Assembly (NCBI RefSeq): GCF_028369055.1 | Contig: NZ_JAQNCZ010000004.1 | Coordinates: 124,001-188,000 of the forward strand | Direction: 5' to 3' | DNA length: 64,000 bases | Origin: Cognatishimia sp. SS12 | GTDB lineage: Bacteria; Pseudomonadota; Alphaproteobacteria; Rhodobacterales; Rhodobacteraceae | In this document: positions 1-64,000 of the stretch, one piece after another | Layout of the letters: every line of letters begins with the position of its first letter | Numbering within the stretch: position 1 is the first letter of the stretch | Program-made: the position numbers and the translations under genes | Notes under the pieces: model-generated | The model's input: only the letters and a program-made list of their open reading frames with translations | The model's database searches: none | Told to the model about the DNA's origin: nothing

Positions 1-50
1 GTCCGGACTTTCCTCGAGGTTGCCCCCGCGGCCATCCAGCCCCCTGTGCG
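1..50 (-). ncRNA. rnpB: RNase P RNA, 5' end only (partial)
   Basis: Read on the minus strand, positions 15 to 1 give GAGGAAAGTCCGGAC, the near-universal bacterial RNase P RNA signature. It is preceded by a G-rich/C-rich helix (about 45-20) like the P1-P3 region of alphaproteobacterial type A RNAs. Only the first ~50 nt lie in the window; the remaining ~350 nt run off the left edge. The exact 5' end is estimated. The RNA is the catalytic subunit that matures tRNA 5' ends. Confidence 0.85.
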
Positions 51-137
51 TGAGGGCGTGATAGGCGCTTGCGCGCGGGTCGTCAACGGGGCGCAGAGTG
101 GCACCGGCGGGATTTGAGTATTTGGAAAAAGGTGAAG
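51..137. other. Short intergenic stretch upstream of rnpB
   Basis: Lies between the amidase stop and the rnpB 5' end, so it should hold the rnpB promoter (minus strand). I could not assign a convincing -35/-10 pair. Confidence 0.4.
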
Positions 138-839
138 CTACGAAGCGCTTTGATCGGCCAGCTGCGCCATCAGCCGGGCGTCTTCGGCATCTTCGGGGCC
201 GCTGGCCCAGGGACGAAAGCGGCTGCGAAAGGCGGCAAGGCAGGCCGAGGCGGCATCGGTGCCGGGGCCAAAATCCGCGGCCACCGGATAGCCAAAGCGC
301 GCGGCGCTCTCAGACCAGCAAGGCGGGTCGGTTTCTAGCGGGATATCGCCGGGCCAAAGCGCCAGCCCCTGCCGCGCCAGCCGCTGCCAATCAAAGCGGC
401 GACCCGGATCAATTTTGCGCGTGGGGGCCAGGTCGGAATGGGCAATGACTCCCGCCGCCGGAATGTCCCAACGCTGCATGATCTGTGGCAAGAGCCATTC
501 CAGCGCTGTCATCAGCGGCGCGGCAAAAGGGCAATCGCCGCTATTGTCGAGCTCAATGCCGATGGAATGCGAGTTCACATCGGTGATCGCGCCCCATTGC
601 CCGGCCCCGGCGTGCCAGGCGCGCTGGGTTTCATCAACCAGCTGCCAGATGTCGCCATGGTGCCCGATCAGGTAATGGGCGGAGACTTCGTTTTCCGGGG
701 TGCACAGCGTTTTAAGCGCCGCTTTGGCGCTGTGCATCGCGGTGTAGTGCAGCACAATCAGCGCCGGGCGCGCGCCGTCGCGGCGCGGCCCGAAATTGGG
801 CGAAGGATGGGGGATGATCTTGGGCGCGGGCCGCGCCAT
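138..839 (-). CDS. N-acetylmuramoyl-L-alanine amidase, AmiD/Amidase_2 type
   Basis: The 233-residue protein carries the Amidase_2 (PGRP-like) zinc hydrolase fold: LHYTA with His31, HYLIGHHG around residue 55, WHAG at 75-78, and AHSDLAPTRKIDPG with His134 and Asp144. These align with the three zinc ligands of E. coli AmiD. It would cut the amide bond between MurNAc and L-Ala in peptidoglycan or muropeptides. No signal peptide or lipobox is visible, so it may be cytoplasmic like AmpD or have an unrecognised export route. It overlaps the upstream lipoprotein gene by ATGA, so the two are probably translationally coupled. The family is certain; the physiological role (recycling or remodelling) is inferred. 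Confidence 0.9.
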   Translation of the reverse strand: MARPAPKIIPHPSPNFGPRRDGARPALIVLHYTAMHSAKAALKTLCTPENEVSAHYLIGHHGDIWQLVDETQRAWHAGAGQWGAITDVNSHSIGIELDNSGDCPFAAPLMTALEWLLPQIMQRWDIPAAGVIAHSDLAPTRKIDPGRRFDWQRLARQGLALWPGDIPLETDPPCWSESAARFGYPVAADFGPGTDAASACLAAFRSRFRPWASGPEDAEDARLMAQLADQSAS

Positions 840-1546
840 CAGCCGCCCCGCGCGCGGCGGAAGGGCCGCGGATCCCAGGCGCAGGCATAGCCATCGCCAT
901 CCGGGTCCAGCCCCTGGCGGTCCTTTTCAGGCCCGCCCCGGCTGAGGAAATCAATCTGCGCCTGATCTGGCGACGGATAGGCGCGGCAGTTGCGTTCAAA
1001 TCGCGCCTGCGCGTTGATCCCAAAGCGTTGATAGATGCGATTGCCCAATGGGTTGTCGGTCTGCAGCGCATATTCGACAATATTGGGCCCGCTGTTTTCG
1101 CGCTGCGGCAGGTCGGTGGGGGCAATCACCTGATACTGGCCCGCGATGGCCGCGCGGCGGCGCGCATCTTCTTCGATGGAGCGGCGATCGCCCACTGCTT
1201 CAAAATCGTTTTCATCCGACAGGCCAGCGTTTTCCAGCTGCAGGGGCTGCGGATTAGAGGGGCTGGCCTCGACCACGACACGGCCGTTCTGCACATTGGT
1301 GCTGGGGCTGACCGCGCTGGTCGATCCGGGCCGGGTGGCTTCCAGCGTCGCCAGCGTTTCTTCGGACACGGTCTGCGCCGGGGGCACGGCCGGGGTGAAG
1401 GGCGCGGGCACCGCCGCGGCACGCGGGCTGAGGTTGGCGTTGTCAAAGCCAACGCCCGCCGCCGAATCCGGGATTGGCGGGTCGCAGGCCGCCAGGGCCA
1501 GAAGGGCCACGCTGCTCAAGATCAACCGCATTGCATTGCCTCGCAC
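839..1546 (-). CDS. Lipoprotein with C-terminal excalibur-like calcium-binding motif
   Basis: The 235-residue protein starts with a lipoprotein signal ending in LAAC (Cys21), so it should be membrane-anchored in the periplasm. A long Pro/Ala/Thr-rich low-complexity middle follows. The last ~45 residues read C-x(n)-LDPDGDGYAC, the DxDxDGxxC loop of excalibur domains, with a paired upstream Cys in NCRAYPS. Met6 (codon at 1531) is an alternative start; the lipobox is the same either way. It is coupled to the downstream amidase, which suggests a cell-envelope role. No specific function is known. Confidence 0.75.
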   Translation of the reverse strand: MRGNAMRLILSSVALLALAACDPPIPDSAAGVGFDNANLSPRAAAVPAPFTPAVPPAQTVSEETLATLEATRPGSTSAVSPSTNVQNGRVVVEASPSNPQPLQLENAGLSDENDFEAVGDRRSIEEDARRRAAIAGQYQVIAPTDLPQRENSGPNIVEYALQTDNPLGNRIYQRFGINAQARFERNCRAYPSPDQAQIDFLSRGGPEKDRQGLDPDGDGYACAWDPRPFRRARGG

Positions 1547-1566
1547 TTGTTATCGTTGCGCCGGGT

Positions 1567-3054
1567 TTACCACCAATGGCCCGGCTTCGCCACGAATCCT
1601 GCTGCGTTTTCCAGCGCATAGGCGGTATTCAGCAGATCGCCCTCTTCCCAGGGGCGGCCAATCAGCTGCAGGCCCAAAGGCAGGCCCTGATCGCTCAGCC
1701 CCGTGGGCACGGAAATGCCCGGCAGGCCCGCGAGGTTGACGGTGACGGTAAAGACGTCATTGAGGTACATTTTGACCGGATCCGCGTCGTTCATTTCACC
1801 CAGCCCAAAGGCCGCAGAGGGCGTTGCCGGGGTCAGGATTGCATCGACACCGGCGGCAAAGACATCGTCAAAGTCTTTCTTGATCAGCGCGCGCACGCGG
1901 CGGGCGCGGTTGTAATAGGCGTCATAAAAGCCCGCAGACAACACATAGGTGCCGATCATCACACGGTTCTGCACCTCATGGCCAAAGCCTTCGGCGCGGG
2001 TTTTTTCATACATCTCGGTGATGCCATCCCCGGCGGCCAGGCTAGCGCGGTGGCCATAGCGCACGCCGTCATAACGCGCGAGGTTTGATGAGGCTTCGGC
2101 TGGCGCAATCACGTAATAGGCCGGCAGCGCGTATTTGGTATGCGGCAGGCTGATATCGACGATCTCAGCGCCGGCGTCTTTCAGCATGGCTGCGCCGTCA
2201 TCCCAAAGCTTGGCGATTTCAGCAGGCATGCCGTCCATACGGTATTCTTTTGGAATGCCGATTTTCTTGCCGCGGATGTCGCCGGTCAACATGGCTTCGA
2301 AATTTGGCACCGCCAGATCTGCCGAGGTGCTGTCTTTGGGGTCATGACCTGCCATGGCTTCCAGCATGATGGCCGCATCGCGCACCGATTTGGTCATTGG
2401 CCCGGCCTGATCCAGCGAGGAGGCAAAGGCCACCACGCCCCAGCGCGAGCAGCGCCCATAGGTCGGCTTGATGCCCACGGTGCCGGTGAAGGCCGCAGGC
2501 TGGCGGATCGAGCCGCCGGTATCCGTGCCGGTGGCCGCAAGGCAGATGTCGGCCGCAACCGCCGAGGCCGACCCGCCAGACGAGCCGCCGGGTGTCAGCT
2601 GCGCGTCGTCATTGCCGCGACGCCACGGGTTCACCGCGTTGCCATAACAGGATGTTTCGTTAGAGCTGCCCATGGCGAATTCATCCATGTTCAGCTTGCC
2701 CAGCATGACAGAGCCAGCATCAAACAGGTTCTGCGTCACGGTGGATTCATACTCTGGAATGAACCCTTCCAAGATGCGGCTGGCGGCTTGGCTGGGCACG
2801 CCTTTGGTGCAGAAAAGATCCTTGATGCCAATCGGCAGACCGCACATGGCCGGGGCATCGCCCGCCGCAAGCCGCGCATCCGCGGCCTTGGCTTGCGCAA
2901 GCGCCGCCTCGGGCGTGTTGTGCACAAAGGCGTTCAGCGCCTCTGCTTTGTCAATGGCGGCCAGGCAGGCCTCGGTCAGTTCAACAGAGGTGACGTCACC
3001 GGCGCGCAGTTTGTCGCGTGCGTCGGCCAGGGTGAGTGTGTTCAGATCGCTCAT
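1567..3054 (-). CDS. gatA: Asp-tRNA(Asn)/Glu-tRNA(Gln) amidotransferase subunit A
   Basis: The 495-residue amidase-signature enzyme shows the Ser-cisSer-Lys triad: Lys78 in [10 protein letters not shown], Ser158 in TPGGSSGGS, and Ser182 in [11 protein letters not shown]. GatA hydrolyses glutamine and channels ammonia to GatB, which amidates mischarged Glu-tRNA(Gln) and Asp-tRNA(Asn). Length and motifs match the canonical subunit, not a generic amidase. It directly follows gatC with TAATG overlap at 3052-3056. gatB is not in this window, so the trimer is encoded at split loci here. Confidence 0.97.
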
Positions 3055-3341
3055 TATTCTACCACCTTCGGAACCGCAAAAAAGCCTTCGCGCGCATCGG
3101 GCGCATTGGACAGAACCTTGTCTTGCTGGTCGCCATCCGTGACCACATCGACACGGCGCTTAAGTTTCTGCGGCGTGACCGATGTCATCGGCTCCACCCC
3201 GTCCACATCGACTTCGTTCAACTGCTCGATAAAGCCAAGGATCGTGTTGAATTCCTCTGCCAGGGCGGGCAGCGCGTCATCCTCGACCTTGATGCGCGCC
3301 AGTTTGGCGACGCGCGCGGCGGTGTCCTTGTCAATCGACAT
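3054..3341 (-). CDS. gatC: Asp-tRNA(Asn)/Glu-tRNA(Gln) amidotransferase subunit C
   Basis: The 95-residue protein is the usual GatC size. It has the family pattern VAKLARI near residue 10, [23 protein letters not shown] in the middle, and a C-terminal FFAVPKVVE tail. GatC wraps around the GatA-GatB interface and stabilises the complex. It is first in the gatCA pair, sharing one base with gatA, so coupled translation is likely. Confidence 0.95.
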
Positions 3342-3374
3342 GCGAAAACTCCAGTTACAACTTGGACACAGCGT

Positions 3375-4031
3375 TTAGCCTTGCTTGTGAGGCGGTGCAA
3401 GCATGTGCACGCGGTAGGTTTCAATCATCCAGCCCAATGCCAGCCCATTGAGCAGATGCCACATGAAATGCGTGCCCAGCGGCAGCTGCGCGCAGAGCGG
3501 CATGTCAAGCGAGCGGAAGGTGAGCGACAGGCAGATCACCCCTGCCCCAATCGCCAGATTGCGCGCGGTGCGGGGGATGCGGCGGCGCAGCCCGAAGGCA
3601 TAGACAAATATCAAGAGCGGCACCGGCCAGTAAGCGGCGGAAATCTCAAAGAACGGCAAGGCCCCGAAGGCCGGCACCAAAAGCGCCGCATAAGGAAAAA
3701 ATAGCAAAGTCACAAAGCCGCTTTTGGCAGCCGATAGGCCCCAGTAGTCCCGCGTTGCGGCGAAAATATAGGTCAGGATAAAGAGCACGATGGGCAGCGT
3801 GTCTGCCATACTGGCCCAGGTCTGCGCAAAGGTGTGAAAAAGAAAACTGCCGATACCAATCGCCATCAGGATCGCTGACAAGAGCCGCGCCAATGGGAGC
3901 CCGGCGCTGCGCTGCCACATGATCAGCGCGGCGATGACAAAGGCCAGATTGGTGATCGCATTGACCGGCTCTGCCCAAAAGCTGGGATCAAGCCGTTCGC
4001 AATATCCGTCAACCTGCTGGGTCCAATTCAT
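3375..4031 (-). CDS. Ceramidase-domain (CREST superfamily) integral membrane protein
   Basis: The 218-residue protein has about seven hydrophobic segments. It carries the alkaline ceramidase/PAQR-like (CREST) motifs: GSFLFHTFAQTWASMADTLP near residues 72-91, and GTHFMWHLLNG near 186-196, with the conserved Ser, His and Asp that coordinate zinc in this superfamily. A GGAG ribosome site precedes the ATG. Bacterial members are assumed to hydrolyse an amide-linked lipid or a similar membrane substrate; the substrate is not established. It stands alone between gatC and a divergent hydrolase gene. Confidence 0.82.
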   Translation of the reverse strand: MNWTQQVDGYCERLDPSFWAEPVNAITNLAFVIAALIMWQRSAGLPLARLLSAILMAIGIGSFLFHTFAQTWASMADTLPIVLFILTYIFAATRDYWGLSAAKSGFVTLLFFPYAALLVPAFGALPFFEISAAYWPVPLLIFVYAFGLRRRIPRTARNLAIGAGVICLSLTFRSLDMPLCAQLPLGTHFMWHLLNGLALGWMIETYRVHMLAPPHKQG

Positions 4032-4087
4032 CTTTTTCTCCGACTCACGTGATGCGTTAGGCTGGGGTGCAACTTAGGGAGGTTTAT

Positions 4088-4780
4088 ATGAAAATCATCT
4101 GGCTGGGGCATGCATCTTTTCGCATTGAGATCGGCGATCAGGTTTTATTGGTGGATCCGTGGCTGACGGGCAACCCGATGCTGCCCAAAGATCAACACGA
4201 GGCCGCCTGCGCCGGGGCCACGCATATCTTGCTGACCCACGCGCATGGCGACCATGCCAGCGACGTGCTGGACCTTGCGCGCAAATTGTCGGTGCCGATA
4301 GTCGGGCAGTTTGACCTGATGTCCTATTGGCAAGAGCATGAACATCTGGCCACGGTCGGTTTTAACAAAGGCGGCACCGTGACGCTGGGCACCACCAAAG
4401 TCACGATGGTGCACGCGGTGCATTCCTCAAGCTTTGCCAGCGCCGAGGGGCCGACCTTCGCCGGCAGCGAATGCGGCTATATGATCGCCGGGGACGGGCA
4501 TACCATCTATGTATCCGGCGACACGGATGTGATGGCGGATATGAAGATCTTCAACGATCTGCACGCGCCTGATATCGGCATTCTTTGCGCTGGGGGGCAT
4601 TTCACCATGGATATGCGTCGCGCGGCCTATGCGGCCAAGACCTTCTTTGATTTCAAAACCGTGATCCCCTGTCACTACAAGACATTCCCGGTCTTGGAGC
4701 AATCGGCCGAAGTGCTGATCAAGGCGCTGCCAGAAGGCACGGTGATTGAACCGCAAGTGATGCAGGCGATTGCGTTTTAG
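4088..4780 (+). CDS. UPF0173-family metallo-beta-lactamase-fold hydrolase
   Basis: The start at 4088 is chosen because TTAGGGAGG sits seven bases upstream; an in-frame ATG at 4067 has no such site. The resulting 230-residue protein begins MKIIWLGHASF, typical of the family. It has the metal motif HAHGDH (His51, His53, Asp55, His56), SGDTD near residue 140, and a C-terminal IPCHYKTFP. These are the di-metal ligands of MBL-fold hydrolases. The in vivo substrate of this widespread family is unknown. It converges on tadA and the two stop codons overlap by four bases. Confidence 0.88.
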   Translation: MKIIWLGHASFRIEIGDQVLLVDPWLTGNPMLPKDQHEAACAGATHILLTHAHGDHASDVLDLARKLSVPIVGQFDLMSYWQEHEHLATVGFNKGGTVTLGTTKVTMVHAVHSSSFASAEGPTFAGSECGYMIAGDGHTIYVSGDTDVMADMKIFNDLHAPDIGILCAGGHFTMDMRRAAYAAKTFFDFKTVIPCHYKTFPVLEQSAEVLIKALPEGTVIEPQVMQAIAF

Positions 4781-5229
4781 CCGCGTTTGCCGCGAAAGAA
4801 GTCTTGCAGCAAAGCTTCGGAGTCGCGGGCTGCGATGCCATCGTAGACCTCAGGCTTGTGATGGCATTGCGGGTGATCAAACACCCGTGGCCCCTGCGCC
4901 ACCCCGCCGGATTTCGGGTCGGCCGCGCCGTAATACACCCGCGCGATCCGGGCCTGCGAAATGGCCGCGGCGCACATCGGGCATGGCTCCAGCGTGACGT
5001 AGAGATCGCAGCCCACCAGCCGCTCACTGCCAAGCGCTTTGGCCGCCGCGCGCATCGCCAGAATTTCGGCATGGGCCGTCATGTCGCAATCTGCCCGCGT
5101 GCGGTTGCCCGCACTGGCCAGCACCTGGCCGTCTGGCGCAACCAGCACTGCGCCCACGGGCACCTCGCCGCGGGCCGCGGCAGCGCGCGCCTCTTGCAGC
5201 GCGCGTTCCATATGGCTTTTGAACTGCAT
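4777..5229 (-). CDS. tadA: tRNA-specific adenosine deaminase
   Basis: The start at 5229 gives a 150-residue protein, the normal TadA length; the longer in-frame extension to 5343 runs into the divergent rluB-like gene and is rejected. Catalytic features are HAE (His53, Glu55) and PCPMC (Cys83, Cys86), which bind zinc and deaminate A34 of tRNA-Arg(ACG) to inosine. The gene is divergent from the pseudouridine synthase, with 62 bp between the start codons. Confidence 0.95.
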   Translation of the reverse strand: MQFKSHMERALQEARAAAARGEVPVGAVLVAPDGQVLASAGNRTRADCDMTAHAEILAMRAAAKALGSERLVGCDLYVTLEPCPMCAAAISQARIARVYYGAADPKSGGVAQGPRVFDHPQCHHKPEVYDGIAARDSEALLQDFFRGKRG

Positions 5230-5291
5230 TCTTCTCTGTTGCCTCAGCAATTCCCCTTTCGCAATCGCAATTTGACCGATAGAGAACCGCA

Positions 5292-6320
5292 ATGACCAGA
5301 AAACCTCAGAAACCCGCTTCAAATCCTGCTGCCTCCTCTGCAACCGAGGGCGACCGTATCGCCAAGGTTTTGGCGCGCGCGGGCGTGGCGTCGCGCCGCG
5401 AAGCAGAGCGGATGATCGAAGCGGGCCGTGTCAGCGTGAACGGAAAGGTGCTGACCAGCCCTGCGTTCAACGTGACCGAAACTGCGCGCATTCTGGTGGA
5501 TGGCAAGCCGCTGGCCGAAAAAGAGCCAGAGCGCCTGTGGCTCTATCACAAACCGGTGGGCCGGGTGACGACCCATAAGGACGAAAAGGATCGCGCGACG
5601 ATCTTTGATGATCTGCCAGACACCATGCCCAAACATGTGATGACCATCGGGCGGCTTGATTTGAATTCCGAAGGTCTGCTGCTGCTGACCAATGATGGCG
5701 ATGTGAAGCGCAAGCTTGAGCTGCCCTCCACCGGCTGGGTGCGCAAATACCGTGTGCGCGTGAATGGCCGCCCCAATGAGGCGCGTTTTCAGCCCCTGCG
5801 CGACGGCATCACCGTAGATGGCGAACATTTTGCCCCCATGGATCTGGTGCTGGATCGTCAGCAAGGGGCCAACGCTTGGGTGACTGTCGCCCTGCGCGAG
5901 GGGAAAAACCGCGAAATTCGCCGCGCGATGGAAGCGATTGATCTAAAGGTGAACCGCCTGATCCGTATTTCTTATGGACCATTCCAATTGGGCGATCTGA
6001 AACCCGGCGCGGTCGAAGAGCTGCGCCGCCGCGTGGTGCGGGACCAGTTGGGGCTGGATGGGGCCGTGCCGCCGGAAGAGCGCAAGACGCCCGCGCGCCG
6101 CCGCAAGGCCCCGCAGCGCGACGCCGCCCCCAAACCCCATGGCACCGATCTGAGCGACATGACACCCACGCGCAAACGCCCTGGGAAACCGACGGGCGGA
6201 AAACCGCATTCCGGCAAACCCGGAGGCCCGCGCAAATCAGCGGGCGGGCGCCCTGCAGGCAGCCCCAACGGCAAACCCACAGGAAAATTTCAGACAGGCA
6301 AGCCGCGCGGCAAGCGCTAA
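5292..6320 (+). CDS. 23S rRNA pseudouridine synthase, RluB/RsuA family, with basic tail
   Basis: The 342-residue protein has an S4 RNA-binding domain (about residues 20-70, with ASRREAERMIEAGRV) and the RsuA/RluB catalytic domain. The active-site Asp is Asp123 in GRLDLNSEGLLLLTNDG. NREIRRAMEAI is the family's C-terminal signature. After about residue 255 comes a ~85-residue Lys/Arg/Pro/Gly-rich tail with repeated GKP units, common in alphaproteobacterial RluB-like proteins and probably an unstructured RNA-binding extension. RluB (position 2605) is the most likely specificity, but this cannot be proven from sequence alone. Confidence 0.9.
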   Translation: MTRKPQKPASNPAASSATEGDRIAKVLARAGVASRREAERMIEAGRVSVNGKVLTSPAFNVTETARILVDGKPLAEKEPERLWLYHKPVGRVTTHKDEKDRATIFDDLPDTMPKHVMTIGRLDLNSEGLLLLTNDGDVKRKLELPSTGWVRKYRVRVNGRPNEARFQPLRDGITVDGEHFAPMDLVLDRQQGANAWVTVALREGKNREIRRAMEAIDLKVNRLIRISYGPFQLGDLKPGAVEELRRRVVRDQLGLDGAVPPEERKTPARRRKAPQRDAAPKPHGTDLSDMTPTRKRPGKPTGGKPHSGKPGGPRKSAGGRPAGSPNGKPTGKFQTGKPRGKR

Positions 6321-6384
6321 GCTCCTCTTTCAGCACGATTATCTGACTTTCCCTTAGCCAAAGGCGGAATGCGCGCTAAGTGTG

Positions 6385-6401
6385 TCTCAAGACTTTTGAG
6401 A
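6385..6401 (+). promoter_or_regulatory. Dyad TCTCAA-N5-TTGAGA before the terC-like gene
   Basis: A perfect 6-bp inverted repeat with a 5-nt spacer ends two bases before the GAGGG ribosome site of the TerC-family gene. It could be a small leader hairpin affecting translation or an operator. No known consensus is matched. Confidence 0.4.
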
Positions 6402-6413
6402 ATGAGGGACATT

Positions 6414-7232
6414 ATGGCTGATTTGCTGACGTTTGAAAATCTGGGCAACTTGCTGATGCTCTGCTTTTTGCAGGCCGTGCTGGGGTTTGACAACTTGCTC
6501 TATATCTCGATTGAGTCCCAGCGCGCGCCCGTTGCGCATCAACGGGCCGTGCGGTTCTGGGGCATCATCATCGCTGTGGCGCTGCGGGTCATTTTGCTGT
6601 TCACCATGATCCGGCTGATCGACGCCTTGTCCGAGCCCTTCCTGATCCTGGATGTCCCGGGGGTTATTTCCGGCGGCGTCAATTTTGCCACCTGCGTCTT
6701 TCTTTTGGGTGGCATTTTTATCATCTATACGGCGGTGAAAGAAATCAGCCATATGCTGTCCATCGAACACCTCAACACGGATGTTGACAACAAAAGCGGC
6801 AAATCCGCGGTGCAGGTCGTGCTGCTGATCGTGTTCATGAACCTGATTTTCTCATTTGATTCCGTACTCTCCGCCTTGGCGATCACAGATGTGTTCCCGG
6901 TGCTGGCCACTGCGATCCTTCTGTCCGGTCTTGCCATGCTGCTTCTGGCCGATGGCGTCACACGTTTTCTGGAAAAGAACCGCATGTATGAGGTGCTGGG
7001 TCTCTTCATCCTGCTTATTGTCGGTGTTGTGCTGCTGGGCGAAGCTGGGCAGGCCGCGGCGCATGCTGCCCATGACGACAGTCTGGCGCTGCATCTTTTC
7101 GGCTACGAGTTGGTGCCGATGTCAAAGACCACGTTTTACTTCAGCGTCGTGGTGCTGTTCATCGTCGAAATCATCCAGTCCCGCTACTCCCGCAAACTGG
7201 CGCGCGAACGCAAGGCCGGAACCCCGCATTGA
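6414..7232 (+). CDS. TerC-family integral membrane protein
   Basis: The start at 6414 follows GAGGGA by about five bases; upstream in-frame ATGs lack a ribosome site. The 272-residue protein has roughly seven to eight transmembrane helices. It shows the two TerC half-motifs with acidic residues inside the membrane: LGFDNLLYISI near residue 25 and FSFDSVLSALAITD near 145, related by internal symmetry. Members have been linked to manganese or calcium efflux, metalation of secreted proteins, and tellurite resistance. It sits just upstream of an XpaC-TelA operon, another Ter-associated set, which supports a metal/envelope-stress role. Confidence 0.88.
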   Translation: MADLLTFENLGNLLMLCFLQAVLGFDNLLYISIESQRAPVAHQRAVRFWGIIIAVALRVILLFTMIRLIDALSEPFLILDVPGVISGGVNFATCVFLLGGIFIIYTAVKEISHMLSIEHLNTDVDNKSGKSAVQVVLLIVFMNLIFSFDSVLSALAITDVFPVLATAILLSGLAMLLLADGVTRFLEKNRMYEVLGLFILLIVGVVLLGEAGQAAAHAAHDDSLALHLFGYELVPMSKTTFYFSVVVLFIVEIIQSRYSRKLARERKAGTPH

Positions 7233-7290
7233 CCGGCGCAGGCCGTGCCTGACGCGGCCCGTGATTTTCTCCCCCTAGCAAGCCGCCGCC

Positions 7291-7305
7291 AAACTTCCTA
7301 AGTTT
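7291..7305. promoter_or_regulatory. Dyad AAACTT-CCT-AAGTTT upstream of the xpaC-telA operon
   Basis: A perfect 6-bp inverted repeat with a 3-bp spacer lies 26 bp before the small peptide gene that opens the operon. Its position suits an operator or leader hairpin. The regulator is unknown. Confidence 0.35.
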
Positions 7306-7330
7306 CAGATAAGACAACAGGGTAAATCGA

Positions 7331-7414
7331 ATGTCCGACACCGGATTGCAAAAGCTGGCTTATATTCTTCTTGTCATACTCACGCTCTATGTCTCGTTGG
7401 CAGGGGGTGCGTGA
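7331..7414 (+). CDS. 27-residue single-helix membrane peptide leading the xpaC-telA operon
   Basis: An ATG at 7331 opens a 27-codon frame, MSDTGLQKLAYILLVILTL followed by YVSLAGGA. It has a short polar N-terminus and one hydrophobic helix of about 18 residues. Its TGA at 7412-7414 overlaps the ATG of the next gene (TGATG), the layout of translationally coupled genes. It is preceded by ACAGGGTAA, a weak ribosome site. It is too short for routine ORF finders. No function is known; it could anchor or regulate the XpaC/TelA complex. The reading is supported by the overlap and clean helix, not by homology I can verify. Confidence 0.6.
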   Translation: MSDTGLQKLAYILLVILTLYVSLAGGA

Positions 7415-8307
7415 TGGCGCAGCGCTACGGTGGAAAATACAGCCCAGAGTCCGCACCAGGCCAGGGTGACACATCGGCAAAAAGACCAGAGCGCAAGCCT
7501 GGCCAGTATCAGCACGCCAAACGCAGCCGCGCGGGCGGGCGTGTCAACGCGCTTTTCCTGCTGCCCCTGCCCTTGATCTGGAAAGCTTTCACCTCAGAAC
7601 CCATTGTGATGGCACAATATCTCTTGGCGCTGGGTCTTCTGATTCTGGCGGCCTGGCTCACCCGCGAAGGTCTGCTGGCGCAGGAAGCTTTTGAGGCCCG
7701 CAAAGTGGCGCGGCGTCCGTCGGTGCCGCGCAAAATGCTTGGCTCCGCGCTCACGGGCCTGGGGCTTGGCATGGCTGGTCTTGCGGGTTTTGGTGCGATC
7801 GAAGCCGCGATTTTTGCCGTGCTTGGCGCGGCACTGCACAGCATGTCCTTTGGGCTTGACCCGCTGCGCAACAAAGGCACCGAAGGCGTAGACATGTATC
7901 AGACAGATCGCGTCGCCCGCGCCGTGGAAGAGGCGGAAAAACATATCACAGCGATGCAGGACGCGATAAAACGCTCTGGCGACCGCATGATGCAGCGCCG
8001 GGTGGAACAATTCGTCGCGACAGCCCGCGAATTGTTTCGCGGCGTAGAAAATGACCCGCGCGATTTGACGGCCGCTCGCAAATATCTGACGGTCTATCTG
8101 AAGGGCGCGCGCGACGCGACGATCAAATTCGCCGATGTCTATAGCCGGAACCAGTCCGATGAGGCGCGCGTTTCTTACGCAGCGCTTCTGGATGATCTGG
8201 AACAGAATTTCGCGGCCCGCACGGGTAAGCTGCTGGAAAACGACAATACCGACCTCAGCATCGAAATTGATGTGCTGCGGGAACGGCTGCAACGAGAAGG
8301 CGTCTGA
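7414..8307 (+). CDS. XpaC-like protein (5-bromo-4-chloroindolyl phosphate hydrolysis family)
   Basis: The start ATG at 7414 overlaps the stop of the preceding peptide; a GTG at 7411 is possible but less likely. The 297-residue protein has a basic disordered N-terminus, two or three hydrophobic segments between about residues 45 and 145, and a helical C-terminal half (VARAVEEAEKHITAMQDAIKR, LTVYLKGARDATIKFADVYSR) typical of XpaC/PF10112. The historical name comes from a Bacillus phenotype; enzymatic activity is doubtful. XpaC and TelA genes often occur together. It likely works at the inner membrane with TelA, which follows after 31 bp. Confidence 0.82.
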   Translation: MAQRYGGKYSPESAPGQGDTSAKRPERKPGQYQHAKRSRAGGRVNALFLLPLPLIWKAFTSEPIVMAQYLLALGLLILAAWLTREGLLAQEAFEARKVARRPSVPRKMLGSALTGLGLGMAGLAGFGAIEAAIFAVLGAALHSMSFGLDPLRNKGTEGVDMYQTDRVARAVEEAEKHITAMQDAIKRSGDRMMQRRVEQFVATARELFRGVENDPRDLTAARKYLTVYLKGARDATIKFADVYSRNQSDEARVSYAALLDDLEQNFAARTGKLLENDNTDLSIEIDVLRERLQREGV

Positions 8308-8338
8308 GGACGCATTGGATACTGAGTGAGGGGAAGTT

Positions 8339-9538
8339 ATGTCACAGAATGTTCGCGAGAAAGCACAAGAAGCGCTGGCCGAGGTCGAAAAACTGAACGC
8401 CGTGGTGCTGCCAGAGCCGGTTGAGGCCCAGGCCGTTGTACCGCTTGAGGCCGCAGATGCGCCCACAAGCGCCGAGATTACCAAGCGCATGGCGGAACTC
8501 GACATGAGTGACACCAATTCCATTGTCACATTTGGGTCAGCAGCGCAGGCCGAATTGCAGCAGATCAGCCAATCCATGTTGCAGGATGTGCGCAACAAAG
8601 ATGTCGGCCCGGCGGGCGACAGCCTGCGCGAGATTGTGACCACCATTCGCGGCTTTTCGGTGTCGGAGCTGGACGTGCGGCGCAAACGCAGCTGGTGGGA
8701 GCGCCTGATGGGTCGCGCCGCGCCTTTTGCAAAATTCACCGCGCGGTTTGAGCAAGTTCAAAGCCAAATCGACAAGGTGACGGATAATCTGCTGGATCAT
8801 GAGCACAAGCTGATGAAAGACATCAAATCGCTTGATCTGCTGTATGAAAAGACCCTCGATTTCTATGACGAGCTGGCGCTTTACATTGCGGCCGGCGAGG
8901 CCAAGATTGCCGAGATCGACGCCACCGACATCCCGGCCAAAGAGGCCGAAGTTCAGGCCGCTGACGAAAACCAGCAGGTGATGAAAGCACAAGAGCTGCG
9001 CGACCTGCGCGCCGCCCGCGATGATCTGGAACGCCGGGTGCATGACCTGAAGCTGACGCGCCAGGTGACGATGCAGTCGTTGCCCTCCATCCGTCTGGTG
9101 CAGGAAAACGACAAATCCCTTGTCACCAAGATCAACTCCACCCTTGTGAACACCGTGCCGCTTTGGGAAACGCAGCTGGCGCAGGCCGTGACGATCCAAC
9201 GCTCCAGCGAGGCGGCCGCCGCCGTGCGCGAAGCCAATGATCTGACCAACGAACTTTTGACGGCCAATGCCGCCAATTTGCGCGAGTCCAACAAGATGAT
9301 CCGCGAAGAGATGGAACGGGGTGTCTTTGACATCGAAGCCGTGAAACAGGCCAATGCCGATCTGATCGGCACCATCGAGGAAAGCCTGCAGATCGCCGAC
9401 GAAGGCAAGGCGCGCCGCGCCGCCGCCGAAGAAGATCTGAAGCAGATGGAAGCAGAGCTGCGCGACACGCTCGCCGCGGCCAAAGCCAAGGCCACTGGTC
9501 TTGGGGACACGATTGGCACCGCCTCGGGCGCGGAATAA
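8339..9538 (+). CDS. telA: Toxic-anion resistance protein TelA
   Basis: The 399-residue, highly charged, mostly alpha-helical protein matches TelA/KlaA (PF05816). Diagnostic stretches are RKRSWWERLMGRAAPFAKFTARFEQVQSQID near residues 115-145, and TMQSLPSIRLVQENDKSL followed by STLVNTVPLWETQLAQAV near 240-285. There is no signal peptide or membrane helix; long coiled coils are likely. TelA was named for tellurite resistance but also acts in envelope and antibiotic stress. A GAGGGGAAG site precedes the ATG. The next gene's ATG directly follows its stop. Confidence 0.92.
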   Translation: MSQNVREKAQEALAEVEKLNAVVLPEPVEAQAVVPLEAADAPTSAEITKRMAELDMSDTNSIVTFGSAAQAELQQISQSMLQDVRNKDVGPAGDSLREIVTTIRGFSVSELDVRRKRSWWERLMGRAAPFAKFTARFEQVQSQIDKVTDNLLDHEHKLMKDIKSLDLLYEKTLDFYDELALYIAAGEAKIAEIDATDIPAKEAEVQAADENQQVMKAQELRDLRAARDDLERRVHDLKLTRQVTMQSLPSIRLVQENDKSLVTKINSTLVNTVPLWETQLAQAVTIQRSSEAAAAVREANDLTNELLTANAANLRESNKMIREEMERGVFDIEAVKQANADLIGTIEESLQIADEGKARRAAAEEDLKQMEAELRDTLAAAKAKATGLGDTIGTASGAE

Positions 9539-10480
9539 ATGCCGCCAAAGCGTGGCATAGGCGCAGCAGCGCTCTGGGGCGGGATCGCCTTTCTTGCGGG
9601 GTGCCAGATGGTGGCCCCGCCAGAACCGGTGGCACCGACCCCGGTTGCACTGCCCCTGCCTGCCGCGCCCAGCCAGCAAAGCGACAGCATCAAGGCCTAT
9701 TACGCCAATCTACAGGCTGACCTTTTGGTACAGGGGTTGATGCGGGTGGATGGCGGCGGGCCAGACACGCCCTATACCGCCACCATGCTGGCGCGCAATT
9801 TTGAACGCATTGCCTTTTATGAAGAACACAAACTGGGCACCCGGCTGCAATCCAGCAGCGGCGAGGCGCGGCTTTTGGCGCGTTGGGATGCCCCCGTGCG
9901 CATGAAGGTCGAATTTGGGCCCAGCGTGCCCGCGCCGCAACGCGCGAAAGATATGGCCAGCATCAACCGCTTTGCCGACCGCTTGACGCGCGTCACCGGG
10001 CATCCGGTGAATACAACCCGCGGGCGCGGTAATTTCCATGTGCTTGTGATTGGCGAAGACGACCGCAGCGCGATGCAGACCCGCTTTGCCGAACTGCTGC
10101 CAAACCTGACCCCGGTCAGCCGCCAATTGCTGCAGAACCTGCCGCGCGATCTGCATTGCCTGGTGGTGGTGAGTCACGCTGACAGCGCCACGCCGCAGAT
10201 CATGTCAGCGGTGGCGATCGTGCGGGCCGAGCACCCGGATCTTTTGCGTCAGGCCTGCTTTCACGAAGAGCTCGCGCAGGGCATGGGGCTGGTGAACGAC
10301 AGTCCGAATGCACGCCCGTCCATCTTTAACGACGACGACGAATTTGCGCTGCTCACCAGCCATGATGAGGCCCTGCTGCGCATGTTATACAGCCCGGAGC
10401 TGAAGATCGGCATGTCCGTTGACCAAGCCCGCCCCATCGTGCGCAGCCTCGCCGCGCGCGAGGTCGGCCAGCCCCTTTAA
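9539..10480 (+). CDS. DUF2927-domain lipoprotein
   Basis: The 313-residue protein starts immediately after telA. It has a signal peptide ending FLAGC (lipidation Cys at about residue 22) followed by a Pro-rich linker. The DUF2927 core lies at about residues 115-290 and includes NRFADRLTRVTGHPV, FHVLVI and CFHEELAQGMGLVNDS. The HEE motif recalls a protease-like HExxx pattern, but a full zinc site is not evident and activity is unproven. It is predicted to be membrane-anchored and periplasmic. Its position suggests it is the periplasmic partner of the XpaC/TelA membrane system. Confidence 0.78.
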   Translation: MPPKRGIGAAALWGGIAFLAGCQMVAPPEPVAPTPVALPLPAAPSQQSDSIKAYYANLQADLLVQGLMRVDGGGPDTPYTATMLARNFERIAFYEEHKLGTRLQSSSGEARLLARWDAPVRMKVEFGPSVPAPQRAKDMASINRFADRLTRVTGHPVNTTRGRGNFHVLVIGEDDRSAMQTRFAELLPNLTPVSRQLLQNLPRDLHCLVVVSHADSATPQIMSAVAIVRAEHPDLLRQACFHEELAQGMGLVNDSPNARPSIFNDDDEFALLTSHDEALLRMLYSPELKIGMSVDQARPIVRSLAAREVGQPL

Positions 10481-10496
10481 CGATCAGGAGACCACC

Positions 10497-11633
10497 ATGG
10501 GTATTTTCGATTTCCTCAAAGGCGAATTCATCGACGTCATCCATTGGACCGATGACAGCCGCGACACGATGGTTTGGCGGTTTGAGCGCGAAGGCCATGC
10601 GATTAAATACGGGGCCAAGCTGACGGTGCGCGAAGGGCAAGCGGCTGTTTTTGTCCACGAGGGGCAGATTGCTGATGTGTTCACCCCCGGGCTCTATATG
10701 CTTGAAACCAACAACATGCCGATCCTGACCACGCTGAACCATTGGGATCACGGCTTTCAAAGCCCGTTCAAATCCGAGATCTATTTCGTCAACACCACGC
10801 GGTTCAATGATCTGAAATGGGGCACCAAAAACCCGATCATGGCGCGTGATCCGGAATTTGGCCCGGTGCGCCTGCGGGCCTATGGCACCTATTCGGTGCG
10901 CGTTGCTGATGCCGCACGTTTCCTGACAGAAATCGTCGGCACCGATGGCGAATTCACCATGGATGAGATCAGCTATCAGATCCGTAATGTGATTGTGCAG
11001 GCCTTCTCGCGCGTGATCGCCGGCGCAGGCATCCCGGTGCTCGACATGGCTGCCAATACCGCCGAATTCGGCAAGATCGTCGCCGAGGCCATTGATCCGG
11101 TGGTGCAGCAATACGGGTTGTCCCTGCCGGAATTATACATTGAAAACATCAGCCTGCCGCCCGCAGTTGAACAGGCGCTGGACGATCGCACATCACGCGG
11201 CATTGCGGGCGACCTGAATGACCACATGCGCTGGAAGGCCGCCGAGGCGGTTGGCAAAGGCGGCGGCGCTGGGGATGCGATGGGGGCCGGGCTTGGCGCG
11301 GGGCTTGGCATGGCCATGGCCGGTAATGTCATGCAGCAAGGCTTCGGCGCCCCCTCCCAGACGAGCGGACCCTGGGGCATGAGCCAAGCGCCGAGTGCAC
11401 AGCCTGCACCGCCGCCCCCGCCGGTCGAACATGTCTGGCATATTGCCGAAGCGGGCAAAACCACGGGCCCGTTTTCCAAGGCGAAACTGGGTCGCATGGC
11501 CGCTGAAGGCAAAATCAAGCGCGAGACTTACGTTTGGACCGCCGGGCAAGATGGCTGGAAAGCCGCCGGAGAGGTGGCCGAACTGGCGCAGCTCTTTACG
11601 GTCATGCCGCCCCCGCCGCCACCCGGCGTCTGA
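10497..11633 (+). CDS. SPFH-domain protein with C-terminal GYF_2 domain (YdjI-like)
   Basis: The start at 10497 follows CAGGAGA; the longer frame from 10419 overlaps the previous gene and is rejected. The 378-residue protein begins MGIFDFLKGEFIDVIHW, characteristic of the YdjI/virion-core-like SPFH family, with the SPFH region up to about residue 240. A Gly/Ala/Met-rich linker and a poly-Pro stretch follow. The C-terminal ~60 residues (HVWHIAEAGKTTGPFSKAKLGRMAAEGKI...WTAGQDGW) form a GYF_2 domain, usually a peptide-binding module. In Bacillus, YdjI works with a zinc-ribbon membrane protein (YdjG) to recruit PspA; the next gene here encodes such a protein. Confidence 0.85.
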   Translation: MGIFDFLKGEFIDVIHWTDDSRDTMVWRFEREGHAIKYGAKLTVREGQAAVFVHEGQIADVFTPGLYMLETNNMPILTTLNHWDHGFQSPFKSEIYFVNTTRFNDLKWGTKNPIMARDPEFGPVRLRAYGTYSVRVADAARFLTEIVGTDGEFTMDEISYQIRNVIVQAFSRVIAGAGIPVLDMAANTAEFGKIVAEAIDPVVQQYGLSLPELYIENISLPPAVEQALDDRTSRGIAGDLNDHMRWKAAEAVGKGGGAGDAMGAGLGAGLGMAMAGNVMQQGFGAPSQTSGPWGMSQAPSAQPAPPPPPVEHVWHIAEAGKTTGPFSKAKLGRMAAEGKIKRETYVWTAGQDGWKAAGEVAELAQLFTVMPPPPPPGV

Positions 11634-11654
11634 CCGCGCAACCCGCCCTGACCA

Positions 11655-11693
11655 CGCGGCAGCTTCTTAAGGCTGCCGCGCCCCCCGTTTTTC
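11655..11693 (+). terminator. Hairpin after the SPFH gene, terminator-like
   Basis: A perfect 9-bp stem CGCGGCAGC/GCTGCCGCG with an 8-nt loop is followed by CCCCCCG and then TTTTT. The T-run is displaced from the stem by seven bases, so termination may be partial and some read-through into the zinc-ribbon gene is likely. Confidence 0.55.
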
Positions 11694-11715
11694 AGCCATT
11701 GTTTGCTTGTGCTTT

Positions 11716-12843
11716 ATGACCGATCTGCCGCCCCTGCCGGAAAATTCGCCAACCCCGCGATCCACCCACCGCTTTCCCTGCGATCAATGCGGGGCGGATT
11801 ACCGGTTTGACCCTGACGCCGGAAAGCTGATCTGCGATCACTGCGGGGACGAAAAGCCGGTGCAAGAGGCCTCTCCCTGGCAAGGCGCGGTGATCCGCGA
11901 GCTCGACCTGAAAACCGCGCTGCAGAATGCCTTGCCGAGCCATGAAATCGAAGAAACCCGCGTCTCGCGCTGCCCAAACTGCGCGGCGCAGGTGGAATTT
12001 GATGCCACAACCCACGCCAAGGAATGTCCCTTCTGCGCCACGCCTGTGGTCGTGGACAGCGGCACGCACCGCCATATCAAACCCAAAGGTGTTCTGCCCT
12101 TTGCGCTGGATGAACGCGCCGCCAACAGCGCCGTGAGCAATTGGCTGGGCCGGCTTTGGTTCGCCCCCAGTGGGCTGCAGCAATACGCCCGCAAAGGGCG
12201 CAAGATGGATGGCATCTATGTGCCCTACTGGACCTTTGATGCGCAGACCCAGTCGGCCTATCGCGGCGAACGCGGCACGGAATATTATGAAACCCGCACT
12301 GTGATGCGCGATGGCAAGCGGGTGCAGCAACGGGTAACGAAAGTGCGCTGGCGTGGCGTCACCGGGCGCGTGGCCCGGTTTTTTGATGATGTGCTGGTGC
12401 TGGCCTCCAAAAGCCTGCCCAAACGCTTTACCGACGCGCTGGCCCCCTGGGATCTTAGTGGGCTGGAGCCCTATCGCCCCGAATTCCTCGCCGGGTTTCG
12501 CGCCGAAGGCTATGCGGTCGAGCTGGAGGACGGATTTCGCGAAGCGCGCGCCTATATGGATCAGGTCATCCTGCGAGACGTGAAATTTGACATCGGTGGC
12601 GACCGGCAGCGGGTGCATGCGGTGGACACACAGCTGTCGGATGTGACGTTCAAACACGTGCTGCTGCCGGTCTGGATGGCGGCCTATAAATACCGCGGCA
12701 AGACCTATCGGTTCGTGGTCAATGGCCAGAACGGCCGCGTGCAGGGGGAACGCCCTTATTCGGCGATAAAAATCGCCATCGCGGTCATTTTAGGGGCGAT
12801 TGTTGCCGCCGCTGTGGGCTATGTGATGTCCCAAGCACAATAA
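11716..12843 (+). CDS. Zinc-ribbon membrane protein (TFIIB-type, YdjG-like)
   Basis: The ATG at 11716 gives a 375-residue protein. It has two N-terminal zinc ribbons: CDQCGADYRFDPDAG...CDHCG near residues 19-42, and CPNCAAQVEF...CPFC near 79-100. A ~220-residue domain with PYWTFDAQTQSAYRGERG follows, and one C-terminal membrane helix (IAIAVILGAIVAAAVGYVM). Such proteins are often mis-named primosomal N'-like helicases, but no helicase motif exists. Pairing with an SPFH/YdjI protein resembles the Bacillus YdjG-YdjI membrane-stress complex; this functional link is inference. Confidence 0.75.
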   Translation: MTDLPPLPENSPTPRSTHRFPCDQCGADYRFDPDAGKLICDHCGDEKPVQEASPWQGAVIRELDLKTALQNALPSHEIEETRVSRCPNCAAQVEFDATTHAKECPFCATPVVVDSGTHRHIKPKGVLPFALDERAANSAVSNWLGRLWFAPSGLQQYARKGRKMDGIYVPYWTFDAQTQSAYRGERGTEYYETRTVMRDGKRVQQRVTKVRWRGVTGRVARFFDDVLVLASKSLPKRFTDALAPWDLSGLEPYRPEFLAGFRAEGYAVELEDGFREARAYMDQVILRDVKFDIGGDRQRVHAVDTQLSDVTFKHVLLPVWMAAYKYRGKTYRFVVNGQNGRVQGERPYSAIKIAIAVILGAIVAAAVGYVMSQAQ

Positions 12844-12858
12844 ACAGGGGCAAAAACC

Positions 12859-13308
12859 ATGCGAGCATTGATCCAGCGCGTCAGTGAGGCTGCCGTCCGT
12901 GTTGACGGCGCGGTCACGGGGGAAATCGGCCCGGGCCTGCTGGTGCTGATCTGCGCCATGAAAGGCGATACAGAGGCGGAAGCCGACAAACTTGCCAACA
13001 AAATCAGCAAGATGCGTATCTTTAAAGACGACGCGGGCAAGATGAATAAATCGCTCCTCGATATCGGCGGCAGCGCGCTGGTGGTCAGCCAGTTCACCCT
13101 GGCGGCCGACACGCGCAGCGGCAACCGCCCGGGGTTTTCCACCGCGTGCGGTGCCGAGGAGGGCAAGGCGTTTTATGAGTATTTCACCCGCGCAATGGCG
13201 GCGACGGGCGTGCCGGTGGCCACAGGCATCTTTGGTGCAGACATGAAGGTTTCGCTGCTGAATGATGGGCCGGTGACGGTCTGGATTGACACAGACCAGT
13301 GGGCCTAG
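12859..13308 (+). CDS. dtd: D-aminoacyl-tRNA deacylase
   Basis: The 149-residue protein is the normal DTD length. It has the two active-site signatures: SQFTL at residues 76-80, and the Gly-cisPro motif in [11 protein letters not shown] near residue 137. It begins [13 protein letters not shown], as in most members. DTD removes D-amino acids and misacylated glycine from tRNA, acting as a dimer with the cis-Pro motif in trans. It follows the zinc-ribbon gene by 15 bp and converges on the phnA-like gene. Confidence 0.96.
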
Positions 13309-13319
13309 CGGCCGCGCGG

Positions 13320-13838
13320 TTAGCCAGATTTTTTCACAAATTTCGTCAGGATCACAATGCGCTGACCTTCCACGCGCCCCTCGATCTGGGAGTCATTGTC
13401 CTGCACAAGGGAAATATTGCGCACAGCCGTGCCGCGTTTCGCCGTGAACCCGGCCCCTTTGACAGGCAGATCTTTGATCAGGACCACCGCGTCACCTGCC
13501 GAAAGCACCGCGCCGTTGCTGTCGCGGTGCACCACATCAGAGGGCAGCGGCATGCCGGCTTCTGCCCAGGCAAGAGTCTCCGGCTCAAGATAGGCGATTT
13601 CGAGCAATTCACGCGCCCAGGGCGACTCTGGTAGCGCCTGCAAAAGACGATAGGCCAGTACTTGCGTTGCTGCGTCTGTGGACCAGATCGCCTCATGCAG
13701 GCATTGCCAATGTGGAGCCTCTTCGACCGCACCGCTCGCGCCAGCATGGCACGTTGGGCACAGCGCAAGAGTGTCGCTTCGCGGCGCGAGGGCAAAATCC
13801 AGCAGCTCAGCCTCAGCAGAACAAATGGCGCAGCTCAT
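13320..13838 (-). CDS. PhnA-domain zinc-ribbon protein (YjdM-like)
   Basis: The 172-residue protein has an N-terminal zinc ribbon (Cys3, Cys6, Cys27, Cys30) and the PhnA C-terminal barrel (GDAVVLIKDLPVKGAGFTAKRGTAVRNISL near 115-145). Despite the name this is not phosphonoacetate hydrolase. The E. coli phnA (yjdM) is not required for phosphonate use, and its function is unclear. It is also far from the C-P lyase operon at the right end of the window. AAGGA lies about nine bases before the ATG. Confidence 0.85.
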   Translation of the reverse strand: MSCAICSAEAELLDFALAPRSDTLALCPTCHAGASGAVEEAPHWQCLHEAIWSTDAATQVLAYRLLQALPESPWARELLEIAYLEPETLAWAEAGMPLPSDVVHRDSNGAVLSAGDAVVLIKDLPVKGAGFTAKRGTAVRNISLVQDNDSQIEGRVEGQRIVILTKFVKKSG

Positions 13839-13906
13839 GGCAGGTTCCTTCGATTGGAGTGCCCTGCTTATGTGCCGCGCTTATGCCAAGGTCCAGCGCC
13901 AAATTA

Positions 13907-15391
13907 CTACACGGACAGCGTTGCCGCCACCGCCCGTTTCCAGGCTGCATATTTGTCTTCGCGGTAGGGTTCTTGCATCTTGGGTTCAAACTGGCGCTCT
14001 AGCGCCCATTTGGCCGCGAACTCCTGTTGATCCGGATAGACCCCTGCCCGCATACCGGCCAGCCAAGCGACACCAAGCGCGGTGCTTTCCAACACCTCCG
14101 GGCGGTCGACCGGCGCGCCGATAATGTCGGCGAGGAACTGCATCGCCCAATCGCTGGCGGTCATGCCGCCATCCACGCGCAGCACCTGGGTTTCCGCTTC
14201 GCCCATGTCGCCATGCATGGCCTCCAGAAGATCGCGGGTCTGAAAGCCGACACTTTCCAGCGCGGCGCGAGCAAATTCTGCCGGGCCGGAGCCGCGCGTC
14301 AGCCCATAGACCGCGCCGCGACAATCCGGGGCCCAATACGGCGCGCCCAGCCCGGTAAAGGCCGGGACAAGAATCAAATCCTGCGATTTATCCGCCGCCT
14401 CTGCCAGCGCTTGGGTCTCGCTGGCGTTTTCAATGATCCCAAGCCCATCGCGCAGCCATTGCACCACCGCGCCGGCGATAAAAATCGCCCCTTCCAGCGC
14501 ATAGGTCGGTTTGCCGTCCAGCTGATAGCCAATTGTGGTCAGCAATCGGTTCTTTGACGTCACGGGCGTATCGCCGGTGTTCAGCAGGGCAAAACAGCCG
14601 GTGCCATAGGTGGATTTCAGCATCCCCGGTTCAAAACACGCATTGCCAATGGTGGCGGCCTGCTGATCACCGGCCACGCCCAAGATCGGCACTTCGGCCC
14701 CAAAGACACTGGCCTCGGTGGTGCCAAAATCTGCGGCGCAATCCAGCACCTCGGGCAGCATGGCCTGCGGAATATCCAGCAGCTCGCAGATGCGGCTGCT
14801 CCATTTGCCTTTGCGGATATCGTACAGCATGGTGCGGGCCGCATTGGTGGCATCGGTCACATGGCGTTTGCCGCCCGTCAGGTTCCAGATCAGCCAGCTG
14901 TCCACGGTGCCAAAGGCCAACTGCCCCAGACGCGCGCGCGCGTGCAGCCCCTCGTTGTGATCCAGGATCCATTTCACTTTGGTCGCGCTGAAATAAGGAT
15001 CTAGCAGCAACCCGGTGGTGTCGGTCACAAGATCTTCGTGGCCTTCTGATTTCAGAATGCGACAGATCTCGGCGGTGCGGCGGTCCTGCCAGACGATGGC
15101 ATTATGAACTGGTTCGCCGGTCTCGCGGTCCCAGATCAGCGTGGTTTCGCGTTGGTTGGTGATGCCGATCGCCGTGACTTCAGCCGCAGTAATGCCAACC
15201 TGCGCTATCACATCGCGGCAGGTCGCCAGCGTGGTGTTCCACAGATCCATCGGATCATGTTCCACCCAACCGGATTTCGGGAAATGCTGCGCGAATTCCT
15301 GCTGCGCGCTGTCAATGATCCGCATCTCGCCATCAAACAGGATTGCGCGGGTTGATGTCGTGCCTTGGTCAATGGCGAGGATATAGGTCAT
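13907..15391 (-). CDS. glpK: Glycerol kinase
   Basis: The 494-residue FGGY kinase begins [20 protein letters not shown], containing the ATP phosphate-binding loop. Further glycerol kinase markers are [46 protein letters not shown], and GVAGDQQAA. It phosphorylates glycerol to sn-glycerol 3-phosphate using ATP. GGTGGAG precedes the ATG. It lies 26 kb from the glycerol ABC importer operon (41.4-47.4 kb) that would supply its substrate; in some rhizobia glpK is part of that operon. Confidence 0.97.
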
Positions 15392-15547
15392 GCGTGCTCC
15401 ACCCTATTCACTGCAGTTCAAGCAGACTGCCCGAAAACATCTGGTGAGGCAAAGCGGTCGCCACATGGGGCGTGGCCAAGACCGCCTCCCTCACGATCTC
15501 TGGTCACTTTCGTTAGCGCCCAAATGCGCGTTTGAAAAGAGGTGAAT

Positions 15548-15591
15548 GCAAAAAGAACCCAAATGAACGCGAAATTCACGGTTCTTTTTGC
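15548..15591 (-). terminator. 12-bp inverted repeat after the acyl-CoA synthetase gene
   Basis: GCAAAAAGAACC and GGTTCTTTTTGC form a perfect 12-bp stem around a 20-nt loop, and TGAA/TTCA inside the loop can extend the stem. It begins nine bases after the acyl-CoA synthetase stop (minus strand), so an unusual AT-rich terminator or 3'-stabiliser is likely. It also lies in the 209-bp region upstream of glpK, so a regulatory role cannot be excluded. Confidence 0.5.
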
Positions 15592-15600
15592 GTGATATCC

Positions 15601-17481
15601 CTACTCAGCCCATTCCCACTGAACTGCAAAGCGCCCAAGCACGTCGCGCACATCATGTTCATTTGAACCGTTTTGAATGATTTGCGCCACCAGACCGCGC
15701 TTGCGGTCGTCTACAACCAGCCCAACACGTGCGGGCGAGCCTGCCGCTTCAAAGGCGGCATCAAACACCCGGGTGATGGCACTTTTGCGCAGATCAGGTT
15801 TGAACACCTTCCCCACCGCAGTTTTGGGCAGCTCTGGCATGATCTCAATATATTTGGGCTGCGCCGCGCGTTCATGCACCGTGCGTTTGGCATGCGTCAT
15901 CAACTCTTCCGGCGTCACCTCGCCGCCGCTGACCAATTCGACATAGGCGCAGGGCAATTCGCCCGAATGCGCATCCGGCTGACCAATTGCCCCGACAACG
16001 GCCACCGCCGGGTGCTCTGTCAGCGCCTCTTCGATCTCAGCCGGGTCGATATTGTGACCGCCGCGAATGATCAGGTCTTTGGCGCGGCCCGTGATCCATA
16101 GATAGCCATCGTCATCCAGCCGGCCCAGATCACCCGTGCGCAGAAAACGCTCTTGGTAATAGAGGTCCTTGTTTTTGTCGCCATCCGTGTAGGTTTGCCC
16201 GACAAAGACCCCAGGATTGGAGATGCAGATCTCCCCCACTTCGTCAGTGGCGCATTCCTCGGGCCCGGTTTCGGTGGTTTTGACAATCTTCACCTCGGTG
16301 TGCGGAAATGGAATACCAACCGACCCAACCCGTTTTTCGCCATCGGTCGGGTTACAGGACACGAGGCAAGTCGCCTCGGTCAAACCATAGCCTTCGATGA
16401 TGGTCACGTTGGAGGCGCTTTCAAAGCGTTTAAACAGCTCCAGCGGCATGGGGGCAGAGCCGGAAAAAGCCACTTTCACCGAAGAGACATCCGCATCCAC
16501 CGGGCGCTGCATCAACGCGGACACCGCTGTCGGTACGGTGATAATGAAAGAAATCTTCCAGCGTTCAATCAGCTTCCAGAAATTGTCAAACACCCCGTCG
16601 CCGCGATAGCCTTGCGGCGTTGGAAAGACCATATGCGCGCCTGAGGCGATGGCCGACATCACAATCACCTGCACCGCAAAGACGTGAAACAGCGGCAGCG
16701 GGCACATGATGCTGTCGGTTTCGGTGAACAAAAGGCGCTGACCCAGCCAACCGTTGTAGGTCATCCCCTCATAGCAGTGCTGCGCCACTTTCGGCATGCC
16801 GGTCGTGCCGCCGGTGTGAAAATATGCGGCGACGCGATCGCCGGTGCTGTCGGCAAAATTCAGCGTGGTATTCTGCTTTTTCAGCTCTTTGTTGAAATCC
16901 AGAACTTTGGCGCTGTGGCTGACGGGGTTCTTGGGGCGGATCAGCGGCACAATCAGGCTTTTGGGCGGCGCAAGATAGCGATTGAGGTCCACCTCAAGCA
17001 CGGTTTTGACCCCGGGGGCCATGGTCAACGCTTCGGCGACGGATTGCGGCAGATCGGTCTTGGGGAAAGCTTTGAGCGTGACCACAACCTTAGCCCCGGT
17101 TTCCCGCAGGATCGCTGCAATCTGCTCTGGCTCCAGCAGTGGATTGATCGGGTTGACGATCCCGGCGATAGAGCCGCCCAGCATGGTGATCAGCGTTTCA
17201 TGCGCGTTCGGCAGCACATAGGCCACCACGTCCTTTTCGCCGATGCCAAGGCTGCGAAACAGATTGGCCGCCTGCACGGATTGCTGGTGCAACTGGTCCC
17301 ATGTCAGAGTTTCTGCCCGATCTTTCGGGCCTGACGTCAACTGATAGCTGCTGGCCGGGCGATCGGGAAACCGGTCTCGCACACGGGTCAGAAACTCATA
17401 CATCGTCTTTGCGACATCACGGTCTTGCCACGCCATTTCTGCGTCGATGGCGTTGCGATCTTCGACCGAAGCAAATGTCAT
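15601..17481 (-). CDS. Acyl-CoA synthetase (AMP-forming, ANL superfamily)
   Basis: The start at 17481 is preferred over 17505 because GGGGAGGAG lies upstream. The 626-residue enzyme has the ANL motifs: FHTGGTTGMPK near residue 225 (P-loop), EGYGLTEATCL near 360, and TGRAKDLIIRGGHNIDPAEIEEAL near 460. PKTAVGKVFKPDLR near 560 carries the catalytic Lys. It should activate a carboxylic acid to an acyl-CoA via an acyl-adenylate. Length and motifs resemble uncharacterised medium/long-chain synthetases; the substrate is not deducible. It is monocistronic, with a palindrome just upstream. Confidence 0.88.
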   Translation of the reverse strand: MTFASVEDRNAIDAEMAWQDRDVAKTMYEFLTRVRDRFPDRPASSYQLTSGPKDRAETLTWDQLHQQSVQAANLFRSLGIGEKDVVAYVLPNAHETLITMLGGSIAGIVNPINPLLEPEQIAAILRETGAKVVVTLKAFPKTDLPQSVAEALTMAPGVKTVLEVDLNRYLAPPKSLIVPLIRPKNPVSHSAKVLDFNKELKKQNTTLNFADSTGDRVAAYFHTGGTTGMPKVAQHCYEGMTYNGWLGQRLLFTETDSIMCPLPLFHVFAVQVIVMSAIASGAHMVFPTPQGYRGDGVFDNFWKLIERWKISFIITVPTAVSALMQRPVDADVSSVKVAFSGSAPMPLELFKRFESASNVTIIEGYGLTEATCLVSCNPTDGEKRVGSVGIPFPHTEVKIVKTTETGPEECATDEVGEICISNPGVFVGQTYTDGDKNKDLYYQERFLRTGDLGRLDDDGYLWITGRAKDLIIRGGHNIDPAEIEEALTEHPAVAVVGAIGQPDAHSGELPCAYVELVSGGEVTPEELMTHAKRTVHERAAQPKYIEIMPELPKTAVGKVFKPDLRKSAITRVFDAAFEAAGSPARVGLVVDDRKRGLVAQIIQNGSNEHDVRDVLGRFAVQWEWAE

Positions 17482-17507
17482 AAACCACTCCTCCCCTTTG
17501 GTCATGG

Positions 17508-17525
17508 TCCCGTAGAACTACGGGA
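17508..17525. promoter_or_regulatory. Palindrome TCCCGTAG-AA-CTACGGGA upstream of the acyl-CoA synthetase
   Basis: Eight-base arms are perfectly inverted around AA, 27-44 bp upstream of the chosen start codon. The location fits an operator over the promoter or early leader; alternatively the RNA forms a compact hairpin. No fatty-acid regulator consensus that I know matches it. Choosing the 17481 start leaves room for it in the leader. Confidence 0.5.
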
Positions 17526-17608
17526 GTGATACCAAAGAGCATCGCGCGTTGTCACGCGGCAAGGTTCACCAAAGGTCAGCTTTTATCAGACGTTACGTCG
17601 GACTTGTT

Positions 17609-19408
17609 TCAGGCGGCCACAGACCCATCGGTGAACTGCAGCCGCGCGAGTTTTGCATATAGCCCGCCCTCGGCGACGAGATCATCGTGACGGCCCTGCG
17701 CAACAATGCGCCCCTCGTCCATCACAATAATCCGGTCGGCCTTTTTCACCGTTGCTAGACGGTGCGCGACAATCAATGTGGTGCGCGACTGCGCCAGCGC
17801 GTCCACCGCGTTTTGCACCAGACGTTCGCTTTCTGCATCCAGCGCGCTTGTCGCCTCATCCAAAAGCAAGACCGGCGCATCCCGCAGGATCGCGCGGGCA
17901 ATGGCAATGCGCTGTTTCTGCCCGCCCGACAGCATCACGCCGCGTTCGCCAACCTGGCTGTTATAGCCTTCGGGCAGCTTGCTGATAAAGTCATGGGCAG
18001 CAGCGGCGCGCGCGGCGGCCTCAACCTCGGCATCGGTGGCGTCGATCCGGCCAAAGCGGATGTTGTCGCGAGCTGAGGCGGCAAAAATCACCGGGTCCTG
18101 CGGCACCAGCGCCATTGCCTTGCGGAAGGAACCCCGCGCCATCGCGCTCAGCGGCACCCCGTCAAGCAGAACCCGCCCGCCTTGCGGATCATAAAACCGC
18201 TGGATCATCTGAATGATCGTGGTTTTCCCGGCCCCAGAAGGGCCAACCAGCGCAACCGTCTCGCCCGGCGCAATCGTCAGGGTGACATTATCAAGCGCAG
18301 GCAGTTCGGGCCGCGCCGGATAGTTGAAATTGACGTTTTCAAACCGGATCTCACCGCGCACAGGTTGCGGCAGTGGCAGCGGTGCGCCAGGGTCCTGCAC
18401 GCTGTCATCTTGCTCCAACAATTCCACCAGACGTTCGGTGGCCCCCGCAGCGCGCTGAAGCTCCCCCCAGATTTCTGACAGGGCGGCGACGGACCCGGCC
18501 ACCATCACCGCGTAGATCACAAATTGAATCAGCGAACCGGCACTCATCGCGCCCATGCGCACATCGCGCGCGCCGATCCACAGCACGCCAACCACACCTG
18601 TGAAGATCAGGAAAATTACGATACTGGTCATAAACGCCCGGGTTTTGATGCGCCGCTTGGCGGCATCAAGACTGAGGTCTGTCACTTTGGCAAAGCTGCG
18701 GCGGCTTTCGCCCTCATGGGTAAAGGCCTGCACGGTCTGCACCGACAAAAGCGCCTCGGACGCGCTGCCCGAGCTTTCGGCAATCCAATCCTGATTTTCC
18801 CGCGACAGCACCCGCAGACGTCGCCCCAGCACAAGGATGGGCACGATCACCAGAGGCACAATCAACAGCACCAGCCCGGTCAATTTGGCAGAGGTAAAGA
18901 GCATCAGCACCAGACCGCCCGCAAAGATCAGCAGATTGCGCAGCGCAATTGAGATACTGCTGCCGATCACCGACAGGATCAGCGTGGTATCGGTGGTGAT
19001 GCGCGACAGCACCTCGCCGGTCATGATGTTTTCAAAAAACGCCGGGCTCATGCCAATGATCCGGTCAAACACCGCTTTGCGAATGTCGGCCACCACGTTT
19101 TCGCCAAGGCGCGTCACCAGCATATAGCGCAGCGCCGTGCCAATCGCGAGCAAGGCGGCGACACCGATGGCCGCGAGGAAATATTGATCCAGAAGCGCAT
19201 CCGCCGCGGTGTTGAAATTGTCCACCACACGCCGCACGGCGATGGGCATCACCAAGGAAACACTGGCCGTCAGCACCAGCGCCAGCCCGGCGCAGAGCGC
19301 AAGACCGCGATAGGGTTTCACATACGGGGCGAGCGCCCGCAAAGCACCAATATTTTTTGACTTTGCCCGATCTTCATCGCTTTTTGCCGGTGTCGGTCTG
19401 CGCGCCAT
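17609..19408 (-). CDS. ABC exporter, fused permease-ATPase (MsbA/LmrA type)
   Basis: The start at 19408 (MARRPTPAKSD) follows GAGGA; 19456 is an alternative. The 599-residue half-transporter has six transmembrane helices (about residues 40-330) and a C-terminal ATPase with GPSGAGKTT, LSGGQKQRIAIARA and LLLDEATSALD. This is the type IV exporter architecture of MsbA and bacterial multidrug or lipid exporters, acting as a homodimer. Substrate is unknown; the essential lipid A flippase MsbA is one candidate but these families cannot be separated by eye. It is transcribed away from tRNA-Gly and is separate from the downstream acyl-CoA synthetase. Confidence 0.88.
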   Translation of the reverse strand: MARRPTPAKSDEDRAKSKNIGALRALAPYVKPYRGLALCAGLALVLTASVSLVMPIAVRRVVDNFNTAADALLDQYFLAAIGVAALLAIGTALRYMLVTRLGENVVADIRKAVFDRIIGMSPAFFENIMTGEVLSRITTDTTLILSVIGSSISIALRNLLIFAGGLVLMLFTSAKLTGLVLLIVPLVIVPILVLGRRLRVLSRENQDWIAESSGSASEALLSVQTVQAFTHEGESRRSFAKVTDLSLDAAKRRIKTRAFMTSIVIFLIFTGVVGVLWIGARDVRMGAMSAGSLIQFVIYAVMVAGSVAALSEIWGELQRAAGATERLVELLEQDDSVQDPGAPLPLPQPVRGEIRFENVNFNYPARPELPALDNVTLTIAPGETVALVGPSGAGKTTIIQMIQRFYDPQGGRVLLDGVPLSAMARGSFRKAMALVPQDPVIFAASARDNIRFGRIDATDAEVEAAARAAAAHDFISKLPEGYNSQVGERGVMLSGGQKQRIAIARAILRDAPVLLLDEATSALDAESERLVQNAVDALAQSRTTLIVAHRLATVKKADRIIVMDEGRIVAQGRHDDLVAEGGLYAKLARLQFTDGSVAA

Positions 19409-19507
19409 GGCGTCCTCGTAATCGCTCGCTACTTCTTCTTTGCCCCGCCTTAACACAGGTCAGACAGAAACCGCCATTCCTGATGCGCAGTTTTTGCGCC
19501 TGCCCAC

Positions 19508-19536
19508 TTGACCTTGGAATCTGCGTGAAATAACTA
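19508..19536 (+). promoter_or_regulatory. Sigma-70 type promoter of tRNA-Gly
   Basis: TTGACC (19508-19513) and TAACTA (19531-19536) are separated by exactly 17 bp. The predicted start would be near 19543, six bases before the mature tRNA. Confidence 0.7.
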
Positions 19537-19548
19537 GTCCGAACACGA

Positions 19549-19622
19549 GCGGGTATGGTGAAATGGTATCATAAGAGCCTTCCAAGCTTAAGGTGCGGGT
19601 TCGATTCCCGCTACCCGCTCCA
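19549..19622 (+). tRNA. tRNA-Gly(TCC)
   Basis: The 74-nt sequence folds as a cloverleaf. The acceptor GCGGGTA pairs with TACCCGC, the anticodon loop CTTCCAA gives anticodon TCC at 19581-19583, and the T-arm is GCGGG-TTCGATT-CCCGC. CCA is encoded. The outer anticodon-stem pairs are weak (G-T, A-A), but all conserved positions are present. It reads GGA and probably GGG codons. Confidence 0.96.
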
Positions 19623-19673
19623 ATCCACCAAATTGCTGATATTATTTGATATTAATGCATCTGCGCTGTGATA

Positions 19674-21056
19674 TCATAATGACCCGACCAGTTTGCCGGG
19701 ATTGAGGATACCCTTGGGGTCAAGGCAGCGTTTCATGTCGCGCATCACCTGATAGGCAGCGCCATGTTCGGCCTGCATATAGTCCAGTTTTCCGGTGCCA
19801 ACGCCGTGCTCGCCTGTCACCGTCCCCGCATGGTCCAGTGCCAGTTGATTGAGCTGCCCAGCCAGGGTTTTGGCGCGCTGCACCTCTTGGGCACTGTCCG
19901 GGTCCACCAATATCTGCAGGTGGAAATTGCCATCCCCGACGTGACCAACGATCGGCGCAATCAGGTCCGATGCCGCAATCAGCGCTTTGGCGCGCGCAAT
20001 GCAGGCCGCCAGCGCAGAAATGGGCACGCAGCAATCCGTGACCACGCCCACCGCCCCAGCGCGCAGGGTTTTGACGGCGTAATAGGCCGCATGCCGCGCC
20101 GCCCAAAGCCGGTTGCGATCTTCGGTCTTCTCAGCCCACTGAAAGGCGCTGGCCCCCTGATCTTCGGCGATGGCTCGAAAATTTTCGACCTGCTCGGCCA
20201 CACCGTCGGGGGAGCCGTGAAATTCCAAAAACAGATAGGGTTTTTCCGGCAGGTCAAAATCGGCGTTGTACCGATTGATGGCCCGCACCTGCACCTCATC
20301 CACCAATTCAATGCGCGCCATGGGCAACCCCATTTGAATGGCGGAGATCACGCTTTCAACGGCCCCCGAAATGCTTTCAAACGCGCAGGTCGCGGCCGAG
20401 ATTTTTTCGGGCTGCCCATGCAGACGCACTGTCAGCTCGGTGATGATACCAAGCGTGCCTTCGGAGCCAATAAAGAGATGTGTCAGATCATAGCCCGCAG
20501 CGGATTTGCGCGCCCGGCTGCCGGTGCGCAGGATGGTGCCATCGGCCAGCACCACCTCAAGCGCCAGAACATTTTCGCGGATCGTGCCATAGCGCACGCT
20601 ATTGGTCCCCGAGGCCCGCGTCGCGGCCATGCCCCCGATGGTGGCATTGGCACCCGGATCAACCGTGAACATCAGCCCGGTGTCGCGCAGCTCTTCGTTC
20701 AGGTCACGACGGGTCAGTCCGGGCTGGACCACCGCGTCCAGATCCTGCGGGTGCACCGCTAGGACCCGGTTCATCCGTGTCATGTCGAGAGAAACCCCGC
20801 CGTGCGTCGGCACGACATGCCCTTCAAGCGAGGTACCCACGCCAAAAGCCGTCACCGGACAGCCCTGCGCGTGACAGATTTTCAGGATGGCCGAGACTTC
20901 GTCCGTGGTTTCAGGATATGCCACTGCGTCCGGCAACACGGGTGGGGTATAGGCCTCATCCCGGCTATGGCTTTCACGGTCTGCCAGCGCTGTGGTCAAA
21001 CGCGGCCCCAAAAGATCCGCGATCTGGGCAAGTGCGTTTGCATTTTGCTCTGCCAT
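19674..21056 (-). CDS. FAD-linked oxidase, D-lactate dehydrogenase (cytochrome)/GlcD-like
   Basis: The 460-residue protein has an N-terminal FAD_binding_4 domain (VTAFGVGTSLEGHV, VDPGANATIGGMAATRASGTNSVRYGT, FIGSEGTLGIITELTVRL). Its C-terminal FAD-oxidase domain ends with HVGDGNFHLQIL, GEHGVGTGKLDYM and DPKGILNPGK. These match D-lactate dehydrogenase (cytochrome), which passes electrons from D-lactate to the respiratory chain. Related D-2-hydroxyacid dehydrogenases (glycolate oxidase GlcD) are hard to exclude, but no glcE/glcF neighbours exist. GGGGAGGG precedes the ATG. Confidence 0.85.
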   Translation of the reverse strand: MAEQNANALAQIADLLGPRLTTALADRESHSRDEAYTPPVLPDAVAYPETTDEVSAILKICHAQGCPVTAFGVGTSLEGHVVPTHGGVSLDMTRMNRVLAVHPQDLDAVVQPGLTRRDLNEELRDTGLMFTVDPGANATIGGMAATRASGTNSVRYGTIRENVLALEVVLADGTILRTGSRARKSAAGYDLTHLFIGSEGTLGIITELTVRLHGQPEKISAATCAFESISGAVESVISAIQMGLPMARIELVDEVQVRAINRYNADFDLPEKPYLFLEFHGSPDGVAEQVENFRAIAEDQGASAFQWAEKTEDRNRLWAARHAAYYAVKTLRAGAVGVVTDCCVPISALAACIARAKALIAASDLIAPIVGHVGDGNFHLQILVDPDSAQEVQRAKTLAGQLNQLALDHAGTVTGEHGVGTGKLDYMQAEHGAAYQVMRDMKRCLDPKGILNPGKLVGSL

Positions 21057-21139
21057 GGTCCCTCCCCTTTTGTCCTTGTCATGCCTCTTGGGCCAATCTT
21101 GGTTTTGTATTTCCCGGTGACTTAAGCAGCAACGCCGTT

Positions 21140-22054
21140 TCAGACACGCCCTTCAGACAGCATCTGCTTGGCCTCGCTGCGCAGAATACCGATCAATTCG
21201 TCACTGCCGGGGCGCACATCCGGATGCGGCGGCTCGATTAAGGAAATTTCCCGATCATTCTCGTCAGCCACAAGTTTGCGCAGCACGATATCGGGGCTGC
21301 GTTTTGCCTCGGTCAAGGCATATATCTGCGGCAGGATCGCCACGCCCGACCCCGTGGCCGCCATCAGCCGGATCGCATCGAGACTGGTGCCTTCGTATTC
21401 GTCCGAAACAAAACCGCCCGCTTCTTGCGCAAGTGCGGCCACGGTGTGCGACAGCCGGTGATTTTGACCCAAGGTCAGGAAAATCTGTCCCTTCAACTCC
21501 GGCAAACCAATGGGCCCATGCTCGGCGGCAAGTGGATTATCCAGCGTCAATGCCACCCAGAAACTTTCGCGAAACAGGGATGAACGCCGCGTGCCCGGAT
21601 GGTCCTCGGGCGTGGAGATAATCATATCAAGCTGACCGTTGCGCAGACGCTCATCCAACTCGCGTGTGCCCTCTTCGCGCACGACAAGGCGAAATTCCGG
21701 GTGTTCCTGATGCAAGCGGCGCACCGCGTTGGGCAAGAGATATGGCCCAAGCGACGGCAAGACGCCAAGTCTGAGCCGCCCATGAAATATGCCGCCCCCC
21801 CGGGCCGCAGAGCGCAAATCCTGATGATCGCGCAACAAGCGGCGCGCGCGGCGCACGACCTCTTCGCCTGCTGCCGTAATCACCGCACCGCTGCGCCCGC
21901 GCATAAAGAGTGTGACCCCCAGATCGGCCTCCACCTCGGCGAGCTGCGCCGAGAGGCTGGGTTGGCTGACATTGAGGCGGCTGGCGGCCGTGCCGATGCG
22001 ACCGGTTTCGGCGACGGTGACAATATATTGCAGCTGCCGGAGCGTGGGGCGCAT
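21140..22054 (-). CDS. LysR-family regulator, OxyR-like but without cysteines
   Basis: The 304-residue protein has an N-terminal winged HTH (TAASRLNVSQPSLSAQLAEVEADLGVTLFMR, residues 22-52) and an effector domain that aligns with OxyR. The OxyR peroxide-sensing segment is recognisable as NHRLSHTVAALAQEAG, but the positions of Cys199 and Cys208 are Arg200 and Ala209. No cysteine occurs anywhere in the protein. It cannot use disulfide sensing and must respond to a ligand or act constitutively. It is divergent from nhaA, and an OxyR-type half-site pair lies just upstream of its start. Confidence 0.85.
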   Translation of the reverse strand: MRPTLRQLQYIVTVAETGRIGTAASRLNVSQPSLSAQLAEVEADLGVTLFMRGRSGAVITAAGEEVVRRARRLLRDHQDLRSAARGGGIFHGRLRLGVLPSLGPYLLPNAVRRLHQEHPEFRLVVREEGTRELDERLRNGQLDMIISTPEDHPGTRRSSLFRESFWVALTLDNPLAAEHGPIGLPELKGQIFLTLGQNHRLSHTVAALAQEAGGFVSDEYEGTSLDAIRLMAATGSGVAILPQIYALTEAKRSPDIVLRKLVADENDREISLIEPPHPDVRPGSDELIGILRSEAKQMLSEGRV

Positions 22055-22059
22055 TTTAC

Positions 22060-22096
22060 ATAGCCTTAAACTATTTAACTTAACGAGAACTTATAT
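22060..22096. promoter_or_regulatory. OxyR/LysR-type binding site between the regulator and nhaA
   Basis: ATAG-N7-CTAT at 22060-22074 is a perfect instance of the OxyR half-site dyad. After a 7-bp spacer, 22082-22096 gives a degenerate second copy, as in the tandem OxyR footprint. It starts six bases upstream of the regulator's ATG, the expected place for autoregulation. The second dyad is weak, so only the first is clear. Confidence 0.55.
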
Positions 22097-22167
22097 TTGA
22101 AACTTTGAAAAAGCCACTACATTTAAACCAGTACACATGCCCATTGCCCTTTTGACGGAGTGACCCC

Positions 22168-23349
22168 TTGGCTAGACCCTCTTCTCGTATCAATCTATTC
22201 TTTCAGAATGAGGCCAGTGCCGGCATCGTTTTGATGGCGGTCGCGCTTCTGGCCATGTTCGCCGCCAACAGCGGCCTTGCCCCATATTACAACGGGTTCC
22301 TGGATACCAACGTCCGTGTTGGTGCCGGCAGCTTTGAAATCTCCAAACCGGCCCTGTTGTGGATCAACGACGGGCTGATGGCGATCTTTTTCTTTCTGGT
22401 TGGTCTGGAAATCAAACGCGAAGTCCTAAAGGGCGAGCTGTCGACCTTGGACAAGGCAATTCTGCCAATCCTTGCCGCGGTGGGCGGCATGGCGATCCCG
22501 GCGTTGATTTTTGTCTATTTCAACTGGGGCTCCGAAGAAACTTTGCGGGCTTGGGCTGTTCCGACCGCCACTGACATCGCCTTTGCACTCGGGATTCTGG
22601 CGTTGCTGGGCACCCGCGTGCCGCTGGCGCTGAAGGTGTTTTTGCTGGCGATTGCCATTATTGATGACCTCGGCGCGATTGTGATCATCGCGGTATTTTA
22701 CACCTCTGAACTGTCGGTCAACGCCCTGACCCTGTCGATGCTGGCGTTCTTTGCGGCCGTTACGATGAACCGCATGGGCGTGCAGCGGATCGCGCCTTAC
22801 CTGCTGCTGGGTCTGTTCATGTGGGTTTGCGTTCTGAAATCCGGCGTGCATGCAACGCTCGCGGGCGTCCTGATCGCCATGACCATTCCGATGAAGCACA
22901 AAGAGGGCGACAAAGCGCTGCTGATCCGCTGCGAACATGCGCTGCACCCTTATGTCAATTTCCTGATCCTGCCGCTCTTTGCCTTTGCCAATGCGGGGGT
23001 CGGCCTGTCGGGCATTTCCTTGTCCGATCTGGCAGAGCCGCTGCCGATGGGCATCGCCTTTGGCCTGTTCTTTGGCAAACAGATCGGCGTCTTTGCCGCC
23101 ACCTGGCTGGGCTGCAAATCCGGTCTGGCACGCTTGCCGGCGGGTGTGACGTGGCAGCATGTCTATGGGGTGGCCTGCCTGACGGGTGTCGGCTTTACCA
23201 TGAGCCTGTTTATCGGTTCGCTTGCCTTCAGCGCACCCGAATATATGAACACCGTGCGTCTGGGCGTGATCAGCGGCTCGGTCATGTCAGGGATCGTCGG
23301 CTTTCTGGTGCTGCGCTTTGCGCGGCAGCCGGTGTCGGCCATCGCCTAG
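22168..23349 (+). CDS. nhaA: Na+/H+ antiporter NhaA
   Basis: The 393-residue protein starts with TTG at 22168, preceded by GACGGAG. It begins in the family style (FFQNEASAGIVLMAVALLAMFAANS) and has twelve predicted helices. Ion-site residues are conserved: the Asp of TATDIAFALG, the Asp pair in AIIDDLGAIVI, and the Lys in FFGKQIGVF. NhaA exchanges two protons for one Na+ or Li+ and helps pH and salt homeostasis, suiting a marine organism. In E. coli nhaA is controlled by the LysR protein NhaR; here an OxyR-like LysR is divergent, a plausible but unproven regulator. Confidence 0.96.
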   Translation: MARPSSRINLFFQNEASAGIVLMAVALLAMFAANSGLAPYYNGFLDTNVRVGAGSFEISKPALLWINDGLMAIFFFLVGLEIKREVLKGELSTLDKAILPILAAVGGMAIPALIFVYFNWGSEETLRAWAVPTATDIAFALGILALLGTRVPLALKVFLLAIAIIDDLGAIVIIAVFYTSELSVNALTLSMLAFFAAVTMNRMGVQRIAPYLLLGLFMWVCVLKSGVHATLAGVLIAMTIPMKHKEGDKALLIRCEHALHPYVNFLILPLFAFANAGVGLSGISLSDLAEPLPMGIAFGLFFGKQIGVFAATWLGCKSGLARLPAGVTWQHVYGVACLTGVGFTMSLFIGSLAFSAPEYMNTVRLGVISGSVMSGIVGFLVLRFARQPVSAIA

Positions 23350-23377
23350 GCCAGCCCACAGAGGCCCTAAATGTGAA

Positions 23378-23406
23378 ACGCGCGCCCAAGAAGGCGCGCG
23401 TTTTTT
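23378..23406 (+). terminator. Rho-independent terminator of nhaA
   Basis: A perfect 9-bp stem ACGCGCGCC/GGCGCGCGT with a 6-nt loop is followed by a T-run. The convergent amidohydrolase gene ends at 23413, so it may also act on the opposite strand. Confidence 0.9.
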
Positions 23407-23412
23407 ATTGAT

Positions 23413-24282
23413 TTAGAAGCGATAAAACCGCTGCGCGGTGCCGCCAAAGACTGCGGCGTGATCGGTGGCCGGCACCAGCGCCTCATAAGCCGCGATCAAC
23501 GTGGAATAGTCAGATGACAGCGAATCGACCGGAAAGTTTGAACCGAACATCACCCGCTGCGCGCCAAACTGCGCCAATACTTCGCTGACGATCGGCGCAA
23601 TCTTGGCAGCGGTCCAATCATGGTCAAACATGCCAAGCCCCGAAAGCTTGCAGCTGACATGGGGCAGATCGGACAATAACCGCAACGCCCGCGCCCAGGC
23701 CTTCAACCCGTCAGGGGTGCGATCATGCGGAGATCCTGCGTGGCACAGGACAACAGGCGTCTGCGGCGTGTCCTTTAGAATGTCGGCCGTGGCCTCCATC
23801 AATTCTGGCAACAACTGCAGATCAAAGCTCAGCCCCCGCGCGCCGAGCTGCGCCAGACCTTTGGCAAACGCCGGGTTGGTCAACAGATCATTGGTGCCGG
23901 TCTTGGCATCCTCGCCCGGGGCGCGGCCGATGATTTGCCGCACACCGCGCAGGCTTGGCAGCGCGGATAGTGCGGCCAATCGGTCCAGCAGCGCGTCATC
24001 CGTCAGATCGCAGGCCGCAACCTGCACCATCGGCCAATCCGGGTTGGCCGCAGCCACGGCGTCGACCCATCGGGCCTCGGCCAGAGGGTCAGCCGCGCCC
24101 ACCTGGATGTGCACCGAGCCACGCATCCCATGCTGGCGCGCATCGGCGGAAAATTCGGGCAGCAGGTAATTGCGCTGGATCGGTGTCGGGTCGCCGAAGA
24201 ACCGCGGCGCGCCTTTTTCCATCAGCCATGGATAGCTGACCGCATCCAGATCCCAGAGATGATGATGAGCATCAATGCGCAT
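23413..24282 (-). CDS. Amidohydrolase-family TIM-barrel hydrolase (lactonase-like)
   Basis: The 289-residue protein opens with DAHHHLWD (metal-binding HxH), has CHAGSPHD near residue 185 and ends with FGSNFPVD near 250, where the catalytic Asp lies. This is the amidohydrolase_2 branch of sugar lactonases and 2-pyrone-4,6-dicarboxylate lactonase relatives. It would hydrolyse a lactone or ester in the cytoplasm. It overlaps the upstream snoaL-like gene by 11 bp, forming the left arm of the LacI-type divergent locus. The substrate is unknown, though a lactone would fit the SDR and HisD-like dehydrogenases in the right arm. Confidence 0.82.
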   Translation of the reverse strand: MRIDAHHHLWDLDAVSYPWLMEKGAPRFFGDPTPIQRNYLLPEFSADARQHGMRGSVHIQVGAADPLAEARWVDAVAAANPDWPMVQVAACDLTDDALLDRLAALSALPSLRGVRQIIGRAPGEDAKTGTNDLLTNPAFAKGLAQLGARGLSFDLQLLPELMEATADILKDTPQTPVVLCHAGSPHDRTPDGLKAWARALRLLSDLPHVSCKLSGLGMFDHDWTAAKIAPIVSEVLAQFGAQRVMFGSNFPVDSLSSDYSTLIAAYEALVPATDHAAVFGGTAQRFYRF

Positions 24283-25279
24283 GGCTTACAATCCCGGTTG
24301 TGCGTTCAAGAATGTCCACCCCCTGCTGTTTCCAGAAATGCAGCAAGTCGATGAAGACCCAGTTTTCCTTTAGCTTGTCACCATCGCGGCGGTACATGTC
24401 GATGACGCGGAATTCGCCGGGCCGCTCACTGGCGGGCATGCCCATAAAGCCGCCCTTGGGAATGGCGGTAAAATTCGGCCAGCCAAAGAAGCCGCCATAC
24501 TGCCCCTCGCCGATGCGGCAGATATGGTTGGTTTTGCTGCGTTCCTTGAAAGAGCCGCGGAACGGCCCGGCATGCTGTTTGGCGTAGCGCTCGATTGTAT
24601 AGGTCGACCCAATGCCCGCCGGGCCCCACCACAGCATGTCTTTGTGCCAGGTGCGCGCAAGCTCTTCCTCCAGTGGCAGGCCACTGTTCCATTGCCCCAG
24701 ATCCTTCACCATGCGGTCGATTGCGGCCAGTGTCTCCTGCCCTTCGTGCGGCGGGCGATCCTCAAAGATCAGGCCATTGTGGCTGTCGGGACCTGGCTGC
24801 ACAAAATGCGCGCCGGTCTGTGGGGGAAAGGGCTGCAACCCGGCCTGCATCATCAGATGCGGGATGTCAAAATACATCGCGGTATCGACGATTTTATCGC
24901 CTTCGACGCGATGAAACGCGCTGAAGCGCAGAAACGCCATTTTTCCCGTGGGTGGAATGCCCAGCCAGGGTTTATCAAACAGCCCGATCAGATGGCCCAT
25001 GGTGGCCACCCAGACTCCGCCCGTGTCAGGATAGACATTGTCACCGGCAAAAAAGATATCAAGCCGGTGCTGAAGGCTGGTCAGGCTGGATTTCAGCGGG
25101 ACCCAAAAGCGCTCGGCCACTTGGTCGGGGTCGCGAATCTCATTGAACGGATGATAGCCGCGCCAGCGCGCATCCGACTCATGGAACAGGTCCATAACGC
25201 CAGAGACTTCATTTATGTTAGCGGTATCTAATGCGGAGTAGAAAGTTTTCACGACTTTCTTGGCATTTTGAAAAGACAC
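24272..25279 (-). CDS. SnoaL/NTF2-like protein, two domains (paralogue 1)
   Basis: A GTG at 25279 is chosen because AAGGAAA lies nine bases upstream; an in-frame ATG at 25393 would start inside the operator region. The 335-residue protein appears to contain two NTF2/SnoaL-like cone domains, about residues 1-165 and 190-330. Each carries the F-x(n)-DG(D/K)K/L-I-x-(D/E)-x-W/Y strand signature (HRVEGDKIVDTAMYFDIP; YRRDGDKLKENWVFIDLL). SnoaL proteins are cyclases or hydrolases without cofactors; many are uncharacterised. It is first in the left arm, facing the importer operon across two LacI-type palindromes. Specific activity is unknown. Confidence 0.75.
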   Translation of the reverse strand: MSFQNAKKVVKTFYSALDTANINEVSGVMDLFHESDARWRGYHPFNEIRDPDQVAERFWVPLKSSLTSLQHRLDIFFAGDNVYPDTGGVWVATMGHLIGLFDKPWLGIPPTGKMAFLRFSAFHRVEGDKIVDTAMYFDIPHLMMQAGLQPFPPQTGAHFVQPGPDSHNGLIFEDRPPHEGQETLAAIDRMVKDLGQWNSGLPLEEELARTWHKDMLWWGPAGIGSTYTIERYAKQHAGPFRGSFKERSKTNHICRIGEGQYGGFFGWPNFTAIPKGGFMGMPASERPGEFRVIDMYRRDGDKLKENWVFIDLLHFWKQQGVDILERTTGIVSHAH

Positions 25280-25349
25280 GTCTTTTTCCTTTGAAAATAT
25301 ATGCTTGCGGCAATTCCATCCATGACGTGAATCGTGCCGCAGCACAATA

Positions 25350-25367
25350 TTTGCATACGTATGCAAA
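25350..25367. promoter_or_regulatory. LacI-type operator 1: TTTGCATACGTATGCAAA
   Basis: An 18-bp perfect palindrome with central CG, the hallmark of LacI/GalR-family operators. It lies 71 bp from the left-arm start codon and 81 bp from the right-arm one. The likely regulator is the LacI-family protein encoded at 33.7 kb in the same locus. Confidence 0.85.
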
Positions 25368-25373
25368 AATGTC

Positions 25374-25402
25374 TTGCCAGAAGTGACACCCAAGAATTAA
25401 CG
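25374..25402 (+). promoter_or_regulatory. Possible promoter of the ABC importer operon
   Basis: TTGCCA at 25374-25379 and TTAACG at 25397-25402 are 17 bp apart. The -10 is poor, but the predicted start falls inside operator 2, which would make repression straightforward. Confidence 0.35.
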
Positions 25403-25403
25403 T

Positions 25404-25425
25404 TTTTTGCAAGCGTATGCAAAAA
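25404..25425. promoter_or_regulatory. LacI-type operator 2: imperfect copy of operator 1
   Basis: TTTGCAAGC/GTATGCAAA at 25406-25423 repeats operator 1 with two mismatched pairs near the centre, extended by flanking T/A pairs. The centres are 56 bp apart, about five helical turns, suitable for cooperative binding or looping by a LacI-family tetramer or two dimers. Confidence 0.75.
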
Positions 25426-25447
25426 CAAGTCCAGCTAGGGGGACCAT

Positions 25448-26497
25448 ATGGCCGAGATTCAATTGCGCAACGTTGGCAAACGTTGGGGTAGCTTTGTTGG
25501 CGTTGACAATTTTGACCTTACGATCGCCGACAAGGAGTTCCTCGTGCTGCTTGGGCCTTCCGGCTGCGGCAAGACAACCACCATGCGCATGATTGCGGGT
25601 CTGGAGGATGTGACCGAGGGGGAGATTTTGATTGACGGCAAGCCGGTCAATGATCTGGAGCCCAAGGATCGCGATGTCGCGATGGTGTTCCAAAGCTATG
25701 CGCTATATCCGAACCTGAACGTGTATGAAAACATCCGCTTCCCATTGCGGGTGCGCGGCATCGACCAGTCCACCCATGATGAAAAGGTGCGCCGCGCCTC
25801 GGCCATGGTTGAACTGGATGACTTCCTGCACCGCAAGCCAGCGGAATTGTCAGGTGGTCAGCGCCAGCGTGTTGCCCTGGCCCGCGCCATCGTGCGCGAG
25901 CCCAACGTCTTTTTGATGGACGAGCCGCTGTCCAACCTGGACGCCAAACTGCGGGTGTCCACCCGCGCGCAAATCAAAAACCTGAGCCACGAACTGGCGG
26001 TCACCACCATCTATGTGACCCACGATCAGATCGAAGCCATGACGCTTGCTGACCGGGTTGTCGTGATGAAAGGCGGCATTGTGCAGCAGGTCGGCTCGCC
26101 CACCGATATTTATGACAAACCGGCCAACGCCTTTGTCGCCAGCTTTATCGGTTCACCAGCGATGAACCTGATTGATGGTGAAATGAAAAACGGCACTTTT
26201 ACTGCGCCGCATGTTTCGATTTCGAACCTCACCGGGCCTGACGGCCCCATGACGCTCGGCTTCCGGGCGGAAGACGCGGTTGTGGTCGCAAATGACGGGC
26301 AGATCAACGCGCCGATCTACACCATGGAACTTTTGGGCGACGCCACAATGGTTTCGGTGCGCATCGGCGGGGCGCTGGTCTCTGTCAAAGCAGACAAAAC
26401 CTATCGCGCCGAGATCGACGATACCGTGTCGATCCAGGTGCCTTCGGAACATTGCCATTTGTTTGATGCTCAAACAGGTGCGCGAGTCGGGGACTAA
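25448..26497 (+). CDS. ABC importer ATP-binding protein, MalK/UgpC type
   Basis: The 349-residue protein has Walker A GPSGCGKTT (near residue 37), signature LSGGQRQRVALARA, Walker B VFLMDEPLSNLDAKLR, and the switch His in YVTHDQIEAM. A C-terminal OB-type regulatory domain follows after about residue 240. This is the CUT1 carbohydrate importer ATPase. TAGGGGGA precedes the ATG. It opens the right arm and energises the permease pair encoded downstream. The substrate cannot be read from the ATPase. Confidence 0.93.
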   Translation: MAEIQLRNVGKRWGSFVGVDNFDLTIADKEFLVLLGPSGCGKTTTMRMIAGLEDVTEGEILIDGKPVNDLEPKDRDVAMVFQSYALYPNLNVYENIRFPLRVRGIDQSTHDEKVRRASAMVELDDFLHRKPAELSGGQRQRVALARAIVREPNVFLMDEPLSNLDAKLRVSTRAQIKNLSHELAVTTIYVTHDQIEAMTLADRVVVMKGGIVQQVGSPTDIYDKPANAFVASFIGSPAMNLIDGEMKNGTFTAPHVSISNLTGPDGPMTLGFRAEDAVVVANDGQINAPIYTMELLGDATMVSVRIGGALVSVKADKTYRAEIDDTVSIQVPSEHCHLFDAQTGARVGD

Positions 26498-26510
26498 TCC
26501 CCCATAAACT

Positions 26511-26557
26511 TCCGCGAAAAGCGCGGAGACTTGGGTGCAGGCTTCGAAGCTGCACCC
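26511..26557 (+). repeat. Tandem hairpins between the ATPase and solute-binding protein genes
   Basis: TCCGCG-N5-CGCGGA (26511-26527) is followed by GGGTGCAG-N9-CTGCACCC (26533-26557). Neither has a proper T-run. Together with the hairpin after the binding-protein gene, they would bracket that cistron with RNA structure, which commonly gives it higher mRNA stability than its neighbours. Confidence 0.6.
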
Positions 26558-26582
26558 CGAACATAACAGGGAGAATGTTAAT

Positions 26583-27809
26583 ATGTTCATGAAAAAACTT
26601 GCTCTTGCGGGCGGTATGGCGCTGCTGTCGAGCACCGCAGTTGCCGCATGTGAAATCAATGCGCGCGTCAATATCGTCGGCAACGAATTCCCGGCGATCC
26701 AAACCGTTGGCGCAGGCGCGGCGGAATGTTCCGGTGGCGACGTGTCCTCCAACCTCACTGCCGACCACCAGAAAATCAATCTGGCCGGTATGCAGGGCGA
26801 CCCAGCAGAATACACTTCTGCAATCATCGCGAACTCTTCCATCGTTGCGCTGATCAACGAAGATGTCATCCGTCCGCTTGACGATCTGGTCGCTCAGTAC
26901 GGCGATACGCTGCAGAAAAACCAGCTGATCACCATTGATGGTAAAGTTATGGCTGTGGCCTTTATGGCCAACGCGCAGCACCTCGTTTATCGCAAAGACG
27001 TGCTGGAACAGGTCGGTGCAGAGCCACCAAAGTCCTACGAAGAGATGCTGGAAGTGGCCAAGATGATCCGCGACCAGGGCATCATGGAAAACCCGGTTGG
27101 CGGTGCCTATGCTGCGGGCTGGAACCTCGCGCAGGAATTCAACAACATGTTCATGGGCTATGGCGGCGAGCACTTTAAAGCCGGCACAGCAGAGCCAAAC
27201 ATCAACACCGAAGCAGGCGTAAAAGCGCTGGAAATGATGAAAGCGCTGTCTGAGTACATGAACCCGGACTTCCTGACACATGACTCCAACGCGACCAACG
27301 CCGAATACCGCGCGGGTAACGTTGCGCTGATGAACATGTGGGGCAGCCGTGCGGCGACCCTGACCGAAGCTGACGGTGTTCCTCAAGAGGTCGTCGACGG
27401 TTTCGCAATCGCTGGCCCTATGACCGTGGGCGGTGGTGAAACCCCTGCCTCTACCCTGTGGTGGGATGGCTGGACCGTCGCGAAAAACATCAGCGACGAA
27501 GAAGCGGCCTCAACCTTTATCGCCCTGACCCATGCAATCCGCCCAGCGATCCTGGAAGACGAAGAAATCTCCACGCAGGCGGTTTGGCTGATCGACGGCT
27601 ATGACCCAACCCCAGCGGCCGAAGGTGTATTTGCGGCGGCGCAAGCCAACACAATCCCTTACCCAATGCTGCCATTCATGGGCCTGATGCACACTGCACT
27701 GGGTGCTGAGCTGACCGACTTCATGCAAGGTAAGGAAAGCGCAGAGCAAGCTCTGAAAGACGTTGAAGCGGCTTATATCGCTGCAGCCAAAGAAAAAGGC
27801 TTCCTCTAA
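26583..27809 (+). CDS. ABC importer periplasmic solute-binding protein (CUT1 type)
   Basis: The start at 26583 follows CAGGGAGA. The 408-residue protein has a Sec signal peptide (KKLALAGGMALLSSTAVAA, cleavage near residue 20) and is exported to the periplasm. The mature part resembles cluster B sugar-binding proteins: KINLAGMQGD..., [27 protein letters not shown] near residue 140, GNVALMNMWGSRAATL near 245. Codon choice is more biased to preferred codons than in neighbours, in line with high expression. Ligand unknown; it is the best protein for finding the locus's substrate. Confidence 0.9.
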   Translation: MFMKKLALAGGMALLSSTAVAACEINARVNIVGNEFPAIQTVGAGAAECSGGDVSSNLTADHQKINLAGMQGDPAEYTSAIIANSSIVALINEDVIRPLDDLVAQYGDTLQKNQLITIDGKVMAVAFMANAQHLVYRKDVLEQVGAEPPKSYEEMLEVAKMIRDQGIMENPVGGAYAAGWNLAQEFNNMFMGYGGEHFKAGTAEPNINTEAGVKALEMMKALSEYMNPDFLTHDSNATNAEYRAGNVALMNMWGSRAATLTEADGVPQEVVDGFAIAGPMTVGGGETPASTLWWDGWTVAKNISDEEAASTFIALTHAIRPAILEDEEISTQAVWLIDGYDPTPAAEGVFAAAQANTIPYPMLPFMGLMHTALGAELTDFMQGKESAEQALKDVEAAYIAAAKEKGFL

Positions 27810-27822
27810 GGACCTTTTCCCT

Positions 27823-27845
27823 GAGAGGGGGCCCTGCCCCCTCTC
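27823..27845 (+). repeat. Strong hairpin after the solute-binding protein gene
   Basis: A perfect 10-bp stem GAGAGGGGGC/GCCCCCTCTC with a 3-nt loop, not followed by a T-run. It lies 13 bp after the stop codon and 27 bp before the next gene, where it may stabilise the upstream cistron or attenuate transcription into the permease genes. Confidence 0.75.
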
Positions 27846-27872
27846 ACCCCTGACTTATTTGGTGGAGCAGCC

Positions 27873-28898
27873 ATGAAACATCGTACCTTCTTCTGGTTTT
27901 TCCTGCCAACGGGCCTGGCAATGATCCTGTTCATCGCTGCCCCATTGGTATCGATTATCACTCAGTCGCTGTTCGCGCCACATGAGGCCGTTTTCGTCAC
28001 CGTCGAAAACTGCGGCCCGTTCGGATGCAAAGAGGAAACAACCATTGACCAAAGTGCCACCGCAGCCCTGCGCGAGGCCGAACCAATGGGCAGATTTGTT
28101 GGCCTGTCTGTTTACCTCGATCGCGGCCACCTGGCTGTGGCAGAGGTCGCAGAGGCATGGCGCACATCCGAAAGCATCGGCGAATTCTTTGGCACCATCT
28201 ACAACCTGCCATTCTACCGCGCGCTGGCCTTTACGCTGACCTACACCTTTGTCTGCACGCCGCTGCTGATCATCCTTGGCTTTTTCATCGCCATTTCGGT
28301 GAACTCGCTGCATCGCCACCTGAAAGGGTTGGTTATCTTTTTCTCATTGCTGCCCATGATTGTGACGCCGCTTGTTGGCTCGTTGATCCTGTTCTGGATG
28401 ATCGATAGCCGCGGGGTGCTGGGCAACTTGCTATCGTACTTGGCTGATGATCCTGATCTCTCGCTCAAGGCCTCCTCGCCGCTGATGTGGACCTCGATCA
28501 TCATCTACGGGATCTGGAACTCTGCTCCCTTCGCCTTTGTGGTTTTCTATGCCGGGCTTCAAACCCAGCCGAAAGACACATTGGAAGCCGCCCAGATTGA
28601 TGGCGCAACCCGCTGGCAGCAGATCCGTTTTGTGACCATTCCGCATCTGATGCCGCTTGTGACCTTTGTTGCGCTTATTCAGCTGATGGATAACTTCCGC
28701 GTCTTCGAACCGATTGTCGGCTTCAGCGCCCAGGCCCACGCCACATCGCTCAGCTGGATCATCTTCAATGACCTCGGCGGCGAAACCCAACAATTGTCTG
28801 CGGCTGCCACGACCTCGGTTCTCACCGTGATCGGTGTCGCAATTCTACTGTCGCCCGTGCTGGTACGCACCTGGCGTGACTTCAAAGGACGGAGCTAA
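27873..28898 (+). CDS. ABC importer permease 1 (MalF-like)
   Basis: The 341-residue protein has an N-terminal helix, a ~110-residue periplasmic insert (with a NCGPFGC cysteine pair), and five more helices. The EAA loop reads EAAQIDGATRWQQIRFVTIPHLMP near residues 232-255, where it docks on the ATPase. It belongs to the binding-protein-dependent transport permease family for carbohydrate-type substrates. GGTGGAG precedes the ATG. The long first periplasmic loop is longer than in many MalF/UgpA proteins of this size. Confidence 0.9.
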   Translation: MKHRTFFWFFLPTGLAMILFIAAPLVSIITQSLFAPHEAVFVTVENCGPFGCKEETTIDQSATAALREAEPMGRFVGLSVYLDRGHLAVAEVAEAWRTSESIGEFFGTIYNLPFYRALAFTLTYTFVCTPLLIILGFFIAISVNSLHRHLKGLVIFFSLLPMIVTPLVGSLILFWMIDSRGVLGNLLSYLADDPDLSLKASSPLMWTSIIIYGIWNSAPFAFVVFYAGLQTQPKDTLEAAQIDGATRWQQIRFVTIPHLMPLVTFVALIQLMDNFRVFEPIVGFSAQAHATSLSWIIFNDLGGETQQLSAAATTSVLTVIGVAILLSPVLVRTWRDFKGRS

Positions 28899-28901
28899 AC
28901 C

Positions 28902-29783
28902 ATGTCGAGTGCTGCTAATCGTAAACCGCTCCCGCTGAAAATCGCACTTTGGAGCTTCGTCGCTATCTGGCTGATGATGGCCGCCTTCCCTTTCCTTTGG
29001 ACATTGTGGGGCAGCTTCAAGGTCGAGCTTGATTTCTTTTCCATCGCCGATTGGACCAATGCGCTGACTGGCGATAACACCGAGCGCACCCATGGCACGC
29101 CCTTCACCGGGGCCGGCTATGAAGGCGCATGGGTAAAAGAAGGCTTTCTGCGCAACATCATCAACACGGGGATTGTGTGTATCTTCGTGGTCTGCACCTC
29201 TTTGACCATCGGGACACTCGGCGGCTATGCGCTGTCGCGCTCGGGCTTCAAATATGTCTTTTGGCTGCTGATCGCGGCGCTGATCTTCCGCGCCATCCCG
29301 CCGATCACGCTGGTGTCCGGCTACCTGCCTGTTTTCTTTCAGTACAATGCCTGGGGCTATCTGCCGACCGCGATCATCGTGCTTGTGGCGATCAACCAGC
29401 CGTTCACCCTGTGGATGCTGCATTCCTTCTTTGAATCGATCCCAAAAGAGCTGGACGAAAGTGCAAAAGTGGATGGCTGCACACAGTTCCAGGCCTTCCG
29501 CCGTGTCATCATCCCGGTGATGTGGCCAGGCGTGATCACCACGGGTCTGTTCAGCTTCTTGCTGGCCTATAACGACTTTGCCGTAACCTCGATGATCCTG
29601 AACGAAGACAACCGCACCATGGTGCCTCAGATCGCGGCCTTCCTTGGCACGACACAGACCGAAGGCAACGTGATGTTCGCCGTCGCAGCCGTTGTTTCAG
29701 CCACTGCGCCACTCTTTGTGTTGGTCCTCTTCTTCCAGCGCCAGATCGTGTCTGGCCTGACTGCAGGGGCCGTTAAAGGATGA
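28902..29783 (+). CDS. ABC importer permease 2 (MalG-like)
   Basis: The 293-residue protein has six helices, with the EAA loop at ESAKVDGCTQFQAFRRVIIPVMWPG near residues 185-210. It starts three bases after permease 1 and should form the heterodimeric channel with it. Like its partner it carries a periplasmic insert after helix 1 (about residues 40-80). Confidence 0.9.
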   Translation: MSSAANRKPLPLKIALWSFVAIWLMMAAFPFLWTLWGSFKVELDFFSIADWTNALTGDNTERTHGTPFTGAGYEGAWVKEGFLRNIINTGIVCIFVVCTSLTIGTLGGYALSRSGFKYVFWLLIAALIFRAIPPITLVSGYLPVFFQYNAWGYLPTAIIVLVAINQPFTLWMLHSFFESIPKELDESAKVDGCTQFQAFRRVIIPVMWPGVITTGLFSFLLAYNDFAVTSMILNEDNRTMVPQIAAFLGTTQTEGNVMFAVAAVVSATAPLFVLVLFFQRQIVSGLTAGAVKG

Positions 29784-29829
29784 GTTCAAATTCCCGGCAC
29801 GGCGCGATGGCGCGTCATCCGGCGCTCAA

Positions 29830-29904
29830 CAGAATGCCAAGAGACTTTTTGGAGCTTGGGTGATCCCCTCTCTTCCTCCCCTCCAAAACTCTCTTAGCAT
29901 TCTG
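29830..29904 (+). repeat. Long inverted repeat (25/24 nt arms, 26-nt loop) before a snoaL-like gene
   Basis: Left arm 29830-29854 and right arm 29881-29904 are complementary except for two mismatches and one bulged T. The arms run CAGAATGC...TTTTGGAG and CTCCAAAA...GCATTCTG. The RNA hairpin would end two bases before the AAAGGA ribosome site of the 176-residue SnoaL-like gene at 29918. It has no terminator T-run. Likely roles are RNase III processing, uncoupling of importer and enzyme expression, or translational control. It is too long and asymmetric for an ordinary operator. Confidence 0.85.
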
Positions 29905-29917
29905 AAAGGAAAGACAC

Positions 29918-30448
29918 ATGAAAGGCTCTCGCCCCGAGCAGGCCGTGTTGACACGCGACACCGACCTGACAAAAACCGAAGAAACCCGCGCCGTGATTGA
30001 AACCATGGTGGATGGTCTGAACGATCACCGGATTGATGATATCGGCGATTTCTTCAGCCAAGGGTTCCGCTGGATGGGCAACCAAGGCTGCGGCACAAAA
30101 ACCGGCCTGCAAGAGTTTCAAGACAATTGGCAGCGCCCCTTCCAAGCGGCGTTTTCCGATAAGGTCTGCATCGACGAAGCCCGGCTTTACATGGGCGAAT
30201 GGGCCGCTGCATTTGGTCGCCAAGAAGCGACCCACAGCGGAGAATTTCTGGGGATTGCCCCAACCGGCAAGCGGGTGGAGATCCGCTACATGGACTTTTG
30301 GAAAGTGGTCGACGGCAAGATTGTCGACAATTGGGTGAATGTGGATTTCGCCCATGTGGCGGCGCAATTGGGCGTCGATCTTTTCAACGGCCATGGCTGG
30401 GAAGCATTTGATAGCGGCGAAAAGACTCCGCCGCGTCCCGACAACTAA
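29918..30448 (+). CDS. SnoaL/NTF2-like protein, single domain (paralogue 2)
   Basis: The 176-residue protein consists of one NTF2/SnoaL-like domain. Recognisable parts are [48 protein letters not shown] near residues 28-75, and [26 protein letters not shown] near 125-150. It is about half the size of its three locus paralogues. The ATG follows AAAGGAAA directly downstream of the long inverted repeat. It may form a dimer, or pair with a two-domain paralogue; the reaction is unknown. Confidence 0.78.
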
Positions 30449-30459
30449 GGAACAAAACG

Positions 30460-31791
30460 ATGACCATCGAATATCTGAAACGCGGCAAACCCGAAGCGGA
30501 TCGGGCGGAAGATGATGCGAAGACCCGCGCCACTGTCGAAGCGACGCTGAAAGACATCGGTGCGCGCGGCGATGCGGCCGTACGGGAGCTGTCGGAAAAA
30601 TTCGACAACTACTCCCCCGCATCGTTCCGGTTGAGCCAGCAAGAGATCGACGATCTGATGGCGCAGCTGTCCGATCGCGAGCTGGCAGATATCAAATTCG
30701 CGCAGGAACAAGTGCGCAATTTCGCCCAGGCGCAACGCGATTCCATGTTGGATATCGAGGTCGAAACCATGCCCGGTGTGATCCTGGGTCACAAAAACAT
30801 CCCCGTGCAATCGGTCGGCTGTTACGTGCCGGGCGGCAAGTTCCCCATGGTGGCGTCGGCACATATGTCCGTCGCCACCGCGTCAGTGGCGGGCGTGCCA
30901 CGTATCATCGCCTGCACCCCCCCCTTCAAAGGCAAGCCGAACCCGGCCGTGATTGCGGCGATGCATCTGGGCGGCGCGCATGAAATTTACGTCATGGGCG
31001 GCATTCAGGCGATTGGCGCGATGGCGCTGGGGACAGAAACCATTGATCCGGTGCATATGCTGGTCGGGCCGGGCAACGCCTTTGTTGCCGAAGCCAAACG
31101 CCAGCTCTTTGGCCGTGTGGGTATCGATCTTTTCGCTGGGCCAACAGAAACCATGGTCATCGCGGATGAAACCGCCGCGGACGCTGAACTTTGCGCCACT
31201 GACCTCTTGGGTCAGGCAGAGCATGGGTATAATAGCCCCTGCGTTCTGCTGACCAACAGCAAGAAGCTGGCCGAAGAGACCCTGAGCGAGATTGATCGCA
31301 TTCTTGGCATTCTGCCCACCGCTGATACCGCGCGCGTCAGCTGGGATGAATATGGTGAAATCATCGTGTGTGACACCTATGAGGAAATGCTTGAGGTCGC
31401 CGATGACATCGCCTCTGAGCACGTTCAGGTGATGACTGACCGCGATGATTGGTTCCTTGAAAACATGACCTGCTATGGCGCGCTGTTCCTTGGCCCACGG
31501 ACCAATGTGTCAAACGGCGACAAGGTGATCGGCACCAACCACACGCTGCCGACCAAAAAGGCCGGGCGTTACACAGGCGGGCTCTGGGTTGGTAAATACC
31601 TGAAAACCCACAGCTATCAGAAAGTCACCACCGACGAAGCCGCAACGCTGATCGGTGAATATGGCTCCCGGCTCTGCATGCTGGAAGGTTTTGTGGGCCA
31701 TGCCGAGCAATGCAATATCCGCGTGCGTCGGTATGGCGGGGTGAACGTTCCCTATGGCACCGCAGCGCCCTATCGCGACGCGGCCGAATAA
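30460..31791 (+). CDS. HisD-family NAD-dependent dehydrogenase (HpsN-like, catabolic)
   Basis: The 443-residue protein belongs to the histidinol dehydrogenase fold. Key residues are conserved: Gln252 and His255 in LLGQAEHG, the catalytic pair Glu320-His321 in IASEHVQV, and [13 protein letters not shown] near residue 355. It also has the NAD-binding [17 protein letters not shown]. The N-terminus ([12 protein letters not shown]) and the [22 protein letters not shown] stretch are closer to sulfopropanediol 3-dehydrogenase (HpsN) than to biosynthetic HisD as I recall them. No his gene or sulfonate lyase lies nearby, so the substrate is probably a different primary alcohol oxidised to a carboxylate. 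Confidence 0.82.
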
Positions 31792-31801
31792 CATCACCGT
31801 G

Positions 31802-31821
31802 GGGGCGGCGCTGGCCGCCCC
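31802..31821 (+). repeat. Intercistronic hairpin after the hisD-like gene
   Basis: A perfect 8-bp stem GGGGCGGC/GCCGCCCC closes a 4-nt loop, in the 51-bp gap before the next snoaL-like gene. There is no T-run; it probably acts as a 3'-end stabiliser or partial terminator. Confidence 0.6.
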
Positions 31822-31842
31822 GCTTATCCTTTTGAGGCATTC

Positions 31843-32895
31843 ATGGACCGCCACAGCAAACACAAAGCCCTGATCGCGCCGCTGCGCGCAGCGATGTATG
31901 ACTTTGACCCCAAAGGGGTTCAGGCCGCCCTTGCTGCAATCGCGGCACCGGATGCTTTGTTTCGCTTGTCGGCCCCTTTTGGTGACACAACCGGCCCAGA
32001 GTCGTATTACGACACGGCTTTTGTCGGCCTTTTGACGGCTTGGCCGGACCTTGAGCGCCGCGACTACATTGTCATGGCGGGTGCCGACGAAGATGGGGCC
32101 GATTGGGTTGGCTGCGGCGGCTATTATACCGGCACTTTCCTAGCCCCTTGGCTCGACATTCCGCCCACCGGCCATCAGGTCGCGATGCGGTTTCACGAAT
32201 TCTATCGTTTCCAAGATGGCCAAATCGTCGAGATGCAAGCGATCTGGGACATTCCCGAGGTCATGATTCAGGCCCAGGCCTGGCCACTTGCGCCCTCGCT
32301 CGGGCGTGAATGGCGTGCCCCTGCCCCGGCCACGCAAGATGGCATTATCACCGGCCCCCGCAATGAGGCACAAAGCGCCGCGTCCTGTCAGTTGATCATG
32401 GACATGCTGGCGCATTTGATCCGCTACCCGGCGCAGGGTGGCCCCGAGGTGATGGACATGCCCCGGTTCTGGCACCCAAAAATGAACTGGTATGGCCCCG
32501 GAGGCATCGGCACAGCGCGCGGCATTTCGGGCTTTCGCCACTGGCATCAGACGCCGTTTCTGGCCGCGATGCCGGACCGGGGCCAATACCCCAATGAGAT
32601 CACCCATCATTTCTTTGGCGATGCCAATTACGCGGCTGTCACCGGCTGGCCGAACATGGCCCAGACGCTGAGCGGCGGCGGCTGGCTTGGACTGCCGGCC
32701 ACAGGCGCGAAAATCACCCTGCGGTCGCTGGATTTCTGGCGTGTCGAAAACGGCAAGATCCGCGAAAACTGGGTGCTTGTGGACTTGATCGACATTTATG
32801 CGCAATTGGGGCTGGACGTTTTCAGCCGCCTGCGTGAATTCAACAAGGCGCGCAATCTCGGCGCGCTCAGCATTTCAGACGGATTATCAGCATGA
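31843..32895 (+). CDS. SnoaL/NTF2-like protein, two domains (paralogue 3)
   Basis: The 350-residue protein shows the same two-domain layout as paralogue 1. Domain 1 holds YRFQDGQIVEMQAIWDIPEVMIQAQAWPL near residue 125. Domain 2 holds WHPKMNWYGPGGIGTARGISGFRHWHQTPFLAAMPD near 205-245 and FWRVENGKIRENWVLVDLIDIYAQLGLDV near 300. Compare WWGPAGIGSTYTIERYAKQHAGPF in paralogue 1, so both arms of the locus encode relatives of one family. Its stop overlaps the SDR start (ATGA). Activity is unknown. Confidence 0.75.
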   Translation: MDRHSKHKALIAPLRAAMYDFDPKGVQAALAAIAAPDALFRLSAPFGDTTGPESYYDTAFVGLLTAWPDLERRDYIVMAGADEDGADWVGCGGYYTGTFLAPWLDIPPTGHQVAMRFHEFYRFQDGQIVEMQAIWDIPEVMIQAQAWPLAPSLGREWRAPAPATQDGIITGPRNEAQSAASCQLIMDMLAHLIRYPAQGGPEVMDMPRFWHPKMNWYGPGGIGTARGISGFRHWHQTPFLAAMPDRGQYPNEITHHFFGDANYAAVTGWPNMAQTLSGGGWLGLPATGAKITLRSLDFWRVENGKIRENWVLVDLIDIYAQLGLDVFSRLREFNKARNLGALSISDGLSA

Positions 32896-33656
32896 CCAGC
32901 CTTCCCCGTACCCCCAGTTTTGATCTTTCCGGTAAGAAAGTACTTGTCACCGGGGCATCGTCGGGCATCGGGCTGGGCTGCGCCGTGGCCATCGCCGAAG
33001 CGGGCGGCAGCGTGGTTTGCGCCGCGCGCGGGGCGGATCGGCTGCAAGAAGCTGTCGCAGCCATGCAGGCCGCAGGCTATACCGCCAGCGCTCTCTCGCT
33101 TGATCAAGGCGATGTCGCCGCCGTCAGCGACGTGATGGCGCGCGAAAGTTTTGATGTCGTGGTCAATTCTGCCGGCATTGCCCGCCACAGCGCCGCCACC
33201 GACACCACCCCAGAAGATTACGATGCGGTGATGCATATCAATCTGCGGTCGGCCTATTTTCTGTCCGCCCGTGCGGCGGCAGCCATGATGGCGGCGGGCA
33301 AGCCCGGCTCGATCATCCACATCTCTTCGCAGATGGGTCATGTGGGCGGCATCGACCGCGCGCTTTATTGCGCAGGCAAACATGGGCTGGAAGGCATGAT
33401 CAAATCCATGGCCATGGAATGGGGCAAGCAGCGCGTGCGCATCAATTCGATCTGCCCTACTTTCATTCGCACCCCCCTGACCCAATCGACCTTTGACAAC
33501 CCTGAGCGGTTTGACTGGATCATGAGCAAAATCAAACTTGATCGCGTCGGCGAGGTTGAGGACATCATGGGCGCGGTACAATATCTGGCGTCCGATGCCT
33601 CAGCCATGGTCACAGGCACCTCGCTCTTGATCGACGGCGGGTGGACTGCGGGCTGA
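32892..33656 (+). CDS. Short-chain dehydrogenase/reductase
   Basis: The 254-residue classical SDR has the cofactor motif TGASSGIGLG (residues 17-26), NSAG near 94, catalytic Ser in HISSQMGHVGG and the YCAGK motif (Tyr and Lys) near 158-162. The C-terminus GTSLLIDGGWTAG is typical. The sequence resembles gluconate 5-dehydrogenase/3-oxoacyl reductase-like SDRs acting on polyols or hydroxyacids. It overlaps the snoaL-like gene upstream and the LacI gene downstream (TGATG), so these three are tightly coupled. It probably oxidises or reduces a pathway hydroxyl group. Confidence 0.9.
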   Translation: MTSLPRTPSFDLSGKKVLVTGASSGIGLGCAVAIAEAGGSVVCAARGADRLQEAVAAMQAAGYTASALSLDQGDVAAVSDVMARESFDVVVNSAGIARHSAATDTTPEDYDAVMHINLRSAYFLSARAAAAMMAAGKPGSIIHISSQMGHVGGIDRALYCAGKHGLEGMIKSMAMEWGKQRVRINSICPTFIRTPLTQSTFDNPERFDWIMSKIKLDRVGEVEDIMGAVQYLASDASAMVTGTSLLIDGGWTAG

Positions 33657-34690
33657 TGGCAGAGAAGATCACATCGCTTCAGGTCGCGCAACGCGCTGGC
33701 GTCAGCCAGTCGGCGGTGTCGCGCGTCTTCACGCCCGGAGCGTCGGTCTCAAAGAAAACAGCAGACAAGGTGCGCAAAGCCGCGCGCGAGCTCGGCTATC
33801 GCCCCAATGTTCTGGCGCGCGCCATGGTCAAAGGCCAAAGCCGCATCATCGGCCTCGTTGTCGGTTATCTCGACAATTACTTCTATCCCAAAGCCATGGA
33901 GCTTTTGTCCACCAGCTTGCAGGAACAGGGCTATCACCTGTTGATCTTCATGGCCCCTCAGACCGGCGAGAATATCGACGGTGTGATGGATGAAATTCTG
34001 GATTATCAAGTGGATGGCATTGTGCTTGCTTCGGTTGCCATGTCCTCTGAAATTTCCTCGCGCTGCCAGCAGGCCGGCGTGCCGGTGGTCTTGTTCAACC
34101 GAAACCAGGATATCGACGGCATCACCTCTGTCACCTCAGACAACTATGCAGGGGGGCGTAAGGTCGCCGAGTTTTTGCTGGCCGCCGGGCATGAAAAAAT
34201 CGGCTATATCGCCGGCTGGGTCGGGGCATCGACGCAGCGCGACCGCGAGGCCGGATTTCGAGCGGCGCTGCATCAGGCCGGGCGCGACATCGACGCTTAT
34301 GAAATTGGCAACTTCAATACAGAAACTGCCCGTCAGGCAGCCAGAAACATGTTTGACACCGCCCCGGAAAAACGCCCGGATGCTTTGTTCGTCGCCAACG
34401 ACCATATGGCGATTGCCACGCTGGATGTGCTGCGGTTTGAACTTGGCTTGCGCGTGCCCGAAGACGTGTCGGTCATTGGCTATGATGATGTGCCCCCGGC
34501 CAGCTGGCCCGCCTATAACCTGACCACCATGCGCCAACGCGCGCGCACCATGGTTGATGAAACTGTGAATGCTCTGATGGAGCATATCCAATCCCCAGAT
34601 ATTGCCCGCCCACGACGTGTCGCCATTGATGGTCCGCTGATCGTGCGCACCTCTGCCCGCCTGCCCCAAGGCTGGACACCCAAAGGATAA
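33656..34690 (+). CDS. LacI-family transcriptional regulator of the locus
   Basis: The ATG at 33656 overlaps the SDR stop. The 344-residue protein has the LacI HTH (SLQVAQRAGVSQSAVSRVFTPGASVSKKTADKVRKAARELGYRPN, residues 6-50), a hinge helix (NVLARAMVKGQS), and a periplasmic-binding-protein-type effector domain with FVANDHMAIATLDVLRFELGLRVPEDVSVIGYDD. It most likely binds the two palindromes at 25350 and 25406 and is released by a pathway intermediate. It is embedded mid-operon, so it would be autoregulated. Confidence 0.93.
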   Translation: MAEKITSLQVAQRAGVSQSAVSRVFTPGASVSKKTADKVRKAARELGYRPNVLARAMVKGQSRIIGLVVGYLDNYFYPKAMELLSTSLQEQGYHLLIFMAPQTGENIDGVMDEILDYQVDGIVLASVAMSSEISSRCQQAGVPVVLFNRNQDIDGITSVTSDNYAGGRKVAEFLLAAGHEKIGYIAGWVGASTQRDREAGFRAALHQAGRDIDAYEIGNFNTETARQAARNMFDTAPEKRPDALFVANDHMAIATLDVLRFELGLRVPEDVSVIGYDDVPPASWPAYNLTTMRQRARTMVDETVNALMEHIQSPDIARPRRVAIDGPLIVRTSARLPQGWTPKG

Positions 34691-34694
34691 GACT

Positions 34695-35681
34695 ATGAAG
34701 GGTTTTGACCCAAAATTCCGCGACTTCCCCGAGTATATCATCGGCATCACCAAAGAGATTTGGGAAGATCGCGGCATCGCCACCTTGCACGACTATTACG
34801 CGCCCGACATCGTGGTGCGTATGCCCGGCTCTGTCTCGACCGGCAATGCCGGCGTGATCGGGGCCACCATGGCGACATTGGCGGAATTTCCGGATCGGAC
34901 ACTGTTTGGCGAAGATGTGATCTGGTCCGGCACCCCTGAAGAGGGCATGCTGAGTTCGCATCGCATCACCTCAACCGCTACGCACACCGGCGATGGCGCT
35001 TTTGGCAAGGCCACGGGCACCAAATTGACCTATCGCATTCTGGCGGATTGCCACGCGATCAACAATGCGATCAACGACGAATGGCTGATCCGCGACAACG
35101 GCGCGATTGTGCGCCAGATGGGCTGGGAGCCCGCACAATTTGCCCGCGACCAGATCGCCCGCGAAGGCGGCCCGGACACCTGCGTCAAACCGCTGACCCC
35201 CAAGAATGACATCGACGGCCCCTATAAGGGCACCGGCAATGCAAATGAATGGGGCCAACGCTATGCGGATGTGATCACCCGGATCATGAACGCTGACCTC
35301 GCGGTGATCCCAACCGAATATGACCGCGCGGTGAACACCGAATATCCCGGCGGCGTGTCCGGCTTCAGCTGGTCCAGCGTTGATATCTTCTGGATGGGGC
35401 TGCGCGCCGCCTTCCCCAATGCAAAATTCACCATTGAACATCAGATCGGGCGCGAAGATCCGATGATGCCGCCACGCGCGGCCATCCGCTGGAGCCTGCA
35501 TGGCAAACACGAAGGCTGGGGCAGCTTTGGCGCGCCGACCGGCGCAGAGGTCTACGTGCTGGGCATCAGCCACGCCGAATTTGGCGCGTTGATCGCGGGG
35601 GAGCCAAGAATTCGCCGCGAATACACATTGTTTGACGAAATCGCAATCTGGAAACAGATTGCGTTGCAGACCGGAGCCTAA
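34695..35681 (+). CDS. SnoaL/NTF2-like protein, two domains (paralogue 4)
   Basis: The 328-residue protein begins MKGFDPKFRDFPEYIIGITKEIWEDRGIATLHDYYAPDIVVRMPGS, a standard SnoaL/ester-cyclase N-terminus. It has a second NTF2-like half after about residue 190 (ADVITRIMNADLAVIPTEYDRAVNTEYPGG... WSSVDIFWMG...PNAKFTIEHQIGREDP). It is the most divergent of the four locus paralogues. It directly follows the LacI gene by four bases. Whether it is catalytic or ligand-binding is not known. Confidence 0.75.
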   Translation: MKGFDPKFRDFPEYIIGITKEIWEDRGIATLHDYYAPDIVVRMPGSVSTGNAGVIGATMATLAEFPDRTLFGEDVIWSGTPEEGMLSSHRITSTATHTGDGAFGKATGTKLTYRILADCHAINNAINDEWLIRDNGAIVRQMGWEPAQFARDQIAREGGPDTCVKPLTPKNDIDGPYKGTGNANEWGQRYADVITRIMNADLAVIPTEYDRAVNTEYPGGVSGFSWSSVDIFWMGLRAAFPNAKFTIEHQIGREDPMMPPRAAIRWSLHGKHEGWGSFGAPTGAEVYVLGISHAEFGALIAGEPRIRREYTLFDEIAIWKQIALQTGA

Positions 35682-35867
35682 CGTGAGTCACAATCGGGCC
35701 CTCTATTGCCCCCGGACGGGGCTGTTTGAAACGCAGAGCACACGGCGTTTTCACGCCTTTTGCCAGGGGCTGCGCGCGCGCCGCCTTAATCTGCGCCCGC
35801 CCGGACGCGGGATCTGAACCCACCGGCCCTGGGGCCATTCAGATCCACAACCACAAAGGTACATGAC
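35682..35867 (+). other. 186-bp gap between paralogue 4 and the bicupin gene
   Basis: Largest gap in the right arm. It contains a GGCCC-rich hairpin (GGCCC-TGG-GGCC at about 35825-35836) and a GTG-started 44-codon Arg-rich frame (35683-35817) that I do not believe. No copy of the LacI palindrome is visible. A secondary promoter for the last four genes could lie here. Confidence 0.4.
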
Positions 35868-36836
35868 ATGACCAATTCTTCGATCCAAAGCCGCATCGTC
35901 CGTTACGGCGAGCTGCAGCCCTGCAAAACCGCCTTCATCGACGCCCACACACCGGGCAGCGACCAAAAGGAAAACTTCACCATCATCGGCGGCGGCGTGT
36001 CCGAAAGCCCCGATCAGCACGTGCATATCACCGACAAGATCGGCTTTAACATCGGCGCGGCGGGTCAACCGCCCAAATGCCGCAACTCGCTGCATTCTCA
36101 CACCACGGCCGAAGTCTTTTTCGTGGCCAAGGGCCGCTGGCGCTTTTTCTGGGGGCGCTATGGCACTGCGGGCGAATTCATCGCCGAGGAAGGCGATATC
36201 TTTAACATCCCAACCGGAATCTTCCGCGGCTTTGAGAACGTCGGCCAGGACTACGGCATGATCATGTCGATGCTCGGCGGCGATGACGCTGGCGGCGGTG
36301 TCACCTGGGCCCCGCAGGTCATTGAGGACGCGCAGGCCCATGGCCTCGTGCTTGGGGAAAACGGCGTGCTCTATGACAGCAAGAAAGGACAGACCCTGCC
36401 CCACAACGTGGGACCGATGCCACTTCTGACCGAAGACGAGCTGAAGAACTACCCAGAGGTCCCGGTCGAAGATGTGGTGGGCACCTACATCGCCCGTTTC
36501 TGGGATCTGATGGCGCTTTCGGCCAAGAAACCTGCGGTGGTTATTGGTGAAAACGGTATGATCAAAGACAAGCCGGGCTTTGAGGTTGATTTCCTGAGCC
36601 GCGGCTCTGCGGTTGAGACCGCGGTAAAGGCTGACAAACCGGTGGTTCTGATGCCGGCAAGCGGTCATTGGCGCATCAGCATCGAGGACGTCACCACCAC
36701 TTTGTCAAACGGCGACACTGCCCTGGTGCTGCCGGGCGAAAGCTATTCGGTTGCGCCTTCCATGACTGGGACTGCAGGTCTATACCGCATCACCGCCACA
36801 GATGATCCGGCAGGCCCGACCTGGACCGGCAACTAA
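35868..36836 (+). CDS. Bicupin protein
   Basis: The 322-residue protein has an N-terminal cupin with metal-type ligands (LHSHTTAEVFFVAKGRWRFFWG, residues 74-95, giving His, His and Glu). Motif 2 reads GDIFNIPTGIFRGFENVG, where the usual His is replaced by Arg. A second, ligand-poor cupin occupies residues 255-320 (VVLMPASGHWRISIEDVTTTLSNGDTALVLPGESY). Such bicupins act as isomerases, oxygenases or binding proteins. Its place between a snoaL-like and a metE-like gene suggests a catabolic step on the imported compound. Confidence 0.8.
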   Translation: MTNSSIQSRIVRYGELQPCKTAFIDAHTPGSDQKENFTIIGGGVSESPDQHVHITDKIGFNIGAAGQPPKCRNSLHSHTTAEVFFVAKGRWRFFWGRYGTAGEFIAEEGDIFNIPTGIFRGFENVGQDYGMIMSMLGGDDAGGGVTWAPQVIEDAQAHGLVLGENGVLYDSKKGQTLPHNVGPMPLLTEDELKNYPEVPVEDVVGTYIARFWDLMALSAKKPAVVIGENGMIKDKPGFEVDFLSRGSAVETAVKADKPVVLMPASGHWRISIEDVTTTLSNGDTALVLPGESYSVAPSMTGTAGLYRITATDDPAGPTWTGN

Positions 36837-36856
36837 GATAAGAACGGAGAGCCCAT

Positions 36857-37990
36857 ATGGCCAAGATCAAAACAACCCATGTGGGCTCTCTGCCCCGCAC
36901 GCAAGATGTCGTTGATTTCATCTTTGCGCGTGAAAATGAAAAACCCTTCGATCAGGCGGCCTTTGATGCCTGCATGACAAAGGCCGTGGCCGAAACCGTG
37001 CGCCAGCAAAAAGAGGCCGGGGTTGATATCGCCAGCGATGGCGAAACATCCAAGATCTCTTATGCGACATATGTCAAAGACCGCTACACCGGCTTTTCCG
37101 GCGATAGCCCGCGCAACGCGCCTGCGGACCTAAAGATGTTCCCCAGCTTTCTTGAGCGACTGGCAGATGATGGCGGCACCCCGCAATATGCCCGGCCGAT
37201 GTGCACGGGCGAAGTGCGCTCCAAAGGGCAGGACGAGCTTAAGAAAGACATCGCCAACCTCAAATCGGCACTGACCGATCAGGGGATTGAACAGGGGTTC
37301 ATGAACGCCGCCTCCCCCGGTGTAATCTCGCTGTTTTTGCAGAATGATTTCTATAAAAACCGCGAAGCCTATCTGGCGGCTTTGGCGGACGCTATGAAGG
37401 ACGAATATGAAACCATCGTCGCCTCGGGATTGCATCTGCAATTGGACTGCCCAGATCTGGCGCTGTCGCGGCACATGCTGTTCAACGATCTGAGCGACGC
37501 AGAATTTCTGAAAATCGCCAATATGCATGTCGAAGCGCTGAACCATGCGCTGCAAAACGTGCCCGAGGACAAGGTGCGTGTGCATATTTGCTGGGGCAAT
37601 TACGAAGGCCCGCATTGCTGCGACATCCCGATGGACAAGGTGTTCACCACGCTGATGTCGACCAAGGCGCGCTATGTGCTATTTGACACCTCAAACCCAC
37701 GCCACGCGCATGAATGGACAACCTTCCGCGACCGCAAGGCCGACATTCCAGAGGGCAAAGTGCTGGTGCCCGGCGTCGTTGACACCACCACCAACTTCAT
37801 TGAGCACCCCGAACTGGTGGCCCAACGGATCGAACGTTTCACCGATATTGTCGGCGCGGACCGTGTGATCGCGGGCAGCGACTGCGGCTTTGGCACCTTT
37901 GCAGGCTTTGGCGCAATTGACCCGTCGATTGCCTACGCCAAGCTCAAAGCCTTGTCAGAGGGTGCCGCCCTCGCTTCGGAGCGCCTGTGA
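36857..37990 (+). CDS. MetE C-terminal-like zinc protein (cobalamin-independent methionine synthase family)
   Basis: The 377-residue protein matches only the catalytic C-terminal barrel of MetE; full MetE is ~750 residues. It opens THVGSLPRTQDVVDFI and has the zinc ligands His243 and Cys245 in VHICWGNYEGPH, and Cys343 in GSDCGFGTFAG. The family includes core methionine synthases, epoxyalkane:coenzyme M transferases and unknown catabolic members, which all activate a thiolate on zinc. In this operon a role in methyl or thioether transfer from the imported substrate is more plausible than methionine synthesis. It overlaps the next gene by GTGA. Confidence 0.85.
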   Translation: MAKIKTTHVGSLPRTQDVVDFIFARENEKPFDQAAFDACMTKAVAETVRQQKEAGVDIASDGETSKISYATYVKDRYTGFSGDSPRNAPADLKMFPSFLERLADDGGTPQYARPMCTGEVRSKGQDELKKDIANLKSALTDQGIEQGFMNAASPGVISLFLQNDFYKNREAYLAALADAMKDEYETIVASGLHLQLDCPDLALSRHMLFNDLSDAEFLKIANMHVEALNHALQNVPEDKVRVHICWGNYEGPHCCDIPMDKVFTTLMSTKARYVLFDTSNPRHAHEWTTFRDRKADIPEGKVLVPGVVDTTTNFIEHPELVAQRIERFTDIVGADRVIAGSDCGFGTFAGFGAIDPSIAYAKLKALSEGAALASERL

Positions 37991-38682
37991 CACCGCTGAT
38001 TTTTCTGCCCGGTATGATGTGTGATGCGCGGCTGTTTCAGCCGCAGATCGCGGCGTTTTCCGGGCAGAGACCCCTGATGTGCTACCCGCTGGGCGCGCAG
38101 GACAGCATGGCCGCGCTGGCCGCTGACATCCTGCGTACCGCGCCGCCGCGCTTTGCGCTGGCCGGTCTGTCCATGGGCGGCATCGTCGCGATGGAGCTTA
38201 TGCGGCAGGCCCCGGAACGTATCGCAGGCGTGGCGCTTATGGACACCAACCCGCGCGCTGAAACCCCAGAGGCCAAAGCCCGCCGCACGCCGCAGATCGC
38301 GGCGGCCAAGAACGGGCAGCTGCGGCAGGTGATGCGCGATGAAATGAAACCGAATTACTTGGCCGATGGCCCCAATCTGGGCGCGATCCTCGATCTTTGC
38401 ATGGCCATGGCCGAAGATCTGGGGCCAGAGGTTTTTGTGCGCCAATCCATCGCCCTGCGCGAGCGTCCCGATCAATGCGAAACGCTGCGCGGCTATGGTG
38501 GCCCGGCGCTGGTGCTGTGCGGACGCGCCGATACGCTTTGCCCGGTCGAGCGCCACACTTTGATGCACGAACTGCTGGCAAACAGCACCCTGGAAATCAT
38601 CGAAGGCGCCGGACATCTGCCGACGCTGGAACAACCCGAAGACACAAACGCGGCGCTCGGCCGCTGGCTGGAGGCCCTATGA
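37987..38682 (+). CDS. Alpha/beta hydrolase
   Basis: The 231-residue protein starts with GTG in a GTGA overlap with the MetE-like gene. It has the nucleophile elbow GLSMGG (Ser near residue 60), an Asp in LCGRADTLCPVERH near 182, and catalytic His in EGAGHLPTLEQPE near 210. It should cleave an ester, thioester or C-C bond. Its overlap with the RraA-like gene (ATGA at 38679) places it in the same translational unit. The substrate is unknown. Confidence 0.85.
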   Translation: MTPLIFLPGMMCDARLFQPQIAAFSGQRPLMCYPLGAQDSMAALAADILRTAPPRFALAGLSMGGIVAMELMRQAPERIAGVALMDTNPRAETPEAKARRTPQIAAAKNGQLRQVMRDEMKPNYLADGPNLGAILDLCMAMAEDLGPEVFVRQSIALRERPDQCETLRGYGGPALVLCGRADTLCPVERHTLMHELLANSTLEIIEGAGHLPTLEQPEDTNAALGRWLEAL

Positions 38683-39374
38683 CCCCGTCCCTATTGGCGC
38701 TGATGCGCTCTGTTGATACGCCCACTGTTTGCAATGCCATCGAAGTGGCCCAGGGCAAACGCGGATTTAACCAGTTCACTCGCGGCACCATGCTGAGTTC
38801 TGCCCCCGAAGACGGCGCGATCGTCGGCTATGCCCGCACTGCGAAAATCGCGGCGGTCAATCCGCCAACCGAAGCCCCAGAGGTCATCAAGGCCCGTCGC
38901 ATGGCCTATTACGAACATATGGCCAGCGGCCCCAAACCTTCGGTCTGCGTGGTTGAGGACGTCGATTACCCCGACTGCATCGGCGCGTATTGGGGTGAAA
39001 TCAACGTGTCGATCCACAAGGGGTTTGGCATTGAAGGCACGCTGACCAATGGGGTGATGCGTGATCTCGGGGATGTCCCGGAGGGCTATCCGGTGATTGC
39101 CGGCTCTGTTGGGCCGAGCCACGGGTTTGTGCATGTCAAAGAGATTGGCACCGAAGTGGAAATCTTTGGCATGCGCGTCAAGGAGGGCGACCTGGTGCAT
39201 GCGGATCGCCACGGCGCAATTGTGATCCCACCCGAGGTGATCCCGGATCTGGAAGCCGCCATTCAAAAGCTGATGCAGACTGAGCGCATCATTTTGGATG
39301 CCGCCACCAAAGACGGGTTTGACATCGACGCCTTCCGCGCCGCCTGGAGCGCGTTTGAGGCCGCACGGACCTGA
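38679..39374 (+). CDS. RraA/HMG-aldolase-family protein
   Basis: The ATG at 38679 overlaps the hydrolase stop; the longer open frame upstream is a shadow. The 231-residue protein has the family core GTLTNGVMRDLGDVPEGYPVIAGSVGPSHGFVHV near residues 120-155. It includes the Arg-Asp pair that binds substrate and Mg2+ in 4-hydroxy-4-methyl-2-oxoglutarate aldolase, so it is probably a metal-dependent aldolase or oxaloacetate-type decarboxylase, not an RNase E inhibitor. As last gene of the right arm it could yield pyruvate as pathway end product. A hairpin follows at 39412. Confidence 0.82.
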   Translation: MTPSLLALMRSVDTPTVCNAIEVAQGKRGFNQFTRGTMLSSAPEDGAIVGYARTAKIAAVNPPTEAPEVIKARRMAYYEHMASGPKPSVCVVEDVDYPDCIGAYWGEINVSIHKGFGIEGTLTNGVMRDLGDVPEGYPVIAGSVGPSHGFVHVKEIGTEVEIFGMRVKEGDLVHADRHGAIVIPPEVIPDLEAAIQKLMQTERIILDAATKDGFDIDAFRAAWSAFEAART

Positions 39375-39411
39375 CACAGCGGTGTAACACGCCCGGACAG
39401 ACCAACCAGAA

Positions 39412-39436
39412 AAGCGCAGGGCAACCTGCGCTTCTT
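39412..39436 (+). terminator. Hairpin ending the right arm of the LacI locus
   Basis: A perfect 9-bp stem AAGCGCAGG/CCTGCGCTT with a GCAA tetraloop, followed by CTT. The T-run is short, so termination may be incomplete. Confidence 0.65.
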
Positions 39437-39488
39437 CGCATTCCGGGTGGGCCAAATCATGCCCCTTCCCATCGCGCGAAAATTCATG

Positions 39489-39504
39489 TACTAAAACCGT
39501 AGTA
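39489..39504. promoter_or_regulatory. BlaI/CopY-type dyad TACTA-N6-TAGTA
   Basis: Perfect 5-bp arms lie just upstream of the blaI-like gene, overlapping the expected promoter (possible -35 TTCATG at 39484, -10 near 39507). BlaI/MecI/CopY repressors bind TACA/TGTA-like dyads at such positions, so autoregulation is likely. Confidence 0.6.
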
Positions 39505-39527
39505 GATATATGTGGAGTAGAGCCTTG

Positions 39528-39917
39528 GTGCGGCGACGCAGTGAAATGCTTACGGATGTTGAACTTGAATTCATGGTCGCCCTTTGGGAGATCGGGAAAG
39601 GTTCCGTGCGTGATGTCATGGCCGCCGTTACGGGCGAAACCAAACGCGCATATACGTCGGTCGCCACGGTCTTGAAGATCTTGGAAGACAAGGGCTATGC
39701 CAGATCAGAACGCCAAGACCGCAGCCTGATCTACAGCCCTGTTGTGCAACGAGCAGACTATGAGGGGCGGTCCCTCAAAAATTTGTCAGATTCTTTGTTT
39801 GGAGGAACGCCAACAGCGCTGGTCGCGCGATTGGTGGATAACGAAGATTTGACGGACGAAATGATCCAGGAAATAAAAGAGATCATTGATACAAGGATCA
39901 GAAAGGATGACGGTTGA
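39528..39917 (+). CDS. BlaI/MecI/CopY-family repressor
   Basis: The start is uncertain. GTG at 39528 (MRRRSEMLTDVELEFM) is preferred since the ATG at 39510 would lie on the predicted promoter; ATG 39546 is another option. The ~129-residue protein has the winged-helix LTDVELEFMVALWEIGKGSVRDVMAAV and RAYTSVATVLKILEDKGYARSER of the family, which dimerises through its C-terminal helices. In classic systems the partner M56 protease cleaves the repressor. The partner's ATG lies inside its 3' end, an 11-bp overlap. Confidence 0.88.
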   Translation: MRRRSEMLTDVELEFMVALWEIGKGSVRDVMAAVTGETKRAYTSVATVLKILEDKGYARSERQDRSLIYSPVVQRADYEGRSLKNLSDSLFGGTPTALVARLVDNEDLTDEMIQEIKEIIDTRIRKDDG

Positions 39918-41019
39918 TCAAATCGTAGGGGGGGCGATCTGGGTTCAGCTCATGATCCTGTTGGCGGCACTGGTCTTTGCAGTGTTCGAAGGCCTGCTGT
40001 TGCTGTCTGGCAACCGGCGGCATTATCTGACGCGACGCCGTTTGGGTGTCGCGACCATTGCCTGCCTGGGCAGCCTGCCCTTCATCATGCCGTACCTGTC
40101 CAAAACGTCTTATGCCGCCTCGGTGAATGCCACTGATGTGATTGTGGCGCAGGTCTTGAAGGGCAATATTGGCATCTCTGCGATTGAGATGAACAACCTC
40201 TTTCAGATCAAGGCGCGTGTGATGGAACATCTGACCACCGGCCGGTCCGTAACGGCGCAGCTGGTGATCGCGGTATTTCTGACCGCCCTGATCCTGCGCG
40301 CGGCCTATATTCTGGTGAACCTATGGCGCGTGCGTCGATCCATCCGCCAGGGCTGGGTCATTCATCGATCGCGCCGCATGAAACTGATCATGAGCCCACA
40401 TATCACAGTGCCCTATTCGACCCGTGGGCTGTGGTTTTACTACGTTGTGATCCCGCAAAGCTTTAGCGGCGATCGCCGGGCCATGCAGATGGCGCTTGGG
40501 CATGAAATGCAACATATCCGGCAAGGTGATGTCGATGCAGAGGTCTTGATGTCGATCCTCTCGCCGCTTGTGGTGCTCAACCCCGGCTTTTGGTTCCTGT
40601 CAAGCCGCCTGCGTAAGCTGGGCGAGCTGGCCTGTGATCGCGCCTATCTGGCGCGCAGCGGCTTTGACGCCCATGGCTATTCCCTGCGTCTGTTGACCCT
40701 TGCCAAACAAAACCTGAGCAATCCCGCCCAGCCCACCGCCTTGGGCGTGCCGCTGGCCGGGCGCAATATCCTGTTCAAGGGGCATCGCTCGATCTTGAAA
40801 GAACGGATCTTGGCGATTGCACATGATCAAGAAGATCCCAAGCGAGAGACGATATGGTTTGCCTTTGCGCTGTCGCTGATGATGGCCGTCGGTGTGCTGT
40901 TTGGTGCCGCCGCATTGGCCGAGCCACCAGAATGGAGCCATGATCGCATCATGCTGTCGACCGTCGCGAATTTGGATCGGCTGAACGAGCTGAACACGCT
41001 GGCGCAGCGCAGCTGGTAA
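39907..41019 (+). CDS. M56-family membrane metallopeptidase (BlaR1-like, no sensor domain)
   Basis: The ATG at 39907 follows AGAAAGG. The 370-residue protein has about four transmembrane segments and the gluzincin motif HEMQH (His199, Glu200, His203), with a downstream ligand in ELACDRAYL. Unlike BlaR1/MecR1 (~600 residues) it ends soon after the last helix (FALSLMMAVGVLFGAAALA) and lacks the penicillin-binding sensor domain. The input signal must be different: a short periplasmic tail of ~35 residues, a membrane cue or another protein. It forms a two-gene unit with the BlaI-like repressor. Confidence 0.87.
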   Translation: MTVDQIVGGAIWVQLMILLAALVFAVFEGLLLLSGNRRHYLTRRRLGVATIACLGSLPFIMPYLSKTSYAASVNATDVIVAQVLKGNIGISAIEMNNLFQIKARVMEHLTTGRSVTAQLVIAVFLTALILRAAYILVNLWRVRRSIRQGWVIHRSRRMKLIMSPHITVPYSTRGLWFYYVVIPQSFSGDRRAMQMALGHEMQHIRQGDVDAEVLMSILSPLVVLNPGFWFLSSRLRKLGELACDRAYLARSGFDAHGYSLRLLTLAKQNLSNPAQPTALGVPLAGRNILFKGHRSILKERILAIAHDQEDPKRETIWFAFALSLMMAVGVLFGAAALAEPPEWSHDRIMLSTVANLDRLNELNTLAQRSW

Positions 41020-41403
41020 GCCAGCAGGTCGCCACACCGCACCCCAATCAAACGTGACAAACAAATGGCGCTGAAACCGCCCGCTGCCGCATTCTCGATT
41101 TGACCGCTCCAGCGCGTATGAATGGCCAAAGGTAGCGTCGATCGCAATATGGGCCTGGCCGGGGGTGCAGGGTTATGTGCGCGGTTCTAAGGGCGGGTTT
41201 GCCGCCCTTGCAGCAGGACCCAAGCTTTAGTCGCGTCACCGATTGAAGCCGCGAGCTAGGTTTGTTTTTTAACCTGCCCGATTGCTTCCTGCTCCCAAGC
41301 GAACGCTTTCCTGTGCATTTGCCTGAACCGCACATGACGACGGTCCAACAACAAAAAATGGCCCGGAAAAGCCGGGCCAGTGTAGAAAGCCTAAAGTCGG
41401 GGG
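41020..41403. other. 384-bp intergenic region between convergent operons
   Basis: No gene is supported. It holds a stem-loop (AAGGGCGG-N5-CCGCCCTT, 41188-41208) without a T-run, probably ending the blaI-M56 transcript, and the terminator of the glp operon at 41353-41379. Confidence 0.6.
41353..41379 (-). terminator. Rho-independent terminator of the glpVSTPQ operon
   Basis: On the minus strand TGGCCCGG-CTTTT-CCGGGCCA (8-bp perfect stem) is followed directly by TTTTTT. It lies 25 bp after the DUF2160 gene. Confidence 0.92.
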
Positions 41404-41682
41404 TTAGACTTTCCAGAACGCGATGATCCCCCACAGAATGGCCAGTCCCAGCGGCACCCAGAGCGGCATGCCAAAAAGGCCAATCCAGATCAGGAAAATA
41501 TAGCTTGTGCCCAGGCAGGTCAGGAACAGGCGATCCCCGCGCGTGGTGGTGAGGCCCAGAATGCCTTGGCGTTCGTCGCCCCCCGGGTTGCGGATTTCCA
41601 GCATCACCAGAATGCCAATGGCGCTGAAAATCCCGATGAAAACGGCCGCTGTCGGCCAAGTCCATGCCATCCAACTCAGCAT
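41404..41682 (-). CDS. DUF2160 small membrane protein of the glycerol importer operon
   Basis: The 92-residue protein has about three transmembrane helices and ends ILWGIIAFWKV. DUF2160 proteins are typically encoded in the glpVSTPQ glycerol ABC operon of alphaproteobacteria, as here, one base after glpQ. Its exact role in transport is not known; an accessory subunit is likely. Confidence 0.85.
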   Translation of the reverse strand: MLSWMAWTWPTAAVFIGIFSAIGILVMLEIRNPGGDERQGILGLTTTRGDRLFLTCLGTSYIFLIWIGLFGMPLWVPLGLAILWGIIAFWKV

Positions 41683-41683
41683 A

Positions 41684-42481
41684 TCAAACCCTCCCCATCG
41701 CGAAGCCCTTCGCGATATAATTGCGCACGAAATAGATCACGATGGCCCCCGGCACGATGGTCAGGGTGCCCGCAGCCGCCAGCAGCCCCAGCTCATAGCC
41801 CGCGCTTGAGGCGGTTTTGGTCATCGTTGCCGCAATGGGTTTGGCGGCAACTGCCGTTAGTGTTTTGGCCAGCAGCAGTTCCACCCATGAGAACATGAAG
41901 CAGAAGAAGGCCGCGACCCCGACGCCGGCTTTGATGGTCGGAATAAAGATCGACACAAAGAAGCGCGGGAAAGAATAGCCATCAACAAAGGCCGTCTCGT
42001 CCAGCTCTTTTGGGACGCCGCCCATGAAGCCTTCCAAAATCCAGACCGCCAGCGGGATGTTAAAGAGACAATGCGCCAGCGCCACGGCAAGATGCGTGTC
42101 AAAGATGCCAACAGCGGAATAAAGCTGAAAGAATGGCAGCGCAAAGACAGCCGCCGGGGCCATTCGATTGGTCAGCAGCCAGAAAAACAGCTGCTTGTCG
42201 CCAAGAAAGCGATAGCGGCTGAACGCATAGGCCGCAGGCAGCGCGACGGTGATCGAAATCACTGTGTTGATAGACACATAGAGGATCGAGTTGATGTAAC
42301 CCCAATACCAGGTCGGATCGGTGAAAATCGTCTTATAGGCCTCTAGCGTGAAGGTCTGCGGGAACAATGAAAAGCCAGAGAGGATTTCATTGGTGGTCTT
42401 AAAACTCATCGCGACGAGCCAGTAGATGGGCAGCATCAGGAAGAAGATGTAGAGAATGGGAACGAGAGATCGTTTTTGCAT
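41684..42481 (-). CDS. glpQ: Glycerol ABC importer permease GlpQ
   Basis: The 265-residue permease has six helices and the EAA loop ELDETAFVDGYSFPRFFVSIFIPTIKAG near residues 158-185. AAGGAGGG precedes the ATG. Assignment to GlpQ rests on the full operon order (binding protein, two ATPases, two permeases, DUF2160) described for glycerol uptake in Rhizobium. Note that glpQ here is the permease and not the E. coli glycerophosphodiesterase of the same symbol. Confidence 0.85.
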   Translation of the reverse strand: MQKRSLVPILYIFFLMLPIYWLVAMSFKTTNEILSGFSLFPQTFTLEAYKTIFTDPTWYWGYINSILYVSINTVISITVALPAAYAFSRYRFLGDKQLFFWLLTNRMAPAAVFALPFFQLYSAVGIFDTHLAVALAHCLFNIPLAVWILEGFMGGVPKELDETAFVDGYSFPRFFVSIFIPTIKAGVGVAAFFCFMFSWVELLLAKTLTAVAAKPIAATMTKTASSAGYELGLLAAAGTLTIVPGAIVIYFVRNYIAKGFAMGRV

Positions 42482-42494
42482 GTGATCGCCCTCC

Positions 42495-43358
42495 TTAGTT
42501 CAGATCGTCTTTGGTCATCAGCGTGTAGAACAGCCAAGACACCAAAAGCGTGATTGCAAAATAAATCAGAGACATCGCCGCCGCAGGGCCAAGGTCAAAC
42601 TGACCCAAGGCGATTTTCACCAGATCAATCGACAGCAGCGTGGTCGAATTGCCCGGCCCGCCGCCCGTCAGCACGAAAGGTTCGGTGTAGATGTTGAAAC
42701 TGTCCATGAACCGCAACAGGATCGCGATGGTCAGAACATTCTTCATCTTGGGCAGCTGGATAAAGCGAAAGACGCTCCAATTGCTGGCGCCATCGATCTT
42801 GGCCGCCTGATAATAGGCGTCAGGGATCGAGACGAGCCCGGCATAGGCCAAGAGCACCACCAGTGATGTCCAATGCCAGACGTCCATTGTGATGATCGTC
42901 ACCCAGGCCGCCACCGGATCTTGGGTCATGTCATAGTTGATGCCCAGAACATGGTTCAGGAAATAGCCCAAAAGGCCAATGTCAGGCAGCGCAAAGATGT
43001 TCCACATCGCGCCCACAACATTCCATGGGATCAGCATCGGCAATGCCATAAGGACCAGGCAGACCGGCACCCAAAAGCCTTTGCGCGGCATCGACAGCGC
43101 AATGGCAATGCCCAGCGGCACCTCGATGATCAGGATAAGCGCCGTGAACATAAACTGACGGCCCAATGCGGCGTGGAACCGATCTGAGCGCAGGATTTGT
43201 TCAAACCAGCCCAAGCCTTCCCAGAAGAACAGGTTGTCGCCAAAGGTTTCCTGTACCGAATAATTGACCACCGTCATCATCGGGATCAGCGCGTTAAACG
43301 CGACAAGCAGCAGAACGGGCAGGACAAAGAACCATGCCTTTTGATTTTCGGTTTTCAT
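42495..43358 (-). CDS. glpP: Glycerol ABC importer permease GlpP
   Basis: The 287-residue permease has six helices. The EAA loop reads YYQAAKIDGASNWSVFRFIQLPKMKNVL near residues 182-210, and TEPFVLTGGGPGNSTTLLSIDL is the usual post-loop motif. It overlaps glpT by four bases and is preceded by AGGAGGA. It pairs with GlpQ. Confidence 0.86.
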   Translation of the reverse strand: MKTENQKAWFFVLPVLLLVAFNALIPMMTVVNYSVQETFGDNLFFWEGLGWFEQILRSDRFHAALGRQFMFTALILIIEVPLGIAIALSMPRKGFWVPVCLVLMALPMLIPWNVVGAMWNIFALPDIGLLGYFLNHVLGINYDMTQDPVAAWVTIITMDVWHWTSLVVLLAYAGLVSIPDAYYQAAKIDGASNWSVFRFIQLPKMKNVLTIAILLRFMDSFNIYTEPFVLTGGGPGNSTTLLSIDLVKIALGQFDLGPAAAMSLIYFAITLLVSWLFYTLMTKDDLN

Positions 43359-44446
43359 GCCGCGTCCTCCTGTGACGCAATATCAGTTGCCAGCCAGCCA
43401 TCGGCATAAAGGCGGGTTTGATTTTGCTGAAATTGCAGATGCACGATGTCGCCTTTGGCGGGCGGGTTGCCGTTTAAGATCGCGGAAACGCGGTGCTCTC
43501 CGACTTCGACCTCGACCACGATGTGCCGGCCCACGTCTGAAACCTTGCGCACATGCGCCTCGATCCCGGTGTCAGAAAGCGACACGAACTCAGGCCGAAT
43601 GCCGATCTCTAATTTGCCGGATGTGCCGGATTTTATCGGCCCTTCCAGCGCAACAGGATGGCCATAAAAATGGGCCGTGCCATTGCGCATTTCCGCCGGA
43701 AGAACGTTCATGCCGGGTGAGCCGATAAAATGCCCCACAAAAGTATGCGCGGGCCGTTCAAACAGCTCAACCGGGGTGCCGACTTGCACCACTTCGCCCA
43801 GCTCCATCACCACAACCTGATCAGCGAATGTCAGCGCCTCGGTCTGGTCGTGGGTCACATAGATCATCGTGCGCCCCACCCGCTGGTGCAGTTCTTTGAG
43901 CTTGGTGCGCAGCTTCCATTTCAGATGCGGGTCGATCACGGTCAGCGGTTCATCGAACATGACGACATTCACATCATCCCGCACAAGGCCCCGCCCCATC
44001 GAGATTTTCTGTTTGTTGTCCGGCGAAAGCCCCGCGGCGCGGCGGTCGAGCATGTCGGTGACTTCCAGCATCTCCGCGATTTCGCGCACACGTTTGTCGA
44101 TGGTAGCGGCATCCACACCCCTGTTTTTCAAGGGAAACGCCAGGTTTTCATAAACCGTCATCGTGTCGTAGATCACGGGGAACTGAAACACCTGCGCAAT
44201 ATTGCGCTGATCCGGCGTCGCGGTGGTCATGTCATTGCCATCAAACAGGATTTGCCCTTCGGACGGCACCAGCAGCCCTGAAATAATGTTGAGCAATGTC
44301 GACTTACCGCAGCCCGATGGCCCCAGCAGCGCATAGGCCCCGCCGTCTTGCCAATCCAGGTCAACTTCTTTCAGCGCATAATCCTCTGGCCCCTTTGGTG
44401 CGGGGAAATAGGAATGTCTGAGGTTTTTGAGAGTAATCTTGGCCAT
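43355..44446 (-). CDS. glpT: Glycerol ABC importer ATPase GlpT (degenerate signature)
   Basis: The 363-residue ATPase has an intact Walker A (GPSGCGKST) and Walker B (VNVVMFDEP), but its signature reads LSPDNKQKISMGRG instead of LSGGQ, and the D-loop is VIDP rather than NLDA. With GlpS (canonical LSGGQ) it should form an asymmetric heterodimer with one impaired ATP site. A C-terminal OB-like regulatory domain is present. In the glpVSTPQ context it energises glycerol uptake; it is unrelated to the E. coli glycerol-3-phosphate antiporter GlpT. Confidence 0.86.
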   Translation of the reverse strand: MAKITLKNLRHSYFPAPKGPEDYALKEVDLDWQDGGAYALLGPSGCGKSTLLNIISGLLVPSEGQILFDGNDMTTATPDQRNIAQVFQFPVIYDTMTVYENLAFPLKNRGVDAATIDKRVREIAEMLEVTDMLDRRAAGLSPDNKQKISMGRGLVRDDVNVVMFDEPLTVIDPHLKWKLRTKLKELHQRVGRTMIYVTHDQTEALTFADQVVVMELGEVVQVGTPVELFERPAHTFVGHFIGSPGMNVLPAEMRNGTAHFYGHPVALEGPIKSGTSGKLEIGIRPEFVSLSDTGIEAHVRKVSDVGRHIVVEVEVGEHRVSAILNGNPPAKGDIVHLQFQQNQTRLYADGWLATDIASQEDAA

Positions 44447-44455
44447 ATTGTCCCC

Positions 44456-45517
44456 CTAGGCCGCCCGGCTGCCATCAGCCGCAAAGTAAAGGCAGGCATC
44501 GGTGTTCATGTAGAATGTGTGATCTTCGCCCAAACGATAGGGGTGCGTGCCATGCGCCAGCGACACCCAACCGTTGTCGCCAAACTCAAAATGCGCCGAG
44601 CTTTCTGATCCGGAAAGTTCCGTCACCCCAACGCGCCCGACAAGCGCGGTGCGCGCGGCGTCGGTCGCAAACGGCAACACATGGTTGGGCCGGATCGCAA
44701 CGGTATAGCGCCCATCCGCAAGGCCCGCGGCCTTTGCACCGGCGTCCCATTTGACATCGCCAAGGCGGAACTGGCCGCCAGTCTTTTGGACCGTGGCGTG
44801 GTTGATCGGCGGATCGGAAAAGACCTGCGCTGCTGTCAGCGATGCCGGGGCGCGATAGATCTCGGCCGTGGGGCCAAATTGCGCGACCTGACCATCGACC
44901 ATCAATGCGGTTTCCCCGCCCAGCAGCAGGGCTTCTTCCGGCTCTGAGGTGGCATAAACCACCACCGCGCCTCGCCCGGCGAAAAGTTCGGGCAGCATTT
45001 CGCGCAGCTCTTCGCGCAGTTTGTAATCCAGGTTGGCCAAAGGCTCATCCAGAAAGACGGCCTGGCTGTCCTTGGCAATTGCCCGCGCCAGGGCGCAGCG
45101 CTGTTGTTGCCCCCCGGACAATTCATGCGGCCGCCGATGCAGCATCGGGCCAAGCTTCAGGATGTCGGCAGCTTCGCCGACCCTGCCTTCGATTTCCGAT
45201 TTGGCCATGCCAGCCACGCGCAGCGGTGAGGCGATATTATCAAAGACGGTCATATGCGGGTAGTTCACAAAGAACTGATGCACGAGGCTGATGCGCCGCT
45301 TTTGCGTGCTGAGATCGGTGATGTCGGTGCCTTCCATCAGCAGCCGGCCATCAGCGACGGGATCAATGCCAGCCATCATCTTGATGAGCGAGGTTTTCCC
45401 TGCGCCGGTTTCGCCCAGCAAGACGTTGAAATGACCTTTCTTCAACGTCAGGCTGGTGGGTTTGATATGCGTAACCCCGCGCACAACCTTGGTCAGGTTT
45501 TTAAGTACAAGTGCCAT
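44456..45517 (-). CDS. glpS: Glycerol ABC importer ATPase GlpS
   Basis: The 353-residue ATPase has Walker A GETGAGKTSL, signature ELSGGQQQRCALARAIA, and Walker B AVFLDEPLANLDYKLR. The switch position reads YATSEPEEAL, where the usual His is replaced by Ser. The sister ATPase has a normal His (YVTHDQTEAL) but a degenerate signature, so the two proteins have complementary defects. The C-terminal regulatory domain follows residue 240. It is second in the operon after glpV. Confidence 0.87.
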   Translation of the reverse strand: MALVLKNLTKVVRGVTHIKPTSLTLKKGHFNVLLGETGAGKTSLIKMMAGIDPVADGRLLMEGTDITDLSTQKRRISLVHQFFVNYPHMTVFDNIASPLRVAGMAKSEIEGRVGEAADILKLGPMLHRRPHELSGGQQQRCALARAIAKDSQAVFLDEPLANLDYKLREELREMLPELFAGRGAVVVYATSEPEEALLLGGETALMVDGQVAQFGPTAEIYRAPASLTAAQVFSDPPINHATVQKTGGQFRLGDVKWDAGAKAAGLADGRYTVAIRPNHVLPFATDAARTALVGRVGVTELSGSESSAHFEFGDNGWVSLAHGTHPYRLGEDHTFYMNTDACLYFAADGSRAA

Positions 45518-45575
45518 AGCGCACCTTTTCGAAGAGAGAGTGTATTTGAAGGGAGCCGCCGTCCGGTCGGCAAGT

Positions 45576-45630
45576 GGCTGGGGCCGTGATGGCCCCAGCC
45601 CGCGTCAGACAAACGGGGAGAGTTGTCTGA
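45576..45630 (-). repeat. Tandem hairpins between glpV and glpS
   Basis: GGCTGGGGCC-N5-GGCCCCAGCC (45576-45600, perfect 10-bp stem) lies beside TCAGACAA-N10-TTGTCTGA (45605-45630, 8 bp). Neither has a T-run on the coding strand. The position after the solute-binding protein gene parallels the hairpin at 27823. Confidence 0.75.
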
Positions 45631-45642
45631 GTGACGCGATGA

Positions 45643-47379
45643 TCAGTTGCCGCTCCAGCGGGCCACGAGATCGTCGTAGTTTACGGTTTCACCCTGTGGT
45701 TTTTCGTTGTCCAGCTTGGGCTTGGCACCGCCGTTGGCAAACCACCATTCTGCGTCGCGTTCTTCGTTCAGACGTGGACCACAGCCGCCATAGACGTTCT
45801 GGGCTTCGTCCGCACGCTGCATACGCGCCATGGTGATATCCATTTCCTCAGCCAGACGGTCCATCGCCTCTTGCGGCGTGAAGGCACCGGAGTTTACGTC
45901 GCCAATCTGCTGCCACCAGATTTGGGCCAGCTTTGGATAATCAGGAACGTTGATCCCGGTTGGCGACCAAGCCACACGATCCGGCGAGCGGTAGAATTCA
46001 ACCAGACCACCCAGCTTTGGTGCGCGCTCGGTAAAGGACGCATGGTTCACCGAAGAGTCACGGGCAAAGGTCAGACCAACGTGAGATTTTTTCACGTCCA
46101 CAGTCTTGGATGTCACGAACTGTGCATAGAGCCATGCCGCCTGCGCGCGCTCGGATGGGGTGGATTTCAGGAAGGTCCAAGAGCCAACATCCTGATAACC
46201 AACCTTCTGGCCTTCTTCCCAATAAGGACCATGCGGGGATGGGGCCATGCGCCACAGTGGGTTGCCCTCGGCATCCACAGTGTTGTTGCCTTCGGACTGC
46301 GGTTTCACCATGTCTGCGGTGAAGGCGGTATACCAGAAGATCTGCTGCGCCACGTTGCCTTGCGACAGCGCTGGCAGGGATTGGTAGAAGTCAAAGGACG
46401 CCGCACCTGGAGGGGCGTAATTCCGCAGCCATTCATCCCACTTACGGATCGCATAAACAGCCGCTGGGCCGTTTGCTGCGCCGCCACGGGTGACGCTTGC
46501 ACCAGCTGGGTTACAGGAGCCTTCTTCCATGCGGATGCCCCATTCGTCGATTGGCACACCGTTTGGTTCACCTTTCGAACCAGCACCCGCCATAGACAAC
46601 CAAGCATCGGTCATCCGCCAGCCCAAATCCGGGGCGCGTTTGCCGTAATCCATGTGGCCATAGATGGTTGTGCCGTCGATTTCCTTGACATCTTTGCTAA
46701 AGAATTCAGCGATATCTTCGTAGGCCGACCAGTTGACCGGAACACCCAGCTCGTAGCCGTATTTTTCTTTGAAGGCCGCTTTCAGGTCTTCGCGGTCAAA
46801 CCAGTCCTTGCGGAACCAGTAGAGGTTCGCAAATTGCTGATCTGGCAGCTGATAAAGATCGCCGTCCGGACCCGTGGTAAACTGGGTGCCCATGAAGTCA
46901 TCCAGATCAAGCGTTGGCGAGGTTACGCCAGACCACTCGCCAGCCATCATGTCGCTGAGGTTATAGGCCAGCTGCAGGCGCGAGTGCGTACCGATCAGAT
47001 CGGAGTCGTTCACATAGCCATCATAGAGGTTCCGCTTGGTCTGCATCTGTGTTTGCACAGCTTGCACCACTTCGCCTTCGCCAAGGATCTGGTGGTTCAC
47101 CTTGATCCCGGTGATTTCCTCAAAGGCTTTGGTCAGCACTTCGGCTTCGTAGCCATGCGTTGGAATGCCTTCGGAAAGCACGTTGATTTCCATGCCGGCA
47201 TACGGCTCTGCTGCTTTGATGAACCATTGCATTTCAGACATCTGCTCATCTTTGCTGAGCGTAGATGGCTGGAATTCGGTATCGATCCAACGCTTTGCCG
47301 CCGCTTCATCGGCATAAAGCGAGTGTGTGCCCGCAATCACAGCCGCAGCTGCAACAGCGGAAAGAAGATACGTCCGCAT
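45643..47379 (-). CDS. glpV: Glycerol ABC importer periplasmic binding protein GlpV
   Basis: The 578-residue protein has a Sec signal peptide (YLLSAVAAAAVIAGTHSLYA, cleavage near residue 23) and the unusually large size of GlpV-type binding proteins; most CUT1 proteins are ~420. Landmarks are FQPSTLSKDEQMSEMQWFIKAAEPY near residue 37, YQLPDQQFANLYWFRKDWF near 180, and a C-terminal MQRADEAQNVYGGCGPRLN. It captures glycerol for GlpPQST. GGGAGGA precedes the ATG. Codon use is strongly biased, suggesting high expression. Confidence 0.9.
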   Translation of the reverse strand: MRTYLLSAVAAAAVIAGTHSLYADEAAAKRWIDTEFQPSTLSKDEQMSEMQWFIKAAEPYAGMEINVLSEGIPTHGYEAEVLTKAFEEITGIKVNHQILGEGEVVQAVQTQMQTKRNLYDGYVNDSDLIGTHSRLQLAYNLSDMMAGEWSGVTSPTLDLDDFMGTQFTTGPDGDLYQLPDQQFANLYWFRKDWFDREDLKAAFKEKYGYELGVPVNWSAYEDIAEFFSKDVKEIDGTTIYGHMDYGKRAPDLGWRMTDAWLSMAGAGSKGEPNGVPIDEWGIRMEEGSCNPAGASVTRGGAANGPAAVYAIRKWDEWLRNYAPPGAASFDFYQSLPALSQGNVAQQIFWYTAFTADMVKPQSEGNNTVDAEGNPLWRMAPSPHGPYWEEGQKVGYQDVGSWTFLKSTPSERAQAAWLYAQFVTSKTVDVKKSHVGLTFARDSSVNHASFTERAPKLGGLVEFYRSPDRVAWSPTGINVPDYPKLAQIWWQQIGDVNSGAFTPQEAMDRLAEEMDITMARMQRADEAQNVYGGCGPRLNEERDAEWWFANGGAKPKLDNEKPQGETVNYDDLVARWSGN

Positions 47380-47626
47380 CTTTTCCTCCCAATTTTACGA
47401 ACCCGGCATTCAACCGGTTACATAACGTTTGCAAAACCGGGGTAATACGTCAACTAATAAATTAGTAGACAGACCTCGTGCCCTCACGTCACATTTTCAA
47501 CCACTTGAATTCAAACAGTTATACACCATAGACGAGTGCGACATTCGGCGACATTCATTTGAGCAAATTACAACATCATATGAAATCACGCCTTGAGATC
47601 CGGCCGAGAATCACACGGCATTTTGC
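47380..47626 (-). promoter_or_regulatory. Upstream region of glpV with dyad and direct repeat
   Basis: This 247-bp region has no gene. It contains the dyad ACTAAT-AA-ATTAGT (47453-47466), about 75 bp before the glpV start. Further upstream is a direct repeat, CGACATTC-GG-CGACATTC (about 47540-47557). Either could bind a regulator such as a GlpR-type DeoR protein, but no glpR gene is in the window and no consensus is matched. Confidence 0.4.
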
Positions 47627-48928
47627 TCACATTCGATCGCGCAGACGGTACCAGAGCATCGCCAGAGTCAGCAAAGGCAATCGAAACCGCGCGCCGCCCG
47701 GCATCGCTGGCGGAACAACCTGCGCCATAATATCAAAGCGCTCGGCCTGCCCGGCGATGGCTTCGGCAGCGATTTCCCCGGCCAGCGTCCCAAGCGCGAG
47801 CCCGTGACCGGAATAGCCGGACATGCTGAAGATATTGCCAGCCACCCGCCTGAAATCCGGCAGGCGCGTGCGCGTGATCGCCAGGGTGCCGCCCCAAGCG
47901 TAATCAATGCGGGTCTGCGCCAATTGCGGAAATATCTGCACCATCGGGCGGCGGACTTTCGCGGCAATATTGCTGGCAAAGCGATCCCCATAGCTTTCGC
48001 TGCCCCCAAACAGCAGCCGATGATCTGAACTCAGGCGAAAGTAATTCACCACAAATTTGGAATCCGCGACCGCAAGGTTTTCGCGCAGCACCGAGGCGCG
48101 CAGAGCCGGTGCCAAAGGCGCGGTTGCGATGATGTAATTGTTGATTGGCATCACATGGCGCGCCACGGCGCTGGACAGATCCCCAAGATAGCCGTTGCAC
48201 CCGAGCACCACGTAATCACAGCTGATCTGCGCCCGATCTGTTTTGACCACAGGGCGCTTGCCCGGCGAAATACCGATCACACGGCTTTGTTCATGCAGCA
48301 CCGCCCCGGCACGCTGCGCCAAACGCCCAAGGCCAAGGGCAAATTGCAACGGATCAATATGACCGGCCCGCTGATCACGCAGCCCGCCGTGATAGGCTGT
48401 GCTGCCCACCAACTGTCGCGCAGCATCTTTGTCCAGAAACGTGATCGCCTCTTCGCCATAGCGGTCCTGCAGGTGCCGCACATAGGCTTCGGTGTGTGGC
48501 ACATAGCGCGCGCGGTGGTCCAGATGCAAAAGCCCGGGGTGAAACTGCGTTCGCACCGCATCGGTTTCAGACAGGGCCCGCACCTTGTCCAGCGCCTGTC
48601 GACCGATCTGCCAGAGCGCGGCCGCCCTGTCGCGCCCATAGCGCTTTTCGAGCGAAATCTGATCAATGCGCTGGCCCTGCCCGACCTGCCCGCCATTGCG
48701 CCCGGAGGCCCCAAAGCCTATGCGCTGCGCCTCAAGCAGGTGCACCTTATAGCCGCGCTGCGCCAGATGGAGCGCGGTAGAAAGCCCGGTATAGCCACCG
48801 CCCACGACGCAGACGTCACAAGAGATTTGACCCTGTGCCGCAGTGCAATTCGGCAGCCCCTTGACACCAGTTGCATAATAAGACGGCGGATAGCGGCCGG
48901 GCCGATCATTCGCGGTCAAAAGATCCAT
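47627..48928 (-). CDS. FAD-dependent amine oxidoreductase, PuuB-like
   Basis: The 433-residue protein has the Rossmann FAD motif VCVVGGGYTGLSTALHLAQRG near residues 39-60, GFGASGRNGGQVGQGQ near 71-87, and a C-terminal MSGYSGHGLALGTLAGEIAAEAI FAD contact near 373. This DAO-family pattern fits gamma-glutamylputrescine oxidoreductase. It follows a glutamine-synthetase-like gene with ATGA overlap, as puuA and puuB products act sequentially. Other gamma-glutamylated amines are possible. No puuC or puuD homologue is nearby. Confidence 0.85.
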   Translation of the reverse strand: MDLLTANDRPGRYPPSYYATGVKGLPNCTAAQGQISCDVCVVGGGYTGLSTALHLAQRGYKVHLLEAQRIGFGASGRNGGQVGQGQRIDQISLEKRYGRDRAAALWQIGRQALDKVRALSETDAVRTQFHPGLLHLDHRARYVPHTEAYVRHLQDRYGEEAITFLDKDAARQLVGSTAYHGGLRDQRAGHIDPLQFALGLGRLAQRAGAVLHEQSRVIGISPGKRPVVKTDRAQISCDYVVLGCNGYLGDLSSAVARHVMPINNYIIATAPLAPALRASVLRENLAVADSKFVVNYFRLSSDHRLLFGGSESYGDRFASNIAAKVRRPMVQIFPQLAQTRIDYAWGGTLAITRTRLPDFRRVAGNIFSMSGYSGHGLALGTLAGEIAAEAIAGQAERFDIMAQVVPPAMPGGARFRLPLLTLAMLWYRLRDRM

Positions 48929-50319
48929 CAGACATTCAGCAACAGATGCTGACGCTCCCAGGGCGAAATTTCGCGCTGATATTCTTCGTTTTCTGCGATC
49001 TTGATGTCGTAATAGAGCCGGCAGAAATCAGGGCCCAGAACTTCCCACAGCTCTTTGGCCCCTTCAAAGATATCCAAGGCCACATTCAGACTGACTGGCA
49101 GCGGATCCTCAGGGTCCCATACTTCGACCAAGGCCGGTTGCCGCGGCTGAACCTTGTTGCGCATCCCCAAGAGACCACAGGCAAGCGAGGTGGCAATCGC
49201 CAGATATGGGTTGCAATCCATGCCGATGACCCGGTTCTCCACCCGCCGCGCTTCGGGGCTAGAATGGGGCACCCGCAATCCGGTGGTGCGATTGTCCACG
49301 GCCCATTCCAGATTGGAGGGCGCGCTATGGGTTTCGCCAGAAATGCGGCGATAGGAATTCACATAAGGGGCGAGCAGCGGCATGCCCTGCATCAAGTATT
49401 TCTGCGAGCCGCCGATAAAATGCGCAAAAGCCTCTGTGGCTTCGCCCTCTGGGTCCGAAAAGATGTTGCGCCCGGTTTTTGCGTCCAGCACCGATTGATG
49501 CAAATGCATGGCGCTGCCCGGCTCATCGCGGATCGGTTTGGCCATGAACGTGGCAAACACCCCGTTGCGCAACGCGGCCTCGCGGATCGTGCGCTTGAAC
49601 AGAAACACCTGATCCGCCAGTTGCAGCGGATCGCCATGCGGCAGGTTGATTTCGATCTGCCCGGCCCCGCCTTCCTGAATGACCGTATCAATGCGCAGCC
49701 CCTGATCTTCGGCAAAATCATAAACCGTGTCGATGATCGGGCCAAATTCATCCACCGCGGCCATGGAATAGACCTGACGGCTTGCCCCCCGACGTCCGGT
49801 GCGGCCCACCGGAGGTTCGACCGGCTCATTGGGGTCGATATTGGGTTTGGTCAGGTAAAATTCCAGCTCGGGGGCGACCACTGGGGTCAGCCCCTGCTCG
49901 CTGTAAAGATCCAGCACCCGCCGCAGGACATTGCGCGGGGCCAGCGTCACATGGCCACCACCGCGAAATTGCATATCGCAGATCACCTGCAACGTGGGTT
50001 CTTCAGCCCAGGGGGCCGCCGTCGCTGTCGCCATATCCGGCACCAGCACCACGTCTTTTTCCATCCACTGCTGGTCAATCTCCATATCGACGTATTCGCC
50101 AGAAATGGTCTGATAGAACAGCGATATCGGCAGATAATAGGTGTCTGTGGGGTCAAACTTATAAGCGGGCATGGCCTTGCCACGCGAGGTCCCTGCAAGG
50201 TCAGGGATGATAATTTCCACCTCCTCAAGGCGGGCCCCGCTCAGATAGTCTTGAAACGCCTCAGGCAGCGCGTGCAACCATGCGGCCTGATCTTTGATCT
50301 TCTGTTTTTTCTTCCCCAT
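48928..50319 (-). CDS. Glutamine synthetase family, gamma-glutamylputrescine synthetase-like (PuuA)
   Basis: The start at 50319 follows AGAGGG; the longer frame to 50349 lacks a site. The 463-residue protein has the GS beta-grasp and catalytic domains: VVAPELEFYL near residue 150, QEGGAGQIEINLPHGDPLQLADQVFLFKRTIREAA near 220-255, and FMAKPIRDEPGSAMHLHQS near 265. RVENRVIGMDCNPYLAIATSLA lies near 370. It differs from GlnA in spacing and in lacking the adenylylation-loop Tyr motif. It probably ligates glutamate to putrescine or a related amine using ATP, for nitrogen scavenging. Confidence 0.86.
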   Translation of the reverse strand: MGKKKQKIKDQAAWLHALPEAFQDYLSGARLEEVEIIIPDLAGTSRGKAMPAYKFDPTDTYYLPISLFYQTISGEYVDMEIDQQWMEKDVVLVPDMATATAAPWAEEPTLQVICDMQFRGGGHVTLAPRNVLRRVLDLYSEQGLTPVVAPELEFYLTKPNIDPNEPVEPPVGRTGRRGASRQVYSMAAVDEFGPIIDTVYDFAEDQGLRIDTVIQEGGAGQIEINLPHGDPLQLADQVFLFKRTIREAALRNGVFATFMAKPIRDEPGSAMHLHQSVLDAKTGRNIFSDPEGEATEAFAHFIGGSQKYLMQGMPLLAPYVNSYRRISGETHSAPSNLEWAVDNRTTGLRVPHSSPEARRVENRVIGMDCNPYLAIATSLACGLLGMRNKVQPRQPALVEVWDPEDPLPVSLNVALDIFEGAKELWEVLGPDFCRLYYDIKIAENEEYQREISPWERQHLLLNV

Positions 50320-50545
50320 ATGCCCTCTGGCAAAACTGACCGCGCCCACAAAGGAATCGCCGTCTTACATCAATCATGACGCTGTGCCTGTGCCCCTGCA
50401 AGCGCCATGCGGGTTGCTTTGCAACTTTGCAGGCTCTGATCAGCGGACCGGCGCGGTGCACCCCGCGTCAGGCACGTAAATATGGGGATTTTGGATGCCA
50501 AAAGGACCACACCCAACCCTGTATCGTGTTTTCTCGGATGGGGGA

Positions 50546-50635
50546 TGGCGGAGAAGGTGGGATTCGAACCCACGGAGGGCGTTAACCCTCGTCGGTTTTC
50601 AAGACCGGTGCATTCAACCACTCTGCCACTTCTCC
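50546..50635 (-). tRNA. tRNA-Ser(TGA)
   Basis: Read on the minus strand, the 90-nt sequence is a class II tRNA. The acceptor GGAGAAG pairs with CTTCTCC, discriminator G, encoded CCA. The anticodon arm CGGTC-TTGAAAA-CCG gives anticodon TGA, the long variable arm is CGAGGGTTAACGCCCTC, and the T-loop is TTCGAAT. It reads UCA and probably other UCN codons. Confidence 0.96.
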
Positions 50636-50829
50636 GACCCGGACTGAACTAATGCCACCGGATTGATTCTGAAAGGGCGAATTAGGGGAAATTTCGCCGA
50701 CGGAGGGGCGCAGCCTTTTCACGCGGCTTGACAGTCGATAGACTGCGCTCAATCCCCAGCCGACAGGCACGAAAAACGGGGCAGAACGCTGGTCAAAAAT
50801 CGGCGCGGATATCAGGCAAAGGGCACGTC
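50636..50829 (+). other. Gap between tRNA-Ser and the SPOR gene
   Basis: 194 bp without a gene. TTGACA at 50728-50733 is a perfect -35 element on the plus strand, but no good -10 follows at 17 bp. The tRNA-Ser promoter must also lie here on the other strand. Confidence 0.35.
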
Positions 50830-51744
50830 ATGACGAAGAATATTCTTGGGCATTCCCCACAGGAACGCGGGCGACTGCCACGCGGACAGCAGCCATACAT
50901 GCAGGCCGGGCGCGCCGCGCTTTTGGCCACCGCGCTTGTGGCGGTCAGCGCCTGCGAGCCGCTGAAAGATTTCAGCCTGCGCAAACCGGCCGAGGAAACG
51001 GCGACCACCAATACCGCAACCACCACAAAATTTGTCGAACGCGACGTCGAAGCCCCCGAGGTTTTCTCGGTCTCTGAGGCCGGTCTCTGGGATGGGCGCC
51101 CCAGCCTTGGTGGCGTTTGGGTCGCGCACCCGGATGTGACCGATCCGGAGCGGGTGATCATCCGCAACAAGGCCAATGGTAAATTCGTCATCGGCGCGCT
51201 GTTCCGCCGCGAACGCGCCATTCCAGGGCCGCGTCTGCAAGTGTCCTCCGATGCGGCCGCCGCGATCTCGATGTTGGCCGGGCAGCCGGTTGAGTTGGAA
51301 GTGACAGCCCTGCGCCGCGAAGAGGCCCCAGTGGATGTGCCCCAAGAGGACAGCGTCGAAGCCGCCGATACTGTTGAGACCGAAACACTTGATCCGATCC
51401 TCAGCGCCGGGGCAGCCATCGATGCCGCCGAGGCCAGCGCCGAAACAGAGGTGGCGGCAACGCCCCCGGCCCCTGCAGCACCCAAACCGGCGGCCCCCGC
51501 CGCCAGCGGGTTGACCAAACCCTTTATTCAAATCGGCATTTTCAGCGTCGAAGGCAATGCCAACGGTGCCGCCGCGCAGATGCGCAGCGCTGGCATGGTG
51601 CCCACGGTCAAAAAGCAGACCAGCAAGGGCAAGACCTTCTGGCGTGTCCTCGTTGGCCCCGCCACCTCAAAGGCGGAGCGCGGCGATTTGATCAAAAAGA
51701 TTCACGCAGCGGGCTTTACCGATGCCTATGCTGTGACCCATTGA
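50830..51744 (+). CDS. SPOR-domain lipoprotein
   Basis: The ATG at 50830 gives 304 residues; ATG 50899 would give a cleaner lipoprotein signal (MQAGRAALLATALVAVSAC), with the lipidation Cys at residue 42 of the longer form. A Pro/Ala/Glu-rich linker spans about residues 150-225. The C-terminal ~75 residues (PFIQIGIFSVEGNANGAAAQMRSAGMVP...FWRVLVGPATSKAERGDLIKKIHAAGF) form a SPOR domain, which binds denuded septal peptidoglycan. It precedes the DD-carboxypeptidase gene by 16 bp, so an outer-membrane role in septal cell-wall work is likely. RlpA is one relative, but no RlpA catalytic domain is recognised. Confidence 0.82.
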   Translation: MTKNILGHSPQERGRLPRGQQPYMQAGRAALLATALVAVSACEPLKDFSLRKPAEETATTNTATTTKFVERDVEAPEVFSVSEAGLWDGRPSLGGVWVAHPDVTDPERVIIRNKANGKFVIGALFRRERAIPGPRLQVSSDAAAAISMLAGQPVELEVTALRREEAPVDVPQEDSVEAADTVETETLDPILSAGAAIDAAEASAETEVAATPPAPAAPKPAAPAASGLTKPFIQIGIFSVEGNANGAAAQMRSAGMVPTVKKQTSKGKTFWRVLVGPATSKAERGDLIKKIHAAGFTDAYAVTH

Positions 51745-51760
51745 TGATTTTAAGGAGAGC

Positions 51761-52933
51761 ATGACCATGCGATCTGCAAAACGTTTTGTTGCAGCCCTCT
51801 TCGCTTCGGCGTTGCTGGCACTGCCTGCGGCAGGTTTTGAAACCCGCGCCAAAGCGGCCTTTGTGCTGGATCAGACCACCGGCACGATCCTGATGGCAAA
51901 AAATGCCGATGAGGCGCTGCCGCCTGCGTCGATGTCCAAACTGATGACGCTCTATATGACGTTTGAAGCCATTCGCGATGGTCGCCTGTCGATGGAAGAA
52001 AAGCTGCCGGTATCGCAACATGCGATGAGTTATGGCGGTTCTACCATGTTTCTGGATACGACCGATCGCGTGAAGGTCGCCGACCTATTGCGGGGCATCA
52101 TCGTGCTGTCGGGCAACGACGCATGCGTTGTGTTGGCCGAAACCCTCAGCCCAGATGGCACCGAAGCCGGATTTGCCCGGCAGATGACATTGCGGGCACG
52201 CCAGCTGGGCATGACCAATTCAACCTTTGCCAACTCCAACGGCTGGCCGGCAGCGGGGCACCGCATGTCGATGCGCGATCTGGTGCTACTGGCCAACCGG
52301 CTGATCACCGATTTTCCCGAATTTTACCCCATGTTTGCCGAGACCGAATTTGCCTTTGACGGGCGGGCCCCAAAGAACACGCTGAACCGCAATCCGCTGC
52401 TCAACCTTGGAATTGGTGCGGATGGTCTGAAAACGGGCCACACGCAAGAGGCAGGCTATGGGCTGGTCGGCTCTGCACGGCAGGGGCAACGCCGGGTGAT
52501 CTTTGCGCTTTCCGGGCTGGAAAGCACGCGCGCCCGCGCTGAAGTGTCCGAACAGGTCGTCAATTGGGCCTTCCGCCAATTCAGCGAACACAAACTGCTG
52601 CGCGCTGGTCGCCGGGTCGCCACAGCAGATGTCTGGATGGGGGATGCCCCACGTGTCGGGCTGGTCGCGGCCGACGATGTCGATGTGCTGCTGCCGGTGC
52701 TGGGGCAGGATGATGTGGCCGCCGAGGTGGTCTATCACGGCCCGCTTGAAGCACCGATTGCGCAAGGTCAGCAGATTGCTGAACTGGTGCTGAAACCCGT
52801 GGACTTGCCTGAAATTCGCGTGCCGCTTGTCGCCGAAAGCGATGTGGGCAGCGGCGGTTTTGCCGTCCGTTTGCGCACCGCGACCACGGTGCTTTTGGGG
52901 CAGCTTGGCCTCTCGCTTGAGGGCGCGTCGTGA
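51761..52933 (+). CDS. dacC: D-alanyl-D-alanine carboxypeptidase (PBP5/6 type)
   Basis: The 390-residue protein has a Sec signal (AKRFVAALFASALLALPAAGF) and the penicillin-binding triad: SMSK near residues 58-61, SGN near 117-119, and KTG near 226-228. A C-terminal PBP5-type beta domain is present (VDVLLPVLGQDDVAAEVVY). The final helix is a likely amphipathic membrane anchor. It trims the terminal D-Ala of peptidoglycan pentapeptides. AAGGAGAGC precedes the ATG. Its stop overlaps tmk by four bases. The dacA/dacC choice of symbol is arbitrary. Confidence 0.92.
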   Translation: MTMRSAKRFVAALFASALLALPAAGFETRAKAAFVLDQTTGTILMAKNADEALPPASMSKLMTLYMTFEAIRDGRLSMEEKLPVSQHAMSYGGSTMFLDTTDRVKVADLLRGIIVLSGNDACVVLAETLSPDGTEAGFARQMTLRARQLGMTNSTFANSNGWPAAGHRMSMRDLVLLANRLITDFPEFYPMFAETEFAFDGRAPKNTLNRNPLLNLGIGADGLKTGHTQEAGYGLVGSARQGQRRVIFALSGLESTRARAEVSEQVVNWAFRQFSEHKLLRAGRRVATADVWMGDAPRVGLVAADDVDVLLPVLGQDDVAAEVVYHGPLEAPIAQGQQIAELVLKPVDLPEIRVPLVAESDVGSGGFAVRLRTATTVLLGQLGLSLEGAS

Positions 52934-53574
52934 CCGGCACAAACCTGGGCAAGCAACAGGGCGTGTTCATCACATTCGAAGGCATCGACGGCTCTGGGAA
53001 ATCCACACAAACGCGGCACCTTGCGGACCATCTGCGCGCGCAGGGCCACGACGTGGTGCTGACGCGCGAGCCGGGCGGCTCCACCGGGGCTGAGGAAATC
53101 CGTGCGCTGGTGTTGGAAGGCGACCCGGACCGCTGGTCGGCCGAGACCGAGCTTCTGCTCTTTACCGCCGCGCGCCGCGACCATTTGGAACGCACGATCA
53201 ACCCGGCGCTGGCGGCAGGCAAAATCGTGATCTGCGACCGGTTTGTGGACAGCACGCGCATGTATCAGGGTCTGTCGCGCGGCAATTTGCGCGCCGAAGT
53301 CGACGCGCTGCACGATCTGATGATTGGCCGGGAGGCGGACCTGACCATTCTGGTGGATATGGATCCGGCCACCGGCCTTGCGCGCGCCAAAGGGCGGCAG
53401 ACCACCGAAGAACGCTTTGAGGATTTTGGCCAAGACCTGCAAACGCAGATGCGCAGCGGCTTTCTGGCGCTGGCCAAAGCGCATTCAGATCGGTTCCGCG
53501 TGATCAATGGCGCGCAGAGCCAAGAGGCCGTTGCCGCAGATATCCAAGCGGCGGTTGAGGATTACCTGTCATGA
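52930..53574 (+). CDS. tmk: Thymidylate kinase
   Basis: The 214-residue protein has the P-loop FEGIDGSGKSTQ near residue 15, the DR(F/Y)xxST motif in CDRFVDSTRMYQG near residue 100, and a lid region RAKGRQTTEERFEDFG near 155. It phosphorylates dTMP to dTDP. The start ATG/GTG overlaps the dacC stop (GTGA), and its own stop overlaps holB (ATGA). Confidence 0.96.
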   Translation: MTGTNLGKQQGVFITFEGIDGSGKSTQTRHLADHLRAQGHDVVLTREPGGSTGAEEIRALVLEGDPDRWSAETELLLFTAARRDHLERTINPALAAGKIVICDRFVDSTRMYQGLSRGNLRAEVDALHDLMIGREADLTILVDMDPATGLARAKGRQTTEERFEDFGQDLQTQMRSGFLALAKAHSDRFRVINGAQSQEAVAADIQAAVEDYLS

Positions 53575-54692
53575 GCACCGGCGAAGAGCTGCCTGAGCCA
53601 GACCGCCTGCCCGGCGCGCCGCACCCGCGCGAGACGCTGCAGCTTTTTGGCCAGAGCGCGGCTGAGGCGGCCTTTCTTGAGGCTTTCAACGCAGAGCGCC
53701 TGCACCACGGCTGGCTGATCACCGGCCCGCGCGGCGTCGGCAAAGCCACGCTGGCCTGGCAGATTGCACGGTTTCTGCTGGCGACGCCCAAGTCCGATGG
53801 CGGTCTCTTTGGCGATGCCCCACAAATCGCGACCAGCTTGCAGATTGACCCCGAGCACCCGGTGGCGCGGCGCATTCAGGCCGGGTCGGAACCGGGGCTG
53901 TTTTCAGTCAAACGGCCCTATGATGAGAAAACCAAAAAACTGAAATCGCAGATCACTGTTGATGAAATTCGCAAATTGAAGAATTTCTTTGCGCTGTCTG
54001 CGGCAGATGGCGGGCGGCGTGTCGTCATTGTGGACAGCGCAGATGAGATGAACACCAGCGCCGCCAACGCGCTGCTGAAACTGCTCGAAGAGCCCCCTGC
54101 GGACACCACGATCCTGCTGATCTCACATCAGCCGTCGCGGCTGTTGCCCACCATCCGTTCGCGCTGCCGAGAATTGCGCCTGACCCAATTGCAGCCCGAG
54201 GATATGGCAGCGGCTCTGGCGCAGGCCGAGGTTGAGACTGACGCCAGCGCCGCCATGTCAGAGTTGTCGGCCGGGTCCATCGGTGATGCAATCCGCTTGG
54301 CGCAGATGGAAGGGTTGGCGACCTATACGGCGCTGATCTCGCTGTTCCAGGACTTACCGGGTTTGGATCGTCAGCGCGCATTGAAACTGGCCGACATGGC
54401 CGCGGCGCGCGGTGCGGATGACCGCTTTGAACAGCTCTTGAACTTGATTGATCTGTTCCTGATCCGCCTGGCGCGCACCGGGGCCACCGGCCAGCCCCCT
54501 GCGGTCGAGGTTGCGCCCGGCGAGGCCGCGTTGTTCGCCCGTCTTGCGCCCACTGTTGAAAAAACCCGCAAATGGGCAGAGGTTGCCGCAGAAATCACCG
54601 CGCGCAGCCGTCATGGTAAGTCGGTAAACCTTGACCCTGCCGCGCTCGTGCTGGATACGGTTTGGAAGATACAACAAACCGCCCAGACGTAA
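53571..54692 (+). CDS. holB: DNA polymerase III subunit delta'
   Basis: The 373-residue AAA+ clamp-loader subunit has a P-loop-like GPRGVGKATLAW near residue 53, VIVDSADEMNTSAANALLKLLEEPPADTTILLISHQP near 150, and the sensor SRCRELRL near 193. The usual zinc-binding Cys cluster of gamma/delta' is absent, as is common in alphaproteobacterial HolB. It helps load the sliding clamp. It overlaps tmk by four bases and is one base from tatD. Confidence 0.93.
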   Translation: MSTGEELPEPDRLPGAPHPRETLQLFGQSAAEAAFLEAFNAERLHHGWLITGPRGVGKATLAWQIARFLLATPKSDGGLFGDAPQIATSLQIDPEHPVARRIQAGSEPGLFSVKRPYDEKTKKLKSQITVDEIRKLKNFFALSAADGGRRVVIVDSADEMNTSAANALLKLLEEPPADTTILLISHQPSRLLPTIRSRCRELRLTQLQPEDMAAALAQAEVETDASAAMSELSAGSIGDAIRLAQMEGLATYTALISLFQDLPGLDRQRALKLADMAAARGADDRFEQLLNLIDLFLIRLARTGATGQPPAVEVAPGEAALFARLAPTVEKTRKWAEVAAEITARSRHGKSVNLDPAALVLDTVWKIQQTAQT

Positions 54693-54693
54693 G

Positions 54694-55500
54694 ATGACCG
54701 ACGCACCACAGATCACCGATAGCCATTGCCACCTTGATTTCCCCGACTTTGACGGAGAGCTTGAGGCCGTGATTGACCGCGCCAAATCGGCTGGCGTGAC
54801 GCGCATGGTCACGATCTGCACCAAGCTGCGCAATGAACCGCAGGTGCGCGCCATCGCCGAGGCCCATGATCCTGTGTTTTATGCCGCCGGCACCCACCCG
54901 ATGAGCGCGGCGGATGAACCTCTGGTGAGCGTCGAAGATCTGGTGGCACTTGCCAAGCACCCGAAATTTGTCGGCATCGGTGAAAGCGGGCTGGATTATC
55001 ACTATACCGCGGACAGCAAGGCCATTCAGCAGGAGTCGCTGCTGGTCCATATCGAGGCCGCGCGCCAGACTGGCCTGCCGCTGATCATTCACGCCCGCGC
55101 GGCGGATGAGGATATGGCGCAGATCCTCAGCAGTGAATTCGCCAAAGGGGCCTATTCCTGCGTGATGCATTGTTATTGCTCTGGACCGGATCTGGCCAAA
55201 CGCTGCCTGGATCTGGGCTTTTACCTGTCGATGTCCGGCATCGCGACTTTCAAAAACAGCCAAGAGGTGCGCGATATCTTCGCGGCCGCCCCGATTGACC
55301 GCATCCTCGTGGAAACCGACGCGCCGTATCTTGCGCCGACGCCGCATCGCGGCAAGCGCAATGAACCGGCCTATACCGCTCATACCGCCCGCATGGGGGC
55401 CGAGCTGTTTGGCCTGCCCTATGCCGATTTTGCAGCGCAGACCCAACGCAATTTTGAGCGCTTGTTTTCCAAAGCAACGCCCAAAGCCGCCGCCGCATGA
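54694..55500 (+). CDS. TatD-family metal-dependent hydrolase/DNase
   Basis: The ATG at 54694 immediately follows holB; an upstream in-frame start lies inside holB. The 268-residue TIM-barrel protein has the TatD motifs DSHCHLDF (residues 8-15), GESGLDYHY near 108, MHCYCSGPDLAKRC near 160 and ETDAPYLAP near 207. Members are 3'-5' nucleases or D-aminoacyl hydrolases that bind two metals. This gene is in the conserved tmk-holB-tatD-MBL string. Confidence 0.93.
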   Translation: MTDAPQITDSHCHLDFPDFDGELEAVIDRAKSAGVTRMVTICTKLRNEPQVRAIAEAHDPVFYAAGTHPMSAADEPLVSVEDLVALAKHPKFVGIGESGLDYHYTADSKAIQQESLLVHIEAARQTGLPLIIHARAADEDMAQILSSEFAKGAYSCVMHCYCSGPDLAKRCLDLGFYLSMSGIATFKNSQEVRDIFAAAPIDRILVETDAPYLAPTPHRGKRNEPAYTAHTARMGAELFGLPYADFAAQTQRNFERLFSKATPKAAAA

Positions 55501-56297
55501 GCGATCAGCTGATCATAACCATTCTGGGCTGCGGCAGCTCTGGCGGGGTGCCCCGCCTTGGCGGCCATTGGGGGGATTGCGACCCGCATGAGCCGAAAAA
55601 CCGCCGCAGCCGCTGTTCTATTCTGGTGCAACGTCAGGGCCCCGATGGTGTCACAACCGTGCTGGTGGATACATCCCCTGATATGCGGCAACAGCTGCTG
55701 AACGCGGGTATTGGTGCGCTTGATGGGGTGATTTACACCCATGCCCATGCAGATCACGTACATGGGATCGACGATCTGCGCATGGTGGTGTTCAACATGC
55801 GCAAACGTGTGCCTGTCTGGGCGGATGGCCCGACGCAAGATGCGCTCTTGTCGCGGTTTGGCTATGCCTTTGTGCAGCCCGACGATTCCCCTTACCCGCC
55901 TATTCTGGATCTGCATAGCATCGCTGGTGATGTCACGATTTCTGGGGCGGGCGGCGATCTGACCTTCCGTTCGCTTGAAGTGGAACACGGCAGCATCGAC
56001 GCGCTTGGTTTTCGCATCAATGACGTGGCCTATATGCCGGATGTCTCGGCAATCCCGGAGCCGGTGTGGCCCGCGCTGTCCGGTCTGAAGTGCTGGATTC
56101 TTGACGCCCTGCGGCGCACGCCCCACCCCACCCATGTGCATCTTGACCGCGCATTGGAATGGATCGCCCGCGCGGCCCCCGAAAGTGCCGTCTTGACCAA
56201 CATGCACATTGATCTTGATTACGCGACCGTCGCGGCAGAAACCCCAGCGCATATTCAGCCCGCCTTTGATGGTCTGACGCTGCGGTTTGACCTTTAG
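55497..56297 (+). CDS. MBL-fold phosphodiesterase, PhnP-like
   Basis: The 266-residue protein overlaps tatD by ATGA. It has GCGSSGGVPR near residue 11, a Cys pair region (GDCDPH...RRSRCSILV), and the metal motif THAHADHVHGIDDLR near 81-95, with LDYATV near 240. This is the PhnP/RNase Z-like branch. PhnP hydrolyses 5-phosphoribosyl 1,2-cyclic phosphate in C-P lyase pathways; a complete C-P lyase operon begins 1.7 kb away on the other strand. However, homologues lie beside tatD in many genomes without phn genes, so PhnP function is possible but not secure. Confidence 0.85.
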   Translation: MSDQLIITILGCGSSGGVPRLGGHWGDCDPHEPKNRRSRCSILVQRQGPDGVTTVLVDTSPDMRQQLLNAGIGALDGVIYTHAHADHVHGIDDLRMVVFNMRKRVPVWADGPTQDALLSRFGYAFVQPDDSPYPPILDLHSIAGDVTISGAGGDLTFRSLEVEHGSIDALGFRINDVAYMPDVSAIPEPVWPALSGLKCWILDALRRTPHPTHVHLDRALEWIARAAPESAVLTNMHIDLDYATVAAETPAHIQPAFDGLTLRFDL

Positions 56298-56312
56298 CGT
56301 TATCCGCACAGC

Positions 56313-57242
56313 ATGGCCGGCAATCTGAACATAATCCTTCCGGTCTTTGTGTTGATCGGTCTGGGCTATGCCCTGCGTTGGCGCGGCATCATGACGGACC
56401 AGATGATTGACGCGCTGATGCGCTTTGCGCTGAAACTCGCCGTGCCCGCACTGCTGTTTCGCGCCATATCTACGCTTGATCTCGCGGCGCATATGAACTG
56501 GCCGCTTTTGGTCAGTTTTTATGCCGGGGCGGGCAGTTGCTTTCTTCTCGGAAGCCTGGGCGCGCGGCTGCTCTTTGGGCGCTCTGCTCAGGACAGCATC
56601 GCCATCGGTTTCTGTTGCCTGTTTTCAAACTCGCTTCTGCTGGGGTTGCCCATCGCAGACCGCGCCTATGGCGACGCTGTGCTCAGCAGTATGTTCGCCA
56701 TCATCTCTGTGCATTCCTTGTTCTGCTACGGGCTGGGCATCACCGTTATGGAAATTAGCACCGCCAAGGGACAAAGCGTGTTGGCCACGCTGAACACCGT
56801 GCGGCGCGGCATGTTCAATAATATGCTGGTCCTCGCCATCTTTGCCGGTTTTGCGGTCAACCTTTCGGGCATCCAAGTGCCGGTGCCGCTTGCCGATAGT
56901 TTTGATCTGCTGGCCCGCACCGCCCTGCCAGTGGCGCTGTTTGGCATTGGCGGCGTTTTGCGCCGCTATCGCCGCGAAGGTGACAGCCGCATCATCCTGT
57001 TCATCTGCGCCCTGTCCTTGATCATCCACCCGACGATTGCCTTTGCTATGGGGCACGCGCTGTCGTTGCCCCAGGACACCCTGCGGGCCGCGGTGATCAC
57101 CGCGACCATGCCGCCTGGGGTGAATGCCTATCTCTTTGCCGCGCTTTATGGCCGCGCCATGCGGGTGGCTGCCTCTTCTGTGCTGATCGGCACGGCCTTT
57201 TCGATTTTGACCATTTCCGTTTGGTTGCAGATCCTGCCTTAA
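56313..57242 (+). CDS. AEC-family (auxin efflux carrier) transporter
   Basis: The 309-residue protein has about ten transmembrane helices and the AEC signatures ILPVFVLIGLGYALRWRG at the N-terminus, NSLLLGLPIADRAYG near residue 110, and the C-terminal MPPGVNAYLFAALYG near 265-280. AEC proteins are secondary transporters for organic acids such as malate, lactate or malonate. It starts 15 bp after the MBL gene and may share its transcript. Confidence 0.9.
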   Translation: MAGNLNIILPVFVLIGLGYALRWRGIMTDQMIDALMRFALKLAVPALLFRAISTLDLAAHMNWPLLVSFYAGAGSCFLLGSLGARLLFGRSAQDSIAIGFCCLFSNSLLLGLPIADRAYGDAVLSSMFAIISVHSLFCYGLGITVMEISTAKGQSVLATLNTVRRGMFNNMLVLAIFAGFAVNLSGIQVPVPLADSFDLLARTALPVALFGIGGVLRRYRREGDSRIILFICALSLIIHPTIAFAMGHALSLPQDTLRAAVITATMPPGVNAYLFAALYGRAMRVAASSVLIGTAFSILTISVWLQILP

Positions 57243-57325
57243 GCGCCGCGCATCTTGTAAAGCGCTCCGGCACCTCCCATCTCAGGCGCGCTACTTTGAT
57301 TTTTTTGAGTTGAAAGGGATGCCCC

Positions 57326-57970
57326 ATGGCGCTTCGGATTGACATAGTCTCAGACGTGATGTGCCCCTGGTGTATCGTCGGCTACAAACAGCTAGAGCGG
57401 GCGCTCATCGACAGCGGCACCGAGGCAGAGATTTACTGGCATCCATTTGAGCTAAATCCCCAAATGGGACCCACGGGCCAAAACCTGCGTGAACATATCA
57501 CCGAAAAATACGGGTCGACCGCCGAACAATCCGAAGAGGTGCGCACCCGCTTGACAGAGCTGGGCGAGACGCTTGGCTTTGACTTCAAATTTGCGGATGA
57601 CAGCCGCATCTACAATACATTTTCGGCGCATCAACTGATCCATTGGGCCGGAGAACAAGGTAAATCGCACGCGCTGAAACAAGCATTGTTTGCCGCATAT
57701 TTCACTGATGGGCGCGATGTCTCGCAGCATGACGTGCTGGCGGATGTCGCCGCAGGCATCGGGCTGGATCGCGCTGAGGCGCTGGCGGTGCTGCAAGATG
57801 GCCGCTTCGCCGATGAAGTGCGCAACAAGGAAGACTTCTGGGCCTCACGCGGGATTTCCGGCGTGCCTGCCATGATCTTTGACAGGCAGCATCTGGTCAC
57901 GGGCGCGCAGGGCACCGACACCTATCGGCGCTTCCTGACGCAATTGGCGGGCAGCCAAGCGGCAGGCTGA
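57326..57970 (+). CDS. FrnE/DsbA-family oxidoreductase
   Basis: The 214-residue protein has a thioredoxin-fold CxxC (CPWC) in DIVSDVMCPWCIVGYKQ near residues 10-16, a helical insert, and the cis-Pro motif SGVPAMIFD near 176-184. No signal peptide is present, so it is a cytoplasmic FrnE-like protein (polyketide isomerase/oxidative-stress chaperone family), not a periplasmic DsbA. AAAGGG precedes the ATG. It converges on phnM with five bases between the two stops. Confidence 0.9.
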   Translation: MALRIDIVSDVMCPWCIVGYKQLERALIDSGTEAEIYWHPFELNPQMGPTGQNLREHITEKYGSTAEQSEEVRTRLTELGETLGFDFKFADDSRIYNTFSAHQLIHWAGEQGKSHALKQALFAAYFTDGRDVSQHDVLADVAAGIGLDRAEALAVLQDGRFADEVRNKEDFWASRGISGVPAMIFDRQHLVTGAQGTDTYRRFLTQLAGSQAAG

Positions 57971-57975
57971 CGGCC

Positions 57976-59166
57976 TTAACCGACTTGCCGCCCTTGGCTC
58001 CAGACCCCGCGCACAACCGGGGTGTCAGCCACCGTCGCAACCCGCAGCAAATCTGCGCGCAACCCGGTCTCAACCCGGCCACGATCGTGTAGTGCGCTGG
58101 CCTGTGCAGGGGCTTCAGTGATCGTGCGCACCGCGCGCGGCAGATCATCCCAGACCGCGGCCAGACGGAAGGCCGACAACAGCAGCGCCGCGGGCACATA
58201 ATCGGACGAGACAATATCCAGCAGCCCCAGGTCCGCCAGTTCCAGCGCGGAGACATTGCCCGAATGCGAGCCGCCGCGAATGATATTGGGCGCGCCCATC
58301 ATGATAGCGATGCCCGCATCGCGGCAGGCTTCGGCTGCTTCGATCGTTGTCGGAAACTCGGCAAGACGAATGCCATGCGCCGCCGAAACCGCAACCTGCG
58401 CCGATGTCGTGTCATCATGGCTGGCGAGCACGGCACCAAAGCGGGCCGCTTCGGTCACGGTCTTAGATTCATGCAGATCGCCAAATTGCTGACGCAGGTC
58501 ATATAGACGCTGGCAGTGGGCTTCGAATTCTTGATCCGAAAGACCGTTTTTGGTGGCGACATAGGCTTTGAATTTGTCCAGATTCCGGAATTGCCGTTGA
58601 CCGGGTGTGTGATCCATCAGGCTCACGATGCCGACGCGGTCCTCGGCGTCAAACTCGGCCAGTTCCGCCACCAGGGTTTCAGAGCAGACCTCGGCGCGTA
58701 AATGCAGGTAATGGCTGATTTTCAGCGCCCCCCGATCGCGCAGCGCCATCATCTCGCGCGAGAGTTCGCGCGCGTATTTGCGGTAGCGCCCTTTGCCGGT
58801 TGGGATAGAGCCGACGCGCATTGCGTCAAACACCGTGGTGATGCCACAACCGGCCAGTTCGCCGTCATGGGCCAGAATGGCGGCGTCATGCGGCCAGTCG
58901 ACCTTGGGACGCGGTTGAATGTGCCGCTCCAGATTATCGGTGTGCAGCTCAACCGCGCCAGGCATCAGCACATCGCCGCCGCAGTCCACCGCCCCAAGCG
59001 GCACCGCGTCACCTTCGCGGATATCGGCGATCACCCCATCCACGATGGTCAGCGCCCCGCGCAGCACGTGATCCGGCATGACAATACTGGCATTGGCAAG
59101 GCAGAACTCCTGCCGCTCCGGGCTGCGGCCCGATTGCAGGTTTGCACTGGTAACAGGGGTGTTCAT
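57976..59166 (-). CDS. phnM: Alpha-D-ribose 1-methylphosphonate 5-triphosphate diphosphatase
   Basis: The 396-residue amidohydrolase has MPGAVELHTDNLERHIQPRP near residue 67 (metal-binding His), VVSLMDHTPGQRQF near 180, ASHDDTT near 250 and GAPNIIRGGSHSGNVSA near 290. PhnM removes pyrophosphate from the triphosphate made by PhnGHIL, before PhnJ cleaves the C-P bond. It is the last gene of the operon and overlaps phnN by four bases. Confidence 0.95.
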   Translation of the reverse strand: MNTPVTSANLQSGRSPERQEFCLANASIVMPDHVLRGALTIVDGVIADIREGDAVPLGAVDCGGDVLMPGAVELHTDNLERHIQPRPKVDWPHDAAILAHDGELAGCGITTVFDAMRVGSIPTGKGRYRKYARELSREMMALRDRGALKISHYLHLRAEVCSETLVAELAEFDAEDRVGIVSLMDHTPGQRQFRNLDKFKAYVATKNGLSDQEFEAHCQRLYDLRQQFGDLHESKTVTEAARFGAVLASHDDTTSAQVAVSAAHGIRLAEFPTTIEAAEACRDAGIAIMMGAPNIIRGGSHSGNVSALELADLGLLDIVSSDYVPAALLLSAFRLAAVWDDLPRAVRTITEAPAQASALHDRGRVETGLRADLLRVATVADTPVVRGVWSQGRQVG

Positions 59167-59711
59167 TGTGTCGCCTCATCTGGAAAGAGCACAGCGCGCG
59201 CTGTGGCAATGGTATCGGCAAGCGCGCCGTCGTTGTTGATATTGATCGCCCGCACGCCCATCGGCAACGGCTGCGCTGCACGCGCAAGCCGCGCATCAAT
59301 CCCGGCGATGGTTTCGCGGCCACGGGTCTGCAAGCGGCCCAGCAGCACCTCGGGGCTGGCGGTGATGTTCAAGGTGACAAGTCCGGGAAAAACCGCCTGC
59401 GCTTGCAGCAGAATACTGCGCGACAGGTTCACAAGGGCATGTTCGCCCTGCGCAATGCGGGTCTTTAGCGTGGCGGGCACCCCGTAGTGCAGACCATGCG
59501 CTTGCCAATGCAGGCAAAAATCCCCTGCTGCGGCCCGCGCCTCAAATTCTGCTTCGCTGACCGGCTCATAGTCTTCGCCGCCCAAACCCGGCGCGCGCGT
59601 GATCGTCCGCTTCACCCGGTGCAGCCCGGGCACGGCACGCACAAGCCCGTCCATGACAGAATCCTTGCCGACGCCCGAAGGGCCAACAACACCGATCAGC
59701 TGCCCGCTCAT
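59163..59711 (-). CDS. phnN: Ribose 1,5-bisphosphate phosphokinase
   Basis: The 182-residue protein has a guanylate-kinase-like fold with the P-loop GPSGVGKDSVM near residues 10-20, KRTITRAPGLGGEDYEPVSEAEF near 34-56, and HGLHYGVP near 71-78. PhnN converts ribose 1,5-bisphosphate from phosphonate degradation to PRPP. It overlaps both phnL and phnM, so translation is coupled. Confidence 0.93.
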   Translation of the reverse strand: MSGQLIGVVGPSGVGKDSVMDGLVRAVPGLHRVKRTITRAPGLGGEDYEPVSEAEFEARAAAGDFCLHWQAHGLHYGVPATLKTRIAQGEHALVNLSRSILLQAQAVFPGLVTLNITASPEVLLGRLQTRGRETIAGIDARLARAAQPLPMGVRAININNDGALADTIATARAVLFPDEATQ

Positions 59712-60391
59712 GCCGCGACCTGTGGCGCAAAAAGCGTCACATCAATTTCGCGATCACAGACCTGCGCGCGGGCGGCTTCGTCATGGAAAATCCCGACGAT
59801 GGCGGCCCCGCGTGCCTTTGCCTCTTCGATCAACGACAAGACAATCGCGCGGTTTGTGGCATCCAGGCTGGCGGTCGGCTCATCCAGCATCAGCACCGGA
59901 TAAGGATGCGCAAAACCGCGCGCGATATTCACGCGCTGCTGTTCTCCGCCCGAAAATGTGGTCGGGCTGAGCGCCCAAAGCCGTTCCGGAATGTTGAGCA
60001 GGGTCAAAAGCTCTTTGGCCCGTGCATGGGCCGCGTCTTTGGCCGCGCCGCGTGCCAGCAAGGGTTCGGCCACCACATCCAAGGTTGGCACCCGTGGCAC
60101 GACGCGCAGGAATTGGCTGACATAGCCCAGGGTTTCACGCCGCAACGCGAGTATCTCGCGCGGGGCCGCGCGGGTCACATCCACGCCGGCCACCCGCACG
60201 CTGCCGGAGGCCGCAAGGTAGTTGCCATAGATAATCCGCATCAATGTCGACTTGCCAACGCCGGAGGCCCCGGTGAGTGCCACACAGGTGCCGGCCGGCA
60301 CTGTCAGTGACACATCGCGCATCACCTCAAGCACGGTGCCACCCTGATTGTGCAGGGTGAACGTCTTACAAAGGTTTTCAATCTCAATCAT
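59708..60391 (-). CDS. phnL: C-P lyase complex ABC-type protein PhnL
   Basis: The 227-residue ATPase-like protein has Walker A GASGVGKST near residue 40, signature FSGGEQQRVNIARGFA, and Walker B VLMLDEPTASLDATNR. Its length is the usual PhnL size. PhnL works with PhnI, PhnG and PhnH in forming ribose 1-methylphosphonate 5-triphosphate and binds the core complex with PhnK; it is not a transporter subunit. It lies three bases after phnK. Confidence 0.94.
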   Translation of the reverse strand: MIEIENLCKTFTLHNQGGTVLEVMRDVSLTVPAGTCVALTGASGVGKSTLMRIIYGNYLAASGSVRVAGVDVTRAAPREILALRRETLGYVSQFLRVVPRVPTLDVVAEPLLARGAAKDAAHARAKELLTLLNIPERLWALSPTTFSGGEQQRVNIARGFAHPYPVLMLDEPTASLDATNRAIVLSLIEEAKARGAAIVGIFHDEAARAQVCDREIDVTLFAPQVAA

Positions 60392-60394
60392 CGC

Positions 60395-61165
60395 TCACAC
60401 CTGCAAGATAGAGCTGACAAGCAGCTGGGTATAGGCATGCTGTGGGTCATCCAGCACCTGATCGGTCAGGCCGGTTTCCACCACATGCCCGGATTTCATC
60501 ACCATCAGCCGGTCGGCCAACAGCCGCACAACTGCGAGGTCATGGGTCACAATTATCGCAGACAGGCCCAGATCGCGCACCAAAGAGCGCAGCAGATCCA
60601 ACAGACGCGCCTGCACCGACACGTCAAGCCCGCCCGTGGGTTCATCCATAAAGACCAGCCGCGGCCCGGTCACAAGGTTGCGGGCGATCTGCAGCCGCTG
60701 TTGCATGCCGCCGGAAAAGGTGGTGGGGCGATCGTCGATGCGGTCCTCAGCGATTTCCACGCGCCCCAGCCAGTCAATCGCCTGGTGGCGAATGTCGCCA
60801 TAGTTGCGCGCGCCCACGGCCATCAACCGCTCGCCCACATTACCGCCCGCGCTGACCCCCATGCGCAGCCCGTCACGCGCGTGCTGATGCACAAAGGCCC
60901 AGTCGGTGCGCCCCAACATGCGGCGCGCCGGTTCTGACATCGTCAGCGTGTCCTGCGGCCCCTCGGCGCGGGTATCAAAAATCACCTGCCCGCTGTCCGC
61001 CGCAATATGCCCGGCGAGACAATTGAGCAGCGTCGATTTGCCAGAGCCGGATTCGCCGACAATGCCCATCACCTCGCCGGGGAAAAGATCAAAGCTGACA
61101 TCGGTGCAGCCAATATGGGCCCCGTAGGTCTTGCGGATATCCCGCACAGAAAGCAAAGGCGTCAT
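60395..61165 (-). CDS. phnK: C-P lyase complex ABC-type protein PhnK
   Basis: The 256-residue protein has Walker A GESGSGKST near residue 37, signature TFSGGMQQRLQIARNLV, and Walker B LVFMDEPTGGLDVSVQA. It resembles oligopeptide-transport ATPases but lies between phnJ and phnL. In E. coli PhnK docks on PhnJ in the C-P lyase core complex. Its start overlaps the phnJ stop by four bases. Confidence 0.94.
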   Translation of the reverse strand: MTPLLSVRDIRKTYGAHIGCTDVSFDLFPGEVMGIVGESGSGKSTLLNCLAGHIAADSGQVIFDTRAEGPQDTLTMSEPARRMLGRTDWAFVHQHARDGLRMGVSAGGNVGERLMAVGARNYGDIRHQAIDWLGRVEIAEDRIDDRPTTFSGGMQQRLQIARNLVTGPRLVFMDEPTGGLDVSVQARLLDLLRSLVRDLGLSAIIVTHDLAVVRLLADRLMVMKSGHVVETGLTDQVLDDPQHAYTQLLVSSILQV

Positions 61166-62022
61166 GCGGCTTCCTCCGTCTGAGTTGCGCCAACATGGCC
61201 TTGGGCACGGCGTGTTTCACAGTAATCGGTGTCCGAGCAGACAAACATTCGCCCGCCCGCGTCATCCGTGATCACCTCATCCAGATAGCTACCCGTCGCC
61301 CCACAAAGCGCGCAGGGATGCGGGGCTTTGCTGGCCTCAAAGGGGTGATCGTCAAAATCAAGGCTGACCACTTTTGTATAAGGCGGCAGCGCATAAATCC
61401 GCTGCTCGCGCCCTGCACCAAACAGTTGGATGGCCGCCATCTCCATCTTGGGGTTGTCAAACTTGGGAATTGGCGAGGGGTCCATCACATAGCGGTCCTC
61501 AATCTTGACCGGATAGGCATAGCTGGTGGCGATATGCCCATGGCGCGCGATGTCCTCATAGAGCTTCACATGCATCAGCCCGTATTCTTCCAGCGCATGC
61601 ATCTTGCGGGTTTCGGTTTCGCGCGGCTCAAGAAAGCGCAGCGGTTCGGGGATCGGCACCTGATAGACAAGGATCTGATCTTCGCGCAGCGCTTCTTCGG
61701 GGATGCGGTGGCGGGTCTGGATCACGCTGGCCTCAGCGGTTTGGGTGGTGGTGCCCACCGAGGCAGTGTTTTCAAAGAACTTGCGGATCGACACGGCGTT
61801 GGTGGTGTCATCCGCCCCCTGGTCAATCACCTTGAGGCAATCATCGGGAACCAATGTGGCCGCCGTCACCTGCACGCCGCCGGTGCCCCAGCCATATGGC
61901 ATCGGCATTTCGCGGCTGGCAAAGGGCACCTGATAGCCCGGGATCGCCAACCCCTTGAGGATGGCGCGGCGGATCATCCGCTTGGTCTGTTCATCCAGAT
62001 AGGCAAAATTGTAATCGCTCAT
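61162..62022 (-). CDS. phnJ: Carbon-phosphorus lyase radical SAM subunit PhnJ
   Basis: The 286-residue protein begins MSDYNFAYLDEQTKRMIRRAILK, as in PhnJ. The four functional cysteines are all present at 237, 240, 262 and 268 (CALC and CSDTDYC), exactly four less than E. coli Cys241, 244, 266 and 272. Three hold the 4Fe-4S cluster and the fourth forms the thiyl radical. It cleaves the C-P bond of ribose 1-methylphosphonate 5-phosphate, releasing methane from methylphosphonate. The active site looks intact. Confidence 0.97.
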   Translation of the reverse strand: MSDYNFAYLDEQTKRMIRRAILKGLAIPGYQVPFASREMPMPYGWGTGGVQVTAATLVPDDCLKVIDQGADDTTNAVSIRKFFENTASVGTTTQTAEASVIQTRHRIPEEALREDQILVYQVPIPEPLRFLEPRETETRKMHALEEYGLMHVKLYEDIARHGHIATSYAYPVKIEDRYVMDPSPIPKFDNPKMEMAAIQLFGAGREQRIYALPPYTKVVSLDFDDHPFEASKAPHPCALCGATGSYLDEVITDDAGGRMFVCSDTDYCETRRAQGHVGATQTEEAA

Positions 62023-63107
62023 TCCGCAGCCTCCTGCATCGGCGCGGCCCCGGCCTCGCGGCGCAATTTGCGGACGAGTTCCAGTTCAGATTGGAAATCG
62101 ACGTAATGGGGCAGTTTGATATGTTCGAGAAACCCGGTCGCTTGAATGTTATCGCCATGCGCCAGCACAAATTCCGTGTCCTGCGCCGGGGCACCAACAT
62201 TGTCCTCGCCGAGCTCTTCCCAGCGCAAGGCACGATCCACCAGCGCCATGGAAATCGACTTGCGTTCAGATTGGCCAAACACCAGACCGTAGCCGCGCGT
62301 AAACTGCGGCGGCTCGGTGCGTGAGCCTTTGAATTGATTGACGGTTTCGCATTCTGTCAACGTGATTTCGCCAATGTCGATGGCAAAGCCCAGTTCCGGG
62401 ACCTCCATCGCGACATCAACCTGTCCAATGCGCAGCTCGCCAACAAAAGCGTGGTTGCGCGCATAGCCACGCTGGGTCGAATAGGCCAACCCCAGCGAGA
62501 ACCCTTCATCCGCCCGCGTCAGCGCCTGCAAGCGCAGCGCCCGCTCTGCCGGAAACTCAAGCGGCGCGCGCGTCAGATCCGGCGGGGGCGTGTCCTCGGC
62601 TGGGGCGGTTTCTATCAGCCCTTCGCGATTCAAAAACTCTGCGACATGCGGCACTGGCCCCTCGGCCGCGGGCCGTTCCGGCACCTCTGGTGCCACGCCT
62701 TCCGCCGCCAATTTGAAATCAAGCAATCGGTGGGTGTAATCAAAAGTTGGCCCCAGGACTTGCCCGCCCGGCAAATCCTTGAAGGTCGCAGAAATGCGCC
62801 GTTCGCAGCGCATTGCCCCGGTCTCCACCGGCTTTGAAGACCCAAAACGTGGCAACGTCGTGCGATAGGCCCGGATCAGAAAGATCGCTTCGATCAGATC
62901 GCCGCGCGCCTGTTTGATCGCCAGCGCAGCAAGATCTGGATCGTAAAGTGAACCTTCGGCCATCACGCGATTGACCGCCAAAGACAGCTGTTCGCGGATC
63001 TGCGCGATGCTGAGCTCGGCCACATCTTGGTCGCCACGCCGCTCTTCGGCCAGCCAGGCATGGGCATTGTCAATGGCGCGTTCGCCGCCTTTTACCGCCA
63101 CATACAT
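62019..63107 (-). CDS. phnI: C-P lyase core subunit PhnI
   Basis: The 362-residue protein begins MYVAVKGGERAIDNAHAWLAEERRGD, the PhnI signature. QLSLAVNRVMAEGSLYDPDLAALAIKQARGDLIEAIFLIRAYRTTLPR follows near residues 45-95, and LPHYVDFQSELELVRKLR closes the protein. PhnI is the nucleosidase-like catalytic subunit that joins the phosphonate to ribose from ATP, with PhnG, H and L. It overlaps phnJ by four bases and follows phnH directly. Confidence 0.97.
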   Translation of the reverse strand: MYVAVKGGERAIDNAHAWLAEERRGDQDVAELSIAQIREQLSLAVNRVMAEGSLYDPDLAALAIKQARGDLIEAIFLIRAYRTTLPRFGSSKPVETGAMRCERRISATFKDLPGGQVLGPTFDYTHRLLDFKLAAEGVAPEVPERPAAEGPVPHVAEFLNREGLIETAPAEDTPPPDLTRAPLEFPAERALRLQALTRADEGFSLGLAYSTQRGYARNHAFVGELRIGQVDVAMEVPELGFAIDIGEITLTECETVNQFKGSRTEPPQFTRGYGLVFGQSERKSISMALVDRALRWEELGEDNVGAPAQDTEFVLAHGDNIQATGFLEHIKLPHYVDFQSELELVRKLRREAGAAPMQEAAE

Positions 63108-63674
63108 TTAAAGAACCCTCGTGCTGCGCGGCAACGCGGCAAGCTGCGCGCCACAGGTGAAAATAAAATCCAACCCGCGTGGAAAAAGCGCGTGGTTGTC
63201 GGCAAATTCTGGGCCCGCGGGCAACGACAACTCCGCCCGGTCCTGAATGCCCGGTCCGGTCAATGTCCGTCCCTGTGGCTGCAAATGCGCGACCTCCACG
63301 ATCAATGTGGCCGAGCGATCCGGATACGCCGCGCTGCCCAATGGAAACCGGCCGAGCGGCCGCAGATCATCCCATGTGCCGAGCGCAAAGCTGCAGGCCT
63401 CCGGTCCGCAGAGCGGCGCGCTGGTGTGAAAGCGCACCCAGGCGCGCATCGCCTCGGTATCATAGGCACCGGCCAGATAAAGCCCGGTGTCCGCGTCACA
63501 CAGCGTCAGGATAACGGCGGCTGCCGCGGCAGAGACTGGCGCGGGCGCTTCGCCCCCTGTCACGTGGCTCACGTGACCCGGCCGCGCCATGGCGGTCATG
63601 ATCTCGCGGAACGCCACTGCGGACTGAACTGCCGGGGTTTCAAACCCACCTTTGAGTGCAGCTGATTGCATCAA
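63108..63674 (-). CDS. phnH: C-P lyase core subunit PhnH
   Basis: The 188-residue protein shows PhnH features: GGFETPAVQSAVAFREIMTAMARPG near the N-terminus, AAAAAVILTLCDADTGLYL near residue 50, CSFALGTWDDLRPLGRFPLGSAAYPDRSATLIVEV near 95-130 and LFPRGLDFIFTCGAQLAALPRSTRV at the end. It is a structural subunit of the PhnGHIJ core. Its ATG overlaps the phnG stop. Confidence 0.96.
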   Translation of the reverse strand: MMQSAALKGGFETPAVQSAVAFREIMTAMARPGHVSHVTGGEAPAPVSAAAAAVILTLCDADTGLYLAGAYDTEAMRAWVRFHTSAPLCGPEACSFALGTWDDLRPLGRFPLGSAAYPDRSATLIVEVAHLQPQGRTLTGPGIQDRAELSLPAGPEFADNHALFPRGLDFIFTCGAQLAALPRSTRVL

Positions 63675-64000
63675 TCTTCCCCTCGCGCCATGGTAAAGAA
63701 CTCCACTTTCGTGGCGGCGGCTTTGCGAGCTCGCGTCTCAGCGCGCCCCGCCGCCCCGGCCATCAACGGGGCCAAAATGTCGGCGCGCAGACGCGCCGCA
63801 GCATCGGTTTGCATCAGCGCATCCACCAAGGCGACGGCCTTGGCTGCGGGTTTGCTGCGCCCCTGCACATAGCCATGGCCAACCTGCCCGCCGGGCAGCT
63901 GCAAGCTGCAGCGCGTCACGGTCATTTCACCCAGATTAAACGGTGCGCCGGTCGCGCCCATGCGGCCCTGCACCATCACGCTGCCTACTTCGGGCGCGCG
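63671..64000 (-). CDS. phnG: C-P lyase core subunit PhnG (5' part cut by the window edge)
   Basis: The visible 109 residues begin RAPEVGSVMVQGRMGATGAPFNLGEMTVTRC, which corresponds to the middle of PhnG (~150 residues), followed by GGQVGHGYVQGRSKPAAKAVALVDALMQ. The reading frame stays open to base 64000, so about 40 N-terminal residues lie outside; internal GTG/ATG codons near 63975-63979 are not the true start. PhnG is part of the hexameric PhnGHI nucleosidase/core complex. Confidence 0.93.
   Translation of the reverse strand, partial: RAPEVGSVMVQGRMGATGAPFNLGEMTVTRCSLQLPGGQVGHGYVQGRSKPAAKAVALVDALMQTDAAARLRADILAPLMAGAAGRAETRARKAAATKVEFFTMARGED

Follow-up and report, generated by a model that had tools for sequence, protein, structure and literature searches.

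An overlooked element, composed of a conserved micro-ORF and a co-varying hairpin, was found inside an operon in the window, by which is meant the whole stretch of 64,000 nucleotides of Cognatishimia sp. SS12 DNA analysed here, and it has no match in the libraries searched. The element is real, its anatomy is well supported by comparison with relatives, and the same bases appear to be under selection for the peptide as well as for the RNA fold. The peptide, of 24 residues with a 13-residue core that hardly varies, stands where importer genes meet enzyme genes, in bacteria that are for the most part marine. For its function, a cis-acting, translated intercistronic leader is proposed, whose ribosome would control formation of the hairpin and hence expression of the downstream snoaL gene, a mechanism to which we give about an even chance. 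The parts of the element and its neighbours are as follows.

28902-29783, + strand: ABC transporter permease gene (ORF, Pfam PF00528).
29780-29863, + strand: conserved small ORF of 27 codons, MSSNSRHGAMARHPALNRMPRDFLELG, present in 74 of 97 loci, with pN/pS of 0.265 over codons 2-24.
29813-29851, + strand: core of the small ORF, codons 12-24, RHPALNRMPRDFL, with pN/pS of 0.073.
29830-29854, + strand: left arm of the hairpin, 25 nt, from the last base of codon 17 to codon 25 of the small ORF.
29855-29880, + strand: apical part or loop, 26 nt, C-rich, containing the small-ORF stop (29861-29863).
29881-29904, + strand: right arm of the hairpin, 24 nt, assigned from sequence, fold and arm co-variation.
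29905-29910, + strand: AAAGGA, the Shine-Dalgarno (SD) of snoaL by sequence, just beyond the stem.
29918-30448, + strand: SnoaL-like gene (snoaL), the first downstream of the hairpin (PF07366, E 3.1e-21).
30460-31791, + strand: histidinol-dehydrogenase-like gene, next in the operon (PF00815, E 5.1e-133).

The ATG of the small ORF (29780-29782) overlaps the TGA stop of the permease gene (29781-29783) as ATGA, the left arm of the hairpin is itself small-ORF coding sequence, and the small-ORF TGA falls within the loop. The preliminary description had implied a noncoding gap at this place in the operon, which was wrong, as a small gene occupies most of it. The inverted repeat reported there was re-found at 29830-29904, with arms of 25 and 24 nt, a 26-nt loop, two mismatches and one bulge, giving 22 arm-to-arm pairs; the stem has no T-run, as had been stated, and the right arm ends two bases 5' of the AGGA in the AAAGGA ribosome site, with the snoaL ATG at 29918. 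The match of the arms is rare, since among the 25 longest of the 35 inverted repeats in the window (arms within 100 bases; seed of 8, ungapped) only this hairpin and a repeat at 25350-25423 combine arms of 20 nt or more with 90% complementarity. The absolute stability is ordinary: the region 29820-29920 folds at -31.8 kcal/mol (z -2.86, with 2 of 200 dinucleotide shuffles equally good), and an equal or better energy is reached by 1256 of the 2556 tiles of 101 nt on the + strand of the window. Absolute folding energy was therefore rejected as evidence of rarity, which is based instead on the match of the arms and on the relatives.

The relatives comprise 97 snoaL loci of Rhodobacterales, made up of 17 loci of a 30-locus set (the window's own included; L019-L031 were omitted for weak SnoaL matches) and the best 80 of 578 relatives. 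The small ORF was found in 74 of these 97 loci by the motif HPALN[RK][ML]P, a call by which diverged ORFs would be missed, and the carriers span many Rhodobacterales genera, as judged from record titles. The 74 ORFs give 72 unique sequences, L003/L046 and L006/L085 being the same loci taken twice, and 71 of these were used for pN/pS, with L059, which is one codon shorter, omitted. Purifying selection was found to be specific to the frame of the small ORF. In this frame pN/pS is 0.265 for codons 2-24, 0.478 for codons 2-11 and 0.073 for the core, as against 1.05 and 3.1 in the other two frames and 0.119 for codons 2-60 of snoaL; likewise, over 24 codons none of the 71 sequences has an internal stop in frame, and the other frames have one in 40 and 49 of them. 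The N-terminal part (codons 2-11) is thus loosely constrained. Within the core, nine residues (H13-R18 and P20-D22) are invariant in 21 chosen peptides. Beyond the core both sequence and length vary, and the peptides range from 24 to 47 residues. The stop of the small ORF moves accordingly among the 72 sequences, from the left arm (5) through the apex (17), the right arm (9) and the stretch after the stem (13) to the snoaL start (28), and the place of termination therefore seems irrelevant.

A profile of the 21 peptides was run against 394 genomes of the family and gave 24 strong matches, with E of 1.1e-10 or lower, in 23 genomes; at most 21 or 22 candidates were scored per genome in the profile searches. 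After these comes, at 7e-6, a shortened relative with the core and without the N-terminal part, and the remainder lie at 0.0046 or worse. Among 385 genomes sampled from the class, two matches were obtained, one being the window's own and the other from the same family. The shortened small ORF, at L153 (G167:C80), reads MRHPARNRLPRDFI... and is followed by a different long local hairpin, and one genome (G399) carries two copies of the small ORF, L149 and L150, with different peptides on two contigs. Of five gene-annotated plasmid records viewed, whose gene table is incomplete, one lists the small ORF, as a hypothetical protein of Marinovum algicola (MALG_05013, AKP00141.1), and the other four do not. 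Pfam and NCBIfam gave no match for the two peptides tried, and the PDB none for the window's peptide. Rfam 15 at gathering score found two tRNAs only in the window and nothing at the hairpin, the best sub-threshold match being mir-9465 on the minus strand, which scores 23 bits where gathering requires 63. Searches of open-licence literature listed no title or abstract start about the small-ORF peptide or the element.

The start of the small ORF is joined to the gene before it. Overlap with the upstream stop was found in 72 of 74 loci, 37 at -4 and 35 at -1, as in a translationally coupled pair, and in L072 and L082 the upstream stop was not found by the spacing rule. An ATGA overlap at every start was considered and rejected: all 74 starts read NTGA because codon 2 is AGY, and the upstream stop lies at -4 in only 37. 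The AGY codon stands in 72 of 72 unique sequences, and one more relative, G436, has Gly there. Furthermore, 61 of 72 small ORFs have SD-like complementarity of their own upstream.

The gene before the small ORF varies. Besides the permease, it can be a dual SnoaL-domain gene lying after the permease, as seen for Ruegeria sp. SCSIO 43209 and R. conchae, or a third enzyme gene, which the small ORF overlaps in L009, L010 and L103 and which we take to end like a GMC-type oxidoreductase. The nearest matching upstream protein, which is not always the adjacent gene, was a permease in 63 loci and SnoaL-type in 8 plus 1, and was undetected in 2. Downstream, snoaL follows directly in 24 of 24 strong profile hits, and the distance from small-ORF start to snoaL start is 124-141 nt in the first set. 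Since the downstream gene is constant and the upstream gene variable, the element is best read as going with snoaL rather than with the transporter. In 23 of the 97 snoaL loci no ORF was found by the motif search; L050, among these, has a close permease.

Several observations were made on the surrounding genes. In the two Ruegeria loci in which a SnoaL-type gene lies between permease and small ORF (L143, 5837-6014, Ruegeria sp. SCSIO 43209; L144, 5798-5975, R. conchae), a 178-nt gap follows the permease, with predicted folds of -76 and -72 kcal/mol over 190 nt that carry no shuffle control. The region 24272-36836 of the window encodes four SnoaL-type proteins (24272-25393 on the minus strand, 29918, 31843 and 34695), the first so called by tblastn similarity only, together with the histidinol-dehydrogenase-like enzyme and an SDR. 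Two near-palindromic boxes, TTTGCATACGTATGCAAA (25350-25367) and TTTGCAAGCGTATGCAAA (25406-25423), precede the transporter ATPase gene (25448) and resemble operators on which the LacI-type regulator of 33641-34690 would act. A record titled Nocardioides marinus (L105) contains the Rhodobacterales operon and is probably a mislabelled assembly.

The hairpin recurs with the ORF. In the predicted folds of 71 of the 72 unique sequences, 15 or more pairs connect codons 17-26 with bases further downstream, and the base of the stem lies 13 or 14 nt 5' of the snoaL ATG in 42 of 72 (range 0-21). When everything but the left arm was shuffled, the native sequence ranked in the best 5% in 60 of 72 cases, with a mean z of -3.08. 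Swapping of arms without lineage control had a modest effect (mean z -1.12), the native arm beating the swapped mean in 58 of 72 and standing at or below the 5% rank in 16 of 72. In a set of 36 representatives with less than 80% likeness, the average stability of the native arm pairs exceeded that of all 5000 permutations (z -7.8). A second set consisted of 19 further loci drawn from peptide matches or plasmids, which are new in the sense of being non-identical to the first set, some being close relatives. Here too the native pairs beat all permutations (0 of 5000), in an average that includes L130 despite its misplaced snoaL start, set by hand on letters that are not a start codon. The arms co-vary between species in the manner of a conserved cis RNA structure, with relatedness controlled in part only.

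Individual columns agree with this. With one base masked and the register set by its neighbours alone, the opposite base was matched more often than in 95% of permutations in 8 of the 11 left-arm columns that vary, without correction for multiple tests. These include the synonymous third position of codon 18, complementary in 19 of 20 (6 of 2000 permutations as good), the synonymous third position of codon 20 (15 of 2000) and, past the core, the first position of codon 25, complementary in 17 of 17 (2 of 2000). The three columns without significant match are positions 2 and 3 of codon 23 and position 1 of codon 24. From these comparisons, the hairpin is predicted to re-form across species with a different right arm and pairing kept. 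That the repeat is a remnant of a mobile palindrome, as had been suggested, or a product of chance, can be given a near-negligible probability: the near-perfect inverted repeat by itself would fit it and nothing else does, since a search of the genome (12 contigs, completeness 91%) for copies of the hairpin DNA, unlike what a REP-like repeat would give, returned one match, and the element keeps an orthologous position, with arm sequences that differ between species and pairing that is kept.

The preliminary description had named a lack of pairing at orthologous loci as its refutation, and the outcome favours structure in most loci and not in all, with 60 of 72 inside the 5% shuffle mark in the first set. 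Among the further loci, 9 of the 17 scored individually reach that mark and another two stand at 7-8%, the mean z being -2.22; the other 2 of 19 were unscored for want of a located start. The remaining 8 of 17 miss the 5% mark with the peptide intact, which argues that the peptide is the more constant half of the element. In 8 of 19 (L113, L119, L130, L152, L142, L143, L145 and L149), the native right arm beats at most 10 of 18 swapped arms. In the loci that lack the ORF, folding gives little indication of a hairpin (a mean z of -0.72, with 5 of 23 below -2), as compared with a mean z of -3.57 and 22 of 25 below -2 in loci with it, taken as the first 25 of the 74 by name with L003/L046 counted twice. 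This bears on the reading of the hairpin as an RNase barrier or as a processing site, the latter having been suggested in the preliminary description. The messages for transporter and enzymes would then differ in lifetime, and the ORF would be incidental. Such a site would suit a long stem without T-run between importer and enzyme genes; it leaves the frame-specific selection and the coding 5' arm unexplained and would not predict the scarcity of hairpins where the ORF is missing, and it is regarded as improbable.

More weight is due to the possibility that the small ORF encodes a functional small protein of about 24-47 residues acting in trans, for instance with the transporter or SnoaL as its target, and that the hairpin is a separate feature which happens to overlap it. 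The core, with pN/pS of 0.073 against 0.119 for codons 2-60 of snoaL, behaves like a segment of a working protein, the peptide is retained where the hairpin is weak, many of the ORFs (61 of 72) have their own upstream SD-like complementarity, and one record annotates it as a hypothetical protein. Such a protein would hardly be expected to have a length and C-terminus free to vary, to stand directly before snoaL at near-constant spacing in every one of the strong profile hits, or to have synonymous sites that match the right arm, and we consider it a possible but rather unlikely explanation. In either case, the conservation of the core beyond what pairing demands suggests a role for the peptide, on the ribosome or of its own.

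The translated leader, which we prefer, would work in the following manner. Ribosomes leaving the upstream gene would reinitiate on the small ORF, where they would meet the 5' arm of the hairpin and hold the hairpin open; with ribosomes absent or gone, the hairpin would close against the ribosome site of snoaL. The output of SnoaL and the following enzymes relative to the transporter would then be set by the rate at which the small ORF is translated, and this rate may in turn be governed by the nascent core peptide RHPALNRMPRDFL. Accessibility predictions are consistent with part of this scheme. With codons 17-27 masked, opening of the region from -20 to +13 of snoaL costs 8.8 versus 12.1 kcal/mol, being easier in 61 of 72 sequences and harder in 5. 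Opening from SD to ATG costs 4.0 kcal/mol with the left arm free versus 4.3 with it masked (easier in 22 of 72, harder in 37), and a full SD-like 5-mer precedes snoaL in 71 of 72. The stem leaves the SD uncovered and about equally free in both states, so that this is not the textbook design of SD masking. Besides the uncovered SD, the points that speak against the leader are the free position of the small-ORF stop, the further loci in which the hairpin scores poorly beside an intact peptide, the 23 of 97 snoaL loci where the motif search found no ORF, and the three left-arm columns without significant match.

Other classes of leader were compared with the element. An intrinsic terminator or attenuator was rejected, as TTTT is absent from the 16 nt that precede the snoaL ATG in all 72 sequences. 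Of the suggestions in the preliminary description, which are borne out in part, an attenuator-like element comes closest, in that the arms co-vary and overlap a conserved, translated-looking ORF, as under control by an intercistronic upstream ORF. An amino-acid leader-peptide attenuator does not fit either, since runs of three residues (SSS, AAA, LLL, GGG) occur in 19 of 74 peptides, in variable parts, and no single-residue codon run is conserved. Rho-dependent attenuation, in which the C-rich loop and right arm would form a Rho loading site shielded by ribosomes on the small ORF, a scheme already proposed for CruR, draws on the 38% C versus 20% G averaged over the apical and right region; this region is largely paired in prediction and the background frequency of such a C bias is uncontrolled, and the idea is judged very improbable. 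Among arrest-peptide features, the 74 peptides contain no RAPP/RAGP/RGPP-like motif, as defined in PMC10987492, the core having R-M/L-P-R-D, and no hydrophobic stretch suggesting a signal. A narrower and more speculative form of the leader, which we consider unlikely, is a nascent-peptide sensor of a new class, in which the core would slow the ribosome inside its own hairpin upon a small molecule handled by the operon and so tune enzyme versus transporter output. If this were true, the element would be a regulator common to Rhodobacterales that was overlooked since it is too small for annotation.

If the leader reading is right, the architecture is related to known control by upstream ORFs (uORFs), and its likeness to mgtQ, SecM, CruR and ilvB-II holds on the same condition. 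The mgtQ ORF of Salmonella lies in the 219-nt gap between mgtC and mgtB, encodes 8 residues with Asp/Glu codons, and by its own translation changes that of the gene downstream, through alternative stems, with the ribosome site inside a stem (PMC8092293). The element here would resemble it as a small ORF that occupies an intra-operon gap and shares bases with a stem-loop region close to the ribosome site of the following gene. It differs in its 24-47 residues, conserved 13-residue core, start on the upstream stop, one main stem and SD outside the stem. Arrest-peptide uORFs, SecM and the RAPP-type family among them, would share a short conserved segment near the end of the uORF and a stem-loop before the downstream gene, whereas here there is no RAPP-like motif (0 of 74), no signal-like hydrophobic stretch, and a downstream gene that is neither sec nor yidC (PMC10987492). 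CruR, which the small ORF would resemble as a translated uORF with an important peptide motif, precedes an uptake gene; it is 145 residues long, in contrast to the 24-47 residues of the small ORF, contains CXXC and RAPP, and exerts its effect by way of Rho (PMC9426467). The ilvB-II motif uORF of Corynebacterium encodes a leader peptide rich in branched-chain residues for transcription attenuation upstream of ilvB (PMC10272879). As with the present element, its conserved RNA region came first and the uORF was recognised afterwards; unlike it, the element has no conserved residue run and no T-run and stands in mid-operon (PMC10272879). Finally, the same start/stop overlaps appear in a review of translational coupling, for which two models are given, unfolding and reinitiation (PMC12548453).
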